Shown: positions 1 through 64,000 of the stretch, in pieces
How the letters are laid out: the number at the start of each line of letters is the position of its first letter
Numbering within the stretch: the first letter of the stretch is position 1
Assembly (NCBI GenBank): GCA_021307315.1
Contig: JAJSPD010000071.1
Coordinates: 1 to 64,000, forward strand
Direction of reading: 5' to 3'
Origin: Bisporella sp. PMI_857
Lineage: Eukaryota; Ascomycota; Leotiomycetes; Helotiales; Helotiaceae
Length of the DNA: 64,000 nt
Made by a program: the position numbers and the translations under genes
The notes under the pieces: generated by a model
Databases searched by the model: none
The model's input: the letters and a program-made list of their open reading frames with translations, nothing else
What the model was told of the DNA's origin: nothing

Positions 1-589
1 TTTATTAGAGCTTGGGACAATTCTGAATCATCATGCGATCCTATTCAGCCATGTCCCTTGATTTGTAGTGTTTAACATCAACCGTCTCTCACTTCTGGCG
101 AATCCTGGCTCACTACTACACTTTAAATGAAGAAGTGGAATCACGAACGGTTAGAAGGGGATTTTGAGCATATTATCCTTATTTTGGGGGTTTGTTGAAG
201 CAAACTCTAACATTTTGTTTTGATTCAGTGATTGAGCGAGTCGATGAGAGGAATAAGTGGAGACAAGATCAATGAGAAGACTAGAACAATGACCAAGAAA
301 AGCCATTATTCAATGTTTGTTATGTCAAACTTTTTGATTTCGGCCCCTTAAACGAATAGACTTTTTTAGTCCTCGAAGAAAGGCTATATATAAAGACCGA
401 GTTTTAACTTTTGGTAAAGAACGCTGGACGCCCTAAAAGCGACCTGCACAGAAACGCCAAACACCTAAACAACTTTTGAATAATCCTTCTATTTTACTGT
501 TTTAAAGGCTCCACCTATATCTGCTCCAAATCAGTTTACTGCCAGCAGAAAAAAAAGTCAACCAGTCAGAGATAAGAACTTACAGATTT
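1..589. other. Intergenic, no gene seen
   Basis: I find no supported gene. There is a TATA-box-like stretch on the + strand at about 386-398, but no + strand gene follows it; the next gene is on the opposite strand and ends at 590. AT-rich, ordinary intergenic composition. Confidence 0.5.
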
Positions 590-1117
590 CTAAACCTTCA
601 TGACAATGCACTTCTTGTTCTTCTTCTTCTTACACTTCTTTGGCTCATCTGTCTTTGGCTCATCCTTCTTTGGCTCATCCTTTTTGGGTTCGTCCTTTTT
701 GGGTTCGTCCTTTTTGGGTTCGTCTTTTTTAGGTTCGTCCTTTTTAGGCTCGTCCTTTTTAGGTTCGTCTTGCTTGGAGCTCTCCCCGTCGGATCTAGTA
801 TTCCGGGAAACGATGGCTTGCATATCCTGGATCGCGCTGTTGGCTTCGGCCCTCGATCCGGCTGGCGAGGTCGTTTGGACAGTGATGCCGATTTTCCCTC
901 TCTTTGCCGTGTATTTATTGTTGGACCATGCTTCTATATTGTTGAGAACAGCTTGCACTTTGTCGTCGGCAATGTTCCCAGCCCTTGAAGTGTGTGCTTC
1001 CTCTCCATTTGGTCCCTTCAAACCTCCGCGATATTGTGAATAGTAGCTGATTCTTGCAGCGAGTACGTTAGTTGTGAGCAAGAATGCCGCCAACAGCAAG
1101 GTCTTCAAGTGGAACAT
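590..1117 (-). CDS. Small secreted protein with KKDEP tandem repeats
   Basis: A 175-residue single-exon ORF. Residues 1-20 form a clear secretory signal peptide (basic start, hydrophobic core ending in NVLAA). A plain region without an obvious fold follows (about 21-110), then from about residue 113 a run of nine or ten five-residue units of the KKDEP type, then a very basic tail with two cysteines. The repeats alternate lysine pairs with aspartate-glutamate and should be disordered and hydrophilic. I do not recognise a family and do not assign a function. A small secreted fungal protein with charged internal repeats is compatible with a cell-wall or apoplastic role or an effector, but that is inference. 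The ATG at 1115-1117 is the only start that gives the signal peptide. Confidence 0.6.
   Translation of the reverse strand: MFHLKTLLLAAFLLTTNVLAARISYYSQYRGGLKGPNGEEAHTSRAGNIADDKVQAVLNNIEAWSNNKYTAKRGKIGITVQTTSPAGSRAEANSAIQDMQAIVSRNTRSDGESSKQDEPKKDEPKKDEPKKDEPKKDEPKKDEPKKDEPKKDEPKTDEPKKCKKKKNKKCIVMKV
641..775. repeat. 15-bp tandem repeat inside the secreted-protein gene
   Basis: Nine 15-bp units run from 641 to 775, all in frame with the minus-strand ORF and encoding the KKDEP run. Units at the low-coordinate end carry GGCTCATC, central ones GGTTCGTC. This gradient of variants suggests unit duplication inside the array. The period keeps the reading frame, so copy number can vary between strains without breaking the protein. 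Confidence 0.9.
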
Positions 1118-1919
1118 GATGACTGAGCTTCCTGTTTAAATGATTATTAAAAAGCATACAAAATTGCAACTGGGCTCACAAACTATGATGTTGAAGTTGT
1201 TGAAGTTTTTGGAGGTCCCAAGGGTGGAGGATATGATGGAGATACTGGAAAGAAGATAGGATGGATAGATGTTGTTCTTAGAAATGTTTGTATGAGTATG
1301 TTATGGAGATATTTACATCGAGTTCCGTAGGTTCTTATACTTATTCATCCCGTCTAAACGACCAGATATTCTTTTTTTCTCACGGGCTAGTCAATACCTC
1401 TTTAGGCTTGCTTGAAACATTCATCGCCTTCCTGAGATTTAAAAGGATGCGGCTTTTACATAATTGACGTGAAGTGTAATGCATTTCTATTTGGGTAATT
1501 GCCTTGAGCAACCTTGGGTGTTGAACTTGGAAAAGAAGTATCACTCAGATAGACCTACAGAAGAACCAGTCGCATATTTTGCTGGATTTGGACAAGAATA
1601 TCGAGTTGGGGCTGTGCCATTGTTTCGAGTGTTTGATTGGCTAGACCTACCTCATGTAGCCTGTGTAACGTGACTCGTGGGGCTGTGACCACAGCCCCAC
1701 AAGTACAGCCATTCATCCTTCTCTGCACTCCTAACATCTTTGATCCATCGTTGCTGCAGTATACTTGAGCCTCAGAACCTCACCAGCGACACCTCTGTCT
1801 TATATCATTTGAATTCATTTCCACTTCTCGACCCTGTCACCAGTACAACCAGGCGGAAACTTCTCGTCCTCATCACTCATAGACTTTCCCATTTCCTTCA
1901 CACGTACCTATACCCGTAT
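1118..1919. other. Intergenic; upstream regions of two divergent genes
   Basis: This stretch separates the secreted-protein gene (minus) from the 2EXR gene (plus) and must hold both promoters. No gene is supported. The one structured element is a perfect 11-bp inverted repeat at 1677-1700, listed separately. Confidence 0.5.
1677..1700. promoter_or_regulatory. Perfect 24-bp palindrome upstream of the 2EXR gene
   Basis: Two 11-base arms are exact reverse complements around a 2-base centre. The site lies about 220 bp upstream of the probable start codon at 1920. It could be a binding site for a dimeric regulator or a transcript hairpin; nothing in the sequence decides between these. Confidence 0.35.
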
Positions 1920-2897
1920 ATGTCGGCTACCTCAAAGTCGACGATCATGGCAATCGAGGCAATCAAGCCTTCAACATTTCAATTCTTTTCGAGCCTCCCA
2001 CGAGAGCTACGCGACCAAGTATGGCGTGAAGCCCTGCCTAAAATTGGGCCTACCTTGCACTTTTATCAAAGAGGCTGCTGGTGCCCTCGACAACTCTCAA
2101 AGTCCGACGAAGGATTTTATCATGAAGATGGCCATGACGATGAGGAACTTAATCTGTGGTTCGAGTTCTGCACCGACTTAGTAGAACCTGTCCAGTTTGA
2201 GCTACCACTGGTCTTTGTCAGCCACGAAGCTCGTGAGATTGCACTAGCCTGGGTCAAGGAACAGGGTAGTGAGATCAAGATGCGCATCCGCGAGAATACT
2301 GAAAACGAAGCTGTTCGCGAGCAAGCTTCTGACCTTCGTCTAGATGGTAACCTCGTTATCAAGGACGGTGAATCTAGTCGCTACGGTATGAGACAAGACC
2401 CAGCCTTCGTACGCTGTTTTGACATGATACGCGATGTACTGTATATAGGTGTTGACAAATGGTGCGATTTCGTGGAAGAGCCCAGCGATCGGCGCTCTGA
2501 GCCAGATCTGATTAACCGTAGTGTTAATGTTAGGCCAAACGTCACTCGTATCGCTGTGCCAGAGGCAATGCTTCATAGTAAGTACGCCGACGAGCTTATA
2601 TACATGCTAGAGGACTACTCCTGGATCACAACGCTGTTTATTATCGTCGAAGTGCGGCCGAATATACAGCTTGCGGGTAGCGACATGAAGGTGCATCAAT
2701 TGTGGGGGCTTGAGAGCACGGGAGAAGGAGAGTTTACTTGGAATGCCGATCGTGAGGACTTTGACTGCAAGTGGATTGGCGACAAGGCCCGGTACATGTC
2801 CATAACGGATGCTATTGTAGGACTTAGAGAGAAGATTCTCAGCGACAATATCCGCAGTTTTGAAGTCCAGCCTGTCTTTGCTGTCGCTAGAAGCTGA
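1920..2897 (+). CDS. 2EXR-domain protein (fungal, unknown function)
   Basis: A single-exon protein of about 325 residues from the ATG at 1920; another ATG lies at 1947, and an in-frame ATG exists at 1740, but the peptide it adds looks like translated leader. Near the N terminus is the motif FFSSLPRELRDQVWREAL, the hallmark of the fungal 2EXR domain (aromatic pair, LPxELRxxIW). The rest fits this family: a middle region with FVSHEAREIAL and a C-terminal half with alternating hydrophobic strands. Family members are abundant in plant-associated ascomycetes and have no established biochemical role, so none is claimed. No signal peptide or membrane segment is seen, so it is probably cytosolic. Confidence 0.8.
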   Translation: MSATSKSTIMAIEAIKPSTFQFFSSLPRELRDQVWREALPKIGPTLHFYQRGCWCPRQLSKSDEGFYHEDGHDDEELNLWFEFCTDLVEPVQFELPLVFVSHEAREIALAWVKEQGSEIKMRIRENTENEAVREQASDLRLDGNLVIKDGESSRYGMRQDPAFVRCFDMIRDVLYIGVDKWCDFVEEPSDRRSEPDLINRSVNVRPNVTRIAVPEAMLHSKYADELIYMLEDYSWITTLFIIVEVRPNIQLAGSDMKVHQLWGLESTGEGEFTWNADREDFDCKWIGDKARYMSITDAIVGLREKILSDNIRSFEVQPVFAVARS

Positions 2898-4670
2898 ATG
2901 GGACTTGCTAGCTTTTGTAATTGGCTAGCTGGGCTATTTTTTTTTTTGGCTGATTATTTGGTTCATTGTTCGCAAACCGTCTCTCTCACGGTGAGAGACA
3001 TTCACAATAAAATGTTCCCATTTCTCTGGAACGAAAACATCTCACAACGTCCGAAGACAACTCTAAGGAATGAGTCCCTACTTCCTTAATGCGATCACAA
3101 AGCCCTATTACACTAGAGCCTGCAGTTATTGGCCTTGCCGGACGGTCGCTCAAAGATGCCAGCAACATCAAAAGTCTGACCAACGCTGACATGATTGAGC
3201 TTTATTATTGATAAATTATCCCAAGCTTATTTCTCAGATCGAAATTAGCTATCTATCTCAACGCCTAGACTTTTGCTAAGAATATCAATAGCCTCTCGTG
3301 TATATCAAATGTTTCGTTTGTGATAGAGAATGGTGCCAAAGTAGTTAGGTTAGCCTCCAAGCTTATCAAAGGTTGAGGTGCTACGTGAGCTAGTTTTTGA
3401 AGGGCCGTTGGAAGGCGAGGAGATGATGCAACGTGTAGGCCGGGTGCTACATGTTGCAGAGGAGAAGGGGCTGAATGCAAGGGCGATGGCCCTTCAAGAA
3501 TACAGTTATGATTATGAGAGAGGATGGGGTGGGATGAGGAAGTTGACTTTGAGGGATGCGTTCACAATGGTACAGGGAAGAGGGTACAGGTGTTTCCAGA
3601 ACCGGGTGAGTACTAAGATGAGAGTTCACTGTATTAAAGTGCTGTTATGGTATGTAAAGTATTCTCAAGTTATTGCCTTTGACACACACCCCATCAATAC
3701 AACCGAAGATTACCCGAAATCGGCATGGAGCCGATCCTAAATCTGTGAACTATCGAGGACTTTAAGCGTCTGTCAGCCAATACAATCATGAGCTGATAGG
3801 CCCCTCATTGTGACCTTCCACAAGTAATCATAAGCCAGATTCTTCTCAACCATCACCTCTCCATCCCAACTTTCTTTCCTCACAGTCCTCCCTGAAACAC
3901 GATAGAACAGTAAATAACCGCAAGCAGCAGGCAAAAAGACCAAAAAAAGTATGGGCCCTGGTGGGGTTTGAACCCACGACCTCTCACACACATGGATATA
4001 TACATATCCGGGAAGCACCCGAAGCAAGAATCGTCTATATGCCATTAGCATTTTCTTTAAGTACAGAGTCATGAGATCTTACACCACTAGACTGTGCGCT
4101 CGTTAGTTATCTCTCTTTCGAAATGGAACAGGGGAGACTTACCCACAGGACCATATAGAAGAATTTGTTTGGCGCGTTGATAATTGGGGTAGATATATCA
4201 GGTCGCCGCTTTGGCAAGTGGTGAACGGACAGGCGGCTGTAAGGATGGGTGTTTCGGAGATAACGATGTTGTTGTATCGTTGCGGGATCTGTGACGGGGG
4301 GAGATAAAGAAGGGGGTGAGACATGTCTTTCAAGGAAACAACGGTTTGGAATGGACGTGAAGGGGATACAGAGGAAGTGAAGGGAATGATGCATGTGCCC
4401 TTTTTGCGGATAAATTTTCAGATTATATCCTGTTCACCAAGGGGTATCCCAACACCATGCGCCAACGCTATATCCCCACGCTTTGTATGCAACAAAACCC
4501 AATCCAGACGCTATGCAGTTGATGCCCAGAACTCCTTTCCCCCCTTTTACTCTTCTCAATCAACAGTTCCCTTCTTAGAGCTCCTAAATCCTCCTGGGAA
4601 ACATTCATTTGCGGCACTTCATCCCCGCTTTACTGCTCAACCTGCCCAAGAAGACCCGCCATTTTAAGCT
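2898..4670. other. Gene-poor intergenic with a tRNA-like remnant
   Basis: No convincing protein gene. Small ORFs exist (for example 120 codons at 3378-3740 +) but lack recognisable domains. A short perfect inverted repeat near 2988-3004 lies just 3' of the 2EXR gene. A tRNA-Pro-like sequence on the minus strand is listed separately. Confidence 0.45.
3952..4050 (-). tRNA. tRNA-Pro(CGG)-like, intron-containing, 5' half degenerate
   Basis: Read on the minus strand, 3960-3976 forms a perfect T arm (stem GTGGG/CCCAC around loop TTCAAAC). It is followed by an acceptor 3' strand containing AGGGCCC and a discriminator A at 3952. At about 4031-4013 is an anticodon arm with loop TTCGGGT, anticodon CGG (4021-4019). 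The 5' stem CTTGC can pair with GTGAG (near 3990) once an intron of about 25 nt is removed. What is missing is a matching 5' acceptor strand: the bases before the D-arm-like TAATGG are AT-rich and do not pair with AGGGCCC. A second D-arm-like GTCTAGTGGT lies further upstream near 4093. I read this as a truncated or rearranged tRNA-Pro gene. Confidence 0.5.
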
Positions 4671-5024
4671 CTAGCTCCCGTACCGCTGACAATAAACCGC
4701 ATAAATCCTTTGCGGCGGGCCCAGCTGGCCGCCGTTACTTTCCACCGGTGGCGCGGTCTTCTGGTTCACGCCCGCGAACCAGCATTGCGTGCCAGAATGA
4801 TCGTATTCGACCCTCGATATCGACAAACTTTGAGGGTCGAAAGATGTGGTGTAGGTCCAGCTTTCGAAGGGCACGGAAAGTGAATATTTGTCCGCTGGGT
4901 TGGATGTTGCGCCGTAGAGGGTCACGTTGATGCTGTCGCTGGTAGATGATTGGGGTGTTGGGAGGGCAGTTGTGAGGGATGTGAAGGAGATGAGAGATAG
5001 CAGGGTGCTTATGGGTATCCTCAT
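4671..5024 (-). CDS. Small secreted protein, 117 aa
   Basis: The ATG at 5022-5024 opens a typical signal peptide (MRIPISTLLSLISF, cleavage near TALP), giving a mature protein of about 99 residues. The longer ORF upstream of this ATG is not protein-like, so I reject it. The mature part has one NVT glycosylation sequon, many aromatic residues and two cysteines (in GTQCWFAG and AVYCQRY) that probably pair. The pattern of short beta strands ending in a cysteine-aromatic motif resembles a class of small secreted ascomycete proteins often listed as effector candidates, but I do not recognise a named family. Single exon, no close partner. Confidence 0.6.
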   Translation of the reverse strand: MRIPISTLLSLISFTSLTTALPTPQSSTSDSINVTLYGATSNPADKYSLSVPFESWTYTTSFDPQSLSISRVEYDHSGTQCWFAGVNQKTAPPVESNGGQLGPPQRIYAVYCQRYGS

Positions 5025-7767
5025 TTTGATTTTTCTTTGGTATGTTATTGCGAAGGAGATTTTAGGGTACGGAAACGTGTGTTGATGGTGCTTGGTGGGT
5101 ATACTAGTTTTTAGAGGCTCCGAGGATGGATAATGAGGTGCAGGGAGAAGTGGCGGCACCACTACCTTTGTATGCATCAGCAAGCACTCAAACTTTGTGC
5201 AGGCAAAAGAGTGTGTGGCTTGATGATAAAGTTCGGTCAAATGCAGTCAAAGATGCGGTGCGATGCTTATGTTCCCCGCCTCGCTGCTAGGGCAGGAGTT
5301 ACTTGAGCCGCTGCGCCGAGGAATCCCTTAATACAACATTCTATAGTGAAGGAAGTCCGCCCGCATCACAGTTTTGTTGTAGAGTAGGTTAAGGGTTGAC
5401 CATTCAGGGCTGACTTGATTCTTGGTCTCAAATCAAAAACTCTAATAACAAACAACACAGAGATAGGAATTTAAAATAACTGGTTTTTTTAGGCAGGTAA
5501 CAGATAAGCCAGTGAAAGATGACGCCGAGATGACAGAACTAAAGACGGAATTTTTAACGGTGTCAAGTGCTGCTACAATTGGCCAACCCACACAACAAGA
5601 TCCCCCGGGGCTGAGTTGCCATCATGCAAGAGGCGCGGCAATCGGCTATAAAAAGCTACATTTGGTAAGCGACAAGCGCGCAGGTGTTTCATGTTAATTA
5701 ATTATCCAATCAACTCTTTCATTCCCCTGCCACCGAGAAATCTTCACAAAGTCTAACAATAACATCAGTATCGGTCAACTTTTGCCCGACGAACTCTATG
5801 CTGTTGTCGGACCGGCAGCTTCGGCTTTTGCAAGTTCAGCTGGCTATGAGAAGACAAAACCTGCTTCTTGGATAATTTAAAGACCTTATATTTCTAGCAA
5901 GCGTGAAGACTGCAGCAGAACAGATGTGTAAGTCGAACTATCTCCACCTTCCAAGCTAAATGCCCTATAGACCAGAATTCAAGACTGGCGACGCCACCAT
6001 AATCTCATGACAATATGCTGGTTGGGGAGCGATCATGTACCGGTGAGGCTTCCTCCTGAGGGACTTTCTGATGTCTGCATTACTGGAGGAATCTGTTCTA
6101 GGATGACAACAACAGGATTCAATTGCTGCATCCTTAATGCTACCATATATTGCCAGTCAAACTTTGTCAAGGCCAGACAATGTATGTATCAATTAAGTTG
6201 ATGTACATGTTTTACTCGAGTAACAGTTCGGCGGGTCTGTCTGACGCCTTTGAGCAGAACAGTTCCACCATCGGGGATGTCTCGAGAGCAAAGGTATCCC
6301 GCCGACTGTTAGTAGTATCTGGACAAGTCTATCCTCGAGTGAGGCGAAGGACTGCATAAGAATCTCACGCTGAGCGAGATCGTCATCGAGCAAGACTAAA
6401 TCGTTGCTAGAAAATTTTTTTTGTGTCTTGAAGCTGTGCTTGTTGAATTATTTCCTGATTACGCTAGCGAAAGATGAGCTGTGGAAATATGACATTTAGT
6501 CTTCTTACCTCAAATGGAAACTACTTCAGTCCCAAAGCCAGGCTTGAGACTTGGAGGAAATATTTTCTATGTCTATCTGATGCGTTGTGTTGAAGTTGCT
6601 TTGATACGCCTTCCAAGTTCTGGCTGCTGATCGCGTCACACCGCATCCGGCATTTCTACCTCTGCCATCCATTATAGTAATGCCTGATTTGAAGTCAAGA
6701 CATTTTAGTTTGGAAACAGGTCGCTCTCGCCTATGCCGATTCCGTGTTTGCTTTGAACTTCTTGTTTCCAGTGTCTGTCCGTGCCGTTTTGTATTGGTCA
6801 TCCAAGGATGGACAGCCGATATCAATATAGCTAAACGAGAGAGTGGCTGCAAGATAGCCTTACAAAATTGGTGCGACGCCAGCTCAGTCAGCGAGAAAAT
6901 ATACGCAGTCTCATGAAGAAGCTTCTTGGGCTTGATACAGATGCGTCGCAAGAATCGCAGCGTCCAGAGCCGATTCGCACACAGGATGGATTCCCCGTTA
7001 GCCTCCTCCTTGGAAATAGAGCCACTGCTCTATTAAGACTTATGAAGACGCTCTCGGCTTGCTTATTTAAGTCGAGTTGACCTTCCATGACCCTGGCCAA
7101 TAGGCAGGTCTTGGTGATCTAATTATTTATTGAGCTACACAAAACCCTGGGTTGATGTCGATTGCTACGCTGGTTTCTGGTTCGTCCGTGTAACCTAGAG
7201 TTTGAAGTTCTATTACCAGGATCGAGTGATCCTCGAGGAACCTACATTGTTGAGCGACTAGAAGCTCCATTTGCTTCAGCCAGATCATCTGAGAGGTTGT
7301 GCGTGGCCCACTTCCTGCCAACTCGCAAGGCTCACCCCTTTTGGATGGCAAAGCAACCATAAGTGAGCTTCAGTGGGTGAGCGAAAGCGAACAATCGCGA
7401 ATTGATTTGCTCCGAAATAGGGAAGCACGGTATTCTTGTTCGTGAATTGAGCTTTCAAGATCATTGGTCCACCACATTTAGCCTAATGGATAGGCGGTAT
7501 TTGAACTTTACATCAATCGGTAAGACTCCCCAAACCACTCGTAAAGCTGTTTTCGGATCGCTACACGGAGACTACGGTAAGCCAACCCGGAGGCGAAGCA
7601 ATTTACTCCCGCATGCCGAGTTTCAATGCACCTGTAGGGCACAAACATCATATCATGGCTCGTATAAAATCCGTGATATTGGTGTTTCTCGTTCATGCTT
7701 GATCTTTGAGCTTTTATGGTCTACAAACAGTGCTATATTCTCTGGGCTGAAGTAAAGATCCGTTACG
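5025..7767. other. Gene-poor stretch, no supported gene
   Basis: About 2.7 kb between a small secreted protein gene and the GMC oxidoreductase. Open stretches on the minus strand (7127-7360, 6888-7100, 6526-6951) are short, do not join by convincing splice sites and contain no motif I recognise. They may be relics of an old gene. The last 100-200 bp must hold the oxidoreductase promoter. Confidence 0.4.
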
Positions 7768-9668
7768 ATGGTCAATGTGTCCGCGCTTTTGAGCGTCATC
7801 GTTCTCTTTAATGGACTGAAAAATGCCTTAGCGGAGTCATTTGACTACATCGTAGTCGGCGCCGGGACTAGTGGTTTAGTCATTGCGAACCGTCTGTCCG
7901 AAGACCCCTCTGTGACTGTCGCTGTAATCGAACCAGGCACAGACCAACGCGATAACCCTCTAGTAACAGACGTAGAGAAATTCACTCTATCGTTCGGTAC
8001 CGAAATTGACTGGCAGTACAACATCACAGCACAGGCGGGGGCAAATAGCAGGGAGCTTCTCCTGCATCAGGGAAAGGCATTGGGCGGGACTAGTACTATA
8101 AATGGTGCGTAGTGCTCTTTATGAAACTTTAGCAATATGATCAGCTATTACAGTTTGAAATACTAAGAAGTGATCCTTAGCAATGACATATATCCGCGCC
8201 AATGCACCAGAGATCGATAGCTGGGAGAAGCTGGGCAGTCAAGGCTGGAACTGGAAGGCACTTTTGCCCTATTACAAGAAATCCGAGAACTACACAATTC
8301 CAACCACTGCACAGCTAGCCGCTGGAGCAACTTATCAATCGACGTACCATGGTTACAGCGGCCATGTTCATGTAGGGTACCCTTCCACCCTTTCTAATGG
8401 GTCTTTCTCAGCGCCTGTACTTGAGACCTGGAAAAGTTTATCATTGCCGCATAACCCTGATTTGAACAGTGGTTCCCTGCGCGGATTCTCCATGGGCCCA
8501 CAGACACTTGACGGGGCAACAAATATCCGGTATGACTCGGCGAGGGCTTATTATCAGCCAATTGATCGGAGGTCGAACTTAAAAATCATCAAGGGCACGG
8601 TGAAACGCATCACGTGGATAAAACAGCGAAACCGGGGACGTGTGGTTGCTGATGGGGTTGAATATCTTATTGATAACGGGACCCTGAACATCCTTAAAGC
8701 TTCAAAGGAGGTGATAGTATCCGCAGGGGCAGTACGGACGCCACTCGTGCTTGAATCCTCTGGCGTGGGAAACCCGAGAATTCTGAAGTCTCTCGGGATC
8801 GAAACCGTGGTTGATCTTCCCGGCGTAGGTGAGAACCTCATCGAGCAACCCAACAATTTTATTGGGTATTCTGGAAACCTGGAGCCGTCACCAAGCGGAT
8901 ACCACACCTTCATCACCGCTGGAGATGTGTTCGGCAGCTCTTTGGCAGAGGTCGAGAAATCTACTCGGGCTAAGCTGTCAAAATGGGCACAAGCGATTGT
9001 GGATGCCTCCCACAACGGGGCTCCAAGTTTCAAGGCTGTCAGGGAATTGTTGCGTATCCAACATGACCTTCTCTTCAAACAAAATATCACGTTTGCTGAG
9101 ATCATCACCGTTATACCGCCCAGTCTCCTCGCCTCAAACTTCTGGATCCTGTTCCCATTTTCTAGGGGCAGCGTGCATTTGCAATCGGCAGAGGATATCA
9201 ACAACCCGCTCATCGATCCCCGGTTTTTCCTGGCTGACTTTGACCTGAGTGGTACAGTAGCTGTAGCGAAGTATGTGCGGCGGTTTTGGAATTCTCAGCC
9301 GATTTCCCAGTACGCGACGGGGCAGGTTTTGCCTGCTCCTGAAGTCGTACCCTCAAATGCTACGGACGCACAGTGGGAGGGCTTTGTTAAAGATTCACGT
9401 GAGTTCCTTGCCCCTTCTTTAATTGCGAGATTCTCAATGCTGACTCAGCCTGATAGTGAACGCCAATTCGCATGGTCTCGGTACGGCTTCGATGATGGCT
9501 AAAGAGTTAGGGGGCGTGGTGGATCCAGAGCTAAGAGTATATGGGACAGCGAATGTGCGAGTTGTGGATGCTTCTGTGTTGCCTACCCAGATTAGTGGAC
9601 ATCTGACGGCGACGCTGTATGCAGTTGCTGAGAGGGCAGCTGATATCATCAAGAGAACATCGATATGA
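7768..9668 (+). CDS. Secreted GMC (glucose-methanol-choline) oxidoreductase
   Basis: Three exons: 7768-8104, 8181-9398 and 9457-9668. Introns of 76 and 58 nt have GT...AG ends, and the second has a CTGAC branch site. The product is 588 residues, normal for the family. Residues 1-22 are a signal peptide. The FAD-binding Rossmann motif [15 protein letters not shown] follows at once. The [15 protein letters not shown] signature spans intron 1. The GMC signature 2 region ([16 protein letters not shown]) is present. The catalytic pair lies in exon 3: SHGLGTA (His) and [17 protein letters not shown] (second His). All key residues are present, so this should be an active flavoenzyme that oxidises an alcohol or sugar and reduces oxygen or another acceptor outside the cell. 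The substrate cannot be told from sequence. It stands alone, with no cluster partner nearby. Confidence 0.93.
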
Positions 9669-12600
9669 CGGGATGCAGAAATGGACTCTACTACCACGAG
9701 TGCCATTTCATTAATGATACTATGAGACGGAAATCAAAACATAATGATTTTGCATGCATATACCCTCCAAGTTGAGATTTACCACGTGAGATAGCACACT
9801 GTTCTAGAGCGACCCATTTTTATGCCCTTCACCACAGCAACCAAAATAGGGGCATAAACAGAAGTCAGGGGCCATGATCAACGTAAGGAACGTCGGCAAT
9901 TAGCACCAACACATTAGAATTGTAAACATAAACAATTCGATGATGGGGATTCAAAGATTTGATTAAGATAAAACATCGTGTGTGGTATCTTGAACTGCCT
10001 GAGCCTGTCAGGTTTTTACATCACTTAGAAAAAAAGCCATATACAAGGCGTCACCGCTTGCCCTTTAGGTTAAACTCAACCATGCTGAGCTACCGCATGC
10101 CTGTCAAAAGTTTTATGGCAAGATTGCTCTCCACCTGGTTGAATGATGGTTCCCAGCAAATGTATCCGAGAATCCCAGTTGCGGGATGGCTTCAAATCTT
10201 GGCGAAGAGATTCTCGGGACATCATAAACATCCGCGCAACTTTGAAATGTGGTATCCGGTGGTGCCTTCTAAAGATCGAGACATTTGTTCTGTCATTGAG
10301 AAAGAGGGCTACAGAGTAGCAAGGCGCAGCTTCCCTGGAGACACATGCCTACTATCGTTGTGACGGCATACATTGAGGCAGTCTCTCCCTCCTTTCTCAT
10401 GTGAGATGCGATCGCTGATCTGATTCCGATGATTGTTTGTATGAACAAGCAAAGCTTGCGATCCTGTTCTTTTCGGTCTTTACGGCGACAGCACCTCACC
10501 GAGTACCTGATCAGCGAACCCAAGCCGAATATCTGTCCTCGACCAACCATAATACCTTTCTATAGCGGTATTTCAATAATGATGTAGTTCGGGCCTGGAA
10601 CTGTTTGCGTACGCGATTCCCTTGCCATTTGTTAGACAAAACATGGCCATTGCCCCAAGATGGCGTATATGCGAAGAAAGAAAAGTTTCTTGATAACTCC
10701 TTCCATCTACTGTCTGCAACTACCGTATGCAGCAATGCCTTTGCTTATTTTATCATTGACTTGCGATACTTCATGAGAACGCAACTCTCGAGGAAATCTT
10801 ATCCCTTTCCGCATATTCCTTTTTTTTTTTTGTAATTTTCATCAACAAATAACTAGCATGATCGCTTGTTTCCCAACCAAGCCAATATAGCCCTCCCCCT
10901 AACTACTCTCCAGCCAACCACAACGCCACATGGGACGCACTAGTCCTCTAGGACGACAAAAATAACCATTTGGAAACTATATAGGGTGTGTTTGCACAGT
11001 ACCGAGCAAATGTGGTCATCCACTTAAACTCATGGTCCATAGGTATGTTGCGTCCTAGGCAAGACGTTAAACTGCCGGGCAAGTACCTTCCGGCCCCTGC
11101 AGGAAGCGCCTGCAGCACCTGTCGAGTTGCGTTCAGTATCATTGCGGTGGTCATCAGGCCTGTGTTCCTGTTCTGAAGCACCTGCTATACCGTCTCGCGC
11201 ATTCTGAAGTACCTCCGATACAGCGTTGCTCCACCGTTCGTAGGAGCCATGAATCCTCAGACCTGGGCCACTCAAAGACAGCATCCGTTGAAATGGGCCA
11301 CGGAACCTCTAAGCCTGCGTCCTGGGCATGACGTTAAACTGCATCCGTAGGCCCTGCTTATGCTTGCTGTGAGGTCCCTGTGAATGTTGTGCTTGTGAAG
11401 CGATGATGGGTTGTGTTGTGTGCTGTGAAGCGACTCCTAGTGACTCCCTCCACCACCCCTCCCTCCTCATCTTCCTTCCATCCACCATTCCATCCTTTCC
11501 AGCGCAATCTGCATTGTGAGGTCCCTGTGATGCACTGTGACAACGATGGTAAGTGACTCTTTCATATAGTGGGCATACCAGGTGGCAGTGCCACTGATAT
11601 GCTCGGAACAAACTGCAGGGTACAGCACTGTCCCAAAATCTCATAACCGTCTGGGTGGTAGTTCCACCGGAATGAGCTGCAGGTAACAGGACCATTCCAC
11701 ATTTCTTTTGCATTTTATCGATATTATGATATTTCTCTTTGCTTGTTTCATAATCTTTAAATGTTTCTCTTGACTGGTGGATTTCCTTTTGGCAGTTTTT
11801 GTACGCGGCGCCTTGGTCTATTATTTAGGCTTGTAGCAAGCGAGGTAGTGTCCTGAATCTTGACATCGCCTGTCCATGAATTGCTGTGATAAACCAAGTT
11901 TCCCAGCCAAATATGGGAGATGCCCTCAGATGAAGCCTGAGAACTTCAGAATTGATTAGATTTCTTTATCACAAGGCCATCTATATACTTGTTCATCTAG
12001 TGTAAGCTTTCGCTGATAAAGCAAGGCGGTACTCGGCAGGTATATAATGCCAGCGAAAGCCTTTCCCTATGATATTAACGGATTCGGTTGAACACTCATC
12101 AGAAATATGGCCCCAACAGAGACCATTGACAATAGATCCTTTCTATTCTTGTCAACCATACCGTGGCCATAGGCAAAGAGCTGAATGACCTTGTTGACAT
12201 ATGATATCGGAGCTCCTACATCCAAGGGAATCTTAGATGTTGCCAGAAACATAGTCGACTATGACGTACTTGTCTGTTTTGTATGATATTGCTAGGCAGC
12301 ACTATGTCGGAAACAATTACTACTGAGAGCAGCTTGTGAGCCTTGCTCGAGTCGTTCGTGTAACATCTTTGGCCGTTCAGAACCAGACCCCGATAAGTAT
12401 TCGAACAAACGGCTTGTAGATCGTGAATAGTAATCCGCACCGGGAGCCGCCGGAGGCCGAATGTGGCTGCTATAAGCTTTTCGAGGAGTATGTAGTGTTA
12501 ATTCTTGTCTTAGATCTCACTTAGAGCTGTGTTCTTGATTGGGCACAACAACGCGGCAGGAGTCTGGCGTATTAATGCCAAGAAAGATAGCTTAGGAGTT

Positions 12601-13448
12601 CCCCATTCTTCCACAAGCATGTCAAGTCACCCTTGTTGGTGGCTGTCGCTGTCTTGTGCTCAATGCTCTCCGATATTGGTGTTACTAGAGCTTGGCAAGC
12701 CGTGGTCTGAACTTTCTTTTCTTAAGAGAGGATGACAGAAATTCACATATTGGGCCGTCAGTAATGCCCAACGCACCGAGCCTAAGCCGCAAATTGTAGG
12801 CAGAGGCCGAAGATTTCTCATGGCATACTTCACTATTCATCTGCTAACATCAAATCAATATCTGCAGATCATGGTAACGCGGCAGCCACAGGTCCGGGCG
12901 ATTACCGGGACGATGAGGAATACAAGCCGCTTGCCGACCCTGGTGGTAGCTTTCACTACCCCGAACGATGAGGAGAGGTTGTTGAGGATGCAGAGCAAAA
13001 GCCGTAGATAATAGTGATAAGGATTAAAAGACAAGGTAGCTTACACGGGCACACCCGTGAAGACAATTATTGGGAGTCTTGTTCTGTCAGAGGACATGTA
13101 GGTGGGGATGCTTCTGCTGAATATGATGCGGCTCTCTCGGAGGTGAGACGTAAATGACCTGATGATCTGGTACGAAGACGAGGGATATGATCCACAGATG
13201 AACACGCAGGAAAGGATAGAACAGAGTACAGATATGTCACATCAGGTATCACATAGGCAATATCATCCACTGCAGTAAAGAAAACTCCTTGATTCCATGC
13301 AGATTCAGTAAAGACCAGTCGCAACCCCATGATGATAAATTCCGTTTTCCCTATGCCCTACCCATTTCCCTATTGTCATTATGCATCCTGTCCCATCCTT
13401 TTACCATCCTTATTCACATTTTAACAATAGAATATGCTGAAAACATGT
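9669..13448. other. Long gene-poor stretch with degenerate repeats
   Basis: About 3.8 kb with no supported gene. It contains partial direct repeats (listed separately) and short open fragments. One + strand fragment near 12870-12960 has a protein-like composition (acidic, proline and glycine rich) but no domain I can name. It ends in stops, so I treat it as a relic. Confidence 0.45.
11040..11710. repeat. Cluster of short imperfect direct repeats
   Basis: A 26-nt segment at about 11049 recurs at about 11318 with three differences. A 15-nt segment (GTGAGGTCCCTGTGA) occurs at about 11369 and 11516. A segment with GGTGGCAGTGCCAC at about 11581 resembles one at about 11653. Spacing is irregular, so this is a patchwork of small duplications rather than a satellite. 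No transposase or terminal repeats are visible. Confidence 0.5.
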
Positions 13449-14945
13449 TCAGTTCCAGAACCAGCCTTTCTTTTCTGATTTCTTCGCTTCTGGAGCGGAG
13501 ACTTGCTCAGCAGGTTGTCCCTCGCTTTCTTTCCCGGGATCCTCAACGTGGCTGGTTGTTGTCACTGCCTCACGACCATCGGCGAAGCGTTTCCAGACTG
13601 TCACTCTTGTCTCAATGGAGCCATCTTCATTGGTGGTTCGCTCTGATGTAGTGCTAGTAGATACAACTTTGTCCGAGTGGGGTTCGTCGCCGGACTTCCA
13701 GTCTGCTTCGAATTTTGACGTAGTTTGAACATCCTTACGCGAGTACGGCTCAAGGTCCTTGAACATCTCATCTACAAATGATTGGAAATCGCGCTGGCGA
13801 TCATCCATTTTCTTAGAACTAACCGAGTTGAATAGCGATTCCATGATTGATCCAATATTTCTCTCGCTTTCTGACTCGCTGGACTTCAGTTCATCGAAAG
13901 CAGTGCGCACAACTCGCTCAGCTTCTGGCTTCCAACTGTGAAACTCTCGATAGATATCTTTAAGCAGTGAATCAAGGAGATCAACTGCATGGTGCTCATC
14001 CACTTTTTGCTGCTCGTAACGATCATATGCATCTTGTTCTGTCTGTGCATCGTGTTCTTGCTCCCAAGTCTTTGCCAACGATTCTCTACCAATCTTTGCC
14101 GGTATATTATGTTCCCTAAAGTGCGTATGAATGGGCTTGGGAAATTCAAGCAGGCCAGCCGATTTTAGGTGATCTATATAAGAAACGTATTGTACCGCAC
14201 GGTTGGGCGGTGCGCCAAAAACATATCGTGGTCCCCGTGATGCCTGGGGGAATGATGTTCGCAGTAAATCCTCGAAAGCTTCGCAATATGGGAAATCATC
14301 CTTCGGCGATCTGCTAGCCATGGTGCTGGCGCTAAGTTTCAATGGAGAATATGGCGAAAAGAGTAGATATGGAAGAAGAGTATTACCCGACTCGCTGGAT
14401 AGACTGCCGCCATATCCAGGCAAATTCGGCTGCATAAAGATGTGATGTCGCACAGTGGCTAAGGGATCTGTTGGTCGCCCTGAATCTCGAGAAGGTAGAA
14501 GCAGTGACCAGCCGCTGATTCCATCACCATTCGGGCCTAGGTCTGCCAGTAGTTCTCGTATACCTTGAGAGTAGAGCGGCAGGTCTTCTATTACTCGTGC
14601 AGCACGTTCATTAGAAGTCCGGCTATTTGCCGTGCCATCGTGTGTGCTGTTCTCGCCAATACTCCCGCTGCCTCCATTATTTCCAGAATATTTCGTATTT
14701 GTTGCCTCTGCTTCCTTTAGCTCCCTCTGCCTGACCTGTAGCTCGTCTCGCCGTCGAAAATCATCGTCGAAGTCTGCCCACCGAACATTGCTAGATGGTG
14801 CTCTTGACAGCGCAGATGGGAGGCCGATAATTCCTTGTAGCAGAGTGCTAACCTTGTCATCTGCGAACTGCCGGAATTTGATGAAAGGGTTCTCGTGTTT
14901 TGGCACGGTGGAGCGAGGCTCCTGGTCTGGTTCAGGCTTCGACAT
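13449..14945 (-). CDS. Conserved fungal protein of unknown function, 498 aa
   Basis: Single exon; I choose the ATG at 14943-14945 (MSKPEPDQEP) rather than an ATG 13 codons upstream, because the protein pattern begins there. The N terminus carries a compact conserved-looking block (HENPFIKFRQFADDKVSTL, then QGIIGLPSA), a low-complexity Ser/Gly/Asn linker follows, and residues 200-360 are predicted helical. The C terminus has a repeated charged-threonine pattern (SERTTNEDGSIETR) and ends in KKGWFWN. There is no signal peptide or membrane segment. I do not recognise a characterised family. It is divergently arranged with the gene at 15389, with 443 bp between start codons. Confidence 0.8.
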   Translation of the reverse strand: MSKPEPDQEPRSTVPKHENPFIKFRQFADDKVSTLLQGIIGLPSALSRAPSSNVRWADFDDDFRRRDELQVRQRELKEAEATNTKYSGNNGGSGSIGENSTHDGTANSRTSNERAARVIEDLPLYSQGIRELLADLGPNGDGISGWSLLLPSRDSGRPTDPLATVRHHIFMQPNLPGYGGSLSSESGNTLLPYLLFSPYSPLKLSASTMASRSPKDDFPYCEAFEDLLRTSFPQASRGPRYVFGAPPNRAVQYVSYIDHLKSAGLLEFPKPIHTHFREHNIPAKIGRESLAKTWEQEHDAQTEQDAYDRYEQQKVDEHHAVDLLDSLLKDIYREFHSWKPEAERVVRTAFDELKSSESESERNIGSIMESLFNSVSSKKMDDRQRDFQSFVDEMFKDLEPYSRKDVQTTSKFEADWKSGDEPHSDKVVSTSTTSERTTNEDGSIETRVTVWKRFADGREAVTTTSHVEDPGKESEGQPAEQVSAPEAKKSEKKGWFWN

Positions 14946-15388
14946 TTTGCATAGCTTGTGTTTGGTGGTAATTGGCGGTTTCAAGAGTCTCTCAACAGGC
15001 TGAGGTCAAGGTTGTCTTCGTCGACGCCGACGTCAACAATGAGGGGCGGCCAGATTGTTGAGATTGGGGGATGGGACGAGGTCCGTGACAGCTTGAGTGG
15101 AATCATCTTAAGTGGCGTGTAATTGGCGGATGCCATTGGCTCCCTGGGCTTTTTCCCCAGAAACGCTTCTTTAGTGGACCAACTCAGGAGGTTGCCACTT
15201 CACTCTGCATATTTCCTTTTTTTTTTTGGGACCTTCAACCTTTCTATAATATAATATCGAACAACAGTAATAAAGACGACCATTTTGAACCTTCGGGCTC
15301 AATCGCCACCCCCGTAGGAGAAGCAGCAGGCGGACAATGGACTCAGATCCAACCTGAGTAAGACACGCATCGCATACGCATCATCATC
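14946..15388. promoter_or_regulatory. Divergent intergenic promoter region
   Basis: 443 bp between the start codons of two divergent genes. It includes a T-rich tract at about 15219-15230 and an AT-rich stretch near 15245-15258, plausible nucleosome-free promoter features. No specific factor site is claimed. Confidence 0.5.
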
Positions 15389-16738
15389 ATGGCATTAGAG
15401 ACATCCCCCGCAACCCTCACGAAAGCCAAGCCATCCCCCACCTTGTCCTCCCCAAAAATCGTGCAGTCGGCACCAGACCATTCAAGACGAAACTCATTGC
15501 CGCATCACTTTCTACCCACAAATCGTTGGAGCGCGAATACTTCAACTGCGAGTCTTGCGGAAACTGATCAAGCTGCTCGCGGGGAACATATCCTTGATGA
15601 AGGAGCCGTCGCAAATCGAATCTCGGCACTGCGACAGTTGAAAGGCTCAACACGATCAAGACATCGATATGCAAAGTCAACAGGAGCACGGAGCAGCACA
15701 TACAATCAGCCGGTCATTGTGCGGACATATTCAGGGCCACCAAGGCAACGGACGACTCAGAAGAGGGACCTGGTTGTCGTGAAACGGGAAAATGGGTATC
15801 CTCCATTAATATCGAACAAGATGGATTTGAAGCTCCCGCCAGTCGAGGCCTTCAGCTTCAAGGGAATAATGGACGAGATCAGGAGTGGGGTGTCGGAGGA
15901 CTTGGAGCGAATTGCGGAGATATGTGCCAGGAGCAAATACAGTTTGAGCAATCAGTACGAGGTTCATATGCCACCACACGGACGGGGCGACCTGATCCTA
16001 GTTGGAACAGCTTCAAATGGAAGTGGCCCAACGCTGGAGGCAATTGCATCTGACGACGAACAATCAAGACATTCTAGCAGGAGAGGTGGGAGAAGGACGA
16101 GATCTATGGCATATGGAACCCTCGAGACGATCATCTCGTCTTCGAGATCATCAGAAGAGGATAAGTCAAAGAAAAAGCCAGCCGCAGTGTTGGCAGAAGA
16201 GGTCAGAGGGCGAGTAATGAAGCAGCTAGAATCACTTTCAACGAAGAAGGATTCGGACGAAGATATTATCCAGGCAGAGCCTGATCGACCAACAAGGCAC
16301 GTCCGATCAAAGTCGGCAACATTTGCCTCTATCATGATTGATAATACCCACGGCTCTAGGCATGATACCGCCTCGAACCTTGTTTCTCCAATATCGCTAA
16401 TCAGCGAGCCGGCCAGGCCGCAGACATCAACGGCTATCCTTGATAGCAATATTGAACAGGGAGGGGAATTGACGTCACCAACATCTCTTTGGACATCGTT
16501 CAAAACTGCGAGTCCATACAACACGGCTATAGCATCACCATCACGAGTCTCGGCTGCACCTCGACCATCTATCCTAGAATCTATCAGCACTTGGCTGCCT
16601 TGGAGCAGATATGTGGCACCGATGGGGAACTTTCAATCAAGAGCAAGAAATGGATCGTATGCTGAAGGAAGCCTTAGAGACTTGTTGAAGTCAACAAGAA
16701 CTGACACGAAGGGGAAGAGCGTTGATCGCTCAAGATGA
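15389..16738 (+). CDS. Conserved, largely disordered fungal protein, 449 aa
   Basis: Single exon from the ATG at 15389. The protein is rich in Ser, Thr, Arg and Pro, with many possible phosphorylation sites (for example SRRNSLP, RTRSMAYG, HVRSKSATF). A short ordered segment sits in the middle (about residues 150-210, LPPVEAFSFKGIMDEIRSG then LERIAEICARSKYSLSNQY). No catalytic motif, signal peptide or membrane segment is visible. The Arg-x-x-Ser patterns suggest regulation by basophilic or 14-3-3-linked kinases, which is inference. It is divergent from the gene ending at 13449. Confidence 0.75.
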   Translation: MALETSPATLTKAKPSPTLSSPKIVQSAPDHSRRNSLPHHFLPTNRWSANTSTASLAETDQAARGEHILDEGAVANRISALRQLKGSTRSRHRYAKSTGARSSTYNQPVIVRTYSGPPRQRTTQKRDLVVVKRENGYPPLISNKMDLKLPPVEAFSFKGIMDEIRSGVSEDLERIAEICARSKYSLSNQYEVHMPPHGRGDLILVGTASNGSGPTLEAIASDDEQSRHSSRRGGRRTRSMAYGTLETIISSSRSSEEDKSKKKPAAVLAEEVRGRVMKQLESLSTKKDSDEDIIQAEPDRPTRHVRSKSATFASIMIDNTHGSRHDTASNLVSPISLISEPARPQTSTAILDSNIEQGGELTSPTSLWTSFKTASPYNTAIASPSRVSAAPRPSILESISTWLPWSRYVAPMGNFQSRARNGSYAEGSLRDLLKSTRTDTKGKSVDRSR

Positions 16739-17726
16739 TTGCTACTAAAGGAAAGGCTGAAGAAATTCCGGTCCGACACTAAACTTTGCAGCTGTCTATT
16801 TCTTGACAAGGCTGCTTCGGCAACCGCGAATTTTTGAGATTACAGCTCCACGCAGCAACATATCTCGCGTGGAGCTAGGCTATACAAGCCTTTTGAGGAC
16901 ATTGAAATTTTATGACACTAAAGCTGAAACTGATACGGCTAAGTCTCATTTCCTCAACAAGACTTGTGGGGACACGAGTAATGACGCCATGAGCTTGAGT
17001 TTGTCACGGAGTGTATTATTCTTGGTGAGTTTTAAGATGCAGGATATAAATGATTTGAATTGATGTATGAGAAGATTGAGGGCCGGTATCTTATATAAAA
17101 GGTAGGTAGGTTATGGAGTCACGGAGTGCGTTATTCACCAACCTTTAAAAAGTGCTAAGGGTAAACAAAAGAGTGCTCTGATAGTGTCTGTGAGAGGTGA
17201 TGGATGAGGGACCTTTCTAAGTCTCTCTGCTGCCTGTAAGGGCGTGAGAGAGCCGGTGCCGGAGTCATGTCATGTTAATGGAAGTAGATTCTTTGATCTA
17301 ATAGCCATAACATTACAATTAATGACGGGAGAAGCAGTCTAGAAAGCATAATTGACTGGGAATTATTAATGTTTTAGTTTCACCTTGATCTCTGCACCAC
17401 GAGTCTCGCTTATCTTCTTATTCCCTCCCTCCCTTTTCCTACAAGCAATTATGAAACCAAAGCTTAAACACAACATCCAACTTCACACAACCTTCGCAAC
17501 TTTCTTCTACCAAGTTTACCAAGACGACTATTGTAAAATGGCTCAGCCTATTGGCCAGATTCGGCTTAGTCAGTCTTGGCGGCATGGCCCCTATTTTATC
17601 ACTCCAGATAGTTGATTCTATTAGCTCTACAGTCAAATATTTATGCTCTATTCTACAACCTATTCTATAATAATATCACCTATAGACGTTCCGTCTGACA
17701 ACTACCGATACGCTAGCCACATTACA
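16739..17726. other. Intergenic upstream of the BTB gene
   Basis: About 1 kb without a supported gene. Short open stretches have no domain. The last few hundred bases, CT-rich near 17405-17445, are probably the BTB gene promoter. Confidence 0.45.
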
Positions 17727-19050
17727 ATGGCAACTAAAATTGACCCCTCCGTCACAGCTATGTAAGAATAATATCTACAACTGCGCTCTTTCTATGCTCA
17801 CATTTCAAGGTCTTACGGCTCTGACAAGTACTCTGATATGATCATCACCTGCAATGGCAGGAAGTTTCCCGTCCACAAGGTTATCGTCTGCACGCAAAGC
17901 AAGGTCTTTGCTGCGGCCATGGATGGCTCGTTCAAGGTAAGTTATTCTTGCTGTGCATCCTCCTGATGGCGGATTTATAGACCACACGCCAATCTCGCAT
18001 AGGAAGCTAATACTAGCCAAATTGATTTGGATGATGATACGCCGGAGGTTGTCGCCCAGATGATTCGCTGGCTTTACACTCACCATTACGAATATGGGAT
18101 AAGTTCCAAGAAGACTCTGGGAGAGATACCCACAACAGCGTCAACTAGCCCATTCATCTGGGGCAGCCCATCCACGTCCACTACCCAGCCTTCCCAAGGA
18201 TTTTCATTTCTTCGTTCCGATAATCCTCCAGTTGCAGCCCCGACCATACAAACATCCTTGTCAACCTCATCCAGCTCCACTCCCCAAAACTCCGCAGTGA
18301 ATTCGATTTTTCGTTCCAATCATCCTCCAGTGGCAGCCCCGACCATACAAACATCCTTGTCAACCTCACCCAGCTCCATTCCCCAAAACTCCGCGGTGAA
18401 TTCGATTTTTCGTTCCAATCATCCTCCAGTGGCAGCCACAGCTAAACAATCATCGTCCGAACTCAAGAGCGACACGGCCGGAACTGAAATTATTTTTCAT
18501 ACTCAGTAAGTGCCAGAGAACAAAGTCATATAAAAAAGGGTTGATGTGATTGTATTGGAATTGATTGAATTGATAAGAGAGAGAAAATGATGTGTTAAAT
18601 ACAGGAGTGTGATCCCGTGACAGTAAGGGCCTCAGAGGTTCTAGTTTGTGCTTTACTATCCATTCCTGCAAAGGCATCTCCGACTAATGTATTGGATGCT
18701 ATAGGATGTATATCATTGCCGACAAATACGATATCTCGCCGCTCAAAACACTAGCCAAGATAAAGTATGAGGCTATTGCCTCAAAGGAGTGGAATACCCC
18801 AGGGTTTTCGACAAGTCTCCAGTTAGTTTACGAAGAGACCGTCGAGACGGACCGGATGTTGAAGGACGTGGCCATTGTAATTGCTGGAAAACATGCCAAG
18901 GAACTTCTTGACCGCGGAGAGTTCAATGACCTTTGCAAGATGAACGGCAATGTTGCGTATGATGTTTTAAAAGCATCAGTCGGGATAGTCCCTGGTTCCC
19001 TTATTGTACAGCATCCAACAATGCCCTGGCTGGCCAGGCCGGCTGCGTAG
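17727..19050 (+). CDS. BTB/POZ-domain protein
   Basis: Four exons: 17727-17761, 17810-17936, 18003-18505 and 18705-19050. All introns are GT...AG and the summed length is 1011 nt, an open frame of 336 residues. The N-terminal BTB fold is clear: KYSDMIITCNGRKFPVHK, then VIVCTQSKVFAAAMDGSFK, then the acidic DLDDDTPEVVAQMIRWLYT typical of fungal BTB proteins. Exon 3 then inserts a Ser/Thr/Pro/Gln-rich linker with a 33-residue tandem repeat. Exon 4 resumes with MYIIADKYDISPLKTLAKIK, the helices that normally follow directly. BTB proteins dimerise and often serve as substrate adaptors for Cullin-3 ligases. In fungi most of this short class are uncharacterised. A RIP-damaged paralogue lies at 30341-31350. 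Confidence 0.85.
18213..18438. repeat. 99-bp in-frame tandem repeat inside the BTB gene
   Basis: The motif CGTTCC...CCTCCAGT(T/G)GCAGCC starts at 18213, 18312 and 18411, a constant period of 99 bp; two full copies and a 28-bp partial third. Each full unit encodes 33 residues containing PPVAAPTIQTSLSTS. The copies are nearly identical, so the duplication is recent. It lengthens the disordered loop between BTB core and the following helices without shifting the frame. The decayed paralogue has no such duplication. Confidence 0.9.
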
Positions 19051-20379
19051 CACCCACTGGTAATGTTTTCGGTATGCTTGCCTTCACGGATAAGAAAACT
19101 GCTCGGACGTGTGAGATAGCCACAAGATGAGAATGCGCACTTGCCGACAGGCGCTTCTAGGACCTGAGCCTTCCGAAATTTGTTCTGAGAGCGTGAAGCA
19201 AGGATCAGAATATCACTTCTATAGCGTGTGTTTTCTCCAACAAATAATAATTAAGTCATAGGGTGATTTAGGAATCTGAGACGGCCACTGGCTATCAAGA
19301 CTTTATAGCTTTCTTATCTTCTCTACATATCTCATGTATCTGATGATTTTCCGTGATACTGTTCGTCAGAACCCAGAATCCTTACATCTTCCTTAGCCAA
19401 TAAGCTATTTGCGCGCGGGAAAATATCCGCTGATAGCATGTTACCATAGCTTTTGGCCTCACGCGAAACATTCTATCTTATTCATCTTGTCTTTGTCCTG
19501 TCAACTCAAACATGCGATGAACCATCCCATGTCTTACAGCGCTAAAACATTCGAATACCAACTTTACTTTCATATATATGTTGTCCACCTTCTAGAGAAA
19601 GATCTCTCAGATATACGTATGACGCATTCAATACTTCTGTAGTTTCTAGACTAACTTCGTGAGGTAGATATAGGATACTTATCATGTGACAACCCCGTTC
19701 CTCCACTTTCCCCATTAGGTTGACTCGACTTTCGCAATACATCTGTCCTTGAGTAGGATATTTAAAGGCAAGCGCAATATCTTCATACTTAGTCACAAAA
19801 ATGTAGAATTAGGTTCTATTTGTTGGTTCATCTATACCCATCCCGGCGTACCCTGAATCGAATTTTTGTTGTGAAAGGAACCAGCACCATGGCTATAGAC
19901 TACGGTAATGGTAAAAAGAAGCTGAACTCCGGTGATTAATAGCACTAACTGCCTTTCTACGGCGTCTCATCTCTAAATTTGCGGGCGTTTTTTATGGGGA
20001 AATGATAGCATCAAACCAAACATAATGCAATAAATCTCCTCTCCTTTCCTCAGACCTCAAATATGCCCAATTACGTTTCCTACCAAAATCAAAAAGAAGA
20101 ACCATGATTCCAAGTCACGCGTAGCTTGTCAATAAGTGAAATATAGGCATAATGGGATTATTGTGAGAATTTAGATCCTTTGTTGATCATCAACATAGTT
20201 GGAATATCTAAACCAGTATACGGCGCTTAAATTTCTCACGCTCCTACATCAAATCTTGTTCACACATTTTTCTGAATCTGGGAATTTAAAGGCTATCTAT
20301 TTGCTATGGCATGCAAAATGCAAGCTTCATCGCACCTCGCTTTGCACGCCGGTAGTCCGTGGTCTTGAGGATATCAGAT
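19051..20379. other. Intergenic, nothing supported
   Basis: About 1.3 kb between the BTB gene and a decayed regulator gene. No domain-bearing ORF, RNA or structured repeat was recognised. Confidence 0.45.
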
Positions 20380-21112
20380 CATCCTCGTAACGGATAGCCT
20401 CACTTTCTAAAGAAGGTCTCACCTACCTCCCAATCTCGAGCATCTGAAGCCTCAACCCATGCGATAAAGCAAGGTATGTAGCCATCTACTTTGAGGATGT
20501 CGCGGTACAGTTCGTGTTTGTCAAAGAGATTAGCCACTACGTCAAACAGGATGTTTGTCAGGGAGACTTGGTTAAGGAAATAGGTCGACCCAAGGGTGGT
20601 GAATGGCGTTTGATTGCAATCACGTTGGAAGGAGATTTTCAGGGTAGGATAGCTGGGGTCTCAACCAGGCGAGGACTGGAGGACCAACAAGTTGAAACGG
20701 CGATATCGTCTCCTCGCGACACCGTCCCCCGACCGGAATACACAACGCCTGGAGGTTTGTCGAGATCGTAGTTATAACATCCAACCGAACCAAAATTTAC
20801 AGGCACGAAGGCTGTGGGTCCTTGAGGGTGTGGTTTAAGTAGGCTCTTCTGGCGAAGGCACGGATTTCGGCTCCCTCGCACTCCCTACCCATGATCTCGC
20901 CTATAGCTGTCTGTTGAGTGGTTATGGTTTATTCTCCTCCAGATTGTCCCGGAACTGGTAAAAGCGGTTGTCTAAGATGCATCCTTTCCCCTGCCTACCC
21001 GTTCGTGAGCCCGTTCTGCTCGGCGTGATCGAAAGGAACAAACTGACGATACTCCTTCTGATGTAACCTGTTCTGCAATCTCCTCATCTCCTCTGAGTTC
21101 ATCACGCCTGTT
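20380..21112 (-). pseudogene. Relic of a bZIP/DUF3425-type regulator (probable)
   Basis: Read on the minus strand, pieces of a known ascomycete architecture appear in order but in broken frames. At about 21105 is MNSEEMRRLQNRLHQKEYRQ, like the basic region of fungal bZIP proteins of the RRxQNRLxQRAYR kind. At about 20890 is GAEIRAFARRAYLNHTLKDP, like the start of the DUF3425 domain. At about 20540-20390 is LFDKHELYRDILKVDGYI, then DARDWEVGETFFRK, resembling the end of DUF3425 (WEVTExFxRKW). The stop sits exactly where a tryptophan is expected, so TGG became TGA, a G-to-A change compatible with RIP. No intact reading frame spans these blocks. The assignment rests on motif resemblance only. Confidence 0.45.
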
Positions 21113-21904
21113 CAGTTATCGAATGGTCGCGCATCTATGGCAACTTCGGTATGGCGACCTCAATTGCGGGAGGCTGGACATTGTCAAATTGAACCTTGGC
21201 TTGAACCATTCGTACCATGTTCTCCTGGTAGATGTATGTAACTGGCTTACTCCATCCCAAGGAGGGAAAAGGAAGCACATATCCTTTTCTCTTACTAGCC
21301 ATCATCAAAAATTTTTACAATTAGCAAAATTAACAGCCCTATCAAGCTGGTTTTCAAGTAAAGAAACAAACGAATTTGGTTTGCTAGTTTGTTAGACCTC
21401 GGTAGTCAGTGCATCATCTATTGGACCTTTGACCAAGCTTTTTGTTTTTGCGGCAGACGCCTGTCTCTTTCACTTTATATCTGAGTAATATATTAAAGTT
21501 TCCTTTTTGGCGAGGAGTTAGATATGGCAAGGAATAACCACCAGTTTGACCGTAATGGGCAACAACTCGCTGCAGTATACAGGTTATTCAAGCATTATGT
21601 TATGTTGTACAGATATCTGAAATGTAACCCTATGCAGCATATACCCATGAGTTGGCGCCACTAGCCCGTAAGCAGGGTGCAGTAGTTTACTTAGTGTACG
21701 CTCGTCAGGGACCCACTGCATTAACCCTGTCTCACACCAGCACTGTCGACATACGAGAAGTTATAAATACTCGTCTGAGTTTTTCAATGTATCCCTCATA
21801 TCTACTATCTTGCGGACAGGTCCACTCTGCCTCCCATCATTGCTTAACTATTGCCTCTACAATTGTACAAGAAAATTGAAAAATCTACGTAGGCCGAAGC
21901 CAGG
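21113..21904. other. Intergenic with a possible BTB 3' fragment
   Basis: At about 21126-21165 the + strand encodes VAHLWQLRYGDL. This closely resembles VVHLWQLQYNDL at the 3' end of the decayed BTB copy (about 31318-31355), so it may be a third, truncated BTB copy. No other feature was recognised. The last 150 bp should be the aldo-keto reductase promoter. Confidence 0.4.
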
Positions 21905-23091
21905 ATGCCATCAGAACTCCCAGCACGGCTCAAGGAGTCTGTGGAGAATTCCAAGTGCGAGTACCGAACGCTCGGCAATAGTGGATTGAGAGTTTCAGTA
22001 CCTATCTTTGGATGTATGAGTTTTGGTGACCCCAAGTGCATGTCATGGACCACTGGTGAGGAAGAGGTAAGCGCTCTCAAATCAGGCCGGGTATATCGAC
22101 CTTGCTAAAACTTAATGTAGGCTCTTCCACTGCTCAAGGCCGCCTATGACCGAGGCCTGAATACCTGGGACACAGCCAACGCTTACTGTAATGGAGCCTC
22201 TGAGAGAATCGTTGGCAAAGCCCTCAAGAAGTACTCCATCCCACGCGAAAAGGTTGTCATAATGACAAAATGCTTCTGGGGTGTTTCTGAAGACCTCGGT
22301 ATTGACTTTTACACTCCCCGGTAATGAATTAGCTAATCATATACACAGAGGCGCTGCACTGGCTCTTGAGAGAACCATATGAAAAGTCCAAGGACTATCA
22401 GAACCAGTTTGGGTTGTCTCGTGCGGCCATTTTCAACCAAGTCGAGGCTTCTCTTAAACGGCTGGACACGACTTATATCGACCTCTTACAAATCCATAGA
22501 TTTGACTCGACTACTCCGATTGAGGAAACAATGAAGGCGCTGAATGATCTTGTCCAATCAGGAAAGGTCCGTTACATTGGTGCAAGCAGCATGTGGGCAA
22601 CGCAATTCGCGCGCATGCAGTTCTGCGCCGAACGCAACGGCTGGACCAAGTTTATTAGCATGCAGAACCAGTACAACTTACTATATCGTGAAGAGGAAAG
22701 GGAGATGAATCGATTCTGCAATGACACAGGAGTCGGTTTGATTCCGTGGGCCCCTCTTTGCCGTGGGCACTTGGCTCGGCCACCGTCAGATTTCGGCTCG
22801 ACAATCAGAAGTAGGGCCGAGAAAGATAGGTCCTCAACCGGGATAGGAGAAGCAGACTTGGCCATCATTACGCAGGCCATTCAGATTGCAGAGAAGCATG
22901 ATTGGCCAATGGCACATGTCGCCCTTGCGTGGATCAATAAGCGAGTCACAAGCCCTATCATCGGTTTCAGCAGTGTCGAGAGATTGGATCAAGCCATTAC
23001 GGCGAGAGGCAAGGTGTTGAGTGACGAGGAGGAGAGATATCTCGAGGAACCTTATCAGCCGAAGAAGGTTCTGGTTGCCGAGTACCTGTAA
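21905..23091 (+). CDS. Aldo-keto reductase
   Basis: Three exons: 21905-22066, 22121-22298 and 22349-23091. Introns are 54 and 50 nt; the second uses donor GTATTG and has a CTAAT branch site. The frame is open for 360 residues, the usual family size. The catalytic tetrad is visible: Asp and Tyr in DTANAYCNG, Lys in VIMTKC, and His in DLLQIHRFD. The NADPH-binding C-terminal loop is seen as [16 protein letters not shown]. The pattern [21 protein letters not shown] matches the fungal versiconal-hemiacetal-acetate-reductase-like and YPL088W-like group, which reduces aldehydes and ketones with NADPH. No biosynthetic cluster genes adjoin it, so a general detoxifying role is as likely as a pathway role. 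Cytosolic. Confidence 0.92.
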
Positions 23092-23483
23092 CTATCCCAT
23101 AAGGAGATGTGGCAAAGAATTTTTTGAGGGTTGCAGGCGAAGTTGACCACGCATGTCACGGTGTGCAAGAGATTCGACAAAGCAGAGCGTGATTCTAGAG
23201 ACAATAGCCGGCCTAGAACTGGCCGTATATATATGTAGCCGGTCAACGACCAGAGATCTAGGCACTGGGCACAAGGATAAACTTGCATATCTAAAGGCAA
23301 TAACACAAGGCTCAGTCTAGAGCCATGTTGTTAATGAAAGCAACCCTTATAAAAATAAGAATATGCTAGCAGAGCAATTTTTGACAATGACTCGTTCCAT
23401 TCCATCACGTATATAGGGCCAAAGGTGTAATCAAGAGGTTGGTACCAACTCCAGTAACTAAATCGAAGTCGCTGCCTAGGCTT
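23092..23483. other. Intergenic, nothing supported
   Basis: About 390 bp of AT-rich sequence after the aldo-keto reductase. No gene or repeat recognised. Confidence 0.45.
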
Positions 23484-23750
23484 CAGCATGCGTTTCTGTA
23501 GTCAAGACTCATATCAATGTAACGAGGAGGCGGTATATATCACGGAGCTACTTGTACCCCGTTGCTTAATGTTTTACGATCGCGAGTGGAACCTCATAGG
23601 CCCAGGAGATGAATGGCAAGTTCTGGATACGACAATTACATTGAGCTCATTAATCCAAGAGGTGACAGGAATCAGAGACTTAACCAACTACAATGCTTCT
23701 TGGCTTGGAATATGTCCTGGGCAGCGAATCAACGGTCTGCCTATAATGTC
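23484..23750 (+). pseudogene. Fragment of a HET-domain (NWD/HET-E-like) gene
   Basis: The + strand encodes TELLVPRCLMFYDREWNLIG, then TLSSLIQEVTGIRDL. This corresponds to the end of the HET domain in the HET-E/vegetative-incompatibility family, where LQELxAPxxxxFYxxxW is followed by a short loop and IxxITGI. The upstream HET blocks and any downstream NACHT or repeat region are absent. At about 23751 similarity to a hAT transposon begins. The fragment keeps an open frame but has no proper start and cannot make a complete protein. Confidence 0.5.
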
Positions 23751-24292
23751 AACCAGGACTCTCAATGAAATGAAAAGAAAAGGCCAAAACGCGACAGCTT
23801 TCCACTAAAGACGCTCATATAAGTAGCCTATCAACCCCTCAATAACAACACTGTCTCAGGCGCTCTGAGCCTAAGGAACCTTATACTTCGCTTAATCCAG
23901 ACCAACTCGAAATCCTTTATATCAACCTGATCTCTTTTTATAACTTTCCACTACGTCTAGTAGACTGTCCTGGTTTCCGATATCTTCTCTATTTTCTTAG
24001 AAAATATATTGATACCTGGTTATTCTGGCAATTCGATTTAGAGCAAGCAAAATCACAACTTTATAGCTCACGTACTGCTATCCACCTAGCTCTAGATCTC
24101 TGGTCTTCTCCCAATAACCTGCCAATTCTTGGGCTAATCGCTCACTATATAAGTGAGGATAACCTCTTAGAAGAATCAGTGCTTAGTGTACAGGCTATAG
24201 AAAGGGACCACTCAGGAGAGAACCTCGCGAAGTATACTTGGAAGGCCATCGATGACTATGGAATTGCTTCTAAAACTCAATTTTCTTTTTTT
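23751..24292 (+). mobile_element. hAT-family transposase remnant (copy 1)
   Basis: From about 23879 to 24290 the + strand is open for about 135 codons with hAT transposase features: LNPDQLEILYINLISF, a long aromatic helix region, and the diagnostic HLALDLWSSPNNLPILGLI, then ERDHSGENLAKY. The element is truncated: no BED zinc finger upstream and no C-terminal dimerisation domain downstream. The 5' leader at about 23745-23870 aligns with a second copy at 39756. This copy is less damaged than the second. Confidence 0.75.
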
Positions 24293-24487
24293 TTTCTGCA
24301 GGAGCGGCTTGCTAAGCCGTCGCTTATAGCCTAGCTCGCTAGCTGCCTGGCCTTTGCTCACTTGAAGCTATATCTTGTTGCCTCCTTAACATATCGAGCC
24401 TATAAGTTAACGAGTCAGTAGTTTCCTATGTCTCACCGCTTTCAGAGCCACTTGATTGTATGTGAGCTTTTGGAACATTCAGAGAGA

Positions 24488-25276
24488 CTATCCCCGAACA
24501 TTAGGGATCAAGAACTTGAAGAAACGAACTGGCACTGACTCTCGATTCTTTGTAATAATGATCGCATCTAGCTCAGCATTCGCATCCCTCTTCACTGCTT
24601 CAATTTCCCTCTCTCTATCCCGTTGCATCAATTTCTTCTCCTCTTTATGGGCTTTCAATAATACCGACAACCGCGTTTCATATTCTGCCTTGGTTCTCTC
24701 GAGTGCCAGCTCTCGTTCCCTTATAAAGTTCTTCAGATTCTTCTCTCTATCCTTACTTTCGGCCGCTCGTTGGTTGACAACTTCGAAGCGTTGGTACGCC
24801 ACATCCAGGTCGCCCTGGATTTTCGCAACATCTGCTTTCAGACTCGCGACCTCTCGATTCTTATCTCGCATTTCATCCCTTAATGTTCCGACTTGAGGCC
24901 GAAGATCATTGGCTTCCCTCTCATAAGGCGTGAGCCTGGCAACTTCATCCTCTGCATCTGTTCGTTGACGTCGCTCACTCGCAATAGTGGTGTCACGAGA
25001 CTGAATTGTCTGATCTCTTGATCGAACGGCCGCATCGAGTGAGGATATCCTTCTATCCCGGATATCGAGTCTAGTTCTCAGGTCAGCTATTTCATTAGCC
25101 ATGTCCTCAAGTTTCGCTGTTCGATTTCCTCTCAGTTTGTCCAAGCATTTCACGATGACTGAAAGGACGAAGTAGCCGATCAAGATCCCGACGCTCATCC
25201 ATAGCATATCGTGTGGGGGATCTGGTGGAGGATCCACAGGTAGTACATATCCATTTATTTTGCCCGCGACCGGCAT
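24488..25276 (-). CDS. Single-pass membrane protein with long coiled coil
   Basis: Single exon, 262 residues, ATG at 25274-25276. A proline-rich start is followed by one membrane segment (about residues 24-44, DMLWMSVGILIGYFVLSVIV). After it comes a continuous charged heptad-rich region (about 50-240) with many Asp/Arg/Glu/Lys repeats, predicted to form a coiled coil. The C terminus is short and hydrophobic. There is no enzymatic motif. It is probably a tethering or scaffolding protein on an internal membrane, but no characterised homologue is recognised. It lies 418 bp from the divergent membrane protein at 25694, so the two may share a promoter. Confidence 0.75.
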   Translation of the reverse strand: MPVAGKINGYVLPVDPPPDPPHDMLWMSVGILIGYFVLSVIVKCLDKLRGNRTAKLEDMANEIADLRTRLDIRDRRISSLDAAVRSRDQTIQSRDTTIASERRQRTDAEDEVARLTPYEREANDLRPQVGTLRDEMRDKNREVASLKADVAKIQGDLDVAYQRFEVVNQRAAESKDREKNLKNFIRERELALERTKAEYETRLSVLLKAHKEEKKLMQRDREREIEAVKRDANAELDAIIITKNRESVPVRFFKFLIPNVRG

Positions 25277-25693
25277 GACAGTGACAACGTTCCCAAAAAG
25301 ATATGTTTCCTCAGCCAGCTAGAGAAAGAAGAATGACGAGGAGCGAGAAATGAATCTATCAGCCCCATCGAGAATTGCGGAGCCTCGCTGGCAATCCAGG
25401 ACTCTGCCTTGGAGACTGCAGAGCATTGAAAAGAGCTATGAGGTTTCAAACTTTCTGCAGCCACAATCACAGCTGGCTCGAGTGAGCGAACGTGGTGAAC
25501 TCAGACAGACCCCCCAGCCCCACTTGCCAAGGCAGACGGAAGCTTTCCTTCACCTTACCACTGTATTGTGAACACCTGAAGAAGCTTATGGGTATTGGAA
25601 AAAATTCTTTTCACCGAACTCTATTTCTTATGTAATTCTCATCCATTTTGAATCGTGTGGGTTGTACTTGGTTTTATCGTTCAATCACGAAAG
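25277..25693. promoter_or_regulatory. Divergent intergenic region between two membrane-protein genes
   Basis: 417 bp between two divergent start codons. No further gene supported. It must contain both upstream regions; no specific motif is claimed. Confidence 0.4.
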
Positions 25694-26581
25694 ATGTCAA
25701 CCTCTCCTCAAAGTGCCATCACGATCTTCTTCAACGTCACCCCCGACGATGGGCAATGCTTCAATCCCCCGGAAGTGTTCCTGTGGTTTATATCCATGAT
25801 TGTCATCAGCTGCACATGGTCCCTTTTATTCGGGTCGTTTGATTTCCGAAAAATATTACAGCAACTCAATATCCCCCTTTGCGCAGCCAAATCGACAAAC
25901 TTCTTCATCAGCTTGACCGGAAGTCTTGTTTGGAATATCAGTATGAGCATTCTCACGGCGTATATCTTGACGACCGGGGGTCTCGAGTCGTCTGCTCCTT
26001 TACGATATTTGCTCATGGCATGGTTCGCAAGACCTCTACCCGGAGCAGCCACGATGCTGGCCAGTTTATTCGACTACAACGCCTTTCGGGCCAACCTCCG
26101 GGAAATTATTCTCGTTGAGTCTATTTACGCTCTTCCTCCCATCTACCTCTTCGGCACAATCGCGAGCCAGTCAATAAAATTTAGCTCTCGAGCGCAGTAC
26201 TATCTTGCGCAAGACAAACATTACCACTTTGGCTTTGCTCTACTTCGCGGGGGTGCTGCGGTTGACCTGCTGGTTTGGATCATTCTCATAATTTCCCTGG
26301 TAGCAATTTCCTTTATATTGATGGAAGAGGGAATACTAGAAATGTCGGTGTACGAAGACGACATGATCACATTGAAGCTTCTGACTCTTTGCGTGCTGAG
26401 ATGTTTGGGCGGTGGCTTATTATGGGTGGGAAGTGTGCAGCTATCTCCTGCCAACTTTTGCCCGACGAAATTGATGATTAAGAAGATCACCCTTCTTTGG
26501 ACTTTTGTGCCATTAGTGGATGTTTTGTGGAGGGGGGTTTGGGGAGTTGATCAAAAATATGATGGAGGAGGGGACGATTGA
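25694..26581 (+). CDS. Polytopic membrane protein of unknown function
   Basis: 295 residues from the ATG at 25694, single exon. After an N-terminal segment with an NVT sequon there are about seven hydrophobic spans: FLWFISMIVISCTWSLLFG, a span around SLVWNISMSILTAYIL, a short one near LLMAWFARPLPGAA, one around ESIYALPPIYLFGTI, VDLLVWIILIISLVAISFIL, LLTLCVLRCLGGGLLWVG and ITLLWTFVPLVDVLW. The layout resembles other ascomycete seven-helix orphan proteins, but no family-defining motif is seen, so receptor or transporter function is not claimed. Divergent from the coiled-coil membrane protein. Confidence 0.75.
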   Translation: MSTSPQSAITIFFNVTPDDGQCFNPPEVFLWFISMIVISCTWSLLFGSFDFRKILQQLNIPLCAAKSTNFFISLTGSLVWNISMSILTAYILTTGGLESSAPLRYLLMAWFARPLPGAATMLASLFDYNAFRANLREIILVESIYALPPIYLFGTIASQSIKFSSRAQYYLAQDKHYHFGFALLRGGAAVDLLVWIILIISLVAISFILMEEGILEMSVYEDDMITLKLLTLCVLRCLGGGLLWVGSVQLSPANFCPTKLMIKKITLLWTFVPLVDVLWRGVWGVDQKYDGGGDD

Positions 26582-26691
26582 TTATTCTGTATTCTCATTT
26601 CAACAATATAGTGATTTCAGAGATAATAGAACATATAGCTGTAATTATAGGTTCTGAGTAGGATGGGACATTTCGAAATTATTACGAAAGG

Positions 26692-27391
26692 CTACAGGAT
26701 TCCTCCAATAACACGAATAACACAATGAACGGTAGCCTCATCCTGCAAACCATAATCCATCAAACTCCCTTTCTCGAGCTGCTTTCCCTTGTAAATGATT
26801 CTCAAATGCTCAGGATCGATACTCTGTCTCGAGGCAACCTTCTCGATGAAATTCTTCACGGGCATTCCCAGCTTGACAGGACCCACGTTCATCGAGCGAC
26901 TCTGATCCACATCCAAGACGAAGACCGTTCTCAGTTCTTTGCCTGAGAAGGCCGCCTCATCGTAGGAGGGGAGGTTTGTTGATGCTTCCATCACAGGCGT
27001 GCGGGGAGGCAGAGGCGCTTGTTTAGGTGCAGATTCAGTGAAGACGTAGCGGATGATTGCTCCCTAGATACTGTCGTCAGAGCTGTTAATCCCGAAAAAC
27101 GAAAGTAGCGTACATCTTGAATACCGCAGGCTTCGAGCGTCTGATCTGTTTTAACTAATCAGTAAAATGCTTGGGGTGTGGAGCTCAGAACTGAGACTCA
27201 CCATTAATCATCTCATTTCCTAAATGATACAACTTCAAACTCTCCCAACTACTTGCGGGCTTTCGATTCAATATATTGATGGTCCTCTTCAACCGATCTA
27301 CGGTCATCTCCTTGTACACTCCATCTAGAACCTGCTCACTGGTCCCGTCAAGCCCCAAAACGTGAACATCACTAATGGTTGCGCATTCCAT
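26692..27391 (-). CDS. Tandem ubiquitin-like-domain protein with C-terminal Gly-Gly
   Basis: Three exons on the minus strand: 27391-27202, 27145-27114 and 27063-26692. Introns are GT...AG and the frame is open for 197 residues. It has two ubiquitin-like folds. The first (about residues 5-80) runs VHVLGLDG to LYHLGNEMINDQTLEACGIQ, then RYVF. The second (about 115-197) runs VFVLDVDQ to LRIIYKGKQLEKGSLMDYGL, then ATVHCVIRVIGGIL. The last lines up with the C terminus of ubiquitin (STLHLVLRLRGG), so Gly-Gly falls exactly at the conjugation position and is followed by only Ile-Leu. Two tandem ubiquitin folds ending in Gly-Gly is the architecture of ISG15. A processed modifier is therefore possible, but a plain UBL scaffold protein is the conservative reading. 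It is divergent from an RBR ubiquitin ligase. Confidence 0.85.
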
Positions 27392-27841
27392 CTTGCTCTC
27401 TTCTTCTTGATTGAGAGTGTCAAGGGATGCAAGGTTTAAGCTACATTTAGTACTGCGACTCTTGACAACTGAATCAACTGCGACGCTTAGGACGCCTCTC
27501 CTTGTAAAAAGCCCGAGACTACCCAAGGCTCCCTTCTAGTCGCCTAAATGAGGCTTGAGGCTGCGCATCCTTGAACTCAACCTAGCCTTTATAGGGTGCC
27601 GGACGAGACCGAGAATTAAGGATGATTTTCTCGTCACATTCGGGAGCTACTGCATAAAACCGTGGCTAGATACCGTTGGTTCAAAGCGGTAGGGGTGCCA
27701 GAAGGCTCTCAATCCCCCCCCGCCGCCGCCGCCTGGATCCTAGAAATCTCGAACAATTTGTAGGACATTGTAAATTCGATCTCGTAGCCTTGGTGCTCAA
27801 ACACGGTGCTTGCCACTCGCACCAAATCATATTGCCCAGAG
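27392..27841. promoter_or_regulatory. Shared divergent promoter of the UBL and RBR genes
   Basis: 450 bp between the two start codons. It contains a C-run leading into GCC repeats at about 27714-27732. The divergent layout suggests the genes could be co-regulated. Confidence 0.5.
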
Positions 27842-29219
27842 ATGGACGACTGGACATTATGTTGGGAAGTCAATCTCTATTTTCATGATCGAATCTGGCG
27901 AGGTTTAAATTGTTATTTGTGTGGGAAAACACAATCTAGCAGTGCCTACCACTCCACTTTCTTGAGAGACGCAACAACCTGTCGAAGGGGACATACATGG
28001 AGCGACTTGCCCAAAAATATATCTTGTATTTGCAATATTTGCGACAAGGATAATTTGCTGAGGGTAACCAAGAGGGAGAAGAAATGTTTCGTTGAGGATT
28101 GCGAGTCCTTGCTGAATGTTGCGATGGAAGTTGTGGAGGGTAAGATTGATGATGAGGCTATTTTGGGGAGGTGAGTTCTGTAAAGCCTGATGAAATAGTT
28201 TTGAGCCTGTCTTGTTGAATGTCCAAACTTTCAACGAATAGCTGAATATGTATTCGATGGCTAACAATTTGTAGATATAAAGGGCTGTGGAAAAAACATC
28301 AAGTTTTCACGTGTTTGATCTGTCATTGCGAGGAGCCACTTGAAGATGCACCTTCTCGGCCTCCTACCTTCAAATGTAAGCATGATCCAAGCGTCTGCTC
28401 GGATTGTATGATAGGATTTATTTCGAATTCAATTGATAAAGGAGGGTGGCAAGAGATCCGATGCCCAGATTCCGGATGTGATCAAGTTTTGACCGGAGGA
28501 GATGTTCAAGCTTTTGCTCCTCGAGGCGCGTTTTTAAAGTAAGGATCTTTATTCAAATCCTCAAATCAAACTAACCGAAAAAGATATGAAGAGCTGATCA
28601 CTATGAAAAACCTCTCGAAGCTCGTAAACTTCCGGTGGTGTGCTGGTGATGACTGTGAATCTGGGCAGATCCCGTCTGGAAGTAAGTCAACGCTTGTTCC
28701 TATGCCCCCTCCCTAATCTATTGACATTGCAAAGGCATGAACCCGAAATGGAAGTGCCGTAAATGTTCAGCATACAACTGCTTTAATTGCAAAACGATCT
28801 ACCACGAGAAGAAAACCTGTATACAATATCAACGCTACAAGAAAGTTGACTACGAAAGTCTAGAAACTATCTTGAGAACCACGAAAGCCTGTCCCAAGCG
28901 CGGGTGTCTGAAGAGAGTGGAGAAGCACAAGAGGTGCAAGGACTCTTTTTGCGAAAGAAAAGGAGGTAAATCCGTAAACTCTTGGCTTTATGATTTGAGA
29001 GAGCTGACAGATGGACCTTCAGGTGGATGCGGAACAGAATTTTGCTGGAGTTGTAAAGTCATTTATTCCGCGGGCAACAGACTCCACCTTGCAGGCTGCC
29101 AGTGGGCGGGCGCAAATACAAGGCCAAAACCATCTGCTAGTGATCCGTTGTATGCGGATGACTGGGACAAGGATCCTGAGTATGAGGCTCCGGATGATTT
29201 GTATTCGTGGTCGGACTGA
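27842..29219 (+). CDS. RING-between-RING (RBR) E3 ubiquitin ligase
   Basis: Five exons: 27842-28170, 28275-28538, 28584-28681, 28735-28965 and 29023-29219, with GT...AG introns and a 372-residue open frame. Intron 4 is 57 nt, a multiple of three and stop-free, so retention would insert 19 residues. In order: an N-terminal cysteine-rich part (LNCYLCGKT ... CICNICDKD); RING1 (FTCLICHCEE ... CSDCMIGF ... IRCPDSGCDQ); an IBR (CAGDDCESGQ ... CRKCSAYNCFNCKTIYH); and RING2 (KACPKRGCLKRVEKHKRCKD, then GGCGTEFCWSC). The Cys in HKRC is at the position of the catalytic cysteine, so a thioester mechanism should work. RBR ligases take ubiquitin from an E2 onto this cysteine and then to the substrate. Neighbour: the tandem UBL gene. 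Confidence 0.9.
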
Positions 29220-29419
29220 AATATTATCCTGGAGAGTGTCGCTTTGGATATCCATACCTGCCAACATGTCATCGATCCGAATATTGGGAAATGTAATAAA
29301 GCAAAGTTGAAAGGTATTCAAAGGATCTTGTTGTTCCTTTCCTCGTCGTTGATGAAGAAGGGACTGTGTAGTGAAGAGAAAGATATTTTATAGTGTGCTC
29401 GTTCTGAAACGCTCCCGCT

Positions 29420-29540
29420 ACGTCAGGGTCAAAGGTTGATAAGCTTTACCATTGCGCTACACGGGCAAAAAAGGCACAATAACCGAGAGCGCCGCTTAGC
29501 CAGCTTATTATACTATATATACCGGTTCGGCACCTGACAC
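29420..29540. repeat. MITE-like element, copy 1 (121 bp)
   Basis: This 121-bp segment aligns end to end without net length change with 30177-30297. Shared landmarks are GTCAG near the left end, GCTTTAC about 23 bp in, AAAAGG(C/T)ACAATA in the middle, TACTATA(T/C)ATACC, and the right end CGGCACCTGACAC. The left terminus here has decayed (ACGTCAG against GTGTCAG). It is non-coding and looks like a non-autonomous DNA transposon. Confidence 0.6.
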
Positions 29541-30176
29541 GCTGTCCCGTTGTGCTCAGTAAATCTGAGAACGGAACAAGAGGAAAAAGCTAATAACAGC
29601 ACTTTTCCCTTCCGTTCCCCTTTCTTCTTGCCTCGCAAACTCGAGGACACTAAAGTCTGGCTTTCAAAGAGTCAACCTTGCTGGCGCTTTCCATGATACA
29701 ACAGAACCATGAGAGAATTCGATTTGCCCAATTCACGCCGCCTTGGGTTAAGGATAAGGGTATAAGTGAATACATAACGCTGCCGATAAGCTATCTTAAA
29801 AAAAAGTGTAATTTAAAAGAGGAATCTTTTTAAATTTCTTACCTTGCTGCCTCTCTCGGGGTCCATGCATCTTCGGTCCCGCTTCTGATTTCAATTTTGG
29901 CGAATTAAAAAGACAGCCAGGAAATCGTAGACAACGGTGGTTCGGGAGGATATTAGTGCTCCTGATATATATCAGCCAAACCATCTCTGTGTTTATTCTC
30001 TATGTTTGAAGGGTTTCACTTGATATGGCGTCATCTCTAGGCCACCGAACAATTATTAGTGATCAACCATTCGCTTACACTTTACATCTCGTATTTGAGA
30101 GAGCCTCCCACAATATGCCATTGTCGTGAAAAGGCACGATAATAATGTCTTAAAAAAACCAAAACAGGTGTCACAG

Positions 30177-30297
30177 GTGTCAGACGCTGTAGCCGGAAAG
30201 CTTTACAACAGCACTAAGCGGACCGAAAAGGTACAATATCCGACGTCGCATGCCAAATAGCTTATCCTACTATACATACCAGTACGGCACCTGACAC
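30177..30297. repeat. MITE-like element, copy 2 (121 bp)
   Basis: Begins GTGTCAG and ends CTGACAC, a 7-bp perfect terminal inverted repeat that continues imperfectly inwards. It has the same length as copy 1, 757 bp away in the same orientation. A short direct repeat (CAGGTGTCA) precedes the left end. It has no coding capacity. Confidence 0.65.
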
Positions 30298-30340
30298 ATA
30301 AACACAACTTTTAAGTTTAAACTTCCTTTTTTTAAGTTTA

Positions 30341-31350
30341 TTCAAACGACTATTAATATGCTAGTTAAATTGCGAGAACTTTTAGCATTAATACGTTCGT
30401 TACAGTTATATAAAGCTATTAGCTTTTACTTTACTTTTTATATTTGTATACTAAGGTTTATAACTCCGAAAAGCATTTTGACATAGTTAATACTTGTAAA
30501 AACAAAAAGTTTCGCGTTTACAAAGTTGTTATTTGCGCGCAAAGTAAAGTCTTCGCTGCAGCTATAGATGGACCCTTCAAGGTGAGTTACAGTGTGATCC
30601 TTTTTGTGGCACAAATATGGATTACAAAGCTGACTTGAGTAGGAAGGAAAAACTAGCCAAATAGATTTGGATGATAATGTATCGGAGATTGTCGCCCAGA
30701 TGATTTGTTGGCTTTATACTCACGATTACTAATATGAAGTGAGACCCAAGAAGGCAGCACTGACGGCACCACCACCCCCATCACCCCTATCCACGCCTGC
30801 TTCCAAGCCTTCTACAATATCACTAAATCTCGTTACCAAAAGTCCTCCACTTGCAACTACAGTCGAACAGCCATCTTCAGGTTGCAAGATCAGTTCTGCC
30901 GAAAACGTATTTATCTCTCACACACTGTAAAAACTACGAGTTCTCTGATTTATGCTTCCATTCTAACAAATATTTCTTTAACTAATATGTCGATCGCTAC
31001 AGGATGTATATTATTGACGACAAGTACGACTTTTGCTACTTAAAAAATTAGTCAAGATAAAGTACGAAGCTATCGCTTTGAAAAACTAGAATACACTAAG
31101 TTTTACAGCGAGTTTGCAGCCAATTTACAAAAAAAAAACTGGCAAAACGAACTAAATGTTAAAAAACGTAGCTATCGAAACTGCCGGAAAACATGCTAAA
31201 GAACTTTTCGACTGTGGCGAGTTTAAGGAACTTTTGCAAAACGAAGGGCGATATTGCATTTGATGTGTTGAAAGCATCTCTTCTTCGAGTTGGTCACGCC
31301 CGGCCTGTTGCTAAATGGGTCGTGCATCTCTGGCAACTTCAATATAATGA
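30341..31350 (+). pseudogene. RIP-damaged BTB/POZ paralogue
   Basis: This region follows the intact BTB gene (17727-19050) block by block. YNSEKHFDIVNTCKNKKFRVYK and AQSKVFAAAIDGPFK match exon 2. SQIDLDDN, then EIVAQMICWLYTHDY, match exon 3. MYIIDDKYD and AGKHAKELFDCGEF match exon 4. Lesions include loss of the start codon, a TAA where the intact gene has a Glu codon in HHYEYG, frame breaks and new stops in exon 4. In the exon 2 block I compared, about 10 of 17 differences are C-to-T or G-to-A relative to the intact gene, the pattern left by repeat-induced point mutation. Confidence 0.85.
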
Positions 31351-32444
31351 CTTGAGTGTAGGCAATTCGTCTGCGAATCTGCGAATCTGCATTCCACATC
31401 CGTTTCTTCTCTTCATCTACTTGGGGCCAAGAATTATTTTTTAAGAAGTGAGGGCCTCCGAGACGGTAATTTCAGGACTTCTCGCTGCTCCATACGTCGC
31501 CGTGAGAAGGATTTGCAGATCGAGTTGTCACGCCAGATGGATTCGATGTATATAGTGGATGAAACTGACTAGAGTGCTTTCTTACACGATTGAGTTCCAG
31601 CTGATTTACATCTAGCCCACCTGGAGCTTTGTGAGCCATTGACGGCCCACCTCCTCGCGTGGCGTCAGTAAATCCCGTTATGGATGGAGTTATTTCGACG
31701 ATATATTTAAACGTCGCTTTATGGATGGATGGCCTGTGCGAAGGAGGGTACCAAAATCCTAACAGGCCAGGCCCTAACGCACAGATTGGGAACGGAAGTC
31801 TAACTTGACAGCTGTCAGAATGGTAGTCGAGTTTGCTTTAAAGACATGAATCCTTGGCCCACAACCACAGTAGTCAGTACTGACATAGAACTCCCGGCAA
31901 TTTATGATTTGGAGGTTATCCAAAAGAAGGGAGCATTGCTAGGGAAATGTATGGGCTATGGATGATTCTGATCCCGTGACAAAATTTCTAAGCTAGCACA
32001 ATTCAGCTGGGCTACATAGGATTAGAGACCCTGAGCAGCCAATAGGAATAAATCAAATCAAATCGAGTAGTGAGTCGGTGATTCCTCTGTTTTGATGGTC
32101 TTTGTTGTGAGCTTCAGTGTATTCGTGCCAATTGTCAATCCCACTTCCATTCCTTGTATTGTTGTCTTTTTCATTCCCAGAGCCTCATGATCATCATACC
32201 CGTACTATTCTTCATCATTGTGTCTTTACTAATTCTTTCTTGGTATTGTATTGTGAAATCTACGCACCAGATGCAGGATCACAGCCAGGGTTACCGTGAT
32301 GGAAGATGACGCAACACTCACCAGCAGAAGTACGGCTAATTCTTCAAGTATATCTTAAAAGATATGCCTGTGCAAGTATTCTATTATAGAACTGATATAC
32401 AGTTATAAAGCTCATGCATTTTCACAGGGTTTGCCACCCCGCGA
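31351..32444. other. Intergenic, nothing supported
   Basis: About 1.1 kb between the decayed BTB copy and the first membrane-protein paralogue. No gene, RNA or element ends were recognised. A short repeated ATGGATGG-type motif occurs at about 31680-31730. Confidence 0.45.
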
Positions 32445-33803
32445 CTAGAGGGTCGGAAATTCACGCTGCAAGATTTCAGCCGCCCGCCTAGCCAACACCA
32501 AGTTCCTCTCTACCCATTCATGGTCAGAGGTACTGAGACACGCCTTCCGGATATTTGATACCGGCTTAGTATCAGTGTTTTGTAGTCTCTCTAGCCACAC
32601 CTCCCGGCGAGCGCTTGGCGCAAGAATCTCGTCCATCCATCTCTCTACGGGATTCTTCTTGAATGCTTGAATAGCGCCAATCATTATTGCGCGGCCACTG
32701 AACTGAAAACTCTTGGCCTCAATCTTGATGCCTCCAGAAAAGAGCCAGCGCTCTGTTAGTTGGTTCTCTCCATAGACAACTAGGTCCGATGCCCATGCTA
32801 GGATAATCAGTATTAGCATCCCAATGCCATCCCAGCCTTTTTGAGCTGCTACAAATGTCATAGATACCAGTTGTAGCAGCGCCAAAAGCCTCAGAAACGA
32901 GGCAAGGTACTTGATACCAATGTTTCTAGACGTTGAGATTGACAAGATCATAGGTTTGTTAAGCAAGGAATCAATGATTCCGCGGTCACCGATGTAGAGA
33001 TACCAGGTGGATGCATTTGGGTGGATACCGGCAAGCATACAGCCGCTACTATAATCAATTTCATTGTTGAGTAAGTAGGCATCTGGACGGTCGATATGAA
33101 TGAGTTGACGGCATAGGTGGAAGAGCGCACTGCTGAGTACCGCTGCCCCTGTGCCATAGAGTCCAAATAGGCACGACACAACAGATCCCCCTAACAAGAC
33201 GAAAAATATCGCAACCTGGGATATTCCATGTGTGAACAACTGAAAAACTCGATAGCTTAAAGTAGGTGCCGAACGTTGGTGCGTGCAGCGTAATACGTGG
33301 AGCGTTTGGTACCGGTGGAATTGAGGCACTTTGTCTGATTTCGAGACTGAGACTTCAGCTCTGTTCTGATGTGGAGGAATATGAGGTGCTTCCGGGGGAC
33401 AGGTCCTAGGCATAGTAATTATCTTCGCACCAGACCGTAAGACACTGGAAGTGACAATCTCGCTGGCGGCACCGTTCGCACATGGAAACCTTCCACCAAA
33501 ATTGGCGTCCCAGACTTCCTTTCGAAGTTCACTCATCGAGCATGCTCTGTCGAGATACTCGGATCCCTGTTCCAGCAGGTCGGCGATGCTGCCTAAGATG
33601 CCAAGTTTTGGGAAGAGAGTGACTCCCAGCGAGCATCCTAAAGCAGCCTTGCCTACGAGCTTGTAAGAGTGTCGGTATGTGGAGAGATAAATAACGAGAG
33701 GGAGTAATGCAACCCATTCGAAGATTATTGGTGGTGCAGACGAAACTGAGAAAAATGGTTCAACATTTGAGGTGCCAAGGTTTTCATTCGAAGCAGATGA
33801 CAT
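32445..33803 (-). CDS. Membrane protein A flanking the HET gene (452 aa, paralogue of the one at 37272)
   Basis: Single exon; I use the ATG at 33801-33803 (MSSASNENL), since the paralogue starts at a comparable position. Hydrophobic segments are visible near residues 25-45 (IIFEWVALLPLVIYLSTY), about 215-245 (VAIFFVLLGGSVVSCLFGLY) and about 325-375 (two or three spans). Between them are soluble parts with motifs shared with the paralogue: GGRFPCANGAAS, HRYQTLHVL, DRGIIDSLLNKPM, FVAAQKGWDG, FSGRAIMIGAIQA and MDEILAPSARREVW. I do not recognise a characterised family. The gene is divergent from the HET-domain gene (780 bp between starts), and the second paralogue lies on its other side. Confidence 0.85.
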   Translation of the reverse strand: MSSASNENLGTSNVEPFFSVSSAPPIIFEWVALLPLVIYLSTYRHSYKLVGKAALGCSLGVTLFPKLGILGSIADLLEQGSEYLDRACSMSELRKEVWDANFGGRFPCANGAASEIVTSSVLRSGAKIITMPRTCPPEAPHIPPHQNRAEVSVSKSDKVPQFHRYQTLHVLRCTHQRSAPTLSYRVFQLFTHGISQVAIFFVLLGGSVVSCLFGLYGTGAAVLSSALFHLCRQLIHIDRPDAYLLNNEIDYSSGCMLAGIHPNASTWYLYIGDRGIIDSLLNKPMILSISTSRNIGIKYLASFLRLLALLQLVSMTFVAAQKGWDGIGMLILIILAWASDLVVYGENQLTERWLFSGGIKIEAKSFQFSGRAIMIGAIQAFKKNPVERWMDEILAPSARREVWLERLQNTDTKPVSNIRKACLSTSDHEWVERNLVLARRAAEILQREFPTL

Positions 33804-34582
33804 GCCGTCTCTGATTTCCTGCAGGAAAGTCAATTCTATGTTTCCAACAAAGGGAAACAGAACAAACCCATACAATGATAGTCAACGGAAAGTACTTTGG
33901 TTTATTTTAGGTACCGAAGCCGAGATTAGGCACAGCCAAAATAATGGAATATAGCTTATGGAGGGAAGAGAGACTAGAATGAGCTGTAGTGAGGTGAGAC
34001 GAGAAGCCGCTAAGCTGAACCCGATTGGCCAGATGAGGCTCTTTAGGCGCCATCTCACACCGACGCCACACCTATGCGACCCTTGTATTATAATCATTGT
34101 TGCGTAATATCCCGGCGGAAGGAGGGGCATACTGAGAAGGCATTATTGCAAGAGTTCTGCTCGAATTGATATAGAGTTAATCTTATGGGTTAGACGAACT
34201 AACATCGTGGAAATTCCAGTCCAAAGGTTATCGAACTAAAGGGAGCCTCTAAAAGTATGCAGTAAACACTTCGCATACGAATATCTCCTTGCTAACAGCT
34301 ATCCTGGGACTACAAGAAGAGATTCAAAAGCTTATTCTAGCTTGTAACCATAGGCATGTACTTACGACTCAGATTCTAGTATTGGGCCCAAGAGCTTGAT
34401 TGGTTAACAATCGTAACACCATCTGCCACAGCTCTGCATCGTATGCGTGGCACCGACAGTTGATTTGCAACCTCCGATCCTGAGAGCCCTACAAGACCAG
34501 CTATAGGCGTCGGAAATCTTCATATGAAACCTAATTCATTTCACTTTAATTGACTCCTCAAGACTCTAGGGCATAACTTAAT
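33804..34582. promoter_or_regulatory. Divergent region between membrane protein A and the HET gene
   Basis: 779 bp with no supported ORF. It must contain both upstream regions, so the two genes could be co-regulated. No specific site is claimed. Confidence 0.45.
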
Positions 34583-37156
34583 ATGTCACAATCAGCGGGT
34601 CCACGCCTATTTTATCCTTGCAAGGCTGTGGTGGCGTGCATAGCACATCCAGGGACATTTAGCCTCGAGAATCGCTTTTCGACAGCCCTTGATGAAGAGG
34701 AACGAAGACGGCAACTGAGAGAATTCTGCACTCCATTATTGCATGCTGTTCAGCTTCAGGAAAACCATTTCTTGGCACTTGATACTCATTTCTCGACTAT
34801 CCTTCCAAAGGCGCTCACCAACCACCCCAGCACACTTACTTCGGATACTCATAACGCGCTGCCACCAGCCGAAGAGAGCCAGCTTGTCCGAGATATTCTC
34901 CAGCGCCTCCCGAACTTACCTCAACGGTTATTCGAGTTACCAATTGTCAATACGGGAGTAAGGGGTACAATCCGGGACCGTTTGCGGGGATGGCCCGAGA
35001 AATTTGTCTTGCCAGATGCACGTCTTCAGATGGGAGAACAAGCCTTGAATGACGTAGCATATGATCAAACAACGATCCACAAACTTTATGATACACAGGA
35101 CCTGGTATGGGCAAATCTCTATGTTACGACATTCATCGACACCAATTCAGCAGTTATCGCTACAAAAGTAGCCCAGGAAGGAACAACTGCGAACCTTAAA
35201 TTCGCCCAAGAGTTTCTGCAGTACATCAATGTTCTAGCTGATCTCATTGAAGAGTTTGAGAGCCTTGACTATGGAGCCCCAATTCGGTTCACACAGTTCT
35301 CAGACGCTGTCCCATCAGTTCAAGCTTTGAGAGAAGCATTAATTCCCCAGTTCGACGAAAATCACATGCAAGGTCGTAGTATAATAAATGTTTTCTTATG
35401 GACAGCATGGCAGCGATCTGTAATGCTCTACTTTTACTATCTCCTGCAAGTTCAATTTCGGCAAGGGTACTCGCCAGAGTGGAGTACTCTGTTCGCAGTT
35501 CAAGGGATAGAAAGGCTTGCGGAACTTGATTCGGGAGATTACGGGGGTGACGGGATTGACTATATGTGCAATTGGGCATTCCAGATTCTCCGTGTGAACA
35601 GGTCTTCATTAGGCTTAGACTTTCGTAGCTTGTTATCCCGCTTTGATTCACATTTTCCAGGGCGCCCGGGTCGTTGCGAACGGGGATCAGATCTCAGCTG
35701 CCAGAGTGATCTGCCTGAATCTTGCCATCGATTCACGGATGCAGAGACAAAGTCGCAATCTAAGCATTCATCATCTTGCGATGGCCATTGCGAGAAGGTA
35801 CGATGGTCTGAGGAATCTTACCGGAGCGTCACAGGGGCAAGAGCTGTATACTTTGACAATAACAATCGCTATCTGCAATATATTCAAGCATCTCCGCGTA
35901 CAATGGCAATTTCTCATGTTTGGAGCCATGGCCAGGGTGGCCGACCAGAGCATGGTATCAACTCCTGCCTTCATCGACTGTACACTTCGTTGGCCAAAGC
36001 TTGCAACTCCAATTCGTATTGGATCGACTCTACATGTATACCAAGCGAGCCGCAACTCCGTAAAGAAGCCATCGAGACAATCAGCACAGTTTTCGCCTCA
36101 AGCAACGTTGTGTTAATCAGTGATACGGATTTGCAATCAATTGACATTTCTGCTCCAGATATCGAAACCTTGGAAACTGTACTCTCGATTCTTCTCGTAT
36201 GTGACTGGAATGTACGAGCTTGGACTATGTTGGAGGCAATACGTGGCCGTAATAATGTCAATATTTTATGCAGCAATAGCCAAATGATATCACTCACAGA
36301 TCTTTGCTGTAGGATTCTCAACGAAGGTGCAATCGACTTAGCAGTTCTCCTTGGCAGCGCTCAACACCTCCTCCCATCTGATCCTACCGCTATAATATCT
36401 GTCGAAGATGCCGGATTTCTCATCAGCCGACGACATGCGTCTCGACCTGCTGATGAGGTCGTGATATGGGGACTTCTCAATGGCCTCTCCGGTGAGAAGT
36501 CGGCTCTCAATCTGTGGAAATCACAGAGAAGTGTACGTACCGGATATCTCATGTCCAGCACGTCCCGGCTCGAGACCGAAGGATATCACTGGGCCCCAAG
36601 TGCTCCATATATCCGTCCTCAGCATCGAAGTGTCCCATTGAACATCGAAGCAGATTCCATCATCCAGCAAAAGCAAAATTATGTGGTCTGCTATCAGGCA
36701 TACGATGGCCAAGGAAGCTATATTGCAAGTATTGAAGATGGCGGTCTACGGAGTAAATGGCTGGTTCAAGACATGAATGAAAGTTTATTAACTAAGTACC
36801 GTGAAAATTTCTGTCACAAAACACCTCTGGGGACTGGGCATCCCACACAGCAGAAGTTCAATCCGGACCTTGACGAGATGATTGAAGTATATGAGCAGCC
36901 GGATACGGCGCTTGCTTGTAATACGATCGAGAGCCTCTTAGGCACAGGTCATAAAGTAAGGAGTATAAGGCCTCTAGCTGAATGCGGGACAGTGCCATAT
37001 AAGGGCGGACTGAGAAGGGGAGAGATTTACGGCATGGTTGCAGCGGTGTGCGCTTTGAAACTAGGTAGTGATAAATGGAAGTGGCAGGGAGTGTACCAAT
37101 GGTTGGAGGAATTTGATGATTACATATGGAGGATTGAGTTTATGGTAATTGAGTAA
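34583..37156 (+). CDS. Large HET-domain protein, 857 aa
   Basis: Single exon from the ATG at 34583. The HET (heterokaryon incompatibility) core lies at about residues 438-560: TMAISHVWSHGQGG, then SYWIDSTCIPSEPQLRKEAI, then VFASSNVVLISDTDLQSI, then LVCDWNVRAWTMLEAIRGR. These match the three conserved HET blocks, including the W-I-D-x-x-C-I motif and the R-x-W-T/C-L-x-E element. About 430 residues precede the core, with no domain I can name; about 300 follow. HET proteins trigger growth arrest or cell death when allelic or non-allelic partners differ after hyphal fusion. The gene is uninterrupted and looks functional. It sits between two paralogous membrane-protein genes, divergent from one and convergent with the other (115 bp between stop codons). 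Confidence 0.88.
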   Translation: MSQSAGPRLFYPCKAVVACIAHPGTFSLENRFSTALDEEERRRQLREFCTPLLHAVQLQENHFLALDTHFSTILPKALTNHPSTLTSDTHNALPPAEESQLVRDILQRLPNLPQRLFELPIVNTGVRGTIRDRLRGWPEKFVLPDARLQMGEQALNDVAYDQTTIHKLYDTQDLVWANLYVTTFIDTNSAVIATKVAQEGTTANLKFAQEFLQYINVLADLIEEFESLDYGAPIRFTQFSDAVPSVQALREALIPQFDENHMQGRSIINVFLWTAWQRSVMLYFYYLLQVQFRQGYSPEWSTLFAVQGIERLAELDSGDYGGDGIDYMCNWAFQILRVNRSSLGLDFRSLLSRFDSHFPGRPGRCERGSDLSCQSDLPESCHRFTDAETKSQSKHSSSCDGHCEKVRWSEESYRSVTGARAVYFDNNNRYLQYIQASPRTMAISHVWSHGQGGRPEHGINSCLHRLYTSLAKACNSNSYWIDSTCIPSEPQLRKEAIETISTVFASSNVVLISDTDLQSIDISAPDIETLETVLSILLVCDWNVRAWTMLEAIRGRNNVNILCSNSQMISLTDLCCRILNEGAIDLAVLLGSAQHLLPSDPTAIISVEDAGFLISRRHASRPADEVVIWGLLNGLSGEKSALNLWKSQRSVRTGYLMSSTSRLETEGYHWAPSAPYIRPQHRSVPLNIEADSIIQQKQNYVVCYQAYDGQGSYIASIEDGGLRSKWLVQDMNESLLTKYRENFCHKTPLGTGHPTQQKFNPDLDEMIEVYEQPDTALACNTIESLLGTGHKVRSIRPLAECGTVPYKGGLRRGEIYGMVAAVCALKLGSDKWKWQGVYQWLEEFDDYIWRIEFMVIE

Positions 37157-37271
37157 GAATACTGAGCCATGCTATGAGAACAGATATTTCCTTTTCGTAA
37201 AGTGATTTACTAAAGAGCGGAAATTATGTATAGATCCTATTTTGATGATATATTAACGTATATTTCATAAC

Positions 37272-38690
37272 TCAAACGCTATCACTAGCTCGTCCCTGCA
37301 TAACTCTTTGCATCAGGGTTGCGCCCCTGATAGCCAATACCTTATTCACCCCAACCCAATTTTTATCCCCATCACTCAACCTACTCATTTCCTCATCAAA
37401 CGAATCCATCTGCATATCCCCCTGAGACAAGGCTCTCGCCCAGACCTCCCTCCTCGGACACGACGCCAAGATCTCATCCATCCACTTCCATTCACAACAT
37501 TGACTAACTACCTGGATTGCACCTAGCATCGGTGTCCGTCCTGAGAATTCAAACCCATCGTGCTTGATGGTTACCCCATTCTCCTCGCAAAATATCCTAG
37601 TGAGCATCTCCCGTTGGAAACGAAACTGAACAACGATTGAAATTATAAGCAGGATGAGCAAAGCCACGCCATCCCATCCTCTCTGCGAAGCCACAAACGT
37701 CATGGCCAGTAGCTGGATAATATGTGCCGCCTTTAGCCACCCTGCAACAGCAAACTGCTGAGGAATTACAACCATGGTCTTATTGAGCAGTGAGTCGACG
37801 ATCCCCCGATCGCCTACAAATAAGTACCAAACTGAGGAATTCTGGTGCGTCGTGACAAGCATACAGGCATCATGGTTTTCGTTGTTGCTCAGGAAGGCGG
37901 AAGGACGTTCGACTTTGGCTGCGCGGGTAACTAATTGAGTGGTTGAGCTACAGAGCAGGACGACCGCTGTACCGTATATGCCAAAAAGAATAAAAATGAC
38001 AGCTAGGCTAACTTTAAAGGTAAAAGTTACAGCTGTGAAGAGGGTGGATGAAAGCAGTTTGTCAAGTTTTGAAGGCCAGGATGCGTTGCGTGGAGATTTG
38101 GAGAAGTGCAATACGTGCAGGGTTTGGTAGCGACGGAAATTAGGAGTTAGAGGTGATCCTTGAGGAACGGCACACTTTTTGGGTAATAGGTTCTCACCCA
38201 TAGAAGGTGGTGCCTTTGTTAGAGCGGCGTTATTTGAGCTGGCCGTGCCCGCAGATGAATGATTCGATTGTATACCAAGGACAGTCTCGGGAACTTTGAT
38301 GACAGCGTTGCTATTCAACAGTGATTCAGCAAGGTAACTACTAGCTGCGCCATTTGCGCATGGGAAGGTTCCGCCCCATTTGACGTCCCAAACTCTCCTA
38401 CTCGACGGACCTAATGTGCTTGCTTTGTCTAAAAAATCAGGACCGCGTGAAAGAAGCTGTGACATCCCTGCCAGAACGCCATGTTTGGGAAATAATGCTA
38501 CGGAGACTCGGCCGAGAAGGGCGACTTGACCGGCTAACTGATGGGGGTGGTAGTGACTTGCCAAATGACACACGAGAGGAATGAGTGCAGTCCATTCAGC
38601 AGCGAAATTTATAAGAGGCGGAACACGTAAATAGGCAGGCACGTTAATAGAGCCGAGAGAAGCCAAGTTTGGAGTGGTGAAGAGTGACAT
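37272..38690 (-). CDS. Membrane protein B flanking the HET gene (472 aa, paralogue of the one at 32445)
   Basis: Single exon, ATG at 38688-38690. It shares with protein A the motifs WDVKWGGTFPCANGAAS, RRYQTLHVLHF, GDRGIVDSLLNKTM, FVASQRGWDG, FSGRTPMLGAIQV and MDEILASCPRREVW in the same order, and the same hydrophobic profile: one N-terminal span, one or two around residue 240, two around 350-380. The linker between CANGAAS and RYQTL is longer and Ser/Asn-rich. The pair diverged well before the present, as differences are spread throughout. Convergent with the HET gene. Function unknown. Confidence 0.85.
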   Translation of the reverse strand: MSLFTTPNLASLGSINVPAYLRVPPLINFAAEWTALIPLVCHLASHYHPHQLAGQVALLGRVSVALFPKHGVLAGMSQLLSRGPDFLDKASTLGPSSRRVWDVKWGGTFPCANGAASSYLAESLLNSNAVIKVPETVLGIQSNHSSAGTASSNNAALTKAPPSMGENLLPKKCAVPQGSPLTPNFRRYQTLHVLHFSKSPRNASWPSKLDKLLSSTLFTAVTFTFKVSLAVIFILFGIYGTAVVLLCSSTTQLVTRAAKVERPSAFLSNNENHDACMLVTTHQNSSVWYLFVGDRGIVDSLLNKTMVVIPQQFAVAGWLKAAHIIQLLAMTFVASQRGWDGVALLILLIISIVVQFRFQREMLTRIFCEENGVTIKHDGFEFSGRTPMLGAIQVVSQCCEWKWMDEILASCPRREVWARALSQGDMQMDSFDEEMSRLSDGDKNWVGVNKVLAIRGATLMQRVMQGRASDSV

Positions 38691-39755
38691 TGCTTATAAA
38701 AAGAAGGTATTTGATTGTCAAGATTAAAAGAGGAAAAGAAAGATGGAACATGTGAGGCCGATACATGTAATATGAAGTATTTACACAGCCTTGAAAGCCG
38801 TTGAATAGCCATATAGAATGTGCCTTGTCAGCAGTGATAATACGACCGGCTTGGCTGGCCAATCACTGTAACCGTGGAGGTCGGAACTCTCATTGTGCGC
38901 GGCACCAGTGCCGGGAGAAAGGCCAATGAAGGGAATTTTTCGGAGCGCAGAATAGATTTTTAGGCATCTATATTACATTACAGCAGAAGTCAACAGGGCG
39001 ATTCTGTTTTTGCCCTGCTCTTAATTGCCATTTTCTTTAGTAATCGGCAATCACGCAGCCCAATAGTCTGACCAACCCCAGAGCCTTACAGGCCAGGAGC
39101 TTAGGTGTAAGCAGTATACCCCCCCCCCCCCAAAAAAAGTCAAAGTCAAGATCAAAATCATTTTACATAGGTGCATGCAAATCAACAGATACTTTTACGA
39201 AGAGGGCACTTTTGATAACTCCCTGCTAGCGCTTTGCACAGCATTCTCATTTTTGCGGCCAAACCTTGCACCAAAATTTTGTTCTACAGACCCACGAGGC
39301 TGTCATCTATCAGGATCCTTGCTCAAATATCCTTGACGCCATTTTAACATCAAGACATTGTAGGCTATGGTTATTGATCAACTTTCCATGCTGTAGGATA
39401 AGCCAGTGCTTGTGCCCTAACCTCGTAGTAGAAATAGGCGTTGACTGGTACTACTAGCGAAATTTTTTTGGCTATATCATTGAATCCAGGCAAACGCTTG
39501 CTTTCTCGCCGTCATATGGTAAGTGCTACTCTTCTTTAGTGAAGGGAAACTACTTGCACTGCTCACCAGTTGCTAGGCTGGGGCTTAGACTACTAGAGTA
39601 TATAAGCCTCGCTTAGATAAATGTTCTGTTGCTTCTTCATCTCTTTCTTATTTAGAGAGCAAATAAATTACTATTTAGTAGACTACTACTCTTCTATGAT
39701 AAAATATGCGCCACAGAAACATTCACTTTGATGACTTCATTACCGTCGACTACTT
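38691..39755. other. Intergenic, homopolymer tract
   Basis: About 1 kb without a supported gene. A run of about a dozen C followed by seven A at about 39119-39138 is a likely site of length variation or sequencing uncertainty. Confidence 0.45.
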
Positions 39756-40790
39756 ATAATGTCAACTAGGACTCTCAATAAGAAAAGAACACCAGAAAGC
39801 GACAGAATTCTATTAAAGACGCTCATACAGGTAGCCTATTAGACCCTCAAACCGAACGCCACCTCCAATACTTTTGAGCCTAAAGATTTTTATACCTCAC
39901 TTAATCCAGACCAACTCGAAATGCTTTATATTAACTTGATTTCTTATTGTAACTTTTTGCTACAGTTGGTAGAATATCCTGCTTTTCGAGAATATTTTTC
40001 ATTTCCATAATAAATATATTGATATCTGGCTTGTTGGTTCTTAAAATACGGTTTATAGCTGGCTATTCTAGCAATTCGATTTCAAAATGGTAAGTAAATC
40101 ACAACTTTATAAAACTATCGATAACTATAGAATTGCTTCCAGACTAGATTAGCTTTAAAGAAACAGTGCATCAGGTAATAATACTTTATTAAAAAGTTTT
40201 GGTTAGTATAATTACTACATCCTACCTCTCAGAACGAGGTTATTTGTCTTAAATATAAAACTACTTTCAGGATATAATTTAAACATCAACAAATACAGTG
40301 CCAAGCCTATATTATCAATTTACTGTCGGTGCTTTCCTTTCTGTCAACAACGAAAATCTTACTGATACTCCGAAACATAATAAAGTTATAATAACCTTGG
40401 AAGAGTTACAAAAGTGAAAGAAATCAGCGCCACTTAGTAGGCTTTATATCTTAACAATTAAGATCTATTCTTATTTGCAACTCCTCCAGAAGTTTAAAGA
40501 GATATCTGGTGGGCATATGGTCCCTTGTGACAACGAGACTATCCAAGCATTTCTAAAATAGCTCTTGATATACTATCTATCCCTACAATGTCCGCATCAC
40601 CGGAGCGGCTCTTGTCTTCTTCAAAACTCACTATTTTTCACCGCCGGTGCCGACTTGATATTGACACAATTCAAACTATTGAGTGTTTGAAATCTTGGGG
40701 AAGTTTAAGGATTCGACCTATAGATGGTGACAGCAAGGTAACGATAGCGAGGTTCGCCGTGCACAGCCGTATTTATATTGCATTAACCGT
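39756..40790 (+). mobile_element. hAT-family transposon remnant (copy 2, heavily decayed)
   Basis: The 5' part (39756-40140) aligns with copy 1 at 23745-24260 but with many stops and deletions. The 3' part retains the hAT C-terminal dimerisation domain: at about 40560-40710 the frame reads LSIPTMSASPERLLSSSKLT, then HRRCRLDIDTIQTIECLKSWG, a near-textbook match to the family signature. The middle is AT-rich and not translatable. Together the two copies cover both ends of a hAT transposase, neither being complete. Confidence 0.8.
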
Positions 40791-40969
40791 ATTGTATTTT
40801 ACCTAGTCGTACGGATATTAATAATTGTACAGTGTACTAATGATACTGCAGTGGTATTTCTTGCCTCAAATACTGCAGTATTTACAACCGTGACACAACT
40901 GACAACACTGGGTTTGAATGACTACCTCCAACATTGGACTGATCAGGAGGAAGCCGTGGCTGGTCATTC

Positions 40970-41459
40970 TCAACGCCTATGGCTTTTTGGCGGGATCCAT
41001 AATTGTGATGGTGCATTCCGTATTCTTCCCCTCCGGTAAATCGGCACCATGCCTGAGCATATGTTCTCCACCCCTACTCACCTTGGACATCGCACCAAAG
41101 CGTAATCGCACGACCACTAGCAGGTCAGGCACTAGGGAGATTTCAATAAAAATCTTCTCGGTCTCCCATTCAGGGTTTATTGCCTCTAGTGCTATTTGCA
41201 CTATGCAGCAGTAGAAGCACCCCTGTCTCGCATGGTTGAGTCAATCATCCGACTTTTCAATATTTATCTTTCCAACTGGTATCCCCTCCGAGATATTATA
41301 CTCCACTCTAGCCCATGATAGTTTGCCCTGGCTCGGATCTCCATATTTTGGAGCTTTATTCGGGTCAAAGTTACAGCATACAGGGCAAATCTCAGCCGGT
41401 GGTCGTACTTGGATGTGGTCTCTGCCATCGACGCCTGCACTCGATGCTGGTGATGCCAA
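40970..41459 (-). pseudogene. N-terminal fragment of another HET-domain gene
   Basis: Minus strand, starting MASPASSAGVDG at 41457-41459. The frame encodes a cysteine-containing HET leader: ICPVCCNFDPNKAPKYGD, then an in-frame TGA at 41241-41243, then LNHARQGCFYCCIVQIALEA and FIEISLVPDLLVVVRLRFG. Paired cysteines (CPVC ... CFYC) followed by an I-x-I/L-rich strand region are usual upstream of the HET core. The TGA is where an Arg or Trp codon would be expected. The HET core itself is not found downstream. Confidence 0.5.
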
Positions 41460-42294
41460 AATGCCAACAAGTTAATCTATGAGGGTAACCGCTGAAATCC
41501 TAAAGCTTCCTGATCCAGATGATGGGGATTTTGGTGGGGCATTGTGAGCAGGCGAAGGCTGGAGATACTAATTCACTAGGCCCAGCGTTGGGGCTAATAA
41601 TACAGTGTCCTTCGAACGTCCTTGTGTAGTATTGAAATTCTCCTCATCGGCGCCCGCCTTTCTTTTCATTTTTTGAAACATTTTCTTTATACTCCTGATC
41701 ATGATGTTGTCGCAGTGCCGTGCGAAATTGTAGTAGTGTTGTTTGAGGGGATTCAAGAGTGAATTGAGAGGCTTCCAACGCTGTTGAAGATCTGAGCCGT
41801 GGTGCAGCCACTTGGTGTCATATACCCGGTGTTTAAACATAGTCGTCCAGCACAGTTACTGCAGTATTTTGTACATTGTGTACATTTTGTACGGAATACA
41901 CCAAAAATATCCCTGCCCACCCCTAAATTTTGCACGGCTCGCTAAAATGGGGTCCGAGCTTTTTTACACTGTACTGGCCCCTGGCCAGCCTCCTGTATAT
42001 AAAGCACTACTCTCCTTTCCTTCTTCTGCCTGTAGCTTGTTCTCTTAGTTATAACAATTGATAGTTGTTCACACCTTTGAGTCCCTCTACCTAGATCTAC
42101 GGATCGAAATCCCTGTTCAGCTTGAGTTGTTACAGGCAAGAGCCTTGATGCTGGGCATGTATGGGCACGTGGGGAGCCGCCAGGGGTACGGAGGGTATAA
42201 GTAGGGGACTCGGGGACGTAGTAGAAAGGGTAGAGATTAGTCTGGTATCAGAATTGCAGTTGACTTGTGCCACACTACTCCAGCACCTTACACT
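41460..42294. other. Intergenic, possible retroelement debris
   Basis: No gene supported. A stretch near 41990-42134 has a TATATAAAG box followed by a CT-rich leader and ends GTTGTTACA, reminiscent of a retroelement LTR right half, but I could not find a matching left end or target-site duplication. Confidence 0.35.
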
Positions 42295-43053
42295 TACTGT
42301 GCCGGAGCAGCCGAACTAAATAACATCGCTAGGTAAAATAGTCCGCAATTGGCTTAGCATAGTAAAAGCTACTCGAAAGTTTTGCTATTGTTTTACTAAA
42401 TGGCATTCATCAATTGCTACTAAACTAATATTTGATTGCAGATTACTGGTTTTTAATAACTTGCGGAACTCCGAAGAAAAAGCTTGTTTTGGCCTAAGCA
42501 AAATATAAGTATACTTCAGATTCTGAATATCTTGAAACGTAGAAAAGTCGGATTGCTTAGTTTTTTTTGTTACTAAACAAATATTCGAACCAGGAAGCCT
42601 TTAAATATCTAAGAACTGTTCTTTGCTTAATTGATCTAAAGGGATAATTTGCAATGTAATCAATTTGGTCAAAATAGAATATGCTTGGAATATAATGCTT
42701 TTCTCGAACCCTGTACGGGCAATCAACAAAATATCTTTATAACAATAAATAAGCCTGCGCAAAGTTCGAACTTGCTCGTTAAAAAGCTGAGCGTTTTGCT
42801 TATGTAAATATTGTATAATTCGAGCTAGACAGCTTTGTACTATTTCTTCCCGATATTAAACATTCTTTGTCGTTTTTGCTGCAGTAATAATAGTATGCAA
42901 AGCTTCGATTTTCATTGTTGAGATTAATCGAATATGTGCAGGAGTAATTGTTGTATTAGAAGTAATAGTTGATTTTTTTTTGGCTTTCGCACGTTTTGTT
43001 CGCTTATTATTAACTCGTTTATGGCCATAACAAGCTTTCGGAGTAGAAAGCAT
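42295..43053 (-). pseudogene. RecQ-like DEAD/DEAH helicase relic
   Basis: Read on the minus strand in one frame, with stops: NEQVRTLRRLIY, then ARTGFEKSIIFQ (Walker A; expected GxGKS, Gly now Glu), LQIIPLDQLSKEQ, ICLVTKKTKQSDF, LKYTYILLRPKQA, SLVAIDECHLVKQ (motif II, DECH), a TAG where tryptophan is expected, QLRTILPSDVI, a TAG, then FGCSGTV (motif III region, expected GCSAT). The order and spacing fit the ATPase core of fungal RecQ-like helicases that occur as repeated, often subtelomeric genes. The helicase C domain is missing. The Gly-to-Glu and Trp-to-stop changes are G-to-A on the coding strand, fitting RIP. Confidence 0.65.
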
Positions 43054-43078
43054 ATTCGAGAAAGTGTTTTAATTGGCT

Positions 43079-43335
43079 CAGGAGTTTCCAGGAGTTTGAA
43101 GGAGTTCACAGGAGTTCGCAGAGGTTTGTAGAGGTTTGTAAAGGTTTGCAGAAAGCTGCAGAAGGTTGCAGAGGGCTGCAGAGGGCTGCAGAGGGCTGCA
43201 GAGGGCTGCAGAGGGTTGCAGAGGTTTGTAGAGGTTTGTAGAGGTTTGTAGAGGTTTGTAGAGGTTTGTAGAGGTTTGTAGAGGTTCGCAGAGGTTCGCA
43301 GAGGTTCGCAGAGGCTCGCAGAGGCTTGAAAGGTT
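43079..43335. repeat. 10-bp minisatellite (GAGGTTTGTA type)
   Basis: Roughly 25 tandem units of 10 bp. Variants are grouped: GGAGTTC/GGAGTTT units at the low end, GCAGAGGGCT in the middle, then a homogeneous run of AGAGGTTTGT, then AGAGGTTCGC. On the minus strand it translates as a repetitive Leu/Gln/Thr/Ser peptide, but there is no reason to think it is expressed. It adjoins the helicase relic. Confidence 0.9.
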
Positions 43336-44266
43336 CGTGTAGGAAGTGGGGGTTTACGGATCCACATACGACCCACCGGGTCACGTGGTCCGCACAACCC
43401 CCATTTTGTAGAATCTAGAGTAGAACCTAATACGAAAACAACAATTACCATATCCATCAAGAGCAAGAGCGTGGCCTATTATATAGAGCTACGCCCGTTG
43501 CCCCGTGGAAGGTAAGGAGGGGGCATACCAACAGATATTCTCAGTGTTGTGGCGGCCAGAGCGCGCGATGTCATACGCCGTCGCCACATGTGCCGATACC
43601 TCCTCCAATAAGCGATCAACGATCCTGGTCAGCGGCGGTGTGGTTATAGTAATCTCGGTAAAATTGTATAAAATCTGTGGCTGCGACTGTGGCTGCGCAA
43701 GATCTTGCCGGAAAAATCCGCTTCCCAACATCCTCCGAACACCTCCCCGAGCAGAGCAAAAAGGAGGCCCTGTGCCTCATAACCGTCCCGTCCCCTCAAT
43801 CCCCACCTACGGTATCTTGCCGCTCTTCAACTTTGGAAAAGCCGCATAAGATCTGAAATGGCCTCCGGCATCTCAACAACAACGGACAACTTGCCCTAGA
43901 ATCAGTCTGTAGTGTGTAGGGTTTCCAATAAATTAAAGCGTCCTTCGCGTTCTGTCTACGTTCGCCATGCAAGTGGCTGGCCAGGTTGTGCCACGATGCA
44001 GCCTCGTGGGCGGCGCCTACGATCACGACGGCTATCCTTCTCGCTATCAGTCCTTCGACGGCTGCTTCACATCCTGTCGACCTTGAATCGCAGTGCTTGC
44101 GGCAATATGCCGAACGAGTAATACGAACCGTGCTTGCTATAAGATCGCTCGCGAATCTCCAGCATGTCTCTTATACGCCAACGGGGTATGTGCTGTTCTA
44201 TCTTCTGCTATAATTATAGATCCATCATCAGTTTTGCTTGTTCCAGACCTCCCTATTGCAAGTTTT
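43336..44266. other. Intergenic, nothing supported
   Basis: About 930 bp between the minisatellite and a decayed HET gene. The low end has a near-inverted pair (GTGGGGGTTTACGG against CACAACCCCCAT, 43346-43406), possibly an element end. Short ORFs carry no domain. Confidence 0.4.
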
Positions 44267-46422
44267 TCAAACTATGACAAGTTCTCTTTCCGTCCATTCT
44301 CCCAATTTAAGGTCAATAAAGGTCTCCAAATCTTGTTGAAATGTGTATACAGTCCCAATACGCTTCCACGTCGCGGGTTCGGTGTTGGTCTTCACAGCGA
44401 GCATAAACCAATTCGTATAGTGTTGATGGATGTTGGCGTTTGCTTCCTCTAGCCTGTCGAGAGACATCGCAACCTGTGTAGGCAGACGGTTTTGAATGAA
44501 AACGGCGGTACAGGGAACTGAGGAACCGTCCAAATGACTTGGATCCTCATCCCGGAGCGAATCTGGTATAGAGATATAATCGAGCATTCCTCTGCCAAAA
44601 TGAGGCATATACTCGTGATAGCCTCTTAACTTGGCACTTGCGACAACACCTGCTACAGCACTTGATAGCCTTTTCGGACTCTGGAGGATAACTTCTGTCT
44701 GTGGCGAAGAATGAAATGTATATTGAAGATCAATGGTACGAGCATGAAGTGTGAGGCTGCCACTTGTTACCGGGCCAAAAGGGCTTGGGCCAAGGACAGA
44801 GGTTGTAGCTTCAATGATCCTTGCATCTTCAGGAGACTCCACTGCTACTTCTGAGTCAAATCTCAAGCTGATTTGACCATTTGTAGATGCCCAAGACCAA
44901 CTAGGGGCCTGATAAATTGACGGTTTCGTTTCTAGCTTCGAGCTGAACCATAAAAGGCTTTGGAGATCTTCCTTCCAGATTCCGGCAATATACGTAAAAT
45001 CCGTGATAGAATGGATTTCAGATGCCATTGCTGAAATTGCCGGCAGCTTATCCGTGCTTCGAGTAAGGCAACGCTTGGTATATTGGGCGACCAAACGAGA
45101 CCAGGTCTTCATTGCTAACTTGTTCTCAGCTAATCCAGTTTGAAGTCTTGGCTGGTATCCAAGGCTGGAAATCAGGCGCTTGAAATTTCCGCCTTCGGAT
45201 AAGACGATATTGTCCTGGTATATGGTATTGCTCCGATCATTTGCCTTATCCTCATGGTCAACAGCGTTGCTCTCCCGAGTCGAGTAACTTGCACATTCCC
45301 AGAACATTTCCTTTTCCGAGAAATGGATGATGCGAGTCGCGAGGAGCCTCTCTTGTAAGGCCCAAGCCCGAGTACTAAGGACTGAATTAGAGAAAACAGT
45401 GTGCTCAGCTGCTAATACGGGTCGTAACGCAAGGTAGGGCTGTGATAGTTTAACACCAGGTAGATTGTCTCGTGGGTTGAAGATTCCATGATTGCTGTTG
45501 TGTCCGTCAAGTACGGACAGGACAAAGCCTCTTGATAGTACTGCCTCATTTTTGCCGATTCTAAGACCCAGCTATTATCCTATTAGTTCATCAATCATAG
45601 TATGTTTGTTTTGCATCGAGCTTACTCTTCCTTTGAGTCTTGGATGATGCACAGCGAGTCGATCCACAGGTACCGAACTTCTAGCAATCTCGCAACCCTA
45701 ATAGCATCCGAAAACGTTGCAGGAAATGAAGCATTTGGAATTTCTTGCATTCGATCTGCTAGCGTGGCCATGGTGGTTACTAACAGAGGCAAAAGGCCCC
45801 AACAATAACTCAGGGATATATACTTTGCTTTGGCTCCACCTCCTTCAACCAACCTTGGATTAGTTCCTGACAAGTCAAGTACTCGACTTGGTAATAGTGT
45901 ATTTCCCTGAGAACACATTGAATGAGTCTGTTCACAATTGTTTAGCCAAGAACGGATGAGTTGGTGCCCTTTCGCCGAATCCAGGTTTTGAAGAAGAGCC
46001 CTTCCAATTTGTAGTCGGAGCCCAATTTCCTTAGTATAAAGCTTGAACATATCTTATAAAGCATCAGCAAGAATCTCATACACTGCATCTTGTCCATTAA
46101 ACTGACCGTCTAAATCGAAGAACTCAAATTCTGTTCTAAACTTATCTTTTTCGGTTGTTATCACGTGCTGCATCTTGCTTTTCGACTTCGCCAGAGGGAA
46201 GAGTTCGATGCGACATGGAGACGTCTCTACCAAACTGGAAAAGTCTCTAGTCTCGTCCAGTATGAGCTGGCAGCATGGACAGCCATGCTCTGCTGATCTT
46301 ATCAACTCGTTAAGACTGAGATGTTCCAATGAGAATGGGCCCAGCGGCGTGATTTTTATTTGTTGACAACTGATGCATAGATCCCCGACTTGCGTTGAAG
46401 AGCCATCGTTTAGAGGGTCCAT
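44267..46422 (-). pseudogene. HET-domain gene with an in-frame stop
   Basis: Minus strand. The N terminus (from 46422) has the cysteine-containing leader (LCISCQQIK ... HGCPCCQLIL). The frame then meets TAA at 46054-46056 and continues in the same frame into the HET core: YISLSYCWG, then RMQEIPNASFPATFSDAIRV, then RYLWIDSLCIIQD. An intron starts at 45625. If it ends at 45572, the text reads DWVLESAKMRQYY, exactly the expected HET block, but the frame is then wrong for the rest. If it ends at 45561, the frame is right but that block is lost. Beyond lie STRAWALQERLLATRIIHF and a long C-terminal region ending at 44267. CAA-to-TAA would explain the stop. I call it a probable recent pseudogene; a shortened product from the ATG at 46050 cannot be excluded. 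Confidence 0.7.
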
Positions 46423-47119
46423 ATCTCCGATCTCGATCCTTCTTAAATATTTTGATGATTAATGACTGTTTAAAAGGAAGCTACTCCGGAACTGGAGGCT
46501 TATTGATAGAAGAGTTGTGAGATGTTGCACGGAATGAAGTTTCCCAGCCTCGCTTAGCCGCCATGGCTGTTGGCGTTCTGATACACGTGATTGCAAGTAA
46601 CAGCTCTATAAGACATCATGGTTGAAGCTTCAGACGACAAGTCCCCTGTTGGATTCCTATGAAGATCGTAAATTACACACGACATGGCAGATCACTTTCG
46701 GAGGAGACGACACACTAAGGGGTCTAGACACCAATAATGAAATAGTAAGGGGATAAAACTTATTATGTACATAAAAACTAGAATCTCACATCTTTCTAGC
46801 GTGGTCGCCAGTCAGCTATCTCAGGCTACCTGCTCTGGACGATAGAGCTTTAACGTCTGGGGACACGTTTGCCTTAATAGAACCGTAGAACCATCATAAG
46901 CCACTTTCGCAACTACGGATTGAACTTATCTAGCATGTATTCAAGCAACATAGCACTCGTTAAGCCTTAAGATTGCCTTCGAGGGTGGGTTATGCGAGAG
47001 TTTGCAGAATATATTTGCTTTTGGGAAGGCGGAGGCAATGAACAAAGACGATGTGATTCTCGTGAAGAAGGATATTAGGCTTACAAGCTTGAAAAATCGA
47101 AGACGAAGGTCCTGAAATC
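46423..47119. other. Intergenic, nothing supported
   Basis: About 700 bp between the HET pseudogene start and the C2H2 gene end. No domain-bearing ORF or repeat was seen. Confidence 0.4.
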
Positions 47120-48104
47120 TCATACACCATCCCGCCAAGCTCCATGAAATCTTTCATAACTCTGACAATGCCGCTTGAAGCTTTCCTTGCGTGGAAAGAT
47201 TTTGCCATACTTCTTGCAGCGCCGTTCTAGGCATTGATAAGATCGAGAAAGGTCTAGTACGTGCTTTTCATGAATGTGCCGTTGGAGATGGAAATCGGAA
47301 TCGCATCCGAATTTGCAGAGGTTGTGGGGGCACTTCCAGGCTCTGCTGTGCGTCTTCCTGTGTTGGCTATACGTGTCATGTATTAACAACAAACTCGAGG
47401 CGGGAGGTAGAGTCTCACTTCAGCGCATAGAGCTTGTTGAATTTCTTCTTCTCGCATAAGTCACAAATAAAATGATCGCTTTCTGGGTGGGAGCTGAGAG
47501 AGAGTAATTGAGGAGTGCTATCAGATAAAAACGCGGAAGAGCTAAGTGAAATGTCGGTCGATTCTAACGACACAAACGGATGGGACGACGCGGCTGTGGG
47601 TATGGTATTCACAGAGTCAGAAACGGAGAATCCTTGGGTGTGGTTGGTGGTGTGGTTATGTTGCGTTGTGTTTTGTTCGGTTGAAGATGTCCCCAGATTC
47701 AATGACGAATTTTCAGTCGCCCAAGATCGAAGTAGTGTCGCACTGAAGTCGCAGCCGCAAGGGTCGTTATTAAAATCGTGCCAACAAAGATCAGAAATGA
47801 GTGTGCAGTGGTTTGGCCTCGCGCCGAGAGAACGGAGGCCAGCTCCTTGATAAATTAAGATAGAAAGAAGGCGCAGCGCACAGTTGATTTGGAGATGGAA
47901 AGAGCGCTGATATCGAAAGGTGGAGGAGGAGAACAGATTGATTAATGGTTTGCTTATAAGCTCCTGATGGCCGCAGGCGGGACTGTCTACCATGTGCCAA
48001 GCCCGAAATGCGGCAACCCTCCAGGTAGCCTGATCCAGTAATATTGTTTTCAGGGCCTCAAAAATGCTGCTGGCACTGATACTTAATGCACATTCAAAAT
48101 GCAT
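47120..48104 (-). CDS. C2H2 zinc-finger protein, 310 aa
   Basis: Two exons on the minus strand, 48104-47419 and 47366-47120, joined across a 52-nt GTGAG...TAG intron. The join completes a zinc finger: CDLCEKKKFNKLYALN plus QHRKTH. Two further C2H2-like fingers follow: CPHNLCKFGCDSDFHLQRHI with the next His, and CLERRCKKYGKIFPRKESFK with RHCQSYERFH. The N-terminal 200 residues are Ser/Thr-rich with no domain. The start is uncertain: 48104 is the first ATG in the frame, and an upstream exon is possible. Probably a nuclear DNA-binding regulator of the ascomycete type with fingers at the C terminus. No target can be inferred. Confidence 0.65.
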
Positions 48105-48411
48105 TAGACTGATTTCGGGTATTTTGAGGCCTGCAATGATCGTCAACCTAACAACACATGGGATATAGCCCTTCCAACAGTAGGGTCTCTATATAGCGAC
48201 ATCATATTACACGTCGCCACATTTCTCATAGCCCCTATACCCACACAGCCATGCAAGCCATAAAATGAGGTTGAGCTCCTACTAATTTGCCAATTACTCG
48301 CACAGCAACTGCTATCGCAAGTGAAGGTTTTCTATATCTACAGAACGAGATAATTAGTGACAACCTCCATATTCAGCCATCCGAAAAATTACTCGTGAAC
48401 TACCCAACATC
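48105..48411. other. Short intergenic region
   Basis: About 300 bp between the divergent C2H2 gene and the ORF at 48412. Nothing further recognised. Confidence 0.35.
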
Positions 48412-49047
48412 ATGGGCAGGAATAATGTCCGCGGCGGCGACAATTTGCCCTCGCGAGCGGGTTGTTGCACAGAGATACCATCTGTTATCCCTGAGTTCAA
48501 CGATATGCCCATCGTCATCATTGGCCATAACTTCGCTCAAGAGGACTTGGACAGGCATGTTAGTCTGATCCGCTATGGGTACGACAGAGCATGGGCACAG
48601 CTTCTATCGTCTGTCCCTCACACCTTGGGAGACCCGCCAGAACAGCCAAAGATAGCATATGGGCCGCCAGACCAGCGGTCTACTATCCCTAAAATTCACA
48701 TCAGTCAAGGGATGGGTGATATCCAACGCTTGCAACGCTATCTACCGCAGGATCTAGAGCAGGACAGCCTAGGACAGCCTAATTTGGCTTATATTTTAGT
48801 GGTCCAAGGCTGTAGTGGTATGTTTCGTTCAAAGCTTGTGTTGACGACCAACCGGCGAATGGCTGGGGCCGAGATGTTTTGTGAGGCTGTGAATGGCTTC
48901 TCGATTGTATTTACTGGTGCTGTATTCAAGACGAACTTGGAGAAGCGTAGAGATTTGGGTTACCGCTTTAAGAAGGCGGACAGCTGGGATGAGTTGGTAG
49001 CTATGGATGCTGATGAGTCCCAGAAAATTATCGGAGTATTATGTTGA
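48412..49047 (+). CDS. Hypothetical protein, 211 aa
   Basis: A single open frame from ATG at 48412. The composition is protein-like and mixed: IVIIGHNFAQEDLDRHV near the start, LAYILVVQGCSGMFRSKLVL in the middle, and a C-terminal region with FSIVFTGAVFKTNLEKR. There is a small internal duplication at about 48764-48781 (AGGACAGCCTAGGACAGCCT). No signal peptide, membrane span or known motif was recognised. The length and lack of stops make it a plausible gene, but without homology evidence confidence is moderate. Confidence 0.45.
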   Translation: MGRNNVRGGDNLPSRAGCCTEIPSVIPEFNDMPIVIIGHNFAQEDLDRHVSLIRYGYDRAWAQLLSSVPHTLGDPPEQPKIAYGPPDQRSTIPKIHISQGMGDIQRLQRYLPQDLEQDSLGQPNLAYILVVQGCSGMFRSKLVLTTNRRMAGAEMFCEAVNGFSIVFTGAVFKTNLEKRRDLGYRFKKADSWDELVAMDADESQKIIGVLC

Positions 49048-50821
49048 TATTTGTATTTACGGCAACACGATATACTCATGTACGGTATTTGTGAAGACTA
49101 TGGCCAGTCGAAGTAAAGCGGCTGTACATAAATATGTCAATTTTGCGCTTGGAATGCTCGTACCCTATTGTGACCAGTGTTGTGAGGAATAAGTTGAACT
49201 ATACACATTAGTAACTTCTCGCACAACAACTCTATCATCTTACAGTCTTTAATACAATCAACGCTCTAATTCAGGGCTTTTAAACAAGCCTACTTTCGAT
49301 ATTTTTTGGGCTATTATTGATGGGAAAGTGATACCAGGTGGATAGGTACTCTAAGCAACTTTGCGATTCGATTTTTCAACTATGTATAAGGTCATTGTTT
49401 TAAGATGATTAAAAGTTTTAAGTCTTGGCAAAAATTAAGTGCTTAGAGGTTTTACAAACAAATCCAGATGTTGCGTTGGCCTAAGGGGCTAGTGCTATTA
49501 TGGCCGTCTTTATACACCTGTAATACAGCCATACAAGTGTATTGTACTTGTTTGTAACCGTTTGTATACTTAAATAATACAGTGTATTGAAATACAGAGG
49601 CGTATTACAGCCGTGACACTATTCCCCACACTGTACTACAGTCCGACCTGGATATTTCGGAACTCCTTATATCGGAAACCTCTATATATCGGAATAAACC
49701 TCCGGATCTGCCGGGCCTTAAGTGGCTATAACAGACCTCTTTACATCAAAAACCTCTATATATCGGAATATAGGCATGGAACCGAGAGTTCCGAAATATC
49801 CAGTTCGGACTGTAAAACTATGCTTTAACGGACCATATTATACGTTGGAAATCTATGGCCGTCGAATCAGACATTTTGAGGTTTCGATATGACTTCAGAG
49901 CGATTGAGGAAAGTGCTCTTGGGATATAAACAGACTTCAGTGCGATATACTTAGTCTATGAAGCCAGCCGCCGGCCATAGATGTACGAACGCCAAGCCCT
50001 CCCCAATTTACAACGACCTGATTCCTATACAGTAGTCAAAAAGTGGGAATAGACCTAGGAGAACATATGGCAACTGCACTATGCTGTTGACTTTGCGCAA
50101 CGTAGGCGATAGTTTTTGGACTGCTTTATATAAGTCGAGTCTTTCAAGCTGAAAATTGGCAGTTAAAACTATCGATTCAGACCCTGCGCCGCTTATCGAT
50201 TTTGTACTTAATCTAAGCTTAATGCTACGGCCCGCGTGGAGTCCCGCATAGACATTGTGGAATACGCCGCATTCCAAGGCAGGCTCTGCCGCTTTAGCCA
50301 ATCTGGTTCAGAGAAGTGCAAGGCTAGAGATCTCGCTGTCCAGCTGGTGATAAACAAGCCCAAGCCTACCATATCTAGCTTGACAAAGGCCAACAATCTC
50401 CCTGAACAAGATCTGTACGGCAAGCCCATTTTTTCTTTGTCTTGCCCTACTTTTTCTGTGTCTTACGTAAATTCTTGGTTTGGTCCATGAGGCTGACTGA
50501 GTTGGTGGTGTCTGCGTCAAGACAATTGGAATATTGCGTGAGGCTGAGACACTGCCAAGAATAGTGTAGTCCACCACACAACATGGCTATCTCCGTGGGG
50601 ATGAATAGGCTTTCAGTCGTTCAACTCCCAATTCACGGCGTGACAACGAAAAGGAGCGTAATTCAAAGTCGGGTAAGAAACCCCACACTTTATCTTTGTA
50701 GATCAGCTGGCTTGTACAATAAGTATGCTTTGAGCCCCGACCTATAACTTTGTATTAGACTGCTTGCTGGAAAACTTCTTTTTCTGTTCGATATCTCTCA
50801 GAAGCGAAAAAATCTATCACG
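49048..50821. other. Gene-poor stretch with a MITE and an old ORF relic
   Basis: It contains the pogo-like MITE at 49639-49812. A minus-strand frame from 50577 to 50008 is open for about 190 codons except one TGA at 50308-50310. It looks like a decayed coding sequence of a family I do not recognise. The final 100 bp precede the membrane-protein gene at 50822. Confidence 0.4.
49639..49812. mobile_element. pogo/Fot1-like MITE, 174 bp, TA target duplication
   Basis: Begins CAGTCCGACCTGGATATTTC and ends in its reverse complement: 27-bp terminal inverted repeats with a single mismatch. TA flanks both sides (49637-49638 and 49813-49814), the target site of Tc1/mariner-pogo elements. Inside, ACCTCTATATATCGGAATA occurs twice. 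There is no coding capacity, so it needs a transposase in trans. The near-perfect termini imply recent movement compared with the other elements here. Confidence 0.88.
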
Positions 50822-52845
50822 ATGATTTCCTCCTCTTCTGGCTTCTTAAGCTCGAGCATTACCGTTCCGCATAATGCAGTGAAGTCGCTTCTATTCCGGT
50901 GCGCTGAATTGCTGCTGGGTATTTCTGTTTACAAGTTCTTTTCCCTCCTAGCCGCCATACGCTGTGATTTTACCGCCTACCTTATGTTTGCCGAGAGTCT
51001 TTTACAGAAAGTATTCTTCATATACTCGCGCGGTATCTCAGGGGGTGGGCTCCAAGTACTCATGTTCACATTCATATTCGCCATAGCAAACCTCTATGGG
51101 ACTCTCCTCTGGGCACTTGACGCACCTGGCTATGTTGCAAAGGGGAGAAATGTGACCGTAGCCTCGATTGCAAGTTCCCTTGTCGACAATCCTAATTATG
51201 TCATCTCTATTCCCGTCCTTGCTGATCTCAATCGTACCGATCACATCCTTAAAGAGTCCATGGAAGCTGATCTGTTCCAGCCCGGAGTTAATTTTTCCTT
51301 GACTGGTACCTTTGATCGCGGATCGCCAGCTATTTTACCGCCGCAACGAGCAGGCGAAGGACCGAGAATATGGTTGGATGAAGACGGATTCTCTGTTGCG
51401 ACAGATACTAGGGTGATGACGTCTGTCCCCCTCGGTTCTCCAAATGTTTTGACGGATCAGCTATATTGCCCCAATATAATAACAGCCGCCAACAACAACC
51501 AGGAACAAAGAGTATGGAACTGTTCATTCCAGAACAAGTTTGCATATGACATAACACAAAACAAACTTCTTGGGCGCGTTGAGGTACACTGGGATGAGGC
51601 ATCCGACCGCAATTATTCCTTTACTTATGTTGATCCGAACCCACGGGATAACATTTGGGCATCAATGGGGACAGGAGCTGGAAATATGGCTATGATGCAG
51701 ATGTTCACGGTAGCCAAGGAAAAGAGAAAGCATACTTTTGTTGCCACTATCCTAAAGACGAACCTTGCAACTGCCAGCGGCACCCCCCTTTCTCCTGCTG
51801 AGGTCAGAGACTTGATCTGGAGAACAGCGAATCCGACAGCTATCACGACACCTGAACAGCTGGCTACCCTAGCAAATACCGTAACCTTAATAAGCGCTCA
51901 ATCGTAGGAGCCAGCAAAAATAATTTGAGCCACGCATATGGTATCAACTATGGGGCCGAGAACGGTCTTTCTGTGGCTCAAGTGAACTACGAGTTGTTGA
52001 ATGTTGACGGACTGCCCGGGGAAAGAGTGTACACAATGTTTCGTGTATCTATTGTTAACATAACACTAGTGCGCTCTGAGTCTATCGAGGATTCCCCAAC
52101 ACCATTCGATGCATGCGACTCATTCTTCGCAAACCAAGCAGCGGGGGGAAAGGTATACATGACGGATTGCGTTGCTCATGAAGTGAATGTGCGCAATGGC
52201 GGTTACTTTTGGGGCCAAACTGATATTAGCGCAGTACTCTTGCTTCAAGGTCTTGGGAAGTCAGCGGTCGAGTCGAATACTAGCGTGCAAGCACTCCCGG
52301 AACAGAACTATCAGTGGACTATCGACAATCATCAAAGAATCGAGAATCTGCTCCTCTCTCGGGGTTATATTCTTGGTCTCGATCCCGCGCTCGTTTCAAT
52401 CGAGCTAAGCGTTCTGGGGCCGGCAGTATCATATCTCCAAGTTCTCCTGGTAACGCTCGCGGCGCTGTTGGCGGCAGTCAGCTGGGTCTGTCTGTCCTAC
52501 TTCCCCTCAATCCATTGGTCATTTACTTCGCTCATAAATCTGATTGTTACGACGAACAACGACTCACCGGTAACTGTCAGACTCGGTTATATTCGGGATA
52601 TGCCGGAAATCCATTTGGTTAGCGGGGGAACGGAGACTGTGATGAGGACGGATGCCGGCGTCTTTAAGCTTGAGGGTGACCTTGTGTCACTAGGTCTGCG
52701 GAGCACTGGCCTTGGCGATGATGCGCCTGTTCAGCCTACGCAAATGAAGAGCGGGGAGTTCAGCTCTGATCACGATTCTCATAAGCCAGAAATGGCGATC
52801 AAGGAAGAGTCTCGGGAGGCAAATCGCACCTTGGTCTCACCATAA
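50822..52845 (+). CDS. Large membrane protein with extracellular domain, frameshifted
   Basis: Two frames abut: 50822-51907 (361 codons, ends at a TAG) and about 51892-52845 (second frame). Around 51897 the protein sense moves from TVTLISAQS to SIVGASKNNLSHAYGIN. A one-base change in this short window would fuse them into a product of about 675 residues. No GT...AG intron of normal length does so (only a 14-nt one). The N terminus has two or three hydrophobic spans, then a long region with several N-glycosylation sequons (for example NVT, NRT, NFS, NCS), and one C-terminal span (LLVTLAALLAAVSWVCLSY) before a cytosolic tail. This layout is common in a family of uncharacterised ascomycete membrane proteins. 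Either a fresh pseudogene or a sequencing error. Confidence 0.65.
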
Positions 52846-54914
52846 ACTTTAGGTTTCATGGTCGGGTGAAACGAGGCGGATATCACACTTGTTGGAGCGC
52901 AGGTTCTAATTGATAATTTGACAAATGAATACAAGGCACATAATGGTAGTAGTTGTCACGAAACAAAATACTTGCGCTGAGAAAGCCATAGTAAGGTTCA
53001 ATTACGAAAGTACTAAACTAGAAAAAGAAAGTGGAGCTCAAACGGATCTTTTTTAAAAATAGAACCAGGTTACATGCTACTAATTTTAAACAAGAATAAT
53101 AATTGAAATACTTATGTGCGGATTATATAACAAACGTAACAATATTTATATTTTGCTATATGACTCTTTAAATTTTATAAATTTTAGTAATTAAAATTTT
53201 ATTTCTGTTTAGCCTTTTTTTGAAGTTGCCATTTTTGTTGGATATCGATAGCGTAGCCTGTCTGTAAATCATGTGACGGTCGTATTAGGGGTCGTAACCT
53301 TATGCAAGGGATTGTAACAACCGGTATGCCCAGGTGCGACACGGAGGTCATGGCACGGGATTAGGAGGCTGACGATCAGGGTATGAGGGGTTTCAGAGCC
53401 GATACGGAGGAGAGTCGGAGTCGCCTATATAAAGGGCCTGCTCCTACTCTCTACAGTTGTTCCTCATGTTTTTGTATCCTTCGTAGGTAGACCTATAAGG
53501 CAATCACTATCAGCCTATTGTACGCACTCCCATATGTCTCTATTCTAGCCCGTGATTCCTTGCGTCGTTACAGGGATTGGTTATTCGGTGAATTGCCTTC
53601 CTATCCGTCTACTAACCAAGCTCTCTTGATAGTTCTAATAAGCTAAAAAATAACCTTCTTGAACCACTGCATACGGCAGACCTTGCGTACAATACAAGCC
53701 TCTGCTAGATTATCCTTTTAATAGTAGTAGTAATTTTATTAATGATAGTAAAAAATTGGAAATTTGGGGGGAAAAAACCACCTATTATTTTAGTATATTT
53801 TAACTGTAAAGCTACATGTTAGCTGATTCACACTTTTGCACTCTATTTAGTATTATGATCGTATAGTATAATATTAGATTTTTATATTAACACTACCTAT
53901 TTTTCGGGGGGGAATCTTATACTAATACTAACGTAGTATTAAAAAGTCGACACTATACCCCGTATGTCAAAAATACGGCAATACTATTGATAAAACACTG
54001 TTTACAATGTGTATGTAACAAGCGAGACTGGATCAATATATGATTCACCTCTACCCGCCTGAGTTAGAGATATGGATAAGGTTTCCGAAATATCTAAAAG
54101 AACTATTATATCACATCAATAAGACAGAACGGAATCCATATGTATACCACTAGCCCGTGATCCGTTGCTTCGTTATTAAGATAGAAAAAGGGTTACTATA
54201 ATTGGCCTGTAGTACACAACCAGGTAGTTTTTTTTTTGGAAGCACTAGCTTTTTCCGTGAGTAGGCTTCTAGATGGTTCTATAGTGTCTTGGCAATCTAA
54301 CAGTTGTGCGAAGCCACTGGGGATTTTGTTGATGTTGGAATTTGCGCCTGTCCCTAGAGATTGGAAATGGTCGTCGTTGAATTGTTCAGAATGAAGCAGG
54401 TTCCTGCAAAGTAACCTCGTATAAAAATTTCCTACTCCTATAGTTCGAATATTAGGATTGTTATTGTCTTGGAAAACTACAAAGGCGAAAATGATCTTGG
54501 TTCCTCCGAAGAAGGAGAAAATTTTAATTGTGAAGAAATTGGGAAACCGGATTCAGAAGAGCGCCGCCACGGCGGAAATGTTCAGTTCGCAATCTCTTCA
54601 TCTCGATCCCAAAAGTATACTAGGGTTTAGGCCGATCAACCGAGTTTTAGGCAACTGTCACATCCAATAAAATCAATCCCTATAACATAATGGAGTGGAG
54701 AAAGCTATCGTTGGTCTGCCATAGTCACGTTTTAAAAGCGTACATAATTATTAATCACCCAGTTCATTTACATCAACACATCTTCATTTTTCTGCAGATA
54801 GAAGTTCTCCGCCTTTAATTTATAATCATAGAGAAAGTGCCAACATACTTGAAAAATCCTATTTAGGCGCACGAATACACCCGTCAAAGAACCTCTTATA
54901 CTTGCATCGTCACC
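52846..54914. other. AT-rich gene-poor stretch with a solo LTR
   Basis: About 2 kb without a supported gene. Very AT-rich segments (about 53040-53240 and 53700-54000) look like RIP-decayed repeat sequence. The solo LTR at 53313-53572 is listed separately. The last 100 bp lead into the NmrA-like gene. Confidence 0.5.
53313..53572. mobile_element. Solo LTR of a retrotransposon, 260 bp
   Basis: Starts TGTAACAACC and ends CGTCGTTACA, so the termini are inverted TGTAAC/GTTACA. It is flanked by the direct repeat GGGAT on both sides (53308-53312 and 53573-53577), a 5-bp target-site duplication. A TATATAAAG promoter box lies at about 53424-53434. No internal retrotransposon sequence adjoins, so the element has been reduced to a single LTR by recombination. 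Confidence 0.85.
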
Positions 54915-55862
54915 ATGGCCCCTAGCCTCCTTATCGTCGGTGCAACTGGTAACACAGGCCGATGCGTTACCGAAACCCTGTCAAACTTAGTTCAAACTAG
55001 CAATGTCTTGTCTGGTCACCGGGTCCTTGCTCTTACACGTTCTTCAAAGAGCCCATTAGCACAACAGCTTGCGAAACTGCCCAATATCGAGGTAGTAGAG
55101 CAGAACTGGGTCGAAATCACTGCTGACTGGCTGCGTGAACACGAAGTCGTCAGAGCCTTTATTGCACCACATATCCAGACGAATCAATTTGCCGAAGAAT
55201 CCACATTCCACCTTGCGGCCCTGAAAGCAGGTGTCAAGTATGTTGTGCGGATTTCAACAGCCGCTGCGAATGTTCGCCCAGACTGCCCAGCTTTCTATGC
55301 ACGCAGCCATTGGGCAATCGAGAACCTGCTGAGCTCGCCGGAATTTAAAGGCTTGCAGTGGACCTCCCTGCAGTCTAACGTTTTTTCCCCTCTTTATCTT
55401 TCCGCCGCGGCGGAATTGATTAAGCAATACCGCAAGACTGGAAAGCAGGACACGCTTAGGATGATTGGATCAAGCGATGCGCCTGTTGGCATCATCGATC
55501 CACATGATATCGGAGTCGTTGCAGCTCGCCTCTTGTCTCTTGGAGACGTCACTGCGCACAACAACGCCAGATATGTTCTGAATGGGCCGGAAGATATCAC
55601 CGGAAACCAAATTGTAAAGATGGTCGAGCAGCATATCGGTACGCCGGTTGAGAATGTTATCTTCAAGGATGTGTCATTTATCGAGCACCTGGTGGCCGCT
55701 GCACCTCAGGAATCTAGGAACGTCATCTCGTCTATCAGACACGCTCTGGAGCCTGCGTGGGAGGGAAAATCCTCAACTTCCACAACTAGCAAGGAAGTAT
55801 TCGAGCTCGCTGCGCCCAAGCGTACGCCTGCTGACGTACTAAAGACTTTATTAGAGGGGTAG
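54915..55862 (+). CDS. NmrA-like NAD(P)-binding family protein
   Basis: Single exon, 315 residues. The start has a good fungal context (CACCATGG). The N terminus is LLIVGATGNTGRCVTETL, the glycine-rich Rossmann motif GATGxTG of NmrA-like atypical short-chain dehydrogenases. Next come an NADP-favouring basic residue after strand 2 (ALTRSS), YVVRISTAAANV, and a C-terminal region with GIIDPHDIGVVAARLL and YVLNGPEDITGNQIVKM as in NmrA/HSCARG-like proteins. Members act as redox sensors or as reductases; the YxxxK dyad of classical enzymes is not seen, though Tyr and His occur near FYARSHWAIEN. Probably cytosolic. No linked pathway genes. Confidence 0.88.
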   Translation: MAPSLLIVGATGNTGRCVTETLSNLVQTSNVLSGHRVLALTRSSKSPLAQQLAKLPNIEVVEQNWVEITADWLREHEVVRAFIAPHIQTNQFAEESTFHLAALKAGVKYVVRISTAAANVRPDCPAFYARSHWAIENLLSSPEFKGLQWTSLQSNVFSPLYLSAAAELIKQYRKTGKQDTLRMIGSSDAPVGIIDPHDIGVVAARLLSLGDVTAHNNARYVLNGPEDITGNQIVKMVEQHIGTPVENVIFKDVSFIEHLVAAAPQESRNVISSIRHALEPAWEGKSSTSTTSKEVFELAAPKRTPADVLKTLLEG

Positions 55863-58232
55863 GACCGCTATATAGTAGTATCTGACGGACTTGGGCTGAA
55901 TCAATTGCACCTGCTCTTATTATTATACTTTAGCAATTTAAACACACTCGTAAATAAATAAAAGCTATATCGCATTCAAACTTGAGCACTATATTTGAGT
56001 ATACTCGTGAATTCTAGCCGGATCAAGACTGTCACCGCATATAGAAGACTCTAGGAGGCGGCACTGCTTGATGCCTAGCACTCGCCTCGGCCACAATTCT
56101 TTAGCAACGATTGAACCGATCTATACCAACTGCTCTAGAAATTCTTACACATCAAGAATCAATAAATAGGAGGTCTTGGGGAGTGCTCAGGCTAATCCAC
56201 AAGCACAACATGTCTCGTGGCCATGCTGAAATTGGCCGACTAAAGAGTGGGGGTATATTCCTGGTCTACTCGAAATGGGGCCTAGGGCAGGTCAATATTG
56301 AAAGGACCGCAACCGCAGGCCAATTGAATAAAGCTCTTTCAGAGCTGCGGTTGGCATTGTAACTTGGCATTCGGTCGGGAGAGACAATTCACTTCAAGGG
56401 CCTCCTTAATTTGTGTAGACTTAATCTTTTGAAAGACGTCATACTCGTGTAATAGCATGACGTAGAGCTATTCCGTCTCTCATCCTGCTTTTTGCACGAC
56501 TGTCGGCCATGGTTCGAGTATATCGATAGATTTCTGGGACCGGCCCACCTTCATGTCTGGACTTATCAAAACCCCACAAGTGACTAAGTTTTTTTTCGCG
56601 TAAAAAAGGGGCTCGCTCGCTTACGTCCCAAATGCTGACTGACCCTCAATGAAATTCGGGAACTAGGATATGTTATTCTTCAGGGGGGGTTGATTTTCAA
56701 AGCAACGAATTGATTTTATTATTTACTCTTGCGCTGCAGCGGGTGAGAGGGTTGCGAGATCCAAAGAGATGCTCTATGTTGGTGGGAGAACGGAAACCAG
56801 ATGTGGCGCTTATCCACAGCAAATAAAGCTCACCAGTCCGCTCTTCAAAATAAGTTCTAATCGCTCGTAGTCAGGAGCCTTGTTTCCCGTGGTGGTTACA
56901 GAAGCTCAACTCTGTACTTGGCTAGTTTATTTCATTTTTTAGCACCACGAAGTATCCACTGCACCAATGACCTCTGATCTTCCTCTTAAAAGTCCCGATA
57001 TGTGTAAAAGTAGCATTTATGAAACGGATCGTGGCTCCCACATTCTTGGCATCTGTAATCATTATTGAGATAAGGAAGAGAGAGTAGTGGCAAAGGAGAG
57101 AGCTGTTGAAACATATGATCACGATAATTTTGTAGCCGGCTTTTTCAGGGCTTTTTCTTATGGCTCCGTTATGTCTGCTGCTGTTGTGTCCGTTGGATGC
57201 AGCTTCATTACGCATGGGCAGAATGAAGCTGTTATGACTGGTATTGGCTACGAACCGGATATATTTTTGGTGATAAATTGGAAATAAATTACACCATGTT
57301 CTAAGATTTCTTGGTTTAAGTATCCTCTTTGGAATACGGGCAATAATTGAGGGCTGTAAATTATCTCCCGAATAAGGGTCTTGATTGTATACAAGCGCAT
57401 TGGAAATTTCTTGAATCCAAGCCGCAGTTCTATTTGGTCATAAAGAGTTTAGCCACCAAGAAATGATGGGAAGTACAAATAAGAGCTTCGGAAGAAGCGG
57501 CTCAAGGATGGTTCAAAGTGATGAATCAATTGACAGGTGTGAGATTGGCAGAAACAGTGGTAAGAAGTTGTAGAGTGATTAAAACCAAGGCCGCTCCGAT
57601 TGCCGAACTCTCTATCATGCTCTGTTTCATATTTCATGGCTACTATAGGCATTAACTTGACTAATTTCATAGCACAGGCGTTGTGAATATGTCTGACGAA
57701 TGTTTATTTTGCCATTGCATCGCAGTCACCGTCACGAACCAAGTGATCAGAACCTCAAGGACGACGAAGACTCATGAATGGCAAAGAAGTGGAACCTTTC
57801 TCAGTACGTGTCTAAGAGGATGTAACACATCGATCTCGTAGCTATACGCTGTTTCAGCCGCGCCACTGTGATCTTGGCGATACCCAGTCCCCGGGCAGAT
57901 TAAAGGCACCTGTCTGCCAACTGCAATGTGGTTAGATCGGCGGGTTTCATCTTCTGTATTAATCACATGTGAGTTGAATGGAACATATTAATAATTAAAT
58001 TCGATAATTACATCCCGTCTTATAATCTCTACAACATGCCTTGCCTCAGAAAATGAGGGAGGTAACACTTCAATGAAACCTGATCTACAATTCTCCATTC
58101 TTGCAAACGACATGGTAACGACTGGAATCAATAATTAGTAGGAATAATCCACAGAGCAAGATCGAGGAAGTATACTGCAAAGCCACTGGACAAAAGCTAG
58201 GTCTTAATTTCCCTGAGCATCCTCACCACTTC
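55863..58232. other. Long intergenic region, nothing firm
   Basis: About 2.4 kb. Small ORFs (56111-56362 +, 56922-57215 -, 57449-57670 -) lack domains and typical composition. A G-run occurs at about 56682. No element termini were recognised. Confidence 0.4.
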
Positions 58233-58478
58233 TCAAACTGCTGAGAGTTCAACATTGGGATTCGATTTGTTGGCATGCGGGCGGGTTTTCCAGGTCAGGA
58301 CCAACCCACCAATGCCAACGATTGTCACAACAATACCAAAGATGATTTGGATGATTGAGTTGCTTGAGGAGGAGACACTCTTTGCTGAAGTTGTGCCAGT
58401 GGCTGGGAAATCTCTTAGCTCTGCTGTCCATTGTGTTAGCCTATCGGTTCGTACACCTGGAAGGGTAGGCTTACTCAT
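58233..58478 (-). CDS. Small single-pass membrane protein, 81 aa (tentative)
   Basis: The ATG at 58476-58478 opens an 81-residue frame: a Ser/Thr-rich N-terminal half (FPATGTTSAKSVSSSS), one strong membrane helix (IIQIIFGIVVTIVGIGGLVL), and a short basic cytosolic tail ending ELSAV. This resembles the membrane end of fungal mucin-like surface sensors, but here the outer part is very short. It could be the last exon of a larger gene, though I found no convincing upstream exon. Confidence 0.35.
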   Translation of the reverse strand: MSKPTLPGVRTDRLTQWTAELRDFPATGTTSAKSVSSSSNSIIQIIFGIVVTIVGIGGLVLTWKTRPHANKSNPNVELSAV

Positions 58479-59163
58479 GATGGGGACGGCTATGATTGGG
58501 CTAGTAAGAAGCACGGCTTGGTCAAGTTCTCAAATACCGCGTGTATCAAAACTCTAGCAGTCGCTTGTATAAAGAACCGAGCATCTTATCATTATTTCTA
58601 CAATCTTACTGTCTACATCTCTGGTAAGCCATCTCACCGTCAGCTTGTCGCAGCACTTCCGCTGTTGGGAGCGCTGCGATAACAACTTGGCAGGAATCAG
58701 TCGTACTTGTCTTTTTTCTGAAATCACGAGATTGCTGCTGGCAGCATTTCCAAGTCTGATTCTGCTGCGAGGACTGTATTGTCACGTTCCAAACGAGGCT
58801 GGTAATGTCGCTCACCGCTCGGGTCAATATTCTGTCGCAGCACTTCCCTTTTCGGCAACATCGGCCAATGAGTGTGTATCTGCCGCTTATGTAAGTCAGC
58901 CTCCCACCTTCAACGCCCAAATAGGAAATGCTGCGAAGATGATTGGGGAAGTTAGTAGAAAAAATTCACTTTGATGTCTAGTTGGGCCGAGAAACCATGA
59001 CGTGGCCAGTGTATATATTAAATATCTGGCATGTCGCCCAGTTCATCTGGTCTTTTCTGTGTTCATTTCACTCAGAAACCTTTCTCTTTACCACAGCCTT
59101 GTCCATCAGGAAGGCTATACATTCTGATATCTTTCGTTTTTGTCAGCTTTTGCTGCCATAGAA
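58479..59163. other. Intergenic, upstream of the Zn2Cys6-like regulator
   Basis: About 690 bp with no supported gene. A GCAGCACTTCC motif occurs at about 58651 and 58837. The 3' part is probably the promoter and leader of the regulator. Confidence 0.4.
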
Positions 59164-61127
59164 ATGGAACCAGCCCAGTGTTCTCAGGAACCTCAGAATG
59201 AGAGGAGCACCACAAACTTGGATGACCTATCCCAGATAATGCAGTATCCTTCTCTGATGGATCCATATCCTCCTTTCTTTAACTTCGACTTTGATGATTC
59301 CACTTCCATTTTCGACTCTTCCTTTCTTGACTTTCCATTTGATGCAAGCCCCGCCAATCTCGGATGGGTTTCGAGTACTTATGCAGATGCGCGTATTTCC
59401 AATCCACTTGAAAATGTCAACCAAGCCACCATAAACCCAGAAATCCCCGCCACGGCTCTCCTTGATCTGGGGCCACTCAATTCGGCACTAGTCGATCCGC
59501 ACCAGATCGGTTCAACCTTCCTATACAACGACTCTGCTTCTTCAACCGAGCCGCGACAAGACAGCCCCGCTCAGAAAGCAAATTCTGGAACAAGAGACAG
59601 CGACTGTACAGCGGAGCCCCGATATATCAATCTGCCAGTTATTCCGAAATACGTCACAACGGCTGGAGACAGAAGCCAGTTTGGGCTTTTGGAATTAAAA
59701 GCGTTGAGGAAGAAGCGTCAACGTCGTACTGCGACAGATCTCGAGAATAGAAAAGTGAAAGAAAAAAGAAAAAATGGGGATGTTTGTCTTCCTTGTCAGT
59801 TCAGAGGCCGTAAAGTAGGGTTGGTACACTCCTCTATGCGACTCATCTCACTAACAACCTGGCTCTAAGTGCGAAGACAGGAGCGGAAGGCAGTGTAAAC
59901 GCTGTATAAAGTTTTATGGTGATTGGTTCTGGAATCCTTGTATTCCAGTTCGGGATCGCTTGCCGACCTTGTCAGGAAATTACCGTGAGCATCTATCAAA
60001 CATTCTTCACTGCCGAGCTCATTCTCTTACAATGCACTAGGCTTGCGGGATCTTCCAATTGATCTCAATCTCGACACGATAAGGACGCCGTCTATAGGTG
60101 CCTGCGAACACTGTCCCGATGGGTTTGCAGATGCGCGACAGGTCCACTTTAGCATTGTAGATGGCTTGATTCAAACTCAGACCCAATACCTGATTGACGT
60201 AGACTTCAACCGCCGCATGAAAGACCGTCTTATCGATATTATGGGGGAAACGTGCTATTATAGCGCTGCTATGGAGTCCGCATTTGAGGAGAACGTATTT
60301 GTGGACCGTATCATCCCGCACATGCCTAAGGATGACTCTGGAAGAATTCTTTTTGAACTTGGGCGAGCATATGTCGCAAGAGAGTTTGAGGGAGTAAGCA
60401 GGTGTTCTCTAGCTTTGGTGTCGTGTCTGACTTTTATCAGTATGATCTGGTCGTACTTGCAACTCGTCTCTTTGCCCATGCGCTGGTTGCTCGTAACGCC
60501 TCTTTTGGGGTGTGGCCAGATTGCCGGACACCTAGCACAGAGGGCTTCAATTTATATTTCTTTGGAGTTTTTTTGCACTACGTTAGGCTTTGTCACCTGC
60601 TGGAAGAAGGATTACATGCACTTATACTTCATAGGTTGAATGGTTTAGGGGCGGCACAGGCAAAGACTATGTGGCCATCTGTAGCCCTATCCTTCACGCT
60701 AATATTCAGCTCTTGGGCGTATCTTGTTATGGGAAGCGGTAGAGCAAGTCCACCGCTTTCATTGTTTCATTTCGTTATGAAAGTCTTCTCTAATTGGTAA
60801 TTAGGTTCTTATTCTGGAACACGAGGAAATAGCTGGTTCTCTACTCGCATTGTTCCAGATACGCTTCTCTGGAATGAGTCCACTGAATAGTGGGACATTG
60901 GGGGATCCCGAATGCTACCAGTTAGTAGTAGATGGTCTAAAGCAGGTTAAAGAATCTTTGGTACATCATCCATGTACGTATGCTCTCTCGGCCTTCTGTA
61001 ACAAATAGGAGAACTAACCTACGCAGGCTCCTGCTATAACAAGTACCTATTTCAGCAAATTTTCCGTTCTAGCGACGACTTCAAAACCAAACACCGTTCC
61101 GAACCTATCGAACTTCTCCCTGAATAA
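59164..61127 (+). CDS. Atypical Zn2Cys6-like transcription factor
   Basis: Multi-exon. Well supported exons: 59164-59814, 59870-59984, 60041-60393, then from 60441. A later exon covers about 60805-60973 (LILEHEEIAGSLLALFQIRF) and the last is 61027-61127, ending LLPE. One intron between about 60700 and 60804 I could not place; the coding sense is confused there, so a lesion is possible. The N terminus is acidic and aromatic, as in an activation domain, followed by a basic stretch. The metal cluster straddles intron 1: VCLPCQFRGRK joined to CEDRSGRQCKRC, then WFWNPC. So spacing is C-x2-C-x6-C-x7-C-x2-C, with the last Cys about 13 residues on, longer than in Gal4 proteins. The C-terminal half is helical, like fungal regulator middle domains. 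Nuclear regulator, target unknown. Confidence 0.7.
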
Positions 61128-61654
61128 TCGTTTGGGAATACTTAGACAGTTTTTCTTCAAGGTTACCCCAGTTAGGTAGCGTTGAGATTCCACTTGCAGC
61201 TTGATCCATATTTCCATTAAACATTATATCTTTGCAGGCGCGGCTTTGGACCTAGTGACTGTCTCGTAAAATGACGGGATAAGTGACCAGATCAGGATTT
61301 AGGAGAATATGAGCAGCTGGGAATATATGGATATCAAGGAGGCTATTATGAGCAGGCCGAAAGGTGGTCTAGGTGCGCACAGAATGAGTGCATGGCCACA
61401 TCTGAGTAGGGTGAGAAAGGAGACTGAGACGAGCACTAAGGCCATGAACAGGATAACATGTCTGAGATTGAATAGTAGCAGTGCAGCCCTCTTACTAGTT
61501 GATATCAAATGCTAGGTTGTATAACGTTTGGGTAGGAATAATCCTTAGTTGCTTGTAGAATCTTCAAATCCGCGCTATTAATTGAACTACTATATATTTC
61601 TACAAACCGTGATACTTGAGGAAATGAATATGGAAGGTATTGCAGTCATCTCCC
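61128..61654. other. Intergenic, nothing supported
   Basis: About 530 bp between two convergent genes. Nothing recognised. Confidence 0.4.
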
Positions 61655-62347
61655 TTACTTGGGAGTTCTGTGATACCCTTGCTTCCATAACGCTACGGTC
61701 TCATCAGGTTGTAATAGTGGTCCGACCTCCCCACTCTCCTTTTCTTCCCAGCTTTTGAGAAAGGCATACCCTTCATAATCTTCTAGATCCTCGTAGAAAG
61801 TCGCCTCAAACTGGCGTCGCAAGATGTCACACCGTTCACCCATCGTCCTTGCCATCAGCAGCCGTGATGGAGCTTCAGGCAGCAAATTATCCTCTTCATC
61901 AACACCCGCGAAGACCGTATCGAATTCCGCAACCCATAGCCCACCAGTCGATGGCCATCCGACTTTGACAAATCGCTTCTCTCGCATCGTCGCTGGCGGC
62001 TGATCTGCGATCACAAACGAGCCGTTGCCGGCACGAGTGGCTCCCTCCTCGACTGCAACAATGATCGAGTAACGGGCTTCGCTGTCCCACCACTTTGCAC
62101 CAAGAAGCAATAAGCGTTGGCAGAAAGCATCTTCTGCTTTTTGGTCTTCGAGTCGCTCTATAGGTGGATCAAGCGGGTCAAGTCCAAGAAACTCGAAATC
62201 AATCGCATCGGCTTTGTTGAGGATGATGACACCACCTCTCGATGGCCATGCGTAGATACTGGCTTCATTATCACCGAAGCTAGTGCGGATGGTGCTGTCG
62301 TATGGGCAGGTCATCCCACCGCACACATATGTTCTGCGAGAAGTCAT
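61655..62347 (-). CDS. Conserved-looking fungal protein of unknown function, 230 aa
   Basis: Single exon, ATG at 62345-62347 (MTSRRTYVCGG). It is a globular-looking protein with GDNEASIYAWPSRGGVIIL near the start, a middle part with LLLLGAKWWDSEARYSII and VGWPSTGGLWVAEFDT, and an acidic helical C terminus (FYEDLEDYEGYAFLKSWEE). There is no signal peptide, membrane span or catalytic motif. The good open frame and balanced composition make it a likely gene. Many ascomycete genomes carry short proteins of this look near HET and secreted-protein genes, but no function is known to me. Confidence 0.65.
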   Translation of the reverse strand: MTSRRTYVCGGMTCPYDSTIRTSFGDNEASIYAWPSRGGVIILNKADAIDFEFLGLDPLDPPIERLEDQKAEDAFCQRLLLLGAKWWDSEARYSIIVAVEEGATRAGNGSFVIADQPPATMREKRFVKVGWPSTGGLWVAEFDTVFAGVDEEDNLLPEAPSRLLMARTMGERCDILRRQFEATFYEDLEDYEGYAFLKSWEEKESGEVGPLLQPDETVALWKQGYHRTPK

Positions 62348-63101
62348 TTTGAGGCTCGCAGTTCTAACGAGTCGAGCGTGGTTAGGCCAGTCAAAATGTA
62401 CCAAATGAGGTAAAAGCAATTCATAAATACACCGAAGAGTAGCCCTGGTATGTGTTGAGTACTTTATCGATCCTGGGTACTTTATTTTTATGGAGATGAT
62501 GAGGATGGTGTATTTGCCGGCTGTGCAAATAAGGTACCAGTACTCACATCCGTAGGCGGCGCGGGGTGTGGCGGTACAGTTACCTTATTAGGAGATGGTG
62601 CTCCAATTGGGCACATCGGTTATACCCAGGCTGTGGCGGGAGGATCGAAATCATCCCCCTATATTTCATGAATTCGCCTCCACAGCTCCATGCCATTTAG
62701 GCCTTTTATATGGTCTGGAGGAGTCATCCAATCACGTGCACCCTCTAGAGTTTGTCTCACCCCGGTTCCTGTGTTGCTAAATACATCATTTTACCATTCC
62801 TCCATTCATGCAAGTATACGATTTTTTTGTTCTTGAGGTAGCTATCTTAGTCGAGTCCTTCCTTCGCCTGTCTTTGTCGGCTCAATTGAGTTCGAACCGC
62901 CCCGTCCTCAATACCTTGTATCACCAAGTATGGGTTGTGAGAGGATGAAATGTGAGTGGAAAAGCCCCTCCTATCTCTCTTTTCTCTGTAGAATCCATTT
63001 AAACACTGATCTCTCCAATCCCAACTCTTCAGTATTTTAAATCTTTCGAATTTATCAAACTTATCCCATCGAAAAACAAATGCATTAAATGCATACGCAA
63101 A
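62348..63101. other. Intergenic, promoter of the next gene
   Basis: About 750 bp. Nothing but short ORFs; the 3' part precedes the secreted metallopeptidase-like gene. Confidence 0.4.
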
Positions 63102-64000
63102 ATGTACTTCTCTATTCTTCTTCACTTCCTGGCTCGTGGCCTGCTCGTTCTTACTACGGTTCTTTGCGTTGCTGCTGTACCCATTGTGGATGGAGATGAA
63201 GAACCAGCTTCAGTTCGCCCACGAGACTCCAAATCAACTCCTAACCCACTCGATTATGCGCCAGATACATCAAAAGATGAATTTCCTCCGTACCCTCCTA
63301 TGCGCAATACCGACGGGTCCAATATTACCGCCCAAAACTTACGGGGCGTCAGACTCTTTGGCTGGAAAGGCTGCTCATCGCCTGATGTGAAAACGATCTC
63401 GGATTCCTTCGATGATTTTGAAAAGCTTGCCAAGCAAGAAGCTTTGTGGAAAAGTATTGACTGGAACTCTCAAGCTGCTAAAGAGATCTGGGGCTATGGG
63501 ACTGGTAACAAGGTGGTGACTGACAAACGCAAGACTCAGATTCAACGTGAATACAAATCACCAAATATTTTTCAAGTGTGATAGAAATTGCTGACTTATT
63601 GAAGAGATCTATCAATCGGCAGAACAAGTTCGTAGTAAGGCCTGGTATGTAAGTCACCTTCCTGGGGTGAAAGCTCACTTTTGGGATTTCTCTTAGAGGA
63701 GCTCTTGCACAATCTCCTGAATATGCATTCTGACACGACTTCCTGGTTAGGTTCCCCCTTACGATGACTTTACTCCCCCGTGGATGGCTTGGAGATACCT
63801 TTGGATAGAAGTTTGTTCTTTCCCATGGGTTTGAGTGGTATATAAGTAACAAAGACTAGATTGCATGCAGCAGTGTTAAGGGAGACCCGAAAAATGAATG
63901 CGGTGATCGACCAGAAAAGGATCCAAAGTGTCCTGGCGGGAGAGACCCACCTCCCGGCGGGATGAACAGTGAAATGGAAGCCTTCAGCAACCCCCTTGGA
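63102..64000 (+). CDS. Secreted metallopeptidase-like protein (partial, runs off the window)
   Basis: Exons: 63102-63546, 63605-63648, 63751-63810 and 63860 to beyond 64000. All introns are GT...AG and keep one frame; intron 2 starts with the consensus GTAAGT. A signal peptide (residues 1-26, ending VAAVP) and a Pro/Ser-rich pro-region lead into VRLFGWKGCSSPDVKTIS, then SIDWNSQAAKEIWGYGTGN, then TQIQQIYQSAEQVRSKAW, PPWMAWRYLWIEIACS, and GDPKNECGDRPEKDPKCP. This order is that of a family of secreted fungal proteins related to metallopeptidases. The zinc-binding HExxH, if present, would lie beyond the window. Without the exons, the frame appears to stop at 63581; the splice model removes that. 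Probable extracellular protein. Confidence 0.75.

Follow-up and report, generated by a model that had tools for sequence, protein, structure and literature searches.

Modifiers built of two ubiquitin-like domains have been described in vertebrates (ISG15 and FAT10) and in bacteria (BilA). According to excerpts of the papers cited, ISG15 is synthesised in precursor form, as pro-ISG15 (PMC8834048), FAT10 terminates in a free diglycine (PMC6539292) and uses UBA6 (PMC11354881), and BilA contains two consecutive ubiquitin-like (UBL) domains, with proteolysis freeing a reactive C-terminal Gly (PMC11354881). A cryo-EM study, also available as an excerpt (PMC10409785), describes how the divergence of ISG15 from ubiquitin, with Trp123 and Pro130 at the positions of ubiquitin Arg42 and Gln49, helps Uba7 specificity. 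ISG15 Arg153 and Arg155, which correspond to ubiquitin R72 and R74 when counted from Gly157, are set against the E1 in that excerpt; Arg155 contacts it, and mutating the nearby E1 residue Glu592 cuts thioester transfer. No fungal two-domain modifier was found among the matches listed from open-licence papers, as judged from titles and abstract starts.

The locus considered here lies in the 55.6-Mb genome of the fungus Bisporella sp. PMI_857 (Helotiales, Leotiomycetes), and may encode such a tag, previously unrecognised. The window, i.e., the whole stretch of 64,000 nucleotides that was analysed, covers bases 1-64000 of a contig of 231,415 bp. A small gene of three exons on the minus strand encodes a 197-aa protein with the C-terminal end ATVHCVIRVIGGIL, its last residues before the stop being RVIGGIL. 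This model agrees with the deposited protein B0O99DRAFT_677126, labelled 'hypothetical', at 100% identity over 100% of its length. It was obtained, like that of the divergent neighbour described further below, by removing GT..AG introns from the window DNA. The features of the small gene and of its upstream region are as follows.

27202..27391, minus strand: exon 1 of the tandem-UBL gene, with the start codon at 27391 (GT..AG splicing; same as the deposited 197-aa protein)
27114..27145, minus strand: exon 2, 32 nt (GT..AG splicing; same as the deposited protein)
26692..27063, minus strand: exon 3, including the stop codon (GT..AG splicing; same as the deposited protein)
27034..27391, minus strand: UBL1, residues 1-84, without a terminal Gly-Gly; the span includes introns and was set by hand (PF00240 and ubiquitin alignment)
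26701..26937, minus strand: UBL2, residues 117-195, closer to ubiquitin than UBL1; span set by hand (PF00240 and conserved residues)
26701..26706, minus strand: Gly194-Gly195, equivalent to ubiquitin Gly75-Gly76 (invariant in the five full-length members, window protein included)
26692..26700, minus strand: two-residue tail Ile-Leu and stop (gene model)
27392..27841, no strand: intergenic stretch of 450 bp between both start codons, presumed divergent promoter (gene models)

The preliminary description of this DNA had read two ubiquitin folds in tandem from motifs, and domain searches bear this out. The whole 197-aa protein matches the Pfam family PF00240 at 68.2 bits in two stretches. When the halves are searched separately, UBL2 scores 45.9 bits and UBL1 27.0 bits, which clears the cut-off of 25.4 only just. 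An AlphaFold model of the window protein itself, built from 3 sequences, was too poor for use (pLDDT 45.8). That of its relative P0003, built from 5 sequences (mean pLDDT 60.9), shows both halves as ubiquitin domains; it is usable at the domain level, the angle between the domains not being predicted (whole-length rmsd about 13-17 Å). Both halves thus probably fold as ubiquitin domains, a conclusion that is held with moderate confidence; the lack of a ubiquitin fold in structure prediction had been named beforehand as a result that would speak against the first reading.

Two other identities, a RENi (Rad60-Esc2-NIP45) type protein with its pair of SUMO-like domains and a fragment resembling Rad23, were considered and rejected as very improbable. 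The protein does match Rad60-SLD at 40.3 bits and the Rad23 NCBIfam model at 21.6 bits, but the first score compares with 68.2 bits for the ubiquitin family, both being above their cut-offs, and the second is far below its cut-off of 207.3. Moreover, the UBA domain is absent among the 7 Pfam families listed for the window protein, and the nearest paralogues are ubiquitin. In the Bisporella genome, 11 matches were found at E<=1e-3, namely 9 to ubiquitin loci and 2 to the gene itself, and UBL2 shares 28 of 66 aligned residues with ubiquitin. The two domains are joined by a linker of about 32 residues, which contains LPxY in four of the five full-length members, with a Cys in that of Phialocephala subalpina. 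LPxY was considered as a possible Rsp5-binding motif, an identification that was dropped.

Several observations were made on other ubiquitin-related places of this genome. The polyubiquitin locus and its surroundings occur on two megabase contigs, C241 and C263, which are identical in reverse complement over the four stretches compared (3216, 10000, 5001 and 4999 bases). The assembly seems to contain a redundant contig here, by which gene counts would be inflated. At C274:764459-764641 (minus strand), a ubiquitin-like domain ending in IRGG runs directly into what by eye resembles an AN1 zinc finger, an arrangement reminiscent of ubiquitin joined to a ribosomal protein. The stretch C135:204500-209500 contains two partial ubiquitin-family matches that, by eye, seem to come from a single gene with introns and consecutive ubiquitin-like domains. 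At C35:611500-615000, a match to a diverged ubiquitin-like sequence includes an in-frame stop; by eye it belongs to an array in decay, and a frame resembling a HET-domain protein lies nearby. The window also contains an 859-aa open frame (34577-37153, plus strand) with a sub-threshold HET match (19.2 bits; cut-off 22.5).

When the UBL protein was searched against 5.8 billion proteins, six were returned, and eight with a profile, window protein included: five full-length members and three first-exon pieces. The search requires 5-residue words in common, and more distant relatives could have escaped it. The closest full-length relative, from P. subalpina (Helotiales), shows 84% identity, and the other three 54-55%; two of the five full-length members, P0003 and P0012, are near-duplicates (92% alike). 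The P. subalpina genome paper uses the word ubiquitin once in its main text. Pattern matches in viral contigs, 49 for one protein of the locus and 58 for the other, gave no confirmed relative of either. The two-domain protein has so far been seen in Helotiales.

Conservation among the five full-length members is concentrated in the second domain, with invariant columns numbering 46 of 80 in UBL2, 30 of 84 in UBL1, 8 of 33 in the linker and 1 of 6 in the tail. It had been claimed from the single sequence that Gly-Gly stands at the conjugation position with only Ile-Leu after it; the gene model and the ubiquitin alignment agree, and Gly-Gly is found at ubiquitin positions 75-76 in all five. Orthologues without Gly-Gly, or ending far beyond it, had been cited as possible counter-evidence; all four full-length relatives keep it and end 2-6 residues later. 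The residues that follow are IL in the window protein and VL, LTL, LAL and DASGLL in the relatives, so that the tail differs in both length and letters, with a final Leu as its sole common feature. The hexapeptides up to Gly-Gly are IRVIGG, IRVLGG, LRVKGG (twice) and LRVVGG. An invariant Gly-Gly followed by a variable tail is what one would expect if the protein were processed as a modifier, without amounting to proof. Since 58% of the UBL2 columns are invariant, two fixed glycines are by themselves not rare.

The equivalents of ubiquitin R42, I44, G47, K48, Q49, H68, V70 and R72 are likewise identical in UBL2 of all five members, and these, together with G75 and G76, make up its likeness to ubiquitin. 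The differences are the loss of K63, replaced by Asp in 5/5, and of R74, replaced by I, L, K, K and V. In addition, L73 is Val in every member. UBL2 looks like a ubiquitin descendant that keeps both Gly-Gly and the surface by which Uba1 recognises ubiquitin. We tentatively favour, at a little short of an even chance, that the small gene encodes a conjugated two-domain ubiquitin-like modifier. A deubiquitinase would remove the short variable tail to leave a bare Gly-Gly, a ubiquitin-type E1 (Uba1) would charge the protein so ended, an E2 would pass it on, and it would finally be attached to target lysines, UBL1 possibly serving as a lineage-specific recognition part. Several points count against such conjugation: the R74 equivalent is hydrophobic in three of the five members and L73 has become Val in all of them, the Arg at the R74 position of ISG15 being an E1 contact; the replacement of K63 by Asp is also listed on this side; and no more than five full-length sequences enter the comparison, of which two are nearly alike.

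A protein that is never conjugated would read some of these data differently. The I44-H68-V70 patch of ubiquitin binds ubiquitin receptors, and its retention in all five members would suit a ubiquitin mimic, a decoy or a proteasome/E3 adaptor (compare OASL and the shuttle UBLs), with Gly-Gly as an ancestral remnant kept by chance or by a constraint of the fold. Such a remnant is plausible since UBL2 is still so close to ubiquitin, the loss of R74 points in the same direction, and the tandem UBLs of chicken OASL (7sbi) are among the structural matches. However, Gly-Gly stays constant while the tail beyond the fold varies, all five members end no more than 6 residues past it, and R72 is invariant, its counterpart Arg153 in ISG15 being an E1 contact (excerpt of PMC10409785). 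A mimic or adaptor appears less likely than a conjugated modifier.

As regards the activating enzyme, ubiquitin Arg42 and Gln49 are both present in UBL2 of the five members. Their retention at positions where ISG15 differs suggests a protein derived from ubiquitin and suited to Uba1, the ordinary E1. At the E1-facing positions of the C-terminus, the retention of R72 and the loss of R74 may be read for and against charging, and thus cut both ways. E1_4HB gave one match in the genome, in a UBA1-like gene that also contains SCCH and FCCH domains. ThiF gave 11 matches, read as 9 domains at 8 places. Pfam searches on seven pieces from 7 of these 8 places identified one piece with SCCH, FCCH and 4HB (UBA1-like), one with SCCH, one with ATG7_N, one with E2_bind (UBA3-like), one with rhodanese (UBA4-like) and two with ThiF alone, the gene names beyond the domains being our reading. 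A second Uba1-type E1, UBA7- or UBA6-like, was not found by the E1_4HB search, which goes exon by exon and in which a split domain could be missed. Since the ubiquitin recognition residues are kept and one Uba1-type E1 was found, Uba1 is the predicted E1 of the two-domain protein.

The preliminary description had compared this layout with that of ISG15. The comparison holds for the two tandem domains, with Gly-Gly closing the second one, and the C-terminal domain of ISG15 ranks first, in a tie with others, among the VIA rows for the P0003 model. It does not extend to descent or E1, since the two Uba7-discriminating positions (R42 and Q49) are ubiquitin residues here, Arg and Gln in all five members as opposed to the Trp and Pro of ISG15 (excerpt of PMC10409785). 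ISG15 moreover ends in LRLRGG, in contrast to VIGG, VLGG, VKGG or VVGG, and the fungal protein differs by its host, its linker of about 32 residues and the fact that no UBA7-like E1 was found by the exon-by-exon search.

The same layout is also that of FAT10 (UBD), which shares the two UBL domains and the C-terminal Gly-Gly (7pyv is among the Foldseek matches), and of BilA. However, FAT10 ends exactly at Gly-Gly, whereas the fungal members carry 2-6 further residues in every case, and no UBA6 counterpart was found in the fungus by the exon-by-exon search. BilA has two consecutive UBL domains as well, and its C-terminal Gly is freed as it would be in the fungus, but its gene shares an operon with those of an E1, an E2 and a DUB, whereas the neighbours here are an RBR gene and an open frame without a Pfam match. 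This frame of 295 aa (25694-26581, plus strand), adjoining the UBL gene, is hydrophobic by eye and membrane-protein-like, and matched no Pfam family at E values up to 10. No E1, E2 or DUB domain was found in the 20 frames scanned out of the 48 window frames of at least 130 codons. Polyubiquitin differs in that Gly-Gly closes each of its repeats; it is absent from the UBL1 end in all five members, which implies that there is no head-to-tail processing of that kind. The fungal protein belongs to none of the three two-domain systems, given the tail, E1 and E1-contact residues of ISG15, the free Gly-Gly end of FAT10 and the neighbours of BilA, none of which it shares. The best reading is a layout like theirs with a separate origin.

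Across the 450-bp gap (27392-27841) lies the divergent neighbour, 27842-29219 on the plus strand, whose five exons encode a 372-aa protein.

27842..28170, plus strand: exon 1 (splicing; extends the deposited protein N-terminally)
28275..28538, plus strand: exon 2, RING1 (splicing and motif search)
28584..28681, plus strand: exon 3, first part of IBR (splicing and motif search; PF01485 47.9 bits)
28735..28965, plus strand: exon 4, remaining IBR and start of RING2 (splicing and motif search)
28935..28937, plus strand: codon of the presumed catalytic Cys298 in RING2 (HKRC-KDSFC; motif spacing)
29023..29219, plus strand: exon 5, end of RING2 and acidic C-terminus (splicing)

The deposited model is truncated: its 278 aa do not include the first 94 residues of the 372-aa model, and this extension aligns in the relatives P0007 (with Leu in place of Met1) and P0009. 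Our own motif search recognises RING1, IBR and RING2 in order, with the spacing of a catalytic Cys; in Pfam, IBR (PF01485) matches at 47.9 bits and no RING model is listed for this protein. The protein may thus be assigned to the RBR E3 ligases by its domain order, with Cys298 as the presumed catalytic residue, as had been proposed earlier of a complete divergent RBR gene with its Cys retained. Cys298 is kept in P0007 and P0009 according to the motif search, and by eye in P0010, across an unspliced intron; P0011 does not cover it. P0009 has a His for one RING1 Cys. The RBR sequence alone found no solved structure at E<=0.01; a three-sequence profile gave 8 at E<=0.1, with parkin as the best (22.7 bits), the four matches under E 0.002 all being parkin chains. 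The RING1-IBR-RING2 order and the RING2 Cys are shared with RBR E3s of the parkin and ariadne class, from which it differs by its own N-terminal Cys-rich region, its acidic C-terminus and its narrow set of relatives. The relative search gave 5 proteins, including the window's own deposited model, hence 4 relatives.

Just downstream of this gene, dispersed and tandem repeats of 72-86% identity are found at 29441-29540 and 30198-30297. Others of the same identity range lie at 17862-18977 and 30507-31278, at 18169-18454, at 23742-24019 and 39755-40029, and at 43086-43338; all are possibly old mobile elements.

Do the two genes belong together? The earlier suggestion of a modifier and its ligase stands as far as the gene models, the folds, Gly-Gly and the adjacency in this genome are concerned. 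It falters on P. subalpina: the UBL protein occurs there at 84% identity, but none of the 4 RBR relatives is named as coming from this species, although it is in the database. RBR candidates were limited to 0.55-1.75 times the query length, so a mis-sized gene model could hide its RBR. This counts against a dedicated modifier-ligase pair, and makes the idea of the RBR as ligase of the UBL protein weaker than that of a conjugatable modifier. It also favours a fortuitous neighbourhood, in which the RBR would be one of many in fungi working with plain ubiquitin; IBR indeed occurs at 13 other places in the genome (16 matches), among which redundant contigs may be counted. On the other hand, an RBR neighbour would be expected by chance for a given gene in about 0.2% of cases (roughly 2 x 14 neighbours among 18,000 genes, a number assumed from gene density, not counted).

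The intergenic stretch gives further clues on this point. A frame upstream of the UBL relative P0005 matches the noncoding bases 27400-27696 at 43.1 bits, the highest score among 200 shuffles being 30.4. This match, which stops 146 bp short of the RBR start codon, speaks against coincidence. In favour of coincidence, the first 43 residues' worth of that frame, nearest to the RBR, have no counterpart in the window intergenic stretch. The matching part gives a hint that this region has been retained, although it may simply represent the promoter of the UBL gene itself. All considered, coincidence, which is compatible with the other readings, is evenly balanced.

A functional link of another kind is conceivable. 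Parkin's own UBL regulates parkin in cis, and the small protein could act in trans on the adjoining RBR, UBL1 or UBL2 inhibiting or activating it, while the RBR transfers ubiquitin. The divergent arrangement with its 450-bp gap and the four parkin chains at the top of the profile matches agree with such a regulator, as do the identity tiers of both narrow families, close (UBL 84%, RBR 77%) and far (54-55% for each). It is quite unlikely all the same, since Gly-Gly is not needed for such a role and P. subalpina again has the UBL protein with no RBR relative found.

Returning to the conjugated modifier, the adjoining RBR might take it, once charged, on Cys298 and transfer it, a step that we hold more loosely than the preceding ones. 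The complete picture of a fungal module from Helotiales, in which a ubiquitin-derived, conjugated two-domain modifier would borrow Uba1 and have its own RBR ligase under a shared promoter, is regarded as improbable, at roughly one chance among several. With so small a neighbourhood, a tag and an RBR, whether the ligase is a dedicated one could be addressed directly using two proteins and yeast enzymes. If true, a fungal modifier derived from ubiquitin and served by the ordinary E1 would show a new tag splitting off without a new activating enzyme.
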